31,481 bases of DNA from a virus: IMG/VR virus record IMGVR_UViG_3300042146_000023, positions 1 through 31,481 of that record; one strand, given 5' to 3'. The notes below the pieces were generated by a model. The model was given only the letters and a program-made list of their open reading frames with translations, was not told the origin of the DNA and did not search any database. This document shows positions 1 to 31,481 of the stretch, in pieces. Every line of letters starts with the position of its first letter. The stretch's first letter is position 1. The position numbers were made by a program, and so were the translations under genes.

Positions 1-706
1 GTGCGCGATCATCGAAGTCTTGCACGTATGCGTAGGAATCCGAAGTGGCAAACCGCTCCTTGACTGCCTCGCTCAAGATGGCAAGCTTCTCGCCGTATGA
101 GTCGTCTAGGGCGTCTTCGTTGACTACTGGAATCGCAGAGTTGATAACGAAGGTCTTGTTGACCATCATGCCAACGCCGTCAGCAGGGGTTGCAGCGCCA
201 GTCTCATTTACGAGAATCGCATCGTGATCGAAGGTCATGTTGCGAGCGATCCAGCTATAGCCGTCTGCATTTGGCGTCATTTCACGCTCAAGCAGGATGC
301 CAGTAGAGGTGTGAATAGGCTCGCCTTTATCAATAGCAGCCAAAACCTCTAGGCCGCCCTTGGTATTCTTCGCATACTCGACATCCAGCCACTTCTCTAC
401 CGAGATTCTGTTGCCGACACGTTTAACGTTCCGGTTCCAGGCACCAATATGGTACGAGTTGATCGCTTCAGGCTGGCGAGCACTAACATAGTCGCCGTCA
501 ACTTGCGGATGACCAAGCGGGGCTAGTGTGCCCTCAAGGCTCGCGTATGACTTCTCGATCTCGTCATGAGGATAAAGTCCGCCATTCATGATTACTTCGT
601 CTGGCAAAGTAAACGACGGGATGACGATATGCTCGCGACCGTTATGCTGCTCACGTCTAATTGAGGCAGCATTAACAGCCACTCTCACGTTAACTCGGGT
701 ATTCAC
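1..706 (-). CDS. DUF2213 prohead-protease-like protein (partial, runs off window)
   Basis: This minus-strand frame is open from a GTG at 706 to the window edge, giving about 235 residues with no stop, so the C-terminus lies outside. GGAGGG stands about eight bases before the GTG. The product contains LEGTLAPLGHPQVDGDYVSA near residue 60, then a RNMTFDHDAILVNE stretch near residue 160, which I recognise as the DUF2213 family. In phages with this kind of portal and minor head protein, DUF2213 proteins sit just before the major capsid gene and are thought to act as capsid maturation protease or scaffold. Family assignment is from memory of the sequence pattern; the protease role is inference. 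It follows the 304-residue gene on the same strand, so the major capsid gene is expected just outside the window. An in-frame GTG a few codons later is an alternative start. Confidence 0.72.
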   Translation of the reverse strand, partial: MNTRVNVRVAVNAASIRREQHNGREHIVIPSFTLPDEVIMNGGLYPHDEIEKSYASLEGTLAPLGHPQVDGDYVSARQPEAINSYHIGAWNRNVKRVGNRISVEKWLDVEYAKNTKGGLEVLAAIDKGEPIHTSTGILLEREMTPNADGYSWIARNMTFDHDAILVNETGAATPADGVGMMVNKTFVINSAIPVVNEDALDDSYGEKLAILSEAVKERFATSDSYAYVQDFDDRA

Positions 707-756
707 AGGGCTAGCCCTCCAATAGATAGCCGATAGTTTAACATGCCAAATTCTGG

Positions 757-788
757 ACAAAAGAAAGCCATCGGGTTAGGAGGGCTTT
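757..788 (-). terminator. Possible weak intrinsic terminator
   Basis: On the minus strand AAAGCC (788-783) can pair with GGCTTT (769-764) around a 13-base loop, followed by CTTTTG. It lies just after the stop of the 304-residue gene. The stem is only six pairs, so termination would be partial at best. Confidence 0.35.
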
Positions 789-804
789 GGTGGATTGTTA
801 ACTT

Positions 805-1719
805 TTATGGACGGCGGATGAATTTCATTTGGTTGTGATTTGGAAAATATGAATCATCAAGCTCGTATTTTGGTTCCGTGCTGTCGATGTCTGTAATTTC
901 AAATACTCCAAGCGGTGCGGCGGACTCACAGGAAACACTGGTAACTTCGACTACATCGCCGATCTGCCATTCTTCAATTGGGAAAATGATATCAGCAACC
1001 CCCATAACCGGAGTCATAGCAGGAATCAGCGCAAACCCTTCGAGCGCCAACAGATTTTCATTCCGCTGAATCTCGCGCTCGCAGTCTTCGATGATGGCTT
1101 GGCAGTGGATGATGGTGTCTCGCCACTTGATCGGGCCGTCGATTTGGTCGATTTTGAAGCCAGTGTAGGCCATTTCGTGTTCAAGCTGGCATTGCTGACT
1201 ATGAGCGATATTTTCAGCAGTCGCACTGCACTTCTCACCCGTACAGAATTTATTCACCTCTACTTCCTCCGCTTGTGGCTGGCTGATGATTCGGTATTGC
1301 ATGATGTCTTTATCGCTTCCGTTATGAATCCAGCGCGGGAAGTTTTTGTTTTCCGCCGTAGTTCCGTCACGAAAGCGCACCTCTGCCAATACGTTCGCAT
1401 CGACCTTTGGCTTATCCGATCTGCCACGGTTACGAATCCACTCGCCACCCTTCTTACGGTCGCGCTCGGCTTGCCATTGGGATTCCGTGACAAATGATCT
1501 CTGATAATCTGAGGAAATATCAATAGGATTGCCGTAAAATGGATCGTCACCATTCATGATTACCTCGAAATGAGAGATATCCCACTCGCCCCATTCTTTT
1601 TTGTATTTTGGCTCTCTCCCGCGAGTAGCAAAAACACGACCATTCGCGTCTTGATGTAGACGCTCAGTGTCTTCGTGCCATTCTTGAACTTCCTTCGCCA
1701 ACAATTCAACCAATTTCAT
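805..1719 (-). CDS. Conserved phage protein of unknown function, 304 aa
   Basis: The start ATG at 1719 is preceded by GGAGGG at a good distance. The N-terminal half has a modular look seen in many phage proteins: an opening MKLVELLAKEVQEWHED segment, then short tryptophan-rich blocks such as EWGEWDISHFEVI, and a VTESQWQAERDRK motif near residue 77. The C-terminal third is acidic and looks like a small beta-rich domain with no motif I can name. No signal peptide, membrane segment or catalytic motif is visible. It lies between the DUF2213 gene and the inverted portal cassette, and diverges from the portal across a 94-base gap. It may be an early accessory protein rather than a structural one, because its relatives occur among small accessory genes. 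Function not recognised. Confidence 0.8.
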   Translation of the reverse strand: MKLVELLAKEVQEWHEDTERLHQDANGRVFATRGREPKYKKEWGEWDISHFEVIMNGDDPFYGNPIDISSDYQRSFVTESQWQAERDRKKGGEWIRNRGRSDKPKVDANVLAEVRFRDGTTAENKNFPRWIHNGSDKDIMQYRIISQPQAEEVEVNKFCTGEKCSATAENIAHSQQCQLEHEMAYTGFKIDQIDGPIKWRDTIIHCQAIIEDCEREIQRNENLLALEGFALIPAMTPVMGVADIIFPIEEWQIGDVVEVTSVSCESAAPLGVFEITDIDSTEPKYELDDSYFPNHNQMKFIRRP

Positions 1720-1781
1720 CCGTCCAACCCTCCATTTAAAGTACGCAAACCTTAGCCTAAACCCAGCATTCCCGCAAGCTG

Positions 1782-1787
1782 TATAAT
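1782..1787 (+). promoter_or_regulatory. Perfect -10 box upstream of the portal gene
   Basis: A perfect TATAAT lies 27 bases before the portal ATG at 1814, in the 94-base divergent gap. No good -35 hexamer is found 16-18 bases upstream. The site would give the plus-strand portal/head cassette its own transcript. GAGG lies before the ATG as ribosome site. Confidence 0.45.
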
Positions 1788-1813
1788 GAGGATAATTTAC
1801 GAGGCCCTATTTT

Positions 1814-3184
1814 ATGACTGTCAATGCACCACCTGAGCTGATGATGGCGCTGAATAACCTGGCTGAACGGCAGATCGCCGCGTCTCGTCAGTTGGCGGCG
1901 TTTGGTACTGGCGCGCTGGATACGAAGCGTCCCCGTGCGTACTGCGAATACGGCTTCCCCGATAACCCTGGATTTGACGAGTTCTACCGCGTCTACAAGC
2001 GTCATGGCGTTGGTCATGGTGCGCTTATGCAGATCCTCAATAAGACATGGCAGACGAACCCGTGGATCATTGAGGGTGAAGACGAGTTCGACGAATCCCG
2101 CGATGAAACTCAGTGGGAAAAGGACGTCAAGCGGCTGTTCAAGAAGAAAGCTATCTGGTCTGCGATTAAGGAGACTGACAAGCGCAAGATGGTAGGCGGT
2201 TATGCGGGCCTGATTATTCAGGTTAAGGACTCGAAGCAGTGGAATGAGCCGCTGAAGAATGTCAGTGCGGCCGCTATCGTGAAGTTCATTCCTGCTTGGC
2301 GTGGGTCGCTTACCGTCTCAGTGTGGGACACCAATCAGGCGAGCCCGACTTACGGCGCTCCACTGATGTTCACCTACAACGAACACAGCGAAGTCTCGGG
2401 CAACTCTCCGCGTCAAGTCGAGATGCACCCGTCTCGCGTGATCGTGTTCGGCTCGATTACTGAGCCGGAGTCGGTATACGAGCCAATCCTGAACGCGCTG
2501 ATCAGCTTGGAGAAGGTTACGGGCGGGTCTGGAGAGGCATATATCAAGGCTGCCGCTCGTGCTATTCACGTCGGATTCAGCAAGGAGGCAGATTTGCAGA
2601 GCATTGCCCGCGCTCACGGAATGCAGCTATCAGAAATCGGGACGCTATACGACTCCGTGGTGGATGGTCTTAACCGGGGCATCGACTCCGCGATCATCAC
2701 GCAAGACGGCACAGTTACCGCGATCACGTCTGCTGTACCCGATCCTGTTGGTCCGTTTGAAGTCAACTTGCAAGAGGTAGGCGCAGGCATCGGCGTAGGC
2801 TCCACGATCATCGTAGGCCGTCAGACCGGCACTCTAGCAAGCAGCGAAGATATCAAGGCATTCAACCGGTTCGGCCAAGGTCGTCGCCTGAATGAAGTCG
2901 GTCCTAACTCTCGTCTAGTAGTTGAGTGGATGATGGATCACGGTGTCATTGAGCGCCGGGAAGACTTCGAAGTTATGTTTGATGAGCTTACTGAATCGAC
3001 TGATGCTGAGAAGTTGCTGAACGCTAAAACCATGTCGGAGATTAATGCGCAGATGCTCTCTTCGGGCCAGCCAGTGTTTAACGTTGACGAGATTCGAGTA
3101 TCAGCAGGCTACGAGGCCGATGTTGAGCTTGAGCCTCTTCCAGACATCGAGCCAGAGCCAGAAGATCCGGCAACCGTGCAATAA
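1814..3184 (+). CDS. Portal protein (DUF1073 / Acb1-like N-terminal family)
   Basis: The 456-residue product is a DUF1073-type portal, the family now labelled in Pfam as the Acb1-like N-terminal domain. The start of the family domain is clear around residues 40-110 (GFDEFYRVYKRHGVGHGALM, then NKTWQTNPWIIEG), followed by KMVGGYAGLIIQV near 125 and a GVGSTIIVGRQTGTLASSED stretch near 325 that matches the crown/stem part of this family. Length is normal for a portal. The portal forms the dodecameric ring at the capsid vertex, docks the terminase and passes DNA. The C-terminus is acidic and proline-rich (EPLPDIEPEPEDP). The minor head gene follows 39 bases downstream. The oddity is orientation: it is on the plus strand while terminase and DUF2213 are on the minus strand. 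There is no C-terminal Acb1 phosphodiesterase domain. Confidence 0.88.
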   Translation: MTVNAPPELMMALNNLAERQIAASRQLAAFGTGALDTKRPRAYCEYGFPDNPGFDEFYRVYKRHGVGHGALMQILNKTWQTNPWIIEGEDEFDESRDETQWEKDVKRLFKKKAIWSAIKETDKRKMVGGYAGLIIQVKDSKQWNEPLKNVSAAAIVKFIPAWRGSLTVSVWDTNQASPTYGAPLMFTYNEHSEVSGNSPRQVEMHPSRVIVFGSITEPESVYEPILNALISLEKVTGGSGEAYIKAAARAIHVGFSKEADLQSIARAHGMQLSEIGTLYDSVVDGLNRGIDSAIITQDGTVTAITSAVPDPVGPFEVNLQEVGAGIGVGSTIIVGRQTGTLASSEDIKAFNRFGQGRRLNEVGPNSRLVVEWMMDHGVIERREDFEVMFDELTESTDAEKLLNAKTMSEINAQMLSSGQPVFNVDEIRVSAGYEADVELEPLPDIEPEPEDPATVQ

Positions 3185-3186
3185 TC

Positions 3187-3209
3187 AAAGGCCCTACGGG
3201 GCCTTTCTT
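3187..3209 (+). terminator. Hairpin between portal and minor head genes
   Basis: AAAGGCCC (3187-3194) and GGGCCTTT (3199-3206) form an eight-pair stem with a TACG loop, followed by CTTAATT. The T-tract is poor, so it probably attenuates or protects the mRNA end rather than fully stopping transcription into the next gene. Confidence 0.6.
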
Positions 3210-3223
3210 AATTAGAGGATTTT

Positions 3224-4123
3224 ATGGGCGAGCCAATCATCCCAAGAAGCGAGACGGACCCGACTGGTCAGCAGGCGAGAGTCCAGCGCGCAATCAAGGA
3301 CTTCAATCGACGCATTGAAGCCGTACAGAAAGGCGTTCTGGCGATCCTGAAGCGCATCCCGTACAAGGTGGTGACGCTTAACGCTGTCAACGCTGAGCAG
3401 AAGACGTACATCTTTGAGCTGGATGATTTCACGCTAGCCAACATGGATAACGAGATTTCCATGCTGATCGGCCAGCTAATCGACGAGGGTACACCACAAA
3501 CGAACTGGTTCATGTCTGCCTATGTGACGCCAGCATATGTGCAGGGTACGGCTTTGACGATGGCTAACCTAGCTATTCAGTCAGAGGCTTATGCCGTCAG
3601 CAGGCCGCACCTAGATTCTCTATTGACCAGCGCGCCTTATCGTCGCCGGCTTAGTCTTCTCCAAGCGCGCTCGTTCAACGAGATGAAAAAGATCTCTGAC
3701 AGCATGGTTGGCGATCTAGCGTCTACCCTGTCTCGCGGCATGGCAAGCGGACTAAATCCACGAAAGATCGCAGAGGATATCGAAGCAAGGATTGGGGTTA
3801 GCAAGTTTGATGCTAGCCGTATCGCACAGACTGAAGTTGTCGGGGCTATGCGTACAGCTAGGCGAGAAGAGGCGCAACAGGCGCAGACTGATCTAGGCAT
3901 CAAGTCTAAATTGCTCCACCTCTCAGCGCTCAAGAGCACGAGCCGCGCATCTCATATAGCCAGGCATGGGGAGCTTTTCACTATTCAGGAAGTTGCGATC
4001 TGGTATTCAATCGTACCCAACCCGATTTTCTGCTACTGCACTCAGGTAGAAGTGCTAGTTGACGACAAGGGCGAGCCACTATCAAAAGCAATCATCGAGC
4101 GAGCCAAGCGCAAACTTAAGTAG
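3224..4123 (+). CDS. Phage head morphogenesis protein (SPP1 gp7 / Mu F-like minor head protein)
   Basis: The 299-residue product ends in a typical head-morphogenesis domain (PF04233 type). Visible landmarks are SRIAQTE at residues 198-204, TSRASHIARHGELFT at 239-253 with the two conserved histidines, and FCYCTQVEVLVDD at 269-281. The N-terminal 160 residues are helical and variable, as usual. Members associate with the portal and enter the capsid in small copy number. AGAGG lies nine bases before the ATG. It follows the portal on the same strand, which is the canonical neighbour order. It ends before a strong bidirectional terminator, so the cassette is a two-gene unit. Confidence 0.88.
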   Translation: MGEPIIPRSETDPTGQQARVQRAIKDFNRRIEAVQKGVLAILKRIPYKVVTLNAVNAEQKTYIFELDDFTLANMDNEISMLIGQLIDEGTPQTNWFMSAYVTPAYVQGTALTMANLAIQSEAYAVSRPHLDSLLTSAPYRRRLSLLQARSFNEMKKISDSMVGDLASTLSRGMASGLNPRKIAEDIEARIGVSKFDASRIAQTEVVGAMRTARREEAQQAQTDLGIKSKLLHLSALKSTSRASHIARHGELFTIQEVAIWYSIVPNPIFCYCTQVEVLVDDKGEPLSKAIIERAKRKLK

Positions 4124-4160
4124 CGTCCATGGTCCTCGGACAGCGGACATCATCTATCAC

Positions 4161-4191
4161 AAAAAAGGCCCTTGTTTAGAGGGCCTTTTTG
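4161..4191. terminator. Bidirectional intrinsic terminator
   Basis: AAAAAGGCCCT (4162-4172) pairs perfectly with AGGGCCTTTTT (4180-4190) around a seven-base loop. Both strands give a GC-rich stem with a U-tract. It separates the convergent minor head gene (plus) and the small-gene cluster ending at 4193 (minus). Confidence 0.9.
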
Positions 4192-4192
4192 T

Positions 4193-4462
4193 TTACTCGT
4201 ATACGACGGTGGTTGTCGTCACCTGTTTCTCTGTTCGTTTGAGTCCTTCCTTCTCGATCTCGATACCGTCTCGCCCCCAGTCGTAATCGCAGTTAGCTGT
4301 CACGAGTGCGTAAGTATCGTCTGCTTCCTTCTTGATATAGAAGCTGACATGAGATCCGCGCTTAAACACTTCCTCTTCGCGATCATGCTCGTCTTCGCTA
4401 TCGTAACCGTTCGCATCGCACCATTCTTCAAATGCGCTGTTCGTATCCAGATAAATACCCAT
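4193..4462 (-). CDS. Small acidic phage protein, unknown function
   Basis: The 89-residue product starts MGIYLDTNSAFEEW at the ATG at 4462, which overlaps the TGA of the upstream gene as ATGA; a TTG one codon earlier is less likely. It is strongly acidic in its first third (DSEDEHDREEEV) and has a beta-rich middle. No motif is recognised. It is the last gene of a three-gene minus-strand set (5306 to 4193) that ends at the bidirectional terminator. Confidence 0.75.
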   Translation of the reverse strand: MGIYLDTNSAFEEWCDANGYDSEDEHDREEEVFKRGSHVSFYIKKEADDTYALVTANCDYDWGRDGIEIEKEGLKRTEKQVTTTTVVYE

Positions 4463-5010
4463 CAAACCACCTCCCGCTTAAACCCAGCATCAACCAGTCG
4501 AGCCGCAGTAACCCGGCAATCCACATCGGCAATATCCATGATCTCGCGGATTGCGGTTTCGCGTTGTTCGGCGGCTAGTTGTTCGGCAGTCCGCACAGGG
4601 AAACACATATCTGCACGGAAGCAGTAGCAACCACCGTCATCGCCCTCGACTGCAACGATTTCATAATCGTGCATATTTCGGAAAACGGCCATAACGGCTA
4701 CTGATTTACCGAATAGATCCTCCGATCCTGGCGAGCAGTCGCGATTCTTTGTGTTGCGAATCTCAACCTGAACACCTACAGGCGGCAACCCATCTTGCGG
4801 GCCTGACCATTCTTGCTTTTGCTTGGATGGATTGAGGTAAACGGTGTAATCGTCAGAATCTTTCTTTAGCCAGTGAAGCCCGTCCGTATCGGTATAGCGA
4901 TCACCGTCATCGCGATGCCAGCCGCTCATGTCGCCACCACATTCTGGATTCAAATCCTCCAGCCAGAATGGATAGCCATCCTTAGCCAAACTCCAATCAA
5001 CCTTACTCAT
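4462..5010 (-). CDS. Conserved phage protein with GLPPVGV module, unknown function
   Basis: The 182-residue product has a central block around residues 72-85 (PQDGLPPVGVQVEIR) and a late block (FRADMCFPVRTAEQLAAEQR near 133-152) that recur in a widespread family of phage accessory proteins. The first half has a cysteine and many aspartates and tryptophans. The C-terminal end (DIADVDCRVTAARLVDAGFK) looks like a short helical segment. No catalytic motif is seen. ATGA overlaps link it to both neighbours. Confidence 0.78.
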   Translation of the reverse strand: MSKVDWSLAKDGYPFWLEDLNPECGGDMSGWHRDDGDRYTDTDGLHWLKKDSDDYTVYLNPSKQKQEWSGPQDGLPPVGVQVEIRNTKNRDCSPGSEDLFGKSVAVMAVFRNMHDYEIVAVEGDDGGCYCFRADMCFPVRTAEQLAAEQRETAIREIMDIADVDCRVTAARLVDAGFKREVV

Positions 5011-5306
5011 AACTTAACCCCGTCCGCGTCGAATTGTGGGTGGTGTTTCTTCAGCTCTGCGATGAACTCTGCTACCTGAATGCCGAAGTAGTCCTCGTCG
5101 AAATGCTCACTCTCGAAGTATGCCGGTCGCCCTGGATAGTAAATCCACTTCCAGTCTTCGGCATCACTGATATCTACAGGCGAAATCCGCATTGAGAGAG
5201 CACTAGAATTCACCTCAACGCTAACCGATACGCTACCTTCCGCGTTCACGTCACACGCAAGATTCATGATCTCGCTAACAACTTCTCTTTCTTTAACCGT
5301 CGCCAT
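5007..5306 (-). CDS. Small phage protein, unknown function
   Basis: The 99-residue product (MATVKEREVVSEIMNLACDV...) is acidic and soluble, with an aromatic segment WKWIYYPGRPAYFESEHFDED near residues 53-73. GGAGGCGG lies before the ATG. It is the first gene of the 5306-4193 set and follows a promoter/operator candidate at 5327-5363. Function not recognised. Confidence 0.75.
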   Translation of the reverse strand: MATVKEREVVSEIMNLACDVNAEGSVSVSVEVNSSALSMRISPVDISDAEDWKWIYYPGRPAYFESEHFDEDYFGIQVAEFIAELKKHHPQFDADGVKL

Positions 5307-5326
5307 CTTTACCGCCTCCGTGTTGT

Positions 5327-5363
5327 GTGAGCTGAATGTAGCAGCGTATTCGGCTCACGTCTA
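5327..5363 (-). promoter_or_regulatory. Minus-strand promoter overlapped by an operator-like inverted repeat
   Basis: On the minus strand TAGACG (5363-5358) and TACATT (5340-5335) are separated by 17 bases. An 11-base inverted repeat with one mismatch, GTGAGCTGAAT (5327-5337) and ATTCGGCTCAC (5348-5358), covers the spacer and -10 region with a ten-base centre. There is no T-tract, so an operator fits better than a terminator for the gene ending at 5369. Confidence 0.5.
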
Positions 5364-5368
5364 GTTAT

Positions 5369-5989
5369 TTAACCCCAGTTTTCAGCCATCGCATTAGCAA
5401 TCGCTGGATACGTCCTACTGCGTTCTTTCTCGCGCTCAGGGCCAGGTGATGCAAGGTGGCATGCGGCAACGATCTTCTCGTAGTCAGTCTTCGCGTGTGT
5501 CGCTACCAGCTTTGGCAGGCCCTTGAGCCACAATGCGGCGCCCTTAGTGAAGGGGTCGCCAAACATCCACGGCTGAACGATTTGGTCGTACTTGCCGATC
5601 ACCGACATAGCCAGTCCGTGAGGCTGCGAGTTCTCAAGGCAGATCTTTGGGATCGGTGCGCCCATCAGCTTATTGAAGAATGCAGCGCCTTCAAGGAAAT
5701 GATTCATGCGATCTGGATACTGAGGATGACGACGACGATGTGACGCTGGCAGATGTGTGTCTTCCGGGTGATACATCCATCGAATGCCGGCAAGTGTGTT
5801 GTACGTGCAGTAAGGGTGCCCAATGAGCATGTCCCATCCGTCATTCAGGATATTTAGCACATCACCCTGTATGTGCCACTGAGGATCGCCCTCGCACTCG
5901 CGCAGATCGCACGACCAGGCGTCATGTCCTTTGGCGCGGAATGCATCTCTAACACGACCAGAATATTCGCAGGCCACTATCACTCTCAT
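5369..5989 (-). CDS. Dcm-like SAM-dependent DNA methyltransferase family protein
   Basis: The 206-residue product has the short phage cytosine-methyltransferase-like pattern. MRVIVACEYSGRVRDAF at residues 1-17 resembles the SAM-binding motif I; DAWSCDL at 23-29 carries the following acidic residue; WHIQGDVLNILNDGWDMLIG leads to HPYC at 58-61, in the place of the catalytic PPC loop; CLEN at 117-120 sits where ENV would be; and FGDPFTKGAALWLKGLPKL follows at 143-161. No target-recognition domain is present, and the proline before the cysteine is replaced (HPYC). Activity on DNA is therefore plausible but unproven. AAAGGAGG precedes the ATG. It stands alone between two promoter candidates, 72 bases downstream of the large terminase gene. 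Confidence 0.72.
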   Translation of the reverse strand: MRVIVACEYSGRVRDAFRAKGHDAWSCDLRECEGDPQWHIQGDVLNILNDGWDMLIGHPYCTYNTLAGIRWMYHPEDTHLPASHRRRHPQYPDRMNHFLEGAAFFNKLMGAPIPKICLENSQPHGLAMSVIGKYDQIVQPWMFGDPFTKGAALWLKGLPKLVATHAKTDYEKIVAACHLASPGPEREKERSRTYPAIANAMAENWG

Positions 5990-6013
5990 ACAAACCTCCT
6001 TTGATTTGCGTGA

Positions 6014-6042
6014 ACATTAGCCGCTTGCGTATTTGGCGTCAA
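6014..6042 (-). promoter_or_regulatory. Minus-strand promoter for the methyltransferase gene
   Basis: TTGACG (6042-6037) and TAATGT (6019-6014) are separated by 17 bases on the minus strand, 25 bases before the start of the gene at 5989. The -35 matches five of six consensus bases; the -10 is weak. The first bases of the -35 are shared with the palindrome at 6041-6062. Confidence 0.5.
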
Positions 6043-6062
6043 CTGTTTTCCGGAGAACAGTT
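6041..6062. repeat. Dispersed palindrome copy 1
   Basis: A 22-base near-perfect palindrome centred on TCCGGA (one mismatched pair) overlaps the last two bases of the large terminase stop codon and the -35 box of the next promoter. Core reads TGTTTTCCGGAGAACA. It is one of five related copies in the window. Confidence 0.75.
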
Positions 6063-7716
6063 ATTTTCGGAGCCTGGCTGGCAAGAACACGCCTCCTGAC
6101 GGCGCCTGTTCAATCAGCATCTCGGCCACAGCATCAAAGAGGGGGTCGAGTTGGTCGTCATGCTTGTGCGAGTCATCCGCGCTGAAGTCCGCCACCTCAG
6201 CCAGGAACGGCAGCACCCAGTCAGTCTTAGCCATCTGTTTGCCGGTGTGGTCAACGGTGCGCAGGATTGGATAGCCGTCTTCGTTCAAGATCGCAGGCAC
6301 GAACACGCGCCCATTCTTTACGTAGCTCTGAATGTCAAGGCAGCGCGAGACCTTGTTGTTGTCAGGGCCGCGTGGAATGGCCTTGATCGGGATGTGCTTC
6401 TTGTTGGTCAGCGTCTGAATCAATCCGGTACCGCTAGCCTTGTCTTCAATCGCCATATGCCTGATATGCCCGCCATCCCACGACGACCATTCGGCCCATG
6501 CGTTCTGCGCAGTCGTTATCAACTCGTCAGCGTCCCACTTCCCGCGCCGAACATCGATCAGGTAGGCGTTGTTATCGACACCAAGCCCCCACAGCTCAAA
6601 CACAGAATAGTCGTTCTGCTCGCCTTTCTTCTGCGCTGTATCCGCGTATACGGCTCGCCACTGCAAAGGAGGTAGCACTTCGTATCGTTGCAGCCATGCC
6701 GAGTCAAGAAGGCCGCCAGTAAGCGCTTGAGGACGCTGCATGTACTGAGACATGAACGTGTACTCATCTCGCTCCCATAGCGACATGAGGTCATTGACGT
6801 GTTCCATTTCCGGCCAATATGACCAGTATCGAACGCCGCCTTTTTCGACTGAGTCGGTATCCTTGACCGTATCCCAGCACATCTGCCGGTATGGTTCCGG
6901 CAGAGTGGCTATGTAGTCCTCTGTGACTAGCGCAGGGATCGCGATGTTCTTGAACTCTACACCCATACCGCCAGCCATCATGAAGCCGGTAGCGTCCATC
7001 GTATGGAGTCGCTGTTGGATTGAGACGATAGGCGTAGGGTGTTCTTTCGACTTGTCACCACGACGAGATCGGAACGTACCAGTTAGCCGCGCATTACTAG
7101 CGTCACGCTTCGTATTCGAAAGCATGTCGTCGGGCTTGTTAAGGTCATCAAAGAGTAGACATCCGGAGAATTCAGGCCCGAAGTAACCAGCACGACCACC
7201 TGTAATCTGTCCGCCTGCCGACTTGCTGATGGTCTGCCCAACGCTCCGGCCTTTGTCGTCGATCAGTTCCCACTCTTCGGCCTGGTTTACGCCAAATATC
7301 GAAGGCCATAGCTCTTGGTATTCCTTGGACGCAATAATGTCCCTCGTGCGCCTGGAGTTTCGACGCACGAGCGAGTCAGCGTAGGAAACGTTGAGATTGC
7401 GGAAGCGGCGCAGCTTCTTGGACTGCACCTTTGTATTTATGTAGGCCGGCAAGTGGATAGAGAAGAATTCCGTCTTCGTGCCGCCCGGTGGAATATTTAC
7501 GATCAGGTTGCCAGGCTTGAGCTTGCCGTTGATCAGGTCGTCAATAGACGCGGCCATCATTTTATGATGCCAGTTCACCAGCAGGCGATCACCCTGAAGC
7601 AGCTCAAACCAGATACGAGTGAAGTTAAGGAATGACTTCTCGGACTTCTGCTTGAGTATCAGCCGGTCCGCAAAATTCATATCCTCCCAATCGAGCAGTT
7701 TATTAGTCGAGGTCAT
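6061..7716 (-). CDS. terL: Terminase large subunit
   Basis: The 551-residue product has both terminase domains. The ATPase part shows IPPGGTKTEF (residues 75-84) in the Walker A place, a variant of the usual PPRHGKSE with the lysine kept at 81, CLLFDD (186-191) as Walker B, and SIQQRLH (232-238) as the coupling motif. The nuclease part shows VYAD with D359, IED with E424 and D425, and HKHDDQLDPLFDA near 518-529, the three acidic groups of the RNase H fold. It packages DNA into the prohead using ATP and cuts the concatemer. The start at 7716 overlaps the small terminase gene by 14 bases. Length is normal. Its 3' end carries one of the dispersed palindromes. Confidence 0.93.
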   Translation of the reverse strand: MTSTNKLLDWEDMNFADRLILKQKSEKSFLNFTRIWFELLQGDRLLVNWHHKMMAASIDDLINGKLKPGNLIVNIPPGGTKTEFFSIHLPAYINTKVQSKKLRRFRNLNVSYADSLVRRNSRRTRDIIASKEYQELWPSIFGVNQAEEWELIDDKGRSVGQTISKSAGGQITGGRAGYFGPEFSGCLLFDDLNKPDDMLSNTKRDASNARLTGTFRSRRGDKSKEHPTPIVSIQQRLHTMDATGFMMAGGMGVEFKNIAIPALVTEDYIATLPEPYRQMCWDTVKDTDSVEKGGVRYWSYWPEMEHVNDLMSLWERDEYTFMSQYMQRPQALTGGLLDSAWLQRYEVLPPLQWRAVYADTAQKKGEQNDYSVFELWGLGVDNNAYLIDVRRGKWDADELITTAQNAWAEWSSWDGGHIRHMAIEDKASGTGLIQTLTNKKHIPIKAIPRGPDNNKVSRCLDIQSYVKNGRVFVPAILNEDGYPILRTVDHTGKQMAKTDWVLPFLAEVADFSADDSHKHDDQLDPLFDAVAEMLIEQAPSGGVFLPARLRK

Positions 7717-8197
7717 CGAGCTTGTTCCCTAGCTCTAGTTCGGCCTGCTTGTAGTCTGCGGGGGAGTAGTTGACGTGCGTTACGGTGCCTGAGTTGCTGA
7801 CCTCTGACTTCTCAACCAGCCCAATATCCCGAGCAATCAGCGTAGGATTCATGAGCCCAGCAACAGCATTCTCGAACTTGTACTGCTTCATGCGGTCTTC
7901 GATCTCATCGCAGACAAGATCGAACTCTTCGGAGATACGGTAGTTCTGCCAGGTGTGGCGATGTATGCCTAGGTGCAGGCATAGGCCGACGATGGTGACG
8001 GCGCGAGGTTTACTAATGTGCGCGGTCATGATCTGCCCGGCCGAGCAAAAGTGCTTCTCTTCTTGCAGCGGGTTCGCGTGCGACCAAGCCAGATATTCTA
8101 AGCAAGCCTCACGCAAATCATCAGGCGTCTCAAACATTCTTGAGCGCCCGACAGTAGAGGTCTTATCCCCTGTGTGAACGATTGGTCTATTAGCCAT
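7703..8197 (-). CDS. terS: Terminase small subunit (P22 gp3-like)
   Basis: The 164-residue product matches the P22 gp3 type of DNA-packaging protein in layout: FETPDDLREACLEYLAWSHANPL (residues 23-45), RAVTIVGLCLHLGIHRHTWQNYR (65-87), and KFENAVAGLMNPTLIARDIGLVEKSEV (106-132). The family forms a ring that recognises the packaging site and hands DNA to the large subunit, usually in headful packaging. GGAGGCTTT lies before the ATG. It overlaps the large subunit gene and follows the holin gene by 30 bases. Confidence 0.9.
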   Translation of the reverse strand: MANRPIVHTGDKTSTVGRSRMFETPDDLREACLEYLAWSHANPLQEEKHFCSAGQIMTAHISKPRAVTIVGLCLHLGIHRHTWQNYRISEEFDLVCDEIEDRMKQYKFENAVAGLMNPTLIARDIGLVEKSEVSNSGTVTHVNYSPADYKQAELELGNKLDDLD

Positions 8198-8227
8198 TAA
8201 AAAGCCTCCATTGTGAAGGCCAGTATA

Positions 8228-8557
8228 TCACTCGGTCTTCTTATCCAGCAGCCTACCCATGTACTCGCGGAACTTAATCACGCCAATGAAACCGACGAAT
8301 GTGCCGATGAATACTCCTGAGTTTTCTGGCAGACCGAAGTAAGCGCTGACCATCGACAGGCCAGTAGCCAGGCACGCACACAACGCACCTTCAAGACCTA
8401 CACGCTGCCAGCTAGTCTCGGACTTGTCATAGTAAACCCGCAAAACCGCAGTGATGATAGCCGCCCCAAATGCTTGGAGTGGCCCCGGAAGGTTGGATAG
8501 CAGCGTAAACAATCCGTTGGGGGAGTCTGGCATTTTATTTGGCTTCATAGTGGTCAT
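8228..8557 (-). CDS. Holin (lambda-like phage_holin_3 family)
   Basis: The product has the pattern of the PF05106 holin family: a short polar N-terminus (MPDSPNGLFTLLSNLPGP), a first membrane segment around LQAFGAAIITAVLRVYYD, an LEGALCACLATGLSMVSAYFGL segment, a third hydrophobic segment VFIGTFVGFIGVIKF and a charged tail (GRLLDKKTE). It would form the inner-membrane hole that releases the lysozyme. The start is uncertain: none of the candidates (GTG 8623, ATG 8578, 8557, 8548, 8533) has a good ribosome site; I chose MTTMKPNKMPDS at 8557 because family members are about 100 residues. It is next to the terminases and more than 17 kb from the lysozyme cassette, which is unusual. Confidence 0.8.
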   Translation of the reverse strand: MTTMKPNKMPDSPNGLFTLLSNLPGPLQAFGAAIITAVLRVYYDKSETSWQRVGLEGALCACLATGLSMVSAYFGLPENSGVFIGTFVGFIGVIKFREYMGRLLDKKTE

Positions 8558-8635
8558 AGGGTTAGGAATGTACAACATTGGAGTAATGATATCAGTTTCA
8601 GTTCGGCGGCTTTGTGATATCACTTTTTGGCTGGC

Positions 8636-8667
8636 AATAAAAAGCCCAGCTTCTTTAAGGCTGGGCT
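8636..8667 (-). terminator. Intrinsic terminator upstream of the holin gene
   Basis: On the minus strand AGCCCAGC (8667-8660) pairs with GCTGGGCT (8650-8643) around a nine-base loop and is followed by TTTTTATT. It ends minus-strand transcripts arriving from 8.7 kb, so the holin and terminase genes should have a promoter of their own nearby, which I could not identify. Confidence 0.8.
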
Positions 8668-8833
8668 AGTACTGCATTTCGACCGGGTATCATCTCCCAA
8701 TCCGTGTTTCAGTGCTTCAAGAGCTACTTCACCTGCGTCTCACCTTACGCCGAGCACTACTGCATGCCATCATGCATAAAACTGCACATATTCTGGCAGT
8801 TTTGCGTAAAAACTGCCATTTAATGCACATCGC
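8668..8833 (-). other. ORF-free segment between two minus-strand terminators, possible small RNA
   Basis: These 166 bases lie between terminators at 8834-8871 and 8636-8667 and hold no ORF longer than about 20 codons on either strand. They contain a perfect ten-pair hairpin with a five-base loop, TGGCAGTTTT (8794-8803) and AAAACTGCCA (8809-8818), and a six-pair palindrome TGCATG/CATGCA at 8761-8776. A transcript started here would end at the downstream terminator. No promoter is clear and I do not recognise an RNA family; a tRNA fold was tried and rejected. Confidence 0.35.
8794..8818. repeat. Perfect ten-base-pair inverted repeat
   Basis: TGGCAGTTTT and its complement flank the loop GCGTA. 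There is no adjacent T-tract in either direction beyond the arms, so it could be an RNA structure or a protein site rather than a terminator. Confidence 0.6.
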
Positions 8834-8871
8834 AGGCAAAAAGAAGCCCATCGGACGGTTCACGATGGGCT
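8834..8871 (-). terminator. Intrinsic terminator of the 8.9-10.4 kb operon
   Basis: On the minus strand AGCCCATC (8871-8864) pairs perfectly with GATGGGCT (8852-8845) around an 11-base loop and is followed by TTCTTTTTG. It stands 45 bases after the stop of the last operon gene. Confidence 0.85.
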
Positions 8872-8882
8872 AAAGGTGTAAC

Positions 8883-8906
8883 AGCGATGGGAGGTGGATC
8901 ATCGCT
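8883..8906 (-). other. Hairpin with a CCACCTCC loop just before the operon terminator
   Basis: On the minus strand AGCGATG (8906-8900) pairs perfectly with CATCGCT (8889-8883). The ten-base loop reads ATCCACCTCC, which is complementary to a ribosome-binding site. It lies between the last stop codon (8916) and the terminator, so the operon mRNA ends in two successive hairpins. Confidence 0.5.
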
Positions 8907-8915
8907 TGGGATAGA

Positions 8916-9140
8916 TTATGCCATAGCCTTGTACTTAGGTGCGCATTTAATTCGATGCGACAGATCAATCTCCATATTTGCGCGATCAGACAGCCAGTAT
9001 TTCAGGCTAAGACGCAGCATCGATCCTTTCTGCTCGGTCATTGCCTTGTCGCGGAATCGCTCATAAGCAGAGAAACCGATCTCGCTCAAGGTCATCATGG
9101 CTTCGGCGTTGATTTGGTCGATGTCGTGTACGGTTGTCAT
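8916..9140 (-). CDS. Small phage protein, unknown function
   Basis: The 74-residue product (MTTVHDIDQINAEAMMTLSEIGFSAYERF...) is mostly helical in appearance, with a basic C-terminal part (LSHRIKCAPKYKAMA). It has no membrane segment or recognised motif. GGAG and a short spacer precede the ATG. It is the last gene of the seven-gene operon and its start overlaps the stop of the gene before it. Confidence 0.72.
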   Translation of the reverse strand: MTTVHDIDQINAEAMMTLSEIGFSAYERFRDKAMTEQKGSMLRLSLKYWLSDRANMEIDLSHRIKCAPKYKAMA

Positions 9141-9430
9141 TAGTGCTGCTCCTTTAGATTCATTCCTATGGACCCCAGCTTTTCGCCAGTCGCCTTATCG
9201 TAAAGCTGGATTTCACCATGACTGCCATCGTCGTCGATCCACGTCATCGGCCATTGCATATTCATCATCTCGTCTCGCCACAAGTCACCCATCATAACTT
9301 TCATTTCAGCAACGATCATCTTTGACTTTGCGAGCCCTTCACCAATCTCCTGAAGGCAAATCTCGATCTTATCTGCCGGAATCTTATCGAATACATCTTG
9401 AAGCGTTGTCAGTTCGTAACGATCACTCAC
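9140..9430 (-). CDS. Small phage protein, unknown function
   Basis: The 96-residue product (MSDRYELTTLQDVFDKIPAD...) has a helical first half and a methionine/tryptophan-rich middle (MMGDLWRDEMMNMQWPMTW, residues 46-64) followed by a probable beta-hairpin (EIQLYDKATGEKLGSIGM). The arrangement suggests a small soluble domain but matches nothing I can name. It overlaps both neighbours by a few bases. Confidence 0.72.
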   Translation of the reverse strand: MSDRYELTTLQDVFDKIPADKIEICLQEIGEGLAKSKMIVAEMKVMMGDLWRDEMMNMQWPMTWIDDDGSHGEIQLYDKATGEKLGSIGMNLKEQH

Positions 9431-9621
9431 TTCTTAGCCCTCCACCAATACCAAGCATCCATTGTGTATCTGTAGGGCCAGCATACGGACCAGGATGCCC
9501 ATGCGCAGATCCATTCCCAGTATGGCGCGCCGACTGGTAGCGAGCTGATCTTATAGTGGAATACAAGCGGCCAGTACGAAAAGAACCCGACTGCCAGGTA
9601 GATTGCGATTAGGGTTGTCAT
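9427..9621 (-). CDS. Small tryptophan-rich membrane protein
   Basis: The 64-residue product has a hydrophobic N-terminus (TTLIAIYLAVGFFSYWPLVF) that should span the membrane, then an unusually tryptophan-rich tail (YWEWICAWASWSVCWPYRYTMDAWYWWRAKK) with nine tryptophans. Such a tail could lie in the membrane interface. Function not recognised. ATGA-type overlaps with both neighbours support it as a real gene. Confidence 0.68.
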   Translation of the reverse strand: MTTLIAIYLAVGFFSYWPLVFHYKISSLPVGAPYWEWICAWASWSVCWPYRYTMDAWYWWRAKK

Positions 9622-9812
9622 AGCGTGTACTCGCCAATAGTGTCTTGCCCTAGCTTAAGCGTAATCGTGTTTCGTCCTTTCTTGAGGTTCTCGGTGTTGT
9701 TAACCCATCCGTCATTCTCGTTTTCGGTTGAAATCTGGATCTCAAGGTTATTACGGATGAACTCGCGAATGTAATAGTTGAGTTCATCTACGTTTTCAAT
9801 ATCTAAGCTCAT
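9618..9812 (-). CDS. Small acidic phage protein, unknown function
   Basis: The 64-residue product (MSLDIENVDELNYYIREFIRNN...) is acidic in the first half and polar later (TENENDGWVNNTENLKKGRN). It is soluble with no cysteine. No family recognised. The start overlaps the stop of the upstream gene by four bases. Confidence 0.68.
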   Translation of the reverse strand: MSLDIENVDELNYYIREFIRNNLEIQISTENENDGWVNNTENLKKGRNTITLKLGQDTIGEYTL

Positions 9813-10027
9813 GCCTTAACTCCCAATGATCTTTCAACAGCCATCGACTGCAACCACTCCAGCTCATGCCCCTCAATCAGCGTCGTATGCTTGAGGATCT
9901 TCTGCGTTGACGTGATAGCCGTATTGCTTCCTACAAGCGCATACTCTCCGGATTCGTAGACTAGGAATTGGCCGGGTTTGAATGCGGATGGTGCGCCTTT
10001 TGTCCAGCGTGGGATAACGTTGATCAT
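9809..10027 (-). CDS. Small phage protein, unknown function
   Basis: I chose the ATG at 10027 (MINVIPRWTKGAPSAFKPGQ) because it forms an ATGA overlap with the gene upstream and has GGTGG before it; a longer reading from 10075 would overlap more. The 72-residue product has a FKPGQFLVYESGEYALVGS segment that suggests a small beta-barrel, then a helical tail. No function recognised. Confidence 0.7.
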   Translation of the reverse strand: MINVIPRWTKGAPSAFKPGQFLVYESGEYALVGSNTAITSTQKILKHTTLIEGHELEWLQSMAVERSLGVKA

Positions 10028-10233
10028 TGAGAAACCACCACCAAGCAAAAGAAAAGGATCGCAGACATAGACCATCCGGCAATGCTGGACGCCCTAAGAT
10101 ATTCAGCCCTGAAGTAATGACTGATTAGCTTGCTCGTGGCGTCATAGTATCTATCTGCGTACTGATTGGCGATTTCGGGCCATTCGGCATCCCAGTCGAT
10201 CTCTGTCTCTTGCTCCCACGGATACTTTTTCAT
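10024..10233 (-). CDS. Small membrane protein, C-terminal anchor
   Basis: The 69-residue product begins with an acidic, tryptophan-containing segment (KKYPWEQETEIDWDAEWPEI) and ends with one membrane segment (SIAGWSMSAILFFCLVVVSQ, residues 50-69) that runs to the last residue, so it is a tail-anchored type. It is coupled by ATGA to the two-helix membrane gene before it, and the pair may act together. Function not recognised. Confidence 0.68.
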   Translation of the reverse strand: MKKYPWEQETEIDWDAEWPEIANQYADRYYDATSKLISHYFRAEYLRASSIAGWSMSAILFFCLVVVSQ

Positions 10234-10397
10234 AACGTCCCACCCATAAATTGATAAAACCCGAAAGCAAACGCTGCCATTACGAACGTTGCAGTGAGCC
10301 AGATGATTGTCGTGATCCTGACGCCTATAAGCAATGAGCTAAAGACGAACAGTGCCGCCATTACTACGACTATCAAGAGTATGCCTAGATAAAACAT
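10230..10397 (-). CDS. Two-helix membrane protein, 55 aa
   Basis: Reading from the ATG at 10397 gives 55 residues with two membrane segments: FYLGILLIVVVMAALFVFSSLLIG and ITTIIWLTATFVMAAFAFGFY. A strong AAGGAGG lies seven bases before the ATG, and the stop overlaps the next start as ATGA, so this gene is well supported despite its size. It is the first gene of the seven-gene operon, just after the promoter at 10427-10455. Holin-like or anti-host roles are possible but nothing in the sequence decides this. Confidence 0.72.
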   Translation of the reverse strand: MFYLGILLIVVVMAALFVFSSLLIGVRITTIIWLTATFVMAAFAFGFYQFMGGTL

Positions 10398-10426
10398 GGT
10401 GCGACCTCCTTTATGTGTATTTGTGA

Positions 10427-10455
10427 AGGTTAGACCGCGTGGTTAGCGCGGTCAA
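10427..10455 (-). promoter_or_regulatory. Minus-strand promoter with embedded operator
   Basis: TTGACC (10455-10450) and TAACCT (10432-10427) are separated by 17 bases on the minus strand, 30 bases before the first operon gene. A perfect inverted repeat, GACCGCG (10433-10439) and CGCGGTC (10447-10453), fills the spacer and part of the -35, so a repressor bound here would block polymerase. With no T-tract it is not a good terminator for the gene ending at 10462. Confidence 0.55.
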
Positions 10456-10461
10456 GCATTA

Positions 10462-11946
10462 TCAGCGAAAGAATTTGCCTGATACACAATGCAAAAGCGC
10501 CCTTTTCCCGTTTGCGTACACAATACAATGCGTATGGTGCCAGGATGACGGCGAATCCTCGTTGTAGCCCATCTTGAGCTTGCTGGTTGTGCCGACGCAA
10601 TAAGCGCCGTCGATTATCGCCGGAGAGTGGCTGTGACCGGTTACTGTGCGGGCGCCGATATTGCTGAAGCCTTTCGTGCTTCCTCGCGCACCGTTTGGCC
10701 CTCGATGCCCATGGAAGCCTAGCTCAATACCATGACGCGAGAACGATTCCCCTGGACGTAACCAGTGGATAGCCTCTGGAGTCGATGCCAGCTTATCAAC
10801 CCAGTACTTGAATGGGTCCAGATACGAGCCTTCATGGATTGCACGCAGCATTGCGGCCTTGGTCTCGTGATAGACAAGCGCATTCTCTAGGTCTAGCGCG
10901 TTCTCGTACTTCGAAAGGTACTGCGTGAAGTGTTCGTTATGGTTCGATCCAACCATGACTATCTCTGGCGCCCACATCGAGATGCGGTCAAGGATCTTAG
11001 CTGTTACCTTCAGCTCAGACAAAATGCTGTTCTGTTTGGTGATGTGAAGCTTGAATCGCTCGAAGTAGCCCGAGTGGTGCGAGGCGGATGAGAAGTCAAG
11101 CGCATCATGCAGGCATACCGACTTAGGGTTGATAGCCACTGCAAGGCGCTCAGTGGCGTCCAGAGCCTTACTGTCTACCTGTCTAGCGTGTAGGTCTCCA
11201 AGGATCAGCACAGACGCATCAGGGGCAGCCTCAACACCATGCCGCGAGTACTTGGTAGTCAGGTCGATGAATGATCCGTCTTTCTCGCCCAATACGTGGC
11301 GAAGGTGCGTGCCTTTCTTGTCTACCTCGACAATCACCGCGCCTAGTGTGTGGTGGAATTCGCCCTTCTTGCCGGCATTGGTGTCTGAGTACTGTGGAAC
11401 AGTGCAAGCGCCAGTGGTCATCACGAGCTTAGCGTCATCGCCAACCATCGTCGGCACAGACTGAAGTGCAACCTTTGTGTGAGCAAGGATTGCTGAGTCG
11501 GTTCCAGATACGGTCAGCCAGCCTTGCAGCGGGTTAATTGCCGTCGGCTGTACCTTGATGTCAGCCAGCAGAACAACGTCTCGGCACAGCTTGGTGCGCT
11601 GATTGACGATATGCGGAGTAAGTCGAGCATCCCACCAGTCATCAGGCGTCTCTTCCTTGCGCGTAGGGTTGCGGTAACGCATCGGCAGAACGATCAGTTT
11701 TGCGTTGTTAGCCTGGCAGTAGTTGTGCAGCGATGCCAGAAAGCCGTTATGAGCCTTTGTAGCGTTGACCGCTGACGTAATGACGTAGGTATCTGCCTGA
11801 TCTTGATTGGCAGCCTCCTGTACTGGCTCGCTAGCAATTCGCGACTTCCATCTACGCACAGTCCGCTCATTGATCCCGAGATGATCCGCCGTCTGCTGAT
11901 TCGTGTAGCCCTGACTCATGCACCACTGAAGCTCTTGCATTTTCAT
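10462..11946 (-). CDS. HTH and calcineurin-like metallophosphoesterase fusion protein
   Basis: The 494-residue product opens with a helix-turn-helix of transposase or sigma-region-4 type (residues 3-35: QGYTNQQTADHLGINERTVR). A middle region of about 200 residues is unassigned. The C-terminal half carries the metallophosphoesterase set: GDLHARQVD at 250-258, HDALDF at 280-285, SNHNEH at 334-339, FHGHRG at 411-416 and GHSH at 437-440. These ligands bind two metals and hydrolyse phosphoester bonds in nucleotides or nucleic acids. Related phage proteins are sometimes annotated as DNA-transfer or exonuclease-like proteins. The HTH suggests DNA targeting. It stands alone, after a terminator at 11979-12005 and before a separate promoter, so it is probably expressed by itself. 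Confidence 0.82.
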   Translation of the reverse strand: MKMQELQWCMSQGYTNQQTADHLGINERTVRRWKSRIASEPVQEAANQDQADTYVITSAVNATKAHNGFLASLHNYCQANNAKLIVLPMRYRNPTRKEETPDDWWDARLTPHIVNQRTKLCRDVVLLADIKVQPTAINPLQGWLTVSGTDSAILAHTKVALQSVPTMVGDDAKLVMTTGACTVPQYSDTNAGKKGEFHHTLGAVIVEVDKKGTHLRHVLGEKDGSFIDLTTKYSRHGVEAAPDASVLILGDLHARQVDSKALDATERLAVAINPKSVCLHDALDFSSASHHSGYFERFKLHITKQNSILSELKVTAKILDRISMWAPEIVMVGSNHNEHFTQYLSKYENALDLENALVYHETKAAMLRAIHEGSYLDPFKYWVDKLASTPEAIHWLRPGESFSRHGIELGFHGHRGPNGARGSTKGFSNIGARTVTGHSHSPAIIDGAYCVGTTSKLKMGYNEDSPSSWHHTHCIVYANGKRALLHCVSGKFFR

Positions 11947-11978
11947 CCCTCAACCGATCTTGTGTAAATCCATTATGC

Positions 11979-12005
11979 AATAAAAAGGCCCTGAATCCGG
12001 GCCTT
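11979..12005 (-). terminator. Intrinsic terminator downstream of the accessory operon
   Basis: On the minus strand AAGGCCC (12005-11999) pairs with GGGCCTT (11991-11985) around a seven-base loop and is followed by TTTATT. It stops transcripts from the 12-21 kb region before the metallophosphoesterase gene. Confidence 0.85.
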
Positions 12006-12038
12006 GATTGAATTTTTAGCGCTGCTCGTTGTATTCGG

Positions 12039-12551
12039 TCATTGGGCATCACCAAGTTTTCTGAGTTCGTTGCGGCTTAAGCACCATTCATCACCAACAT
12101 CATCAATCACCTTGAACGGAGCGCAGTCATTGCCCGATCCGATTCGAGTGACAACATATACTCGGCCTTCAGTCATATCCTGCTGACCTACCAAGCAAAC
12201 AACCTTGTCACCAACCTGAATATGTGAAGGCTCTTCGTCCTTGTAGCCGATGTGCGCGTCTTGCTCTGCCTGCCCACACTGCTCACTAGCTGCCTCAGCG
12301 TACAGCGACGCATAAGCCACGAAGTCAAGCGCGGAGTCATGATGGTATTGCTCGGGATTTTGAGACTGCCTGACGAGCTTGAGGAGGCCTAGGAACATCC
12401 AGCCATCGCTTTCCTCCAGCATGCTGCCGGTGATGCAGTTGAACGCGCTAACCGTAGCAGCCATAGACCGTTCGCCAGTCGGCTTATCGTACTGCTTGCC
12501 GCGCTCAGCCTGAACGTCGATTGCTGCCTGTAGGAATTCGGTGGATTTCAT
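12039..12551 (-). CDS. DUF6378-like phage protein
   Basis: I chose the ATG at 12551 (MKSTEFLQAAIDVQAERGKQ, 170 residues) because it overlaps the stop of the gene before it as ATGA. Residues 10-90 follow a pattern I know from DUF6378: ERGKQYDKPTGERSMAATVSAFN, then a W-F-LLKLVRQ stretch and HHDSALDFVAYASLYAEA. The tail, QVGDKVVCLVGQQDMTEGRVYVV, looks like a small SH3-type barrel. The fold of the first part resembles small all-alpha nucleotide pyrophosphohydrolases, but I cannot see a clear metal-binding EExxE motif, so no enzyme role is assigned. Confidence 0.7.
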   Translation of the reverse strand: MKSTEFLQAAIDVQAERGKQYDKPTGERSMAATVSAFNCITGSMLEESDGWMFLGLLKLVRQSQNPEQYHHDSALDFVAYASLYAEAASEQCGQAEQDAHIGYKDEEPSHIQVGDKVVCLVGQQDMTEGRVYVVTRIGSGNDCAPFKVIDDVGDEWCLSRNELRKLGDAQ

Positions 12552-12703
12552 AGTGCGCCCCAGTGAATAAGTGCTGTTTCGGCAGCCAGATACCATGCCC
12601 AAAACGGAATAAAGAAAGCGAACAAGGTAGACCAGAAACCTTTAGCGATGACAACGCCGAATACCCACACAATCAGCAGCAACAGTTTAACTAGCGCCCT
12701 CAT
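12548..12703 (-). CDS. Small two-helix membrane protein, 51 aa
   Basis: From the ATG at 12703 the frame gives MRALVKLLLLIVWVFGVVIA followed by KGFWSTLFAFFIPFWAWYLA and a short tail. Both halves are hydrophobic enough to span the membrane. GGAGGATAGGG lies just before the start, and ATGA overlaps join it to both the upstream HTH gene and the downstream DUF6378-like gene. Function not recognised. Confidence 0.7.
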   Translation of the reverse strand: MRALVKLLLLIVWVFGVVIAKGFWSTLFAFFIPFWAWYLAAETALIHWGAL

Positions 12704-12888
12704 TCCCTATCCTCCAGCTCATCAACGTCGATATGAGCTTCTAAATACGCGATCTCTTGCAATTTGCGCTGCTCCCTAACACCTAGATTCCCATCCTCCA
12801 ATCGACTCTGGCTAATCCCTGTGCGGCTGGCAATAAGGCTAATATTCCAGCCGCGATTCTTCATTTCCTTGATGATTCGGTCATGCAT
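12700..12888 (-). CDS. Small HTH protein
   Basis: The 62-residue product contains a helix-turn-helix-like segment at residues 10-32 (MKNRGWNISLIASRTGISQS begins at 9), followed by REQRKLQEIAYLEAHIDVDEL. It resembles small Cro/XRE-type proteins found in phage accessory regions and could bind DNA. It overlaps the upstream gene by eight bases and the downstream membrane gene by four. Confidence 0.68.
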   Translation of the reverse strand: MHDRIIKEMKNRGWNISLIASRTGISQSRLEDGNLGVREQRKLQEIAYLEAHIDVDELEDRE

Positions 12889-13135
12889 GCAGTTCTTCCT
12901 TATGGGTTACGTCGAGCGGGTCACACTGTGGTTTGATCGGCAAGAGATGAGTCTTCAAGCAAAGAGCCTGATCTACCGTTCCGCCGTGCTGATCCGTGAT
13001 TGAGTCGCCTTTAACCAGTGCTTGGTTGTCTGGCTCAATGGATATTACCTCAACCATCTTGCCTATATTGATCTGAGTGCCAGCGTAACGAGAGCCAACG
13101 ATCAACGCCAACATCCCAGGCTGCAACTCGCTCAT
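12881..13135 (-). CDS. Small beta-rich phage protein, unknown function
   Basis: The ATG at 13135 (MSELQPGMLALIVGSRYAGT) makes an ATGA overlap with the upstream stop and is preferred over a codon six bases earlier. The 84-residue product begins with a PGMLALIVGS...NIGKMVEVI pattern typical of a small SH3/KOW-like barrel found in many phage accessory proteins, then has ALCLKTHLLPIKP. No catalytic residues are seen. Its binding partner is unknown. Confidence 0.7.
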   Translation of the reverse strand: MSELQPGMLALIVGSRYAGTQINIGKMVEVISIEPDNQALVKGDSITDQHGGTVDQALCLKTHLLPIKPQCDPLDVTHKEELHA

Positions 13136-13362
13136 GCCCAAAGCCCCTGAGTGATCAGCGCGTCGTGCACATCAGCCAGATCCGTAGCAAACTCCAGCTT
13201 CGTACAAAACGCAGCACACGCATTCCAGTATTCGTGGCGCGCATTGGTCAGCGCTTCTTTTGCGATGTGTGTAGCGGTCGGATGCTCGATATCTGCCGAG
13301 ACGTATGCCATGTGCGCGGCTTCGAGTGCTATGCGTGCTTGGGTGACTGTAATTGTGCTCAT
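13132..13362 (-). CDS. Small alanine-rich phage protein, unknown function
   Basis: The 76-residue product (MSTITVTQARIALEAAHMAYVSA...) is alanine-rich and predicted helical throughout, with a C-terminal DLADVHDALITQGLWA. GGGAGATAGGG precedes the ATG. It is soluble and without motif. Linked to the next gene by ATGA. Confidence 0.68.
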   Translation of the reverse strand: MSTITVTQARIALEAAHMAYVSADIEHPTATHIAKEALTNARHEYWNACAAFCTKLEFATDLADVHDALITQGLWA

Positions 13363-13366
13363 TTCC

Positions 13367-13591
13367 CTATCTCCCTATCTGCGCCCAAATAGCGCGTTCG
13401 ATGTCACTTTGGAACTGTGCGGCGATTAAGTCAAGACCTTTTCGAGAAATTGTTTCGCCTATTTCGTCTTCACCGCTTGAGAGAGCCCACTCAAGCTCGC
13501 TGTAGCCGTTTACGTGATGCGTGGCTGGCTCTGTGTGTGAGTAGTGGATATCGGCCTCCAGAGTGAGCCCTAGGATGCTCAGCGTTGGCAT
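13367..13591 (-). CDS. Small phage protein, unknown function
   Basis: The 74-residue product (MPTLSILGLTLEADIHYSHT...) has histidines near residues 16-26 and an acidic middle (LEWALSSGEDEIGE). No family recognised. Its ribosome site, GGAG, is part of the dispersed palindrome at 13596-13610, and its ATG shares a base with the upstream stop (TAATG). This arrangement could tie its translation to that element. Confidence 0.65.
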   Translation of the reverse strand: MPTLSILGLTLEADIHYSHTEPATHHVNGYSELEWALSSGEDEIGETISRKGLDLIAAQFQSDIERAIWAQIGR

Positions 13592-13845
13592 TAAGGGTTC
13601 TCCGGAGAATCATTGTTCGAGCCTGAAGCCATTTCCTCATCGATCTCTTCACGGCTATCAAGGTATGGAGGTCCGCCAAGATCACAGTTAGCTAACACCC
13701 AATCAAGCCGCTCGGCATCCTTGCGCAGAGATTCGTTTTCGGCCTTTAGCTTGTCGTAATCGTCAGCGCTCACATAGGCGCCATCGACAATCTCATCCAT
13801 TCCTCCGCTGTAATCCGCTATGTCATAACGCTTAACATCACTCAT
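13591..13845 (-). CDS. Small acidic protein with coiled-coil, Ea22-like fragment
   Basis: The ATG at 13845 (MSDVKRYDIADYSGGMDEIV) follows GGAGGGG and is better than a TTG twelve bases earlier. The 84-residue product has a short coiled coil, YDKLKAENESLRKDAERLDWVL (about residues 35-56), like those of Ea22/ead phage accessory proteins, and an acidic tail. The last codons are made from the dispersed palindrome. It is the first gene after a strong promoter at 13885-13913. Confidence 0.7.
   Translation of the reverse strand: MSDVKRYDIADYSGGMDEIVDGAYVSADDYDKLKAENESLRKDAERLDWVLANCDLGGPPYLDSREEIDEEMASGSNNDSPENP
13596..13610. repeat. Dispersed palindrome copy 2
   Basis: A perfect 12-base core TTCTCCGGAGAA at 13598-13609 lies in the last codons of one minus-strand gene and supplies the GGAG ribosome site of the next. 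Confidence 0.75.
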
Positions 13846-13884
13846 ACACCCCTCCAATAACTAATTTTCACCTTAACGGCAGGC

Positions 13885-13913
13885 ATTGTGTAGACAGCTA
13901 GAAACCATGTCAA
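13885..13913 (-). promoter_or_regulatory. Strong minus-strand promoter
   Basis: TTGACA (13913-13908, a perfect -35) and CACAAT (13890-13885) are separated by 17 bases on the minus strand, in the 73-base gap before the gene starting at 13845. It is one of the few gaps in this dense region. Confidence 0.6.
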
Positions 13914-13918
13914 GGCGA

Positions 13919-14239
13919 TCATAGGGCGGCTCCGATTTGCGAGGCCAGCAGAAGGATTGCCGTTCGGTAGTCCTGTGATCGATTGTAGGTGTACTCCAAT
14001 ACGACCGGCTCAACTCCATCCCATCCATCTGCATGAACCTGCTCAAACCTGTCGAACGCATCCACGTTGATATTGAGCGAAACCATCAGTTCAAACGAAT
14101 CCGCCGAACTCGTCTCAGGCTCCCACCGCCTCAGAATGGCCCCATCCTTAGCCAGATAGTTAGCGCCGTCAGGATCAGTCCACAGGTCACACTCAATCGC
14201 TCTGGCTGCGTTTTTTAGGGTTGTGGTTGAGATGGTCAT
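13919..14239 (-). CDS. Phage protein of unknown function, 106 aa
   Basis: The product (MTISTTTLKNAARAIECDLWTD...) is acidic and soluble. It has aromatic positions spaced through DLWTDPDGANYLAKDGAILRRWEP and a second block FDRFEQVHADGWDGVEPVVLEYTYN. The C-terminus is a hydrophobic helix (YRTAILLLASQIGAAL) that looks amphipathic rather than spanning. No family recognised. Its start overlaps the zinc-ribbon gene stop as ATGA. Confidence 0.7.
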   Translation of the reverse strand: MTISTTTLKNAARAIECDLWTDPDGANYLAKDGAILRRWEPETSSADSFELMVSLNINVDAFDRFEQVHADGWDGVEPVVLEYTYNRSQDYRTAILLLASQIGAAL

Positions 14240-14397
14240 TTGGCTGGCTCCGTGGTGTACGTTGCGTCACATGAGTTGCATTTGTATCGGTTAGGTCGAT
14301 CCTTGAATGGTCGCGTGAACACATTGCATCCACAGTCGCAGTAGAAGTGTTTACCATTGATCATCATCATGCGATTCTCTGGTCGTTCGCTGCTCAT
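14236..14397 (-). CDS. Small zinc-ribbon protein, 53 aa
   Basis: From the ATG at 14397 the frame gives MSSERPENRMMMINGKHFYC followed by DCGCN and, after 15 residues, YKCNSCDATY. Cysteines at 20, 22, 24, 40 and 43 form a likely zinc ribbon (CxCxC ... CxxC). GGAGGGG is nine bases before the start. It begins right after the terminator-promoter element at 14428-14465 and could be transcribed from it. Zinc ribbons of this size usually bind nucleic acid or protein. Confidence 0.72.
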   Translation of the reverse strand: MSSERPENRMMMINGKHFYCDCGCNVFTRPFKDRPNRYKCNSCDATYTTEPAK

Positions 14398-14427
14398 CTG
14401 TAACCCCTCCAAAAATAATCCAAAAAG

Positions 14428-14450
14428 AAAGGCTCACATTAGGAGCCTTT
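14428..14450. terminator. Bidirectional terminator hairpin carrying a -10 box in its loop
   Basis: AAAGGCTC (14428-14435) pairs with GAGCCTTT (14443-14450) around a seven-base loop; both strands have a nearby T-tract. On the minus strand it ends the gene finishing at 14469. The loop on that strand contains TAATGT, the -10 of the promoter described next. Confidence 0.75.
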
Positions 14451-14465
14451 TTGTGTTTTTGTCAA
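14436..14465 (-). promoter_or_regulatory. Minus-strand promoter overlapping the terminator
   Basis: TTGACA (14465-14460, perfect -35) and TAATGT (14441-14436) are separated by 18 bases. The spacer and -10 lie inside the terminator hairpin, so one short element both stops the upstream transcript and starts a new one 40 bases before the zinc-ribbon gene. Confidence 0.5.
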
Positions 14466-14468
14466 TCA

Positions 14469-14630
14469 CTATTTTCGATTCCAGAGCGCATCCACAATGC
14501 CAAGTCCGCATATGGTGATACTGAAACAGACTGACGATGCAATAAGAAGAACCGAATCGAACTTCAAATATGATCCGACAACCCAGCCTAGGACCATAAA
14601 CATCCAGACAAGCATGATGACTCGCATCAT
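14469..14630 (-). CDS. Small two-helix membrane protein, 53 aa
   Basis: The ATG at 14630 (MMRVIMLVWMFMVLGWVVGS) overlaps the upstream TGA and has GGGAG before it; a longer reading from 14669 would overlap the upstream gene by more than 40 bases. Two membrane segments are visible, VIMLVWMFMVLGWVVGSYL and SVLLIASSVCFSITICGLGIV. Function not recognised. It ends just before the bidirectional terminator. Confidence 0.7.
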   Translation of the reverse strand: MMRVIMLVWMFMVLGWVVGSYLKFDSVLLIASSVCFSITICGLGIVDALWNRK

Positions 14631-14887
14631 TTCAGTATCTCCCGCGCCAACCTCTGAATGTCGCTCCACAATTGCGATGAAGGGGAATCGTCGTGCTGCG
14701 CCAGCATCTTAGCCAGGCGCACACCGGATGGTTTGTGGGTGTCTTCAGCCGTACGCAAAGCAGGATTATCGGCGCCAATCATGGCCTCAACCTTAGCTAT
14801 GCTGGTTTCGTCAATCGGATAGGCCGGATACCACTTCTTATGATCAATCACGGTCGCCAATTCCAATTGTCCGGGTAGCGCGTTCAT
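14627..14887 (-). CDS. Phage protein of unknown function, 86 aa
   Basis: The product (MNALPGQLELATVIDHKKWY...) has a short aromatic start (WYPAYPIDE) and then a helical body with TSIAKVEAMIGADNPALRTA and DSPSSQLWSDIQRLAREIL. No motif recognised. It shares TAATG with the upstream stop and ATGA with the downstream membrane gene. Confidence 0.7.
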   Translation of the reverse strand: MNALPGQLELATVIDHKKWYPAYPIDETSIAKVEAMIGADNPALRTAEDTHKPSGVRLAKMLAQHDDSPSSQLWSDIQRLAREILK

Positions 14888-15054
14888 TAGTCTTCATCCG
14901 TGTAAATATCAATGATGCCATCACCGCCACCGTAAACGAATCCGGTAACTGGAAAGTAAGCCTCACCCTCAGGGCAATAGGCTCTTACCACCTGGTCTGG
15001 CCCGCACATTACTTCCATTTCTTGCAATTGCTCAATCAGCTCTGAAATCTTCAT
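14887..15054 (-). CDS. Small acidic phage protein, 55 aa
   Basis: From the ATG at 15054 the frame gives MKISELIEQLQEMEVMCGPD and continues QVVRAYCPEGEAYFPVTGFV to an acidic end DGIIDIYTDED. The pattern MKISELIEQLQ...G.D..V is common in small phage proteins. It is joined to both neighbours by TAATG overlaps, which supports it strongly for its size. Function unknown. Confidence 0.72.
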   Translation of the reverse strand: MKISELIEQLQEMEVMCGPDQVVRAYCPEGEAYFPVTGFVYGGGDGIIDIYTDED

Positions 15055-15338
15055 TACTCTCTCCCTAGGATTTGTTTGGCGCGATCAAGCGAATGCGTGT
15101 TGTAGGCAGTCCCGCGCTTGAGGTGATTGTATGCGCGCTCCAGGTCGTATGCAAGGTCGTCGATCAGGGTAATCACTAACGCCTGAGTCTCCTGGCAGCG
15201 GGTGAAGGTGTCGAGGCGGGCGTTGTGTTCCCTTGCTGCAACCAGCATTGAATATAGGTGCGTACTATATTCTCCATACCAGTAGACACCCTCAGGCGCC
15301 GGCCAAATCTCTTCAAACTTTGCGCGTATGTCGTTCAT
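15054..15338 (-). CDS. Small helical phage protein, unknown function
   Basis: The ATG at 15338 (MNDIRAKFEEIWPAPEGVYW) follows GGAGTGGG and is preferred to a codon 12 bases earlier. The 94-residue product has a recurrent phage pattern: a short N-terminal helix, PAPEGVYW, and a long helical body with WYGEYSTHL, ARLDTFTRCQETQAL and DRAKQILGRE. Relatives occur in many phage accessory regions without known role. Confidence 0.72.
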   Translation of the reverse strand: MNDIRAKFEEIWPAPEGVYWYGEYSTHLYSMLVAAREHNARLDTFTRCQETQALVITLIDDLAYDLERAYNHLKRGTAYNTHSLDRAKQILGRE

Positions 15339-15380
15339 ATCCCACTCCAAACAGTATAGCTATGAAAGGCGACTTATCGA

Positions 15381-15656
15381 TTAGTATTTTCTATTAAGCG
15401 ATTGATTTGTGTCGTATTTCTGTTTTGGCCAGCCTAGGAAACGATTACCGCCGGCGTTCTTAAATGCCATATTACGGAACTCATCCATCATGCCCTCAAT
15501 GCAAGGCTCGAGCAATGCTTTCTTGCAGTGCGCGTTATTGAGCTCGGACTTGCTAATTGCATGACTAACGCCGTATTTAATCATCCCATCACGCACCACC
15601 GCCTCAACAAAATAGAATCCGTGTTCTTGGCTACACGACCAGACTGGATAATTCAT
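15381..15656 (-). CDS. Phage protein of unknown function, 91 aa
   Basis: The product (MNYPVWSCSQEHGFYFVEAV...) has three cysteines spread over the chain (8, 44, 52), so a zinc site is not obvious. It has YGVSHAISKSELNNAHCKKALLEPCIEGMM in the middle and a basic tail (WPKQKYDTNQSLNRKY). No family recognised. The start overlaps the upstream stop as ATGA. A 42-base gap follows it. Confidence 0.68.
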   Translation of the reverse strand: MNYPVWSCSQEHGFYFVEAVVRDGMIKYGVSHAISKSELNNAHCKKALLEPCIEGMMDEFRNMAFKNAGGNRFLGWPKQKYDTNQSLNRKY

Positions 15657-15964
15657 ACACCGCCTCCGCTAGCCCGCTCAATCGCCCTATGCGCCATCTC
15701 AAACGCCTCCTTGATCGGTATTGCGTCGGGGCCGGAGTTGGTTATGGCGATTAGGGCGGATAGTAAACAAGGCGCAGAGGCGATTAGCCGTGCGTTCGAA
15801 ACAAACTCCGACTCACCCTCGTCATCAGAATCACGCCACTCACCATGATTTGCCGCCGAAACTATGCAGATCATGTGATCGCCACTCTTGACGTAATGTT
15901 CTGCGTATCGCGGGTCGCCGGAATACGTCTCAAGCTCCCAAGGTCCTTGCGTGTGACTATTCAT
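15653..15964 (-). CDS. Widespread phage accessory protein (HTQGPW...NARLIASAP family)
   Basis: The 103-residue product has the hallmarks of a very common phage and prophage family: an N-terminal SHTQGPWELE, a central beta part ending in EFVSNARLIASAPCLLSAL (about residues 53-71) and a C-terminal helix KEAFEMAHRAIERASGG. I know this pattern well but no function has been assigned to it. The start at 15964 follows GGGAGCAAG. Its stop is coupled to the next gene by ATGA. Confidence 0.78.
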   Translation of the reverse strand: MNSHTQGPWELETYSGDPRYAEHYVKSGDHMICIVSAANHGEWRDSDDEGESEFVSNARLIASAPCLLSALIAITNSGPDAIPIKEAFEMAHRAIERASGGGV

Positions 15965-15975
15965 TTCTTGCTCCC

Positions 15976-16149
15976 TCAGTAAAAATCCACAAACAATTCA
16001 CCCTTCTTGCCAAGCTCGCTAGTCTTCTCAAACTCCGAAACCAGCGCCCCAACAATAGGCTTATGGTCGTCGAAGCCTGTAGCGAGTGGTAGGTCGCCGT
16101 GTTTTTCGTAGATGGCGATTAGGAGGGGGAGTAGGTCGGTTAGGGTCAT
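15976..16149 (-). CDS. Small phage protein, 57 aa
   Basis: From the ATG at 16149 the frame gives MTLTDLLPLLIAIYEKHGDL, PLATGFDDHKPIVGALVSEF and a tail ending LFVDFY. The pattern (a helical start with IYEKHGDLPL) is familiar from small phage proteins of unknown role. It is coupled to the upstream gene by ATGA and ends 12 bases before the next start. Confidence 0.68.
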   Translation of the reverse strand: MTLTDLLPLLIAIYEKHGDLPLATGFDDHKPIVGALVSEFEKTSELGKKGELFVDFY

Positions 16150-16496
16150 TTTGTATCCTTAGCAAATTCGCGTCGGTCTTTCATGGCTTGCAGTCGTGCG
16201 CAAGCCTCTTCATCTTGGTTTTGCGAGTCGTGGCACCAGTTGGCCAACTCGTCTTGAAGCTGAGTAAAGCATATTCCTTCATCTTGCAATATCCCGTATG
16301 GCCCGTCTCGCAGTGATGCGTCAAGCCATGCGAACGTATCAGCACAAGGAGTGCACATTTTGTAAGAACCGAAATCACCATCCCATACGCCAAAGTACCG
16401 CTTGTACTGGCGGCCTTTCTCAATTACGCCAGAGCACTCGCAGCACTTATGCCGCTTTCTTGACAAAATAATCTCGTCACTCTGAAAATCTCCCAT
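16146..16496 (-). CDS. Zinc-finger phage protein
   Basis: The ATG at 16496 (MGDFQSDEIILSRKRHKCCE) follows GGAGGGG and is preferred to one 21 bases earlier. The 116-residue product has a likely zinc site made of CCEC near residues 18-21 and CTPC near 48-51 (MCTPCADTF), separated by KGRQYKRYFGVWDGDFGSYK. A second half is acidic with scattered cysteines. The family is common in phages and its role is unknown; nucleic-acid or host-protein binding is a reasonable guess. Confidence 0.75.
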   Translation of the reverse strand: MGDFQSDEIILSRKRHKCCECSGVIEKGRQYKRYFGVWDGDFGSYKMCTPCADTFAWLDASLRDGPYGILQDEGICFTQLQDELANWCHDSQNQDEEACARLQAMKDRREFAKDTK

Positions 16497-16520
16497 CACA
16501 CCCCTCCAAACTCTCAATTT

Positions 16521-16540
16521 AACTGTTCTCTGGAAAACAC
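16521..16540. repeat. Dispersed palindrome copy 3 (imperfect)
   Basis: TGTTCTCTGGAAAACA lies directly after the stop codon of the gene ending at 16541. It differs from the consensus at two positions but keeps both TGTT and AACA ends. Confidence 0.6.
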
Positions 16541-16870
16541 TTAGCTTTCGTGCAAGAAGTACTCGTCACTGTCTTTGATCATCTCAAAATGCACAGATCC
16601 GCACAAGCAATGATTTTCTTCTATGAACTCATCAAGCTCAGAAATCATATTGTCTGCGCACCACGATCCGTCATTGCGATGGAATTCAACCTGGGCCTTA
16701 TCCCAGTCAGAAGGAACGCGAACCTCGTACTCAATCACGGCGCGAATCTTTACCATCTTGCTTACTAGCACGCAATCATCTTTGTGGTGGTCACCAATAG
16801 CTTGTCGACAATAGAAGCACTGCTCCTTGTCTGATGCTGGCCTCATTGCATCTTTCGTTACCTTGAACAT
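16541..16870 (-). CDS. Phage protein with CxxC/HxxxxxC zinc-like motif
   Basis: The 109-residue product has FYCRQAIGDHHKDDC at residues 19-33, a compact Cys/His cluster (with C18 and C21) like a small zinc finger, then KIRAVIEYEVRVPSDWDKAQ, a strand-rich segment typical of a phage family I have seen without function, and a C-terminal CLCGSVHFEMI. The ATG at 16870 is 27 bases from a good promoter -10 at 16897-16902, so this gene opens a transcript. Confidence 0.74.
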   Translation of the reverse strand: MFKVTKDAMRPASDKEQCFYCRQAIGDHHKDDCVLVSKMVKIRAVIEYEVRVPSDWDKAQVEFHRNDGSWCADNMISELDEFIEENHCLCGSVHFEMIKDSDEYFLHES

Positions 16871-16896
16871 TTTTATTCCCCTCTGAATGTGAAAAC

Positions 16897-16925
16897 AATT
16901 TACGGTGCTGCTGGGTTGGCGTCAA
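16897..16925 (-). promoter_or_regulatory. Minus-strand promoter
   Basis: TTGACG (16925-16920) and TAAATT (16902-16897) are separated by 17 bases. The -35 context TTGACGCCAA is identical to that of the promoter at 6014-6042. It drives the accessory genes from 16870 leftward and lies in the 61-base gap after the DUF2493 gene. Confidence 0.58.
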
Positions 16926-16931
16926 GCTATT

Positions 16932-17258
16932 TCAGAAGAGAATATGCATGACTTTGACGTCTGATAGTTCGGCCATACGAGTCAAGTCCCTAGCCTGGAT
17001 TCCATCATGGAAGGCAATCACGCCATCAGGTTCAAGAGATAGCATTGCCGCGTACTGTTTCTGCTCATCACCATTAGAAATCGCCGTAAACACCTGCACA
17101 CCTTTCTCCAGCGCCCATTCCCTAGCCAGTCGATCAGCGCCCGGGGCGCCGCCCTCGATTATCGCGTGGATCGTGCATTTCTTGTGTACGCCGTCGAGCA
17201 CCCGGTGTAGGCGCGCTTTGTCGGAGTAATCACGTCCGCCGCATACGATGAATTTCAT
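16932..17258 (-). CDS. DUF2493 / YspA-like SLOG-fold protein
   Basis: The 108-residue product starts MKFIVCGGRDYSDKARLHRV, giving the GGRDY nucleotide-binding loop at residues 7-11, and continues IIEGGAPGADRLAREWALEKGV (34-55), the second conserved part of the family. The SLOG superfamily binds nucleotides or derived ligands; the phage members are widespread but their ligand is not known. The start overlaps the RusA gene stop by four bases. Length is typical for the single-domain form. No effector domain is fused. Confidence 0.85.
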   Translation of the reverse strand: MKFIVCGGRDYSDKARLHRVLDGVHKKCTIHAIIEGGAPGADRLAREWALEKGVQVFTAISNGDEQKQYAAMLSLEPDGVIAFHDGIQARDLTRMAELSDVKVMHILF

Positions 17259-17605
17259 TCGACATCCTCATAGATTTTCACCACGACCTTTCCGCCTGGG
17301 AACTTGTCGCGAGTGCGCACACGAAGCTGAAACCGAACGTCGTCAAGCTCAAGAGCTTCTGCTATCCCGTCGCGTCCAGCCTTGAAGCTTGAGATCATGT
17401 TGTCGTCGTCCCTGCGTCGATTGTCAGGCGGGAAGAACTCAAGGTCTAGTACGAGGTCGCCATCAGGGATAACGTGGCTAGATTCGCCTGCTATGGCCTT
17501 GCAGGTTCCTCGATACATCTTGATGTAGCCCATCTTTGCAGCCCAGTGCAGCTTTGTGTTTGGGTTTAGCTCTTTGGGCGGATAGGGAACGGTTATCTCG
17601 ATCAC
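17255..17605 (-). CDS. rusA: RusA-like Holliday junction resolvase
   Basis: The 116-residue product has the RusA layout: an N-terminal strand (MIEITVPYPPKELNPN), a central basic-acidic loop RRRDDDNMISSFKAGRDGI at residues 63-81 with D66, D67, D68 and K75, and ALELDDVRF (84-92) with D88 and D89. These acidic residues and the lysine form the active site that cuts four-way DNA junctions, helping to resolve replication and recombination intermediates before packaging. It is coupled by ATGA on both sides and lies in the replication operon. Confidence 0.88.
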   Translation of the reverse strand: MIEITVPYPPKELNPNTKLHWAAKMGYIKMYRGTCKAIAGESSHVIPDGDLVLDLEFFPPDNRRRDDDNMISSFKAGRDGIAEALELDDVRFQLRVRTRDKFPGGKVVVKIYEDVE

Positions 17606-17856
17606 TTTTTGACCTTTAGCAGTAGGTTCAGTTGGCGCCGGGTTTCGGCTTCAATCTCTGGCTTTTCCTTGAGAGTCCTTTCCGCCCACAATCTACCGCG
17701 ATTCGCCTTCAACCCAAAATAGATCGCGCTGGCATGGTCCCGAGCTAGCTTCCACCTCTGGAGACATTCTGCCTTCCAGTCCTCGATGCTCTGGCGTTCG
17801 GCAGTCGAAAGGGTTGCCAAATTCACCGGCCCAACATTCGTAACACAGATAGTCAT
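17602..17856 (-). CDS. Small helical phage protein, unknown function
   Basis: The 84-residue product (MTICVTNVGPVNLATLSTAE...) is mainly helical: QSIEDWKAECLQRWKLARDH, GLKANRGRLWAERTLKE and EAETRRQLNLLLKVKK. Similar small arginine-rich helical proteins often lie between dnaB and rusA-type genes in phages. GGAGAGCGAG precedes the ATG, and the stop overlaps the rusA start. An alternative frame through the same DNA (from about 17869) lacks these overlaps and was not chosen. Confidence 0.68.
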   Translation of the reverse strand: MTICVTNVGPVNLATLSTAERQSIEDWKAECLQRWKLARDHASAIYFGLKANRGRLWAERTLKEKPEIEAETRRQLNLLLKVKK

Positions 17857-17868
17857 TCTCGCTCTCCA

Positions 17869-19245
17869 TTAGAAGCCCTCCTTCTTCCACTTGGTCCCAC
17901 CACTACTCTTGGGCTCCGGCTCTTCCTCGTCCCATCCTTGGAATACGGCAGGATCAAGCTTGGTGAATCTCGAGTACTTGCCCTGGAAGATGCTGAAGAA
18001 CGTCTCGGGCGAGCACTCTCGAGCGGCACCAATGATGATCTCGGCAATACCCTTGCGATCAGTATCCGGATGATAAACCTCATCGCGGTAGACAAAGATA
18101 ATCATATCTGCGTCTTGCTCGAGCGATCCGGAGTCGCGCAGGTCAGACGGTACAGGTCGTTTGTTCGGGCGCTGCTCGAGCGAACGGTTGAGCTGTGATA
18201 GGAACAGGACCGGAACATTCAGCTCTTTAGCCATCAATTTAGCCTGCCTCGAGATCTCCGTGATCTTTGCAACCTGGTTGTGCTTTGGATCGTCAGCATT
18301 CAACAGCCCAAGATGGTCGACCATGATCAGGTCTAGCCCATCCTTGCGCTTCTTGCGGCGCGCATCGGCGCGGATCTGCTGCATGGTGTAGCTCGAGCGA
18401 TAGGAAGCGTCGAAGTGCGCGTCTTTCATCTTGGACACGGCAGCCATAAGTTGCGCCGAGTGATCAGATAATGCCGAACCATCCTTCATAGCATTGAGTG
18501 GAATACTGCCCTCGGCAGCCAGAACCTTATCCATCACCTGCTTTTCTGTCATCTCTAGGTGATACATCATTACTTTTTTCTGCTGGCGTATTGCTGCGTG
18601 CTGGCACCATCCAATAGCTAGCGTGGACTTGCCCATTTTAGGGCGACCAGCAACCAAGTACAGCGCGCCATTCTGCAATCCTCCAGTATGCTCATCAAAT
18701 TCATCATGTCCGGTTGCGATACCAGTGACGGCATTAGCACCAGCGAGACGAACCTCGAGCACGTCCATATGCTTCACGAGAGAATCGAAGATGCTCACTG
18801 TGTCATTTGTGGCTGTCTCTGTATCCAGACCAAGGATTGCGGTCTGTGATCTCGAGATTTTGTCCTCGGCCTGAATTGTGCTGTGCGCGATCTCGTGAAT
18901 CTCTCGAGCGGCCTCAATCAAAGCGCGGTCCATAGAGCGCTCACGAACGATCCTAGCGTATTGCTCTGCGTTGGCGGTGCTAGGTGTGCCGTTCTGGATT
19001 TGCGCAGTGTAGGCGAAAGCTGGCTCTCCGCTATCCAGATTCCCGATGTGCTCGCCAACCGTCAAAAAGTCGATGTGGCGGTTTAGCGAATTAAGCTCGA
19101 GGATTGCCTTGAATACATCCGCGTTGTCCTGCCAATAGAAATCCTTGGCAGAGATATCAGCGCATAGCAGGTCGATCATCTCGGGAGCCATCATCATGGC
19201 TCCCAAGACGCTTTGTTCAGCCTCCAGGCTAAATGGATCTCTCAT
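17869..19245 (-). CDS. dnaB: Replicative DNA helicase, DnaB family
   Basis: The 458-residue product has the N-terminal DnaB domain (SLEAEQSVLGAMMM at 6-19; PEMIDLLCADISAKDFYWQD nearby) and a RecA-like helicase domain. Walker A is GRPKMGKST at 200-208, Walker B LIMVDHLGLL at 306-315, followed by LFLSQLNRSLEQR at 347-359 and SDLRDSGSLEQDAD at 367-380. It unwinds DNA as a hexamer at the fork. The end of the domain (GAARECSPETFFSIFQGKYSRF) departs from the usual KNRNGPTG form, a variation in the DNA-facing arginine finger region that deserves a look. Genes for the loader and initiator lie directly upstream. A ribosome site CGGAGCGG precedes the ATG. Confidence 0.93.
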   Translation of the reverse strand: MRDPFSLEAEQSVLGAMMMAPEMIDLLCADISAKDFYWQDNADVFKAILELNSLNRHIDFLTVGEHIGNLDSGEPAFAYTAQIQNGTPSTANAEQYARIVRERSMDRALIEAAREIHEIAHSTIQAEDKISRSQTAILGLDTETATNDTVSIFDSLVKHMDVLEVRLAGANAVTGIATGHDEFDEHTGGLQNGALYLVAGRPKMGKSTLAIGWCQHAAIRQQKKVMMYHLEMTEKQVMDKVLAAEGSIPLNAMKDGSALSDHSAQLMAAVSKMKDAHFDASYRSSYTMQQIRADARRKKRKDGLDLIMVDHLGLLNADDPKHNQVAKITEISRQAKLMAKELNVPVLFLSQLNRSLEQRPNKRPVPSDLRDSGSLEQDADMIIFVYRDEVYHPDTDRKGIAEIIIGAARECSPETFFSIFQGKYSRFTKLDPAVFQGWDEEEPEPKSSGGTKWKKEGF

Positions 19246-19302
19246 TTTTCCGCTCCGTGTAATTATTTACAGATGGTATTGCCTCCTTGGCGCCGGAGCA
19301 AT

Positions 19303-20064
19303 CTATTTCTTTTTGCGGTTTGATTCGCCTTGGAAGACAAGACATTCGCCGCCACCTTCGCGCAGACGGTCGAAGCATCGTTCGCCAATCGCCTCGCCAA
19401 TTTGTTTTGGCCCGAGGTTGGAGATGATGATGGTCGGCAGCTTCCACTCATACCTTGAGTTTATGATGTTGAACAGCGTTGCCATCTCAAACTCAGACTG
19501 CTTTGTTGCGCCAACCTCATCCAGAACCAGCAGATGAGTATCTGTGACCGAGGAAATTACGTCAGACTCGCTGAACCCAGAGTCTTTCTCGTATGAGGAC
19601 CGAATGACTTGCAGCAGCCCGTTCACAGTCCAGTATTTCCCCGTATACCCCTGCTTTTCAACAGCATCCTTCAGAATCGCAATCGCGAGATGGGTTTTAC
19701 CAGTCCCTACCGTGCCGGAAAGGATAAGACATCTGCCGTCAGCGTAATGGGTATCGAAATTCTCAGCGTAATCCTGGCACTTCTCGAGATTTGAGCGCTG
19801 TCCACCAGACGATGGCGAATAGTCCCAGAATGATTTATCGGCGAACCTGTCTGGGATACGGCAGGAAGCAACACGATCAGCGATTGATTTCGCCTTTCTT
19901 GCCTCAGACTGAGCCTTTTGTTCGGCTATCCCTTCAGCTCTCTGCTTCTCGCGGGAGCACTCCAAGCAAAAAGACATAGTTATGCCGCCGTCCCTTGATC
20001 CGGCCGCTTCTTCTGGGTGATCCTGGCAAAGATCGGTATGGTAGGTAAACGGGTTAGGTATCAT
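19303..20064 (-). CDS. dnaC: DnaC-like helicase loader ATPase
   Basis: The 253-residue product is a DnaC/IstB-type AAA+ protein. An N-terminal segment has a likely zinc cluster (LCQDHPEE at 12-19 and FCLECSREK at 32-40). The ATPase core shows GTVGTGKTH at 117-125 (Walker A), LLVLDEVGA at 178-186 (Walker B), TIIISN at 211-216 (sensor 1) and RCFDRL at 229-234 with the arginine finger. It would open and load the DnaB ring on phage DNA. GAGGAAAC precedes the ATG. It lies between the initiator-like gene and dnaB, the standard replication order. Confidence 0.9.
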   Translation of the reverse strand: MIPNPFTYHTDLCQDHPEEAAGSRDGGITMSFCLECSREKQRAEGIAEQKAQSEARKAKSIADRVASCRIPDRFADKSFWDYSPSSGGQRSNLEKCQDYAENFDTHYADGRCLILSGTVGTGKTHLAIAILKDAVEKQGYTGKYWTVNGLLQVIRSSYEKDSGFSESDVISSVTDTHLLVLDEVGATKQSEFEMATLFNIINSRYEWKLPTIIISNLGPKQIGEAIGERCFDRLREGGGECLVFQGESNRKKK

Positions 20065-20073
20065 TTTGTTTCC

Positions 20074-20790
20074 TCAGAATCGTAGTGAGCCGTTTTCGTC
20101 GACGGTCAAGCCGTCCATGTAATCAATCTGGTCGAATCCGCTGTGTCGCGCAGATGCCGATTTGACGCTATCAGGAAACAGCCCCTGCCATCCAGCGGCA
20201 ATTGACTTGCGGATAACCTCATCTGCATTGCCATGACCATCTAGCTGCTTAGCTTGGGCGGTGCACATTGCCTTGGTCAGCGGCTTCCTGCTTTCCGATC
20301 TTGCTTGGCACCATTCAGCCCACACCTGTTCGCTTACGTTCGCAGGCTTCATTGGCAACGGATCAAACTTAACCCTAGCGGCCTTTGCCGCGACAGGTTT
20401 TTTATTATCTGTATCTGTATCTGTATCTGTATCTGTATCTAGAGCGTTACTTTTTGTTTCTGTAACGTTTCCTTTCTGTTTCAATCGTTCTCGATAGGCT
20501 GCAACCCGCGAAGTACTTGAATCGGAGATGTATTGACGCTTGTCCCACGCGCAAGGTTTTGCATGCTCATCTATCATGCCTTTCGACATCAGTGCAGCCT
20601 TCGTTACCATCCATTCTTCGTCTGTAACACGAAGCTGAAACGCTACCTCCTCATCATGTAACGTTACGTTGTCGTTACTGCAACGCATGCAAAGCAGCAT
20701 TACATAACGACGCTGGTTGACCTCTGATAGCATCTGCACCTTTGGATCAGTAGCGAACTCGGAGTACATCCGAAACCATGCGTTAGCCAT
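20074..20790 (-). CDS. Phage replication initiator-like protein
   Basis: The 238-residue product begins MANAWFRMYSEFATDPKVQM and resembles a group of phage replication proteins (O-like; winged-helix at the start, residues 1-90). A linker with a five-fold Asp-Thr repeat (residues about 118-128) separates it from a C-terminal part with VSEQVWAEWCQARSESRKPL and a helix that may contact the helicase loader. It lies immediately before dnaC and dnaB, which supports an initiator role: origin recognition and recruitment of the loader. Its ATG overlaps the stop of the HTH gene as TAATG. The origin may lie within this gene, as in lambda, but I see no iterons apart from the hexamer repeat. Confidence 0.75.
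   Translation of the reverse strand: MANAWFRMYSEFATDPKVQMLSEVNQRRYVMLLCMRCSNDNVTLHDEEVAFQLRVTDEEWMVTKAALMSKGMIDEHAKPCAWDKRQYISDSSTSRVAAYRERLKQKGNVTETKSNALDTDTDTDTDTDNKKPVAAKAARVKFDPLPMKPANVSEQVWAEWCQARSESRKPLTKAMCTAQAKQLDGHGNADEVIRKSIAAGWQGLFPDSVKSASARHSGFDQIDYMDGLTVDENGSLRF
20410..20439. repeat. Hexanucleotide tandem repeat inside the initiator-like gene
   Basis: Five exact copies of TGTATC in a row encode the (Asp-Thr)n linker on the minus strand. Six-base units change copy number without breaking the frame. It could be a slippage-prone linker. Confidence 0.9.
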
Positions 20791-20960
20791 TATTTACCCT
20801 CAAAATAATCGCTGAGAGCCTTAACCACCTTATAAGTAGGGTTAGCGCTTGGCGTGTCACGTATCTGGCGGATGGTGTTGTAGTGAAGGCCTGTCGCCTC
20901 AGCAACCAGAGGAACACGGCGGTCTTGCAGAAGAGATCGGATCATTTCAAGCGTCAGCAT
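20790..20960 (-). CDS. Cro-like HTH regulator
   Basis: The ATG at 20960 (MLTLEMIRSLLQDRRVPLVA) is preceded by AAGGA at seven bases and is preferred to a start 72 bases earlier. The 56-residue product is a small HTH: RRVPLVAEATGLHYNTIRQIR (residues 14-34) is the helix-turn-helix and TYKVVKALSDYFEGK is a trailing helix. It is the first gene of the leftward early operon beside an operator region, like cro in lambdoid phages. No full-length repressor was found in the window. Confidence 0.78.
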   Translation of the reverse strand: MLTLEMIRSLLQDRRVPLVAEATGLHYNTIRQIRDTPSANPTYKVVKALSDYFEGK

Positions 20961-21184
20961 CTTTGAGTCCTTTGTCAGCAATTTGCATTTGGATGGCAAG
21001 CATACCACAACCTTTTTCACTAAACCCGTCATGGATCCATATTTCTACCGGCAATTTGCGTGACCTGCTTATGCTAAAGCGGTATTTGACCATTTCCGAC
21101 GTAAGCCTATGCTTACAACAGGTCAAGGCAAAACGTAACTTGGCCCCAACCCATAGGAAAATTTATAGATAGAGGTTTACCGAA
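20961..21184. promoter_or_regulatory. Divergent early regulatory region
   Basis: Leftward (20960) and rightward (21185) genes diverge across these 224 bases. For the plus strand, TTGACC (21086-21091), 16 bases, TATGCT (21108-21113) is a promoter. A mirror TTGACC lies on the minus strand at 21126-21121. Three TATGCT half-sites occur (21070, 21108, and minus at 21004-20999, the last in an extended -10 TGGTATGCT). GCAATTTGC occurs at 20978 and 21051. A second plus-strand candidate, TTGGCC and TATAGA with an 18-base spacer, lies at about 21140-21170. No ORF of note. Confidence 0.6.
21101..21116. promoter_or_regulatory. Palindromic operator
   Basis: GTAAGC (21101-21106) and GCTTAC (21111-21116) form a perfect six-base inverted repeat with a four-base centre. 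It covers the -10 box of the rightward promoter, so bound repressor, possibly the Cro-like protein at 20790-20960, would block it. Confidence 0.65.
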
Positions 21185-21742
21185 ATGACTACTCCAAAAA
21201 GCAAGCAAGCACTGGTCCTCCAGCAGATCGCCGAGCAGGGTGACAAGCTGGACAATGTAGCCGGAGCTTTTATGAAGCTAGTCAAGGAAGAAAGCATAGA
21301 CACACTGGAGAAGTTCAATCCCTGGCTGATGATCGGCTACGAAGAGAACGGCTGGTCGAATGTGATTGGCCGTCCGGTTCCTGGCTCGACGCTGATTCCG
21401 GCTCCTAGAGCGGTGAAGCAGTACGCCTCAATGTTCCGCGCAGCCTTCAAGTATGAAATGAAGGTGATGGAGTTTGAGTCGGTTCGGCAGATGGTTGATG
21501 CAGTGGCTGAGAAGCGCAAGGAAATGGCAACTCCGCCTGTCAAGCCTGCTGACCCTGAGCTTAAAGGTGTACTACTCCGCTCAACGGGCCACATGAACGG
21601 CGCTCTCTGGCATGACGCAATCGTCGTCATCGAGAACCTGAACGACGAGGATAAGGATGATTTCGAGCAACGGTTGCGGAAATTGGTCATGCGTTTCCAG
21701 TCGAAAGTGCCGAAAGAGATCAGGAAGCCGAAAGCCGCTTAA
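21185..21742 (+). CDS. Early phage protein of unknown function, 185 aa
   Basis: The product (MTTPKSKQALVLQQIAEQGD...) is soluble and charged. It has a helical start, EKFNPWLMIGYEENGWSNVI near residues 42-61 and a C-terminal helical part (DEDKDDFEQRLRKLVMRFQS) ending in a basic tail KVPKEIRKPKAA. No family is recognised. A purine-rich GAGG precedes the ATG. It stands alone between the early promoter region and a strong terminator, so it is likely expressed early and strongly as a single-gene transcript. A host-takeover or DNA-binding role is only a guess. Confidence 0.72.
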   Translation: MTTPKSKQALVLQQIAEQGDKLDNVAGAFMKLVKEESIDTLEKFNPWLMIGYEENGWSNVIGRPVPGSTLIPAPRAVKQYASMFRAAFKYEMKVMEFESVRQMVDAVAEKRKEMATPPVKPADPELKGVLLRSTGHMNGALWHDAIVVIENLNDEDKDDFEQRLRKLVMRFQSKVPKEIRKPKAA

Positions 21743-21745
21743 TCG

Positions 21746-21757
21746 TTCTCCGGAGAA
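21746..21757. repeat. Dispersed palindrome copy 4
   Basis: A perfect TTCTCCGGAGAA lies four bases after the stop of the 185-residue gene and just before the terminator. It is the only copy after a plus-strand gene. Confidence 0.75.
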
Positions 21758-21760
21758 TAG

Positions 21761-21793
21761 AAAAAGGCCAGCTAGAAATAGTTGGCCTTTTTT
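21761..21793 (+). terminator. Strong intrinsic terminator
   Basis: AAAAAGGCCA (21761-21770) pairs with TGGCCTTTTT (21783-21792); the stem extends inward through GCTA/TAGT to a GAAA tetraloop, giving about 14 pairs. A run of T follows. It ends the 185-residue gene transcript. Confidence 0.92.
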
Positions 21794-21794
21794 G

Positions 21795-21823
21795 TTGACT
21801 TGAGGAAAGTGGCGGGCTAATCT
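21795..21823 (+). promoter_or_regulatory. Plus-strand promoter for the recombination operon
   Basis: TTGACT (21795-21800) and TAATCT (21818-21823) are separated by 17 bases. The -35 begins two bases after the terminator T-run, so stop and restart are packed together. GGAGGT then precedes the ATG at 21852. Confidence 0.55.
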
Positions 21824-21851
21824 TTGGCTTACAAATAAAGCGGAGGTGGTT

Positions 21852-22190
21852 ATGAGTGAATTTGAGAAAGCAATAGCACAAGCAGCGCAGAACTCTGTGT
21901 TGAAAATTATCAGCGACGGGAACTGGATAGCAACTGATTACTCTACTCGGTTCAAGCTTCCGCCAGAGATGCTTGCTGAAGTATGGGCGATGGTCGACAT
22001 TGACGGATTGAAGCGTAAGATGGCCGACCGGATCGAGTCTGAGCTTGCTGATCGGATCGTCAATCACATGGCTGCTGATTTGGCGACCGACATCAAGCAA
22101 TTGCTATCTGTCACTGAGCGACGTGAAGCAATCCGTAGCGTAGCGCGTGAACACCTCAGTCATATCATGCAGGAAGGGATTTCTAAATGA
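21852..22190 (+). CDS. Small helical phage protein, unknown function
   Basis: The ATG at 21852 is served by GGAGGT at a good distance; an in-frame GTG two codons earlier sits inside that site. The 112-residue product (MSEFEKAIAQAAQNSVLKII...) is helical and acidic/basic mixed, with FKLPPEMLAEVWAMVDIDGL near residues 34-53 and LADRIVNHMAADLATDIKQLL. No family recognised. It is the first gene of the rightward operon that carries the nuclease and SSB. Confidence 0.72.
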   Translation: MSEFEKAIAQAAQNSVLKIISDGNWIATDYSTRFKLPPEMLAEVWAMVDIDGLKRKMADRIESELADRIVNHMAADLATDIKQLLSVTERREAIRSVAREHLSHIMQEGISK

Positions 22191-22311
22191 CTACCGCGAC
22201 GCACTCTGGACAGCAATCATCGGCGAGGCTGATAAGTTTGGGCATCGGATAACGCGCTCCAAAAAGAAGAAATACCTACAATTGGTTGAGTGCTGGAGGA
22301 AGGCGCAATGA
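22147..22311 (+). CDS. Small phage protein with unclear start
   Basis: A frame ending at the TGA at 22309-22311 encodes NDYRDALWTAIIGEADKFGH followed by RITRSKKKKYLQLVECWRKA, which looks like a real small helical, basic protein. No ATG is in this frame; the only candidate is GTG at 22147, deep in the previous gene and without a ribosome site. A well-placed AGGAAGGG with ATG at 22187 is in another frame and yields only 21 residues. The stop overlaps the next ATG as ATGA, supporting translation of this frame. Either the start is non-standard or the frame is broken near 22187. Confidence 0.45.
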   Translation: MNTSVISCRKGFLNDYRDALWTAIIGEADKFGHRITRSKKKKYLQLVECWRKAQ

Positions 22312-22553
22312 CGATTAAACATGATGGCGGTTCGGCGTTCCCACAGGTTGAAACCGAAAAACACTACACGACTGATCCTGATGTTCGCTCTACTGGCGGA
22401 ATGAGTCTGCGCGATTACTTTGCTGCTAAGGTTTTGGCGTCATGGATTGTAGCCGCGCCGACCTTGGATGCCGAGAACGAGGCGCACAGGGATCATCTAT
22501 CCTCGCTGGCATATGCTCAGGCGGATTCAATGCTTAAGGCGCGAGCGAAATGA
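22308..22553 (+). CDS. Small phage protein (GGMSLRDYFAAKVL family)
   Basis: The ATG at 22308 follows GGAGGAAGG and is preferred to one 18 bases earlier. The 81-residue product has the layout of a very common phage family: an N-terminal GGSAFPQVE, a central GGMSLRDYFAAKVLASWI (about residues 30-47) and a C-terminal LAYAQADSMLKARAK. It is regularly found in replication and recombination regions and has no known role. ATGA overlaps join it to both neighbours. Confidence 0.76.
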   Translation: MTIKHDGGSAFPQVETEKHYTTDPDVRSTGGMSLRDYFAAKVLASWIVAAPTLDAENEAHRDHLSSLAYAQADSMLKARAK

Positions 22554-23413
22554 CTGCAATCGCACAGTGGACAATGAAGCCAGGCATCTACACGGCTGAC
22601 CAGCTTTCTAATGCCGAGTATCACTCAGGCCTAGGCATTAGCTGCACAGGACTGAAGAAGATCGCGGTCAGTCCTGCGCACTTCAAATACGGCGAATTCA
22701 AGCAGACAGCAGCAATGGCTATGGGCAGCGCAACCCACTCGGCGATCCTTGAGCCTGAATCGTTCGCCAAGCAGTACGTCACGTTACCTGCTGGTAAAGA
22801 TCGTCGCTCAACCCAGTACAAGGCCCTGTGCGCGTCACATGGCACCGACAACGTGCTTGTATCGGCTGATGCTAGCCAGATCAGCGCCATGCAGTCAGCG
22901 GTTCGTGCCAATCCAGTGGCCAACAAGTGGCTCTATCAGGAGCAAGGCCGCAACGAGCTGTCGGTATACGCCAAAGATCCAGAGACAGGCATCCTCGTTC
23001 GCTGCCGATTCGACCGCCTACTAGATCGTGGGTTCTCGCCGGATCTGAAGACGACGACTGATGCTAGTCCGCGCGGGTTTAGTAACATCATTGCAAAATA
23101 TGGATACGCCTTTCAGGCCGCTTTCTACCTTGATACTTATTTTTGGGCAACAGGAGAGCGTCTTTCCGGTTTCGGATTTATTTGCGTGGAGAAGGCAGCC
23201 CCGCATAACGTGATGTGCTATCGCCTTGATGATGAGTCGATTGCTGTAGGCCGCGATCAATACCGATCTGCGCTAAATATTTATGCGAATTGCCTTGAAT
23301 CCGGAGTTTGGGACGGTTACGATGGCGCGTCAGAAGAACAATTGATCGGGCTTCCGTTTTGGGCGCTTGAGAAAAACGACGAAGTAGAAATCGATTTTGG
23401 AGATGAAGAATGA
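22550..23413 (+). CDS. RecE-like exonuclease VIII (PD-(D/E)XK, DUF3799 type)
   Basis: The 287-residue product has the RecE C-terminal nuclease pattern: YHSGLGISCTGLKKIAVSPA at residues 25-44, AMGSATHSAILEPESF at 57-72, RCRFDRLLDRGFSPDLKTTT at 151-170 with D155, D165 and K167, and the helix GYAFQAAFYLDTY at 185-197. These residues chelate metal and cut the 5' strand of a DNA end, producing single-stranded tails for annealing recombination. A partner annealing protein is expected next door; no RecT, Erf or Beta family protein is recognisable, but an unknown conserved gene follows by ATGA overlap. Confidence 0.87.
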   Translation: MTAIAQWTMKPGIYTADQLSNAEYHSGLGISCTGLKKIAVSPAHFKYGEFKQTAAMAMGSATHSAILEPESFAKQYVTLPAGKDRRSTQYKALCASHGTDNVLVSADASQISAMQSAVRANPVANKWLYQEQGRNELSVYAKDPETGILVRCRFDRLLDRGFSPDLKTTTDASPRGFSNIIAKYGYAFQAAFYLDTYFWATGERLSGFGFICVEKAAPHNVMCYRLDDESIAVGRDQYRSALNIYANCLESGVWDGYDGASEEQLIGLPFWALEKNDEVEIDFGDEE

Positions 23414-24000
23414 GTGAAGATGTGGATATCCGTGCAGCAACGAAGCCCAAGAGCGATCAGCTCAACTACGAAACGTTCTTAACTGGTCCGCAGACGTTCA
23501 CGGTATCGAAGGTGACGCCAGGTGATCGGGACCATCCCGTATTCATCCACATGGTTGAATGCCCAGCGACTCCATACAAGCCTTCGAAGGGAATGCTGAA
23601 ATGCATTGCTCAGCCTGACGGCTGGGGCGACAAGTCTAGTCAGTGGGTCGGCAAGGCAATCATTCTGTATGGCGATCCGACTGTCATCTACGGTGGCGTT
23701 GAAGTAGGCGGTATCAAGGTTGCATTCCTGAGCGACATCAAGGGTGATTACGAGACGCTGATCAGTGCTCGTCGAGGCGTTCGCAAACCTCACCTTATCA
23801 AGCGCCTAATCATGAAGCTGGCTGCACCGCTGATTGACTATCCAGAAGACCAGTTCGTGGCAAATATCGAACCATGGCTTTCGGCAATTAAGGCTGGCAA
23901 GATTACCGCCGAACAGGTAATCTCCAAGGCTGAGCAGAAAGGCAAGTTAACAGACGCTCAGAAAGAGCACATTCGCAATCCACAAGAGGCGGCACAATAA
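23410..24000 (+). CDS. Conserved phage protein, probable recombination partner of the exonuclease
   Basis: The 196-residue product (MSEDVDIRAATKPKSDQLNY...) has a pattern I know from many phages beside RecE-type nucleases: FTVSKVTPGDRDHPVFIHMV, PYKPSKGMLKCIAQPDGWGD, then VGKAIILYGDPTVIYGGVEV and GGIKVAFLSDI around residues 78-108. The repeated strand pattern suggests an OB-like barrel. The C-terminal 60 residues are helical and may be a separate domain. No function has been proven. Position between the exonuclease and the SSB makes single-strand annealing or SSB-like work the leading guess. Confidence 0.7.
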   Translation: MSEDVDIRAATKPKSDQLNYETFLTGPQTFTVSKVTPGDRDHPVFIHMVECPATPYKPSKGMLKCIAQPDGWGDKSSQWVGKAIILYGDPTVIYGGVEVGGIKVAFLSDIKGDYETLISARRGVRKPHLIKRLIMKLAAPLIDYPEDQFVANIEPWLSAIKAGKITAEQVISKAEQKGKLTDAQKEHIRNPQEAAQ

Positions 24001-24018
24001 TGGCGCGCACCGGTAAGT

Positions 24019-24483
24019 ATTGAGTCAGTCAAAAGTCGGTGCGCGATCTCTGATTCGGGTTGCTGGGAATGGCAAGGATGCAAGCAGGGTAACGGCTACG
24101 GTCGAATCCGCATCCTTGGCAGGACTGAGTACATCCATCGAGCCGCGTTCCTTCTGGAAAACGGATATCTCCCTGAGTCATTAGACGTTTGCCATTCTTG
24201 CGATAACCGAATATGCTGCAATCCTTCTCACCTTTTCGAAGGGACTAGGAAGCAGAATATGGAGGATGCGGTAAGCAAGGGCAGGCAGGCGAAAGGAAAG
24301 ATTCTTTCTGATGGTCGCCAAGGCGAGAAAAGCTACCTAGCAAAATTGACAGAGAGCGACGTCTTAGAGATTAGAAGGCTTCGATCAGAAGGAATGGCAA
24401 ACAACCAGATATGCCAATTCTTCAACTGCACGAAAGACAACATTTCTAAAATCGTAACCCGTAAATCGTGGAGTCACATATGA
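24019..24483 (+). CDS. HNH homing-type endonuclease with missing normal start
   Basis: The frame is open from 24001 to the TGA at 24481-24483 and encodes a clear HNH_3 endonuclease: [34 protein letters not shown], then [20 protein letters not shown] with the HNH residues, and a C-terminal helix-turn-helix ([20 protein letters not shown]) for DNA binding. The first ATG in this frame (24259) lies after the catalytic core. I list the ATT at 24019 only as a placeholder. An ATG at 24000 with AAGAGGCGG before it opens a 7-codon frame ending in TGA that a +1 shift would join to this one. The gene is inserted between the exonuclease partner and ssb. It could be a frame-disrupted relic. Confidence 0.7.
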
Positions 24484-24953
24484 GTCGTGGAATCAATAAG
24501 GTCATTATTGTTGGGACTTGCGGGCAAGACCCAGAGATCAAATATTTGACCAATGGCAATGCCGTCTGCAACCTTAGCGTTGCCACCAATGAAGAGTGGA
24601 AAGACAAACAAACCGGAGAGAAGAAGAGCCGTACCGAGTGGCATCGCGTTGTAATGTTCGGTAAGATTGCTGAGATTGCTGGCGAGTATTGCCGCAAGGG
24701 ATCCCAGGTTTACATCGAGGGCAAGCTAGAGACTCGCGAGTGGGAGAAGGACGGCGTTAAGCGCTATACCACAGAGATCAAGGTTGATATGCAGGGCACC
24801 ATGCAGCTGCTGGGCGGTAAGCCGGCTGATGGTGGTAATGCAGCTCCCAAACCTCAGCAGAGCAAACCACAACCTAGCCAGCAAGCCGCGCCGCCTGATG
24901 ACTTCGACGAAAATATTCCATTCGCCCCCGCTCACTACCTGATGGGCGCGTAA
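24480..24953 (+). CDS. ssb: Single-stranded DNA-binding protein
   Basis: The ATG at 24480 ([20 protein letters not shown]) overlaps the TGA of the HNH gene; an in-frame GTG upstream was rejected. The 157-residue product has the SSB OB-fold: [71 protein letters not shown], then a linker of Gln/Pro. The tail carries [17 protein letters not shown], so the usual acidic DDDIPF tip for partner binding is present but not at the very end. It protects single strands in replication and recombination. Confidence 0.93.
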
Positions 24954-24960
24954 CAACAAA

Positions 24961-24979
24961 GCCCCGCTAACCACGGGGC
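24961..24979. terminator. Hairpin after ssb, weak terminator
   Basis: GCCCCG (24961-24966) and CGGGGC (24974-24979) form a six-pair stem with a seven-base loop. The plus strand lacks a T-tract (AATCC follows), while the minus strand has TTTGTTG. It probably acts as partial terminator or mRNA 3' protector. Confidence 0.45.
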
Positions 24980-25000
24980 AATCCACTAAGGAGGAAGTAG

Positions 25001-25405
25001 ATGTCTTGGGCGTTCGAGCTGTATAAAGAGATTGGCAGGCCGACAGTTGATGTCGTGCGCGAACTGCTTATGGAAAATAGCCTGACAGCAACGGCGCAGA
25101 TCATTGGGATCTCGCATAACACTCTGAAGAAATACGTTTGCGAAAGATCAATCCCGTTCACTCCGCGCATGGCTCCGAAAGAAGCGCCTCCACGGAAGCC
25201 TAAACGTCCAGATACGCGCTCACGGTTTATTGAGCTGGATGGTCGAACTCAGTCAATCAGTCAATGGGCAAAAGAACTAGGTGTCACTCGTTGCAAGATC
25301 TCCAAGCGTCTTGCAAAAGGAATGACTCCGCGCCAGGCATTGCAGCCAGGTTCGGATCGTCACAAATTCCCAGCAAACAACATCAAAGGAAAGCCTCGTG
25401 GCTAG
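25001..25405 (+). CDS. HTH protein, related to the next gene
   Basis: The 134-residue product has an N-terminal helical domain with an HTH-like part (SLTATAQIIGISHNTLKKYV, residues 27-46), a basic proline linker (APKEAPPRKPKRP) and a C-terminal second HTH-like part (SISQWAKELGVTRCKISKRL, residues 85-104), which is the motif often found beside HNH homing endonucleases. GGAGGAAG precedes the ATG. Residues 5-50 align with the start of the next protein. DNA binding is likely; the target is unknown. Confidence 0.78.
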   Translation: MSWAFELYKEIGRPTVDVVRELLMENSLTATAQIIGISHNTLKKYVCERSIPFTPRMAPKEAPPRKPKRPDTRSRFIELDGRTQSISQWAKELGVTRCKISKRLAKGMTPRQALQPGSDRHKFPANNIKGKPRG

Positions 25406-25940
25406 GTCAGTTATCAAGGAAGTCGAGCAGGAGTACGGCGAGCCGTTTTGGGATGTTGTCGCGGCTTATGCGGCGGACGGAAACTCAATGACCATGACTG
25501 CCCGCATTCTTGGATACGTTGACGGGTCTACGCTTTGGTATCTGCTAAGACATCACAAGAAGGATATCCAGTTCCCCAAGATGGGTTACTGCAATGCCGT
25601 GCAGAACCCTGATCCGATGACCTCTGCCGATAAGCAGCGAATCAGCGACGTCAAGCGCTCACAGAACAGAAGTGCTGCCGGTGAATACGAGAGGAAGACC
25701 GGAGAGTCAGCAGAGACTGCAATCCGGCGACTAGCTCCAAACAATACGGTCGTTGATACCGCTAGAGCTATCGGGTGGAGTGCGGCATCAAGTATGCGAG
25801 CCTGGATGAAGATTCGCGGTATCGAGGTTGAATTTAAGAAGTACAACCCGATTCCGCCACGTACTAAATCAGGATGGGCAGAGCTTAATCTTGGCGGGCG
25901 GAAGAAGACAGGCCGCGCACAATCTCCTGCAAGCCTCTAA
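25398..25940 (+). CDS. HTH-containing phage protein, related to the previous gene
   Basis: The start is a GTG at 25398 (MARSVIKEVEQEYGEPFWDV) with AAAGGAAAG before it and an eight-base overlap with the previous gene. The 180-residue product shares with it the pattern E-G-P--DVV------NS-T-TA-I-G ending near the HTH (residues 27-55). The C-terminal part has a further helical repeat (NTVVDTARAIGWSAASSMRA) and a basic tail GGRKKTGRAQSPASL. The 3' end overlaps the Rz gene on the opposite strand by 56 bases. Role likely DNA binding; not recognised further. Confidence 0.75.
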   Translation: MARSVIKEVEQEYGEPFWDVVAAYAADGNSMTMTARILGYVDGSTLWYLLRHHKKDIQFPKMGYCNAVQNPDPMTSADKQRISDVKRSQNRSAAGEYERKTGESAETAIRRLAPNNTVVDTARAIGWSAASSMRAWMKIRGIEVEFKKYNPIPPRTKSGWAELNLGGRKKTGRAQSPASL

Positions 25941-26316
25941 TCTGCGCATCCTTCTTGACGATCAGTTCTCGATGGGCGAAATAAGCTCGTCGAGCGTCTT
26001 GGTTGAGGATGGCAATTTCTCCATGGTCCACGCCGGGATCACTGGAAGCTGGCACACAGGAGGCGCGGACTGACAGGCGCTTATTGCTAGCAAGCAAGTC
26101 AGCAGTAACAGCTTGTGCATCTGATAATTCCTTGCTGGCCTTTGCGTCAGCTTGAGTAACAACGATTGACTGCTCTAATGTAGCCTGCGCCTTATCCTGA
26201 GCCTGTTTCAGCTCAATCCTCGTCACGCTCGCATCATGCCAAAGGAAAACCACGAACGCGCCGCATGAGAGCCCTGACAGGAATCTCCACGGCAGCACGG
26301 TTAGCCAGATAGGCAT
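25885..26316 (-). CDS. Rz: i-spanin (Rz-like)
   Basis: The 143-residue product has one N-terminal membrane anchor (LTVLPWRFLSGLSCGAFVVF, about residues 5-24) and a long periplasmic coiled-coil with Lys/Gln/Glu repeats (ELKQAQDKAQATLEQSIVVT, DAKASKELSDAQAV). It would span from inner membrane through the periplasm and pair with the outer-membrane Rz1, whose gene lies inside this one in another frame. Its ATG shares a base with the lysozyme stop. In the minus-strand order lysozyme, Rz, Rz1 this is the standard Gram-negative lysis cassette. Confidence 0.88.
   Translation of the reverse strand: MPIWLTVLPWRFLSGLSCGAFVVFLWHDASVTRIELKQAQDKAQATLEQSIVVTQADAKASKELSDAQAVTADLLASNKRLSVRASCVPASSDPGVDHGEIAILNQDARRAYFAHRELIVKKDAQIRGLQEIVRGLSSSARQD
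25962..26120 (-). CDS. Rz1: o-spanin lipoprotein (Rz1-like), nested in Rz
   Basis: From the ATG at 26120 (AAGGA eight bases before) the frame gives MHKLLLLTCLLAISACQSAP, a lipoprotein signal with lipobox AISAC, and the mature chain from C16 with PPVCQLPVIPAWTMEK. At 52 residues it is a normal Rz1. It is fully inside the Rz gene in a shifted frame, as is typical. The lipid-anchored protein sits in the outer membrane and binds Rz to fuse the two membranes at lysis. Confidence 0.88.
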   Translation of the reverse strand: MHKLLLLTCLLAISACQSAPPVCQLPVIPAWTMEKLPSSTKTLDELISPIEN

Positions 26317-26762
26317 TAGTGTTCTCCGGAGAACATTTTAAGCTCTGCCTTGCGACGTCGAGTCAGGCCAGGCATAACCTTCGAGTCGTTCTTATCCCAG
26401 CGAAGTAGCTGAAGACCTGCGTTTGTGTAATAACCTTCGTTTAGCATCTTGAGCAGCGTTGAGGTTCGGAGGCTGCCCAATCCGAGGTTATACGCGAACG
26501 ACACCAGCGCATCGAACTGACCCTGTGTGAGCGGTACGGTTACAGCCTGAGACACGCCGAGTTCAACCTTAGCCAGATCCTTGGCGAACCGAGCATCAGC
26601 CTGTTCCTTGGTCCATACCGTACCTGGACCGATATCCATGCCGGTCGAACCCCATCCCACAGTGAATGGCTTCCCATCCTTGCTGCCTGGATCCGGATAA
26701 GCCTTGAGTCGCAACGACTCGAAGCTATGGATTAGGTCGATACCTGCCTGAGAAGTTTTCAT
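26316..26762 (-). CDS. Endolysin, GH24 lysozyme (T4-like)
   Basis: The ATG at 26762 (MKTSQAGIDLIHSFESLRLK) has GAGG before it; reading further upstream would cross the promoter. The 148-residue product is a muramidase with the catalytic glutamate at E15 (HSFESLRL), D24 in KAYPDPGS, FTVGWGSTG and the family blocks PLTQGQFDALVSFAYNLG (about 86-103) and LLRWDKNDSKVMPGLTRRR. There is no signal or SAR segment, so release needs the holin. It cuts murein glycan chains. It is the first gene of the lysis cassette, with its 3' end formed by a dispersed palindrome. Confidence 0.93.
   Translation of the reverse strand: MKTSQAGIDLIHSFESLRLKAYPDPGSKDGKPFTVGWGSTGMDIGPGTVWTKEQADARFAKDLAKVELGVSQAVTVPLTQGQFDALVSFAYNLGLGSLRTSTLLKMLNEGYYTNAGLQLLRWDKNDSKVMPGLTRRRKAELKMFSGEH
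26320..26335. repeat. Dispersed palindrome copy 5 (perfect)
   Basis: A perfect 16-base palindrome TGTTCTCCGGAGAACA forms the last codons of the lysozyme and the GGAG before the Rz start. Confidence 0.85.
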
Positions 26763-26862
26763 TTGCTCGCACCTCAAAATATATTTCCATTTTAACCGAA
26801 AACAGATTGCGCAAATCCTGTGTGGCAGATTACAATCACTCCAAGCCAACAGGAGCAACCCA
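26763..26862. promoter_or_regulatory. Divergent promoter gap between lysozyme and the 26.9-29.95 kb cluster
   Basis: For the plus strand, TTGCGC (26807-26812), 18 bases, TACAAT (26831-26836) precedes the ATG at 26863; AGGAG lies just before it. For the minus strand, TAAAAT and TATATT stand 15-30 bases before the lysozyme start, but no clear -35 is seen. Both transcripts must begin here. Confidence 0.45.
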
Positions 26863-27117
26863 ATGCATACCAAGAATCAAGCAGCCTTCGTTAAAGCCAT
26901 CCATAACGCTATTTCCTTCGCCGACGACAAATTCCAGCGTTCACGTACCAGCGAATACAAGCACATCTTCGGCATGCTTCGCGGTGCCTTGTTGGTCGGC
27001 GGAATCAGCTACGAAATGTACTCTTCGCTCTATAGTCACGTATGGGAATGCAAATTCGACTCTGACGCGGTAGACATGGAAGATCCTGAGCAAGCAGAAT
27101 TGAGCATGGAGGATTGA
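26863..27117 (+). CDS. Small phage protein, unknown function
   Basis: The 84-residue product (MHTKNQAAFVKAIHNAISFA...) is helical in the first half (FADDKFQRSRTSEYKHIFGM), has a hydrophobic stretch MLRGALLVGGISYEMYSSLY that is probably a buried helix, and ends acidic (DMEDPEQAELSMED). No family recognised. It is the first gene of the plus-strand cluster. Confidence 0.7.
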   Translation: MHTKNQAAFVKAIHNAISFADDKFQRSRTSEYKHIFGMLRGALLVGGISYEMYSSLYSHVWECKFDSDAVDMEDPEQAELSMED

Positions 27118-27119
27118 TT

Positions 27120-27425
27120 ATGGCGAAGCCTACTTTCAAGAATGACTCCCGGCCCACAGGTTTAGCTTCAGTTGGATTTGTGGCTGGTTGCGATATCAAG
27201 CGAACAAAAAAGGTTATTGGTCGTATACATGCGCCCTCAAGATTTGGTGGGCCCAGTATGGGTTACGAGGTGTGGTTTATGATCAATAAATCGGCTCATG
27301 AGAATTGCACATGGAGCTGGATCACTTATTCTAAGAATCACAAAACACTTGAAGACGCAAAGCAGAGTGTTCGCGATAGCTGGGCTGATATTAATCAGAT
27401 TGATCTGCGGGAGATGGAAGAATGA
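27120..27425 (+). CDS. Phage protein of unknown function, 101 aa
   Basis: The ATG at 27120 (MAKPTFKNDSRPTGLASVGF) follows GGAGG. The product is basic at the start and contains TKKVIGRIHAPSRFGGPSMGYEVWF and WSWITYSKNHKTLEDAKQSV, a strand-helix pattern. No motif recognised. The last codons overlap the start of the next membrane gene. Confidence 0.7.
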   Translation: MAKPTFKNDSRPTGLASVGFVAGCDIKRTKKVIGRIHAPSRFGGPSMGYEVWFMINKSAHENCTWSWITYSKNHKTLEDAKQSVRDSWADINQIDLREMEE

Positions 27426-27601
27426 ACATTCGCGCAATCACTACCGCAGTAATCATCGTTATCTTGTGCGCTGGCTTCGTTGTCTCTAATCGCATGAGTT
27501 ACCAGGACGGTATTGATGATCAGGCTTTCAAGTGCCAGATGATTTCTGAAGGCGTATGGCCCGACGTAGACGGCTACTTCGAAAAGGTTTGCAAGTCGTG
27601 A
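27422..27601 (+). CDS. Small membrane or exported protein, 59 aa
   Basis: From the ATG at 27422 the frame gives MNIRAITTAVIIVILCAGFV, one membrane segment, then a short outer part with SYQDGIDDQAFKCQMISEG, VWPDVDGYFEKVCKS. Two cysteines (C38, C57) could form a disulfide outside the membrane. The pattern YQDGIDDQ..C.M...G.WPD is familiar from small Pseudomonas phage proteins of unknown role. The start overlaps the upstream stop as ATGA. Confidence 0.7.
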   Translation: MNIRAITTAVIIVILCAGFVVSNRMSYQDGIDDQAFKCQMISEGVWPDVDGYFEKVCKS

Positions 27602-27675
27602 TCTGGGTTGCTGGTTATATTTTATTTCTGGCGCTGACGTGCTGCCTGTTTCATAATGGACTATCGGAGGTTTGA
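27598..27675 (+). CDS. Possible 25-aa membrane peptide
   Basis: A GTG at 27598 that overlaps the previous stop (GTGA) opens 25 codons, MIWVAGYILFLALTCCLFHN then GLSEV. The peptide is a single hydrophobic helix. There is no good ribosome site, so translation would depend on coupling. GGAGG at its 3' end serves the next gene. Confidence 0.35.
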   Translation: MIWVAGYILFLALTCCLFHNGLSEV

Positions 27676-27678
27676 AAA

Positions 27679-28143
27679 ATGAGTGGAGTACATAACCCGA
27701 TCCTTGGCTATGCCGACAGCTACCGGCTGATGGTTCGCATGGCGGAGAAAGAAGGTAAGCCGCTTGTTGTAAGCATGTGGTCGGTGATTACCGATCTTGA
27801 GCGGAACATGGCGCCTCTGATGGCTGCCGCCCAATCCGAACTGGCTGCTGAGAAGACCGCATCTTCGGGCATTTACCAGCAATTGGAAATATGCCAGAAG
27901 CAGCGTGATGCTCTGCGGGAAGATCTGGCTCACTTCAAGGACGGATCGCAGCACTTGCTGAAAAGCCTGACAGTCGCCGAGCAGCGGAATGCGGAGCTGG
28001 TCGAGCTGACCAAAGATGCGCTGAAGGCTTTCAACTACCACCCTGAGGGCAGTTGCTACAACCCCGGCATCGCATTTGTGAAACCTTGGTCAATACGCGC
28101 TGCTGAATTGATCAAACCCACCGAATCGGGAGCAAGCGAATGA
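27679..28143 (+). CDS. Ea22/ead-like phage accessory protein
   Basis: The 154-residue product (MSGVHNPILGYADSYRLMVR...) has a central coiled coil (LAAEKTASSGIYQQLEICQK, then QRDALREDLAHFKDG) of the kind seen in Ea22-like proteins, followed by EQRNAELVELTKDALKAFNY and a C-terminal tail. The modular, coiled-coil build is common in phage accessory genes with no known function. CGGAGG precedes the ATG. The stop overlaps the next start by ATGA. Confidence 0.72.
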   Translation: MSGVHNPILGYADSYRLMVRMAEKEGKPLVVSMWSVITDLERNMAPLMAAAQSELAAEKTASSGIYQQLEICQKQRDALREDLAHFKDGSQHLLKSLTVAEQRNAELVELTKDALKAFNYHPEGSCYNPGIAFVKPWSIRAAELIKPTESGASE

Positions 28144-28385
28144 CGAACAAGCAACTTGCGGCCATCAGGCAGCTGGAAGCATCGCTACTTGGTATCAAGC
28201 GCGCAGGGCTTGCGATGGTTGGAATTGACGACAGCCTGCTTATAACGGTGAAAGATTCCGCACTCCAGTCAGAAATGGACGCGAGATCAGGCTGCGAGGC
28301 GATTCTTGAGCGCAATAACACCGGCCACGAAGACACCGAAACCGTGAACCATTACGGCGTATATCTCGACAGCGGAGGCGCGTAG
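28140..28385 (+). CDS. Small phage protein, unknown function
   Basis: The 81-residue product (MTNKQLAAIRQLEASLLGIK...) has a helical start with LRRAGLAMVG-like pattern, then strand-rich DDSLLITVKDSALQSEMD and an acidic end NHYGVYLDSGGA. A recurring phage pattern but no known role. Coupled to the previous gene by ATGA. Confidence 0.7.
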   Translation: MTNKQLAAIRQLEASLLGIKRAGLAMVGIDDSLLITVKDSALQSEMDARSGCEAILERNNTGHEDTETVNHYGVYLDSGGA

Positions 28386-28387
28386 CC

Positions 28388-29275
28388 ATGAGCAAGCGAA
28401 TGAGCAGTAAAATTGAGTACACCTGCAAAGGTAAAGGTGGCCGGTATGAAATCCTTGGGTTGGCAACCGGTGCAGGGCTTACTCGTGGCGAGGATCGTTT
28501 GATTTACAAGGACGCTAGCACGGGCCGACTTTTCCTACGCACCGAAGCCGACTTCACTGAGCGTATGGAGCGCTTGATGGATGCCGCCCCTGTCGTCGAG
28601 CGCCAGCCGGTGGCACACAGCATGAAGTCTGTAGCTGAAGCCGTTGACGCATCCAGGTGCTATACGGTTCTGACTTCAAACCAATGCTTCTCTCTGGCAC
28701 AAAGCCTCAACAACCAAGCGATCCGTGTTGCCCCGCCCGAACTCGCCGAACTGCAAGCCACCATCGCACGGCTGACGGCGGAGAACGAGCGGCTGAAAGA
28801 TGAGACCACCAGCCAATATGCGAAACGTGTTGCTGTCGTTGAAGAAATCGAGCGGATGAAGGGTGGGCAGGGTGAGGCGGTGGCGTGGCTAAACGTTGCT
28901 ACAGGTCATGTCACAACCAGCTCAGTCGTGGTGATGGATTGGGACGACGAAAAGGAACAGGTTCAATCGCTCTACGCCTCGCAGCCCGCGCAGGTATCGG
29001 TGGTGCTGCCTGAGCGCTTGACGGCTGCCGAGCTTGAAGAACTGGAAGTCATTGAGGTGCTGCTTCACGGGCAAGGGCTTTCAAATCTTGCAGGTACCAT
29101 GGCTGCCGCTCGCCAGTTTATCGACGAAATCGTCTGTCTTGATGCTCCGACACGGACATTTCGTCTTCCTGAACGGAAGCCGATAGAGGCTCTGAGTTTC
29201 AACTGGACGACCGCAGACGTCGAAAACACAGGATGGAACGCCTGCCTCGACAAGGTCAAGGAGCTGAATCAATGA
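28388..29275 (+). CDS. Modular Ea22/ead-like accessory protein, 295 aa
   Basis: The product has several distinct parts: a basic N-terminus (MSKRMSSKIEYTCKGKGGRY) with a small domain giving LGLATGAGLTRGEDRLIYKD, a central coiled coil (ELAELQATIARLTAENERLK, about residues 117-136), a GGQGEAVAWLNVATGHVTTS block that looks like a small beta domain, and a helical C-terminus with PERLTAAELEELEVIEVLLH. Phages mix such modules freely. Function not known. The 3' end overlaps the next gene by ATGA. The base composition is more GC-rich than neighbours, which hints at separate origin. Confidence 0.74.
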   Translation: MSKRMSSKIEYTCKGKGGRYEILGLATGAGLTRGEDRLIYKDASTGRLFLRTEADFTERMERLMDAAPVVERQPVAHSMKSVAEAVDASRCYTVLTSNQCFSLAQSLNNQAIRVAPPELAELQATIARLTAENERLKDETTSQYAKRVAVVEEIERMKGGQGEAVAWLNVATGHVTTSSVVVMDWDDEKEQVQSLYASQPAQVSVVLPERLTAAELEELEVIEVLLHGQGLSNLAGTMAAARQFIDEIVCLDAPTRTFRLPERKPIEALSFNWTTADVENTGWNACLDKVKELNQ

Positions 29276-29505
29276 GATCTGTCTACGGTAAGGAGTGCGG
29301 GCTGCATCCAGAGTTAGCGGGTCGTCGCTACTTGCCTAATCTTGCCTGCATCAAGTGTCATAGCATTCAGAACAAGGATCGTCACGCAGCGCGCAAGTTA
29401 GCGCTAAACGAACTAATCGCAGCAGCTATTGAGGCGCCACAAACGCCTAGATTGACTGCTGCACTGAAAGCAATGGGTAAATCAGCATGCAGCATAAAGC
29501 CTTAA
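29272..29505 (+). CDS. Small zinc-ribbon-like phage protein
   Basis: The ATG at 29272 (MRSVYGKECGLHPELAGRRY) overlaps the upstream TGA. The 77-residue product has C9...H12 and LACIKCHSIQNKDRH (C25, C28 region), a Cys/His set typical of small phage zinc-ribbon proteins, then a helical alanine-rich tail (ALNELIAAAIEAPQTPRLTA). It may bind nucleic acid. Its stop lies inside the next gene. Confidence 0.7.
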   Translation: MRSVYGKECGLHPELAGRRYLPNLACIKCHSIQNKDRHAARKLALNELIAAAIEAPQTPRLTAALKAMGKSACSIKP

Positions 29506-29672
29506 GCAACCGTTATTACCTAGAAGGGAAAGTTGCCTATCTGGAGGGAAGAAATGACTGTCCATACCAAAATGGAGAACAAAAAAACTACTGGCTCGCA
29601 GGAATTGTTGAGATGCGCGAAGAGCTTAGAGTTCTCAGAGAAAGTTTGCAGTTGCAAGCACGAGCTGAGTGA
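29487..29672 (+). CDS. Rmf/CrpP-like protein (ribosome modulation factor family)
   Basis: The 61-residue product starts MQHKALSNRYYLEGKVAYLE and continues GRNDCPYQNGEQKNYWLAGI at residues 21-40. The pattern G-R---CPY------WL-G matches ribosome modulation factor and the related CrpP/Rmf fold proteins. Rmf dimerises 70S ribosomes in stationary bacteria. In phages such proteins are known by homology but their role is unsettled. The start overlaps the previous gene's end by 19 bases and has only a weak ribosome site. The next gene starts 67 bases inside it in another frame. Confidence 0.72.
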   Translation: MQHKALSNRYYLEGKVAYLEGRNDCPYQNGEQKNYWLAGIVEMREELRVLRESLQLQARAE

Positions 29673-29760
29673 TACAGGAGCAATTTTTCTACGCAGTTAC
29701 GGTGTTCTGTATTGCAACGAGTGTTCCGGCCTTCAATCCATTAAGCACGAGATCAGATAA
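29554..29760 (+). CDS. Small zinc-ribbon protein overlapping the Rmf-like gene
   Basis: The ATG at 29554 has GGAGGG with a five-base spacer, a very good site. The 68-residue product (MTVHTKMENKKTTGSQELLR...) contains KVCSCKHELSDTGAIFLRSY and GVLYCNECSGLQS, so CxC and CxxC could bind zinc. It overlaps the Rmf-like gene by 119 bases in another frame. Both frames show family-like patterns, so both may be coding. It shares TAATG with the next gene. Confidence 0.68.
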   Translation: MTVHTKMENKKTTGSQELLRCAKSLEFSEKVCSCKHELSDTGAIFLRSYGVLYCNECSGLQSIKHEIR

Positions 29761-29954
29761 TGAGCCAACGAATCAAACTGAAATTCTTCCCGTTTCCTGA
29801 CATGGTTTCGGATCTTGTGGTTAACTTGGCAGAGTCTGGATTCAATATCGAGATGAGTCCGTGCGAAGGTGGAGACTTTAGCGTGTTGATTGCTGAGCGT
29901 TGTTATGAAGGGGAAGAGCCGATGGTGCTGCCGACTGGACCAACTATCCACTAA
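29760..29954 (+). CDS. Small phage protein, unknown function
   Basis: The 64-residue product (MSQRIKLKFFPFPDMVSDLV...) looks like a small alpha/beta domain: KLKFFPFPDMVSDLVVNLAE, then GFNIEMSPCEGGDFSVLIAE. It is the last gene of the cluster and ends just before the bidirectional terminator. No family recognised. Confidence 0.68.
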   Translation: MSQRIKLKFFPFPDMVSDLVVNLAESGFNIEMSPCEGGDFSVLIAERCYEGEEPMVLPTGPTIH

Positions 29955-29957
29955 AAG

Positions 29958-29982
29958 AAACCCCGCTTATTAGGCGGGGTTT
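29958..29982. terminator. Bidirectional intrinsic terminator
   Basis: AACCCCGC (29959-29966) pairs with GCGGGGTT (29974-29981) around a seven-base loop, with T-tracts on both strands. It separates the plus-strand cluster from the convergent tail-spike gene. Confidence 0.92.
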
Positions 29983-29990
29983 TTGTTTAT

Positions 29991-31481
29991 CTAGATGTTG
30001 CCGCTAATGGACCTCGTACCTGTGAAGGTGTCGTTGACCGTACCAGAGATCTGGTTGCACATAAGCGTTAGCTTGCCGTCACCGCCTGTCAGAGTTACGT
30101 TGCCTATAATCCGGTTGCTAGTGGTAATAGTATCTCCACGGTTAATAATCAAATTGCCAAGAAGGTGACTAGAGTTCATAGACGCCGTATCCACTTGGTC
30201 GAAAGTCATTGTCGCGGCAATAGTGCAGCCGGTGATCTGCAAGTCCTCAAGAGCTGCACCGGATCCGCCGATGAACTGGGACGCGATATCGCTCGTGATG
30301 GTGCATCCGATAAATTTTACCCGTTGCAGGCGTGGCGTCGTGGCGTCGATACCGAGAACGTAAGTTCCCCAGCCTTCCATGTGGCAACTGGTGAACGTAA
30401 AAATACCGTTCGGGTTGTTGTAGTTGACAATGCGCATGACCATGTTAGCCAATGCGCCTGACTGGTTGAACTGGCAGGCTGTGAAGTCAACAGTGTCAAC
30501 CTGAATACCGCCAGAACCATCGACAAGTACGTACCCGTCTGAGATAAGGTCAATGCCGCCATTTCGCCCGAACCGGCAGTTGTTAAAGCGCGGCTCTACA
30601 CACTGCGAGATCTTTAAGTGGTACCCCGTGCACATCCAGGTATTCAGGCGGCTAAACCAGGGGTTCAACTGTCCGTTTACGTGTACGCAGATGCCGTGGC
30701 GATAAACTGCGCAGTCTTCAAAAATCTGCTGATCCACGCCAGAGCAGATCAGCCCGCGAACACTGCTGGCCCAAACGCCAGTTCTCCGAGTGATCACAAC
30801 GTTTTTGTATTGGCCGCTGAAAGTCGTGTCGCCAACTCGTGCATGGACCACGCCGTCAAGGGTCAACTCTCCGACAATCGCGCACTTAGCTTCGTCGGTG
30901 GAGGTTGCGCGAGACTGGAACTCTACGTTGCTGCCGCCGTTCCAAAAAATAGTAGCGGAGGTGTAATAGAGACCGAGCGGGTAGAAAACCGTCACGCCAC
31001 GTGGGGTTAGGTCGTGCGCCCGCTGCAATGCGATAGCGTCATCCGTGCCGGTGTTCGAAACCTTTGTGTAGTCGCCTTTTGCGCCGGCTTGCTTTACCGT
31101 TAACTTGTCCTCGTAAACAATCTTGCGTCGTACGCCGCCAGTGCTGACAAGGGTAGTGAAGCTGTTATCGGCCGAAATCGTATCCGACAGGTCGATACGG
31201 TACATAGCACCGCCGTCTGCCGACCCCGCGTAGTAACCGGTAGTCGCGATGATCCCTTTGAAGCTTGCAGGAACTAGCCGTGCCGCCGCGATAGAGTCAA
31301 CAATCAAGAATTCAGACTTGTTTTTGAGCAGTTCAAGCTGAACGGTTGTCGTATTTCCGTCTTCGTCCACTGCGCCAATAAGCGTAGCGCCAGTCGGTTG
31401 TCCGAGGTCTTGGCGAAGAACGAAGTCGCCCCGATTCACGAAATTAGGCGCGTCAGTGGTCCAGTTGTTCACGGTGGTGTA
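29991..31481 (-). CDS. Tail spike/fibre with beta-helix fold (N-terminus beyond window)
   Basis: The frame stays open to the window edge, so the N-terminus is missing; the first in-window start-like codon is GTG at 31472. The visible part (about 496 residues) has a phage-specific head-binding type start (WTTDAPNFVNRGDFVLRQDL), a linker, then a pectate-lyase-like beta-helix beginning near LTVKQAGAKGDYTKVSNTGT and DDAIALQRAHD, the usual entry motif of tail spike beta-helices, followed by many Asn/Gly/Val turns (FTACQFNQSG, FTSCHMEGWG, FIGCTITSD, LQITGCTIAA). Such trimers bind and often cut surface polysaccharide of the host. I cannot see the catalytic residues with certainty. The final repeats (GNLIINRGD, GNVTLTGGDGK) look like a capping end. 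Confidence 0.85.
   Translation of the reverse strand, partial: YTTVNNWTTDAPNFVNRGDFVLRQDLGQPTGATLIGAVDEDGNTTTVQLELLKNKSEFLIVDSIAAARLVPASFKGIIATTGYYAGSADGGAMYRIDLSDTISADNSFTTLVSTGGVRRKIVYEDKLTVKQAGAKGDYTKVSNTGTDDAIALQRAHDLTPRGVTVFYPLGLYYTSATIFWNGGSNVEFQSRATSTDEAKCAIVGELTLDGVVHARVGDTTFSGQYKNVVITRRTGVWASSVRGLICSGVDQQIFEDCAVYRHGICVHVNGQLNPWFSRLNTWMCTGYHLKISQCVEPRFNNCRFGRNGGIDLISDGYVLVDGSGGIQVDTVDFTACQFNQSGALANMVMRIVNYNNPNGIFTFTSCHMEGWGTYVLGIDATTPRLQRVKFIGCTITSDIASQFIGGSGAALEDLQITGCTIAATMTFDQVDTASMNSSHLLGNLIINRGDTITTSNRIIGNVTLTGGDGKLTLMCNQISGTVNDTFTGTRSISGNI

Follow-up and report, generated by a model that had tools for sequence, protein, structure and literature searches.

Do two genes of a tailed phage share 119 bases of one strand, and are both of their proteins constrained by it? 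The question was raised by the initial annotation of an IMG/VR virus record of 31,481 bases, the whole of which is called the window here. An Rmf-like frame (ORF1) and a zinc-ribbon frame (ORF2) had been described as sharing these bases in different frames, and we found both frames open at the coordinates given, with ORF2 in the +1 frame (Table 1). The start of ORF2 lies 67 bases 3′ of the ORF1 ATG and the frame extends 88 bases beyond the ORF1 stop codon. The strong ribosome site claimed for ORF2 was confirmed, as GGAGGG is spaced by 5 bases from the ATG at 29554 and GGAG recurs in 38/38 rows of the alignment of relatives. Likewise present are the CPY and WL motifs ascribed to ORF1 (C25-P26-Y27 and W36-L37), all of them within the overlap. 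The statement that most of the cysteine motifs of ORF2 follow the overlap was mistaken, because C32, C34 (29647-29655), H36 and C21 are inside it and only the CxxC pair, C54 and C57, comes after it.

Table 1. Coordinates of the features discussed, in the window unless another record is named.
Feature	Coordinates	Strand	Remarks
Upstream gene	28388-29275	+	
Gene before ORF1	29272-29505	+	
ORF1	29487-29672	+	61 aa, RMF-like protein
Shine-Dalgarno-like GGAGGG of ORF2	29543-29548	+	within ORF1 codons 19-21
ORF2	29554-29760	+	68 aa, putative zinc-ribbon protein, +1 frame of ORF1
ORF1/ORF2 overlap	29554-29672	+	119 bases
Overlap, first part (ORF2 codons 1-17)	29554-29604	+	start codon and open frame kept
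Overlap, second part (ORF2 codons 18-37)	29605-29664	+	estimated constraint on both proteins
ORF2 C32, C34, H36 (CxCxH)	29647-29661	+	inside overlap, invariant in 38/38 rows
Exchangeable ORF2 tail	29664-29760	+	holds ORF1 stop codon; swapped among related phages
ORF2 C54-x-x-C57	29713-29724	+	3′ of overlap, invariant in 38/38 rows
ORF3	29760-29954	+	64 aa, no family; start overlaps ORF2 stop by 1 base (TAATG)
Terminator-like hairpin and T run	29956-29984	+	closes gene group
Convergent gene	29991-31472		opposite to ORF1 group
ORF2 relative, L001 (DDSR119)	~2926-3129		unannotated frame
ORF2 relative, L002 (Torfinnsbu)	~2941-3114		unannotated frame

Gene neighbourhood

The two frames belong to a tight plus-strand group that runs from the gene at 28388-29275 through ORF3 with successive start/stop overlaps of 4, 19, 119 and 1 bases. 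ORF3 gave nothing convincing in PHROGs and no hit in PADLOC, and its relative was located 3′ of ORF2 in 37/37 contigs printed, either directly or after an insertion of ~100-400 bases. The hairpin at the end of the group is weak by itself because 3 such sites were present in the scanned region as against 2.8 expected from shuffles. On the basis of position and sequence we named the convergent gene a putative tail fibre gene and the one at 25885-26316 a putative spanin gene. The lysozyme gene upstream on the minus strand matched an NCBIfam endolysin at E 3.5e-30. The terminase large subunit is encoded at 6061-7716 (minus strand), its best phage match being Pectobacterium phage ZF40 with 63% identity.

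An RMF-like protein in ORF1

RMF silences ribosomes through its binding to the 30S subunit, close to the 3′ end of the 16S rRNA. The Rmf-like reading of ORF1 gained support from Pfam PF04957 (RMF), which was matched at E 8.7e-5 with 22.9 bits, under the curated cut-off of 27.9, and from RMF structures that ranked 1-3 in a structural comparison. The NCBIfam models NF011162 (RMF; E 3.4e-5, 23.6 bits, under the cut-off of 40) and NF041886 (Rmf/CrpP; E 0.003, 17.1 bits, under the cut-off of 28) were also matched, and PF04957 matched 16 of the 19 ORF1 members scanned (E up to 1). Searches of PHROGs gave nothing convincing for ORF1 and PADLOC gave none. Over the 36 distinct rows of the alignment the motifs are well kept, with P26 in 36, Y27 in 35, L37 in 34, and C25 and W36 in 31 each.

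A profile of ORF1 placed the RMF chains 2jrm, 6h4n and 4v8g first among PDB entries, though weakly (E 0.04-0.17). The predicted model (pLDDT 90.8) consists of a helix at residues 9-20, the CPY loop and a long helix at residues 31-60. Foldseek with this model did not list RMF among its matches up to E 10, and RMF was recovered only in a second structural comparison (VIA list), where it filled rows 1-3 as 9iot (Z 5.2), 2jrm (5.1) and 6h4n (4.7), the next row having a Z of 3.4. The corresponding rmsd values were 4.2, 3.9 and 4.5 across 49-51 residues, and a Z of about 5 is middling. RMF aligned to the model as far as residue 51 (57 for 2jrm). ORF1 thus resembles the RMF of these three families in being a small two-helix protein with a CPY loop and a W-L motif, but differs in a second helix predicted up to residue 60 and in a tail that is shared with another gene. 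We consider it RMF-like in sequence and predicted fold rather than a member of the family, and its product may bind the ribosome. RMF-domain proteins were reported for phage Milano in the available part of an earlier account (PMC6588377), and RMF as such therefore has a precedent among phages.

A putative zinc-ribbon protein in ORF2 and its relatives

The residues C32, C34, H36, C54 and C57 of ORF2 are invariant in 38/38 rows, and with them the two pairs of conserved Cys/His metal ligands by which we recognised a zinc ribbon are present. The zinc-ribbon reading is therefore supported by the ligands, whereas the predicted structure (pLDDT 46.3) was unusable for judging the fold. Pfam gave weak matches only (Trm112p 0.16); searches of Pfam, PHROGs and NCBIfam assigned no family, no solved relative was found and PADLOC gave none. 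Judged by its ligands, the protein probably binds zinc.

The C-terminal half of ORF2 matched frames of the Pseudomonas phages DDSR119 and Torfinnsbu (E 3e-2 and 2e-3) which carry no gene annotation. Common to all are C32, H36, F45, S48, G50, C54, C57, Q61 and I63, and here, too, an endolysin gene and a tail gene on the minus strand lie close by. They differ in having H at position 34 and not C, an exchange that a metal ligand would allow. These frames apparently start at TTG or GTG, in an overlap of ~4 bases with the end of the gene before them (TTGA/GTGA), and that gene is not RMF-like by eye. The putative metal-binding domain is thus present there without the RMF-like overlap, which suggests, from two records, that the overlap is the derived state. 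In Torfinnsbu, minus-strand CDSs are annotated across the gene directly 5′ of the ORF2 relative.

Conservation of both frames among relatives

Single-sequence scans of IMG/VR contigs located 27 loci with ORF1 and 23 with ORF2, and alignment scans raised these numbers to 37 and 36, respectively; the alignments A1 and A2 comprised 19 and 20 chosen sequences. The set analysed consisted of the window and the 37 contigs with ORF1, giving 38 rows, and after removal of duplicates ahead of the rate tests there were 36 distinct rows over 274 bases and 35 over 177 bases. One contig which the ORF2 scan had left unlisted (L082) carries ORF2 too.

The complete ORF1/ORF2 pair was readable in 38/38 rows with both frames open, while the third frame contained a stop in 38/38. 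ORF2 has 68 codons and the same start position in every row, starting with ATG in 31 and GTG in 7. The overlap measures 116 bases in 3 rows, 119 in 10, 122 in 16, 140 in 3 and 167 in 6. We checked whether only one frame is conserved among the relatives; both are, and the claim of an overlapping pair stands. A nucleotide search with 791 bases around the overlap against 50,697 phage records gave no match, as did tblastn in phages with the ORF1 of the window and with the most divergent ORF1 (L086). The profile search of genome contigs produced 11 pattern matches for ORF2 and 72 for the ORF1 alignment, with 0 confirmed. In the contig L016 (4090-4750) the gene preceding ORF1 is ~660 bases off and the overlap is intact; the 5′ end of ORF1 is replaced there, with different first residues and a start that we guessed as GTG.

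Selection in the two frames

Selection was estimated on the 36 distinct sequences by a script of our own, a simplified version of the OLGenie idea as given in the available part of its description (PMC7531306) and not the OLGenie program. ORF1 is constrained both 5′ of the overlap (dN/dS 0.20, 0.08-0.42, codons 7-22) and within it (dNN/dSN 0.35, CI 0.20-0.63), with an NN/SN of 0.15 over codons 41-52. For ORF2 over the entire overlap dNN/dNS was 1.05 (0.66-1.71), which is not significant, so the case for this frame rests on the second part of the overlap. There, over codons 18-37, the ratio was 0.44 (CI 0.31-0.69), as compared with 1.98 (CI 1.18-3.78) over codons 2-17, which resemble the untranslated control upstream (the ORF2 frame 5′ of its own start, 1.75, 0.74-5.3); the split at codon 17/18 was picked after the alignment had been seen, so the two parts are no blind test. 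Finer windows gave 3.4 (codons 2-10), 1.5 (11-17), 0.53 (18-30) and 0.24 (31-37), and together with the split they place the constraint on ORF2 from about codon 18 onward. The third-frame control stood at 1.37 overall, 1.56 in the first part and 1.06 in the second. Change that is synonymous in ORF1 and nonsynonymous in ORF2 stood at 1.04 in the first part and dropped to 0.42 in the second, and ORF2 codons 41-68, which are (almost) outside the overlap, had a single-frame dN/dS of 0.10.

Both frames are conserved and both are constrained. Dual coding had been expected to constrain both proteins, and this was borne out for ORF1 along the whole overlap and for ORF2 over codons 18-37, but no constraint was detected on ORF2 codons 2-17. 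By their anatomy all 119 bases are dual-coding, and the sequence comparisons place double protein constraint in the last ~60 only.

The start site of ORF2 and simulated evolution

The bases of ORF1 that underlie the start site of ORF2 are fixed. Codon 19 (L19) ends in G and E20 is encoded by GAG in 36/36 distinct rows, and codon 23 is AAT, AGT or CAT, encoding N, S or H, with T as the third base in 36/36, by which ATG or GTG is retained in the ORF2 frame. These fixed bases of codons 19, 20 and 23 are exactly those that form the GGAG and ATG/GTG of ORF2. Further downstream, ORF2 codons 2-37 offer no start codon common to all rows; the best is TTG at codon 18 in 23/36 distinct rows, and three contigs (L071, L072 and L081) have no ATG, GTG or TTG in this stretch.

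Evolution was simulated on the observed tree with the residues of one frame constrained, at scales 1.5 and 3 with 300 replicates each. When ORF1 alone was constrained, the mean number of leaves (out of 36) with ORF2 open was 15.2 at scale 1.5 and 10.9 at scale 3, and 0/600 replicates had it open in every leaf, as against 36/36 observed. GGAG was kept in all rows in 0/600 replicates and the start codon in 8/300 (scale 1.5) and 0/300 (scale 3). The observed identity of ORF2 codons 18-37 was 0.755 as against 0.547 and 0.423 simulated, whereas that of codons 2-17 (0.417 against 0.519 and 0.398) showed no clear excess. With ORF2 alone constrained, the mean number of leaves with ORF1 open was 7.7 and 3.5 out of 36 and no replicate reached 36, and ORF1 is open in 36/36 distinct rows.

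Recombination breaks the assumption of a single tree, and because the tails recombine the ORF1-only simulation was redone on a tree of bases 0-176 (35 distinct rows), which yielded the same result. At scales 1, 2 and 3 all rows were open in 3, 0 and 0 of 300 replicates, the start was kept in all rows in 31, 11 and 0, GGAG in 1, 0 and 0, and CxCxH in 0, 0 and 0. Scale 3 best approached the divergence of the real sequences (0.246 against an observed 0.269) and scale 1 was far too slow (0.135); at slow simulated rates it is not unusual for the start codon by itself to be kept. The kept start site strongly suggests that ORF2 is translated from 29554.

The joint between the modules and exchange of tails

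The RMF-like fold ends at about residue 51 of ORF1 (base 29639) and the cysteine region of ORF2 begins at codon 32 (29647). Among the sequences, 26 pairs have bodies (ORF1 bases 0-176) at least 95% identical, and in these the next 94 bases of ORF2 are less than 75% identical in 13 pairs, at least 90% in 9 and between these values in 4. Conversely, tails at least 95% identical are found in 25 pairs, 10 of which have bodies less than 85% identical. The breakpoint, located in five pairs in 20-base steps, falls at about base 177-180 of ORF1 (29664), directly after CxCxHE. The joint, as judged from these alignments, coincides with a recombination boundary. As the tail carries its own ORF1 stop, the end of ORF1 varies with the ORF2 allele and reads ARAE, ARDQR or an extension to 77 residues in total; with tails exchanged and the ends of ORF1 altered, both proteins are mosaics. 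Tail swaps between near-identical phages are exemplified by L052/L058, L054/L059, L062/L063 and the window with L053.

Explanations weighed

We favour, with a probability of about 0.85, the view that two real genes of a tailed phage overlap on the same strand and are started independently. Ribosomes would initiate at the ORF1 ATG to make a 61-residue RMF-like two-helix protein, and separately at the ORF2 ATG/GTG, guided by the GGAG within ORF1 codons 19-21, to make 68 residues with a CxCxH...CxxC metal site. Both frames are probably translated. As the functional domains nearly abut, the overlap would pair the polar, little-constrained leader of ORF2 with the second half of the RMF-like domain, and the short tail of ORF1 with the beginning of the metal-binding domain of ORF2. 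The overlap most likely arose from the RMF-like gene and a formerly separate zinc-ribbon gene through loss of the intervening space, the first being extended to a new stop and the second acquiring a start within the first.

The onset of constraint near ORF2 codon 18 would also be expected if ribosomes translating ORF1 entered the ORF2 frame there by a +1 frameshift, with codons 18-68 made as part of an RMF-like/zinc-ribbon fusion beside the short ORF1 protein. This is quite unlikely, since the start codon and GGAG persist at the ORF2 start in 38/38 rows despite residue changes in ORF1, and simulations kept GGAG in all rows in only 0/600 and 1/900 replicates. Moreover, ORF1 beyond the entry point is itself constrained (codons 41-52), and a reading of the codon tables by eye showed no motif around ORF1 codons 38-48 that is both invariant and slippery-looking. 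The unconstrained codons 2-17 and the TTG at codon 18 would equally agree with two real genes of which ORF2 starts farther downstream, so that the true overlap is ~60 bases or less, and a mispredicted start is the error most often met with in long overlaps on one strand. Yet that TTG is absent in 13/36 rows, three rows lack any later start, and codon 1 is the only start common to all and is kept with its GGAG, which makes such a start highly improbable.

The chances that only one frame is a gene are close to nil on either side. A sole ORF1, with ORF2 open through chance and composition, would explain why the first 17 codons of ORF2 are unconstrained, but not a frame that runs 88 bases past the ORF1 stop under strong constraint over codons 41-68, with an invariant CxCxH...CxxC, homologues elsewhere and synonymous change of ORF1 depressed in the second part of the overlap. 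A sole ORF2, with ORF1 a chance or mispredicted frame, would fit the weak ribosome site of ORF1 in the window and the finding of no close ORF1 relative outside the phage group; it conflicts with the constraint on ORF1 codons 7-22, with a frame open in every row where simulation kept only a few, and with the RMF match in sequence and predicted fold. The chance open frame, the single-gene readings and the downstream start were rejected on simulations, dN/dS and start-site retention.

Besides the favoured pair of independently started genes, we entertain as doubtful the idea that the overlap serves as a joint in both regulation and recombination. The RMF-like factor, whose core codons contain the ribosome site of ORF2, would block Shine-Dalgarno pairing and so limit initiation of ORF2, and the ~60 bases under double constraint would anchor the exchange of tails that re-cuts the RMF-like C terminus.

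Overlapping genes in phages

According to the available part of the survey by Palleja and co-workers (PMC2478687), 338 prokaryote genomes held no real same-strand overlap of at least 60 bp, the longest real one being the 56 bp of holD/rimI. The latter is likewise a same-strand terminal overlap conserved among relatives, but it reaches up to 56 bp between cellular genes as against 116-167 bases in a phage. Viral same-strand +1 overlaps, which are alike in arrangement and frame, have a median of 14 nt (quartiles 8-26) in the accessible portion of PMC8903798. Small phages, PhiX174 among them, are classical cases of long dual coding, as stated in what is available of PMC8227390, and the phenomenon is therefore known, with ORF1/ORF2 as a new case of unusual length and good support. 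We found no description of the pair in the titles and abstracts retrieved from an open-access library.

An overlap of 116-167 bases has been kept over 38 phage sequences with selection on both frames, and this makes it a usable natural case of two small proteins sharing DNA. Within the shared stretch, a leader that one of the frames leaves free is followed by a joint that both frames bind. The pair also brings into phage gene lists a divergent RMF-like protein and a zinc-ribbon-like family that had no annotation.
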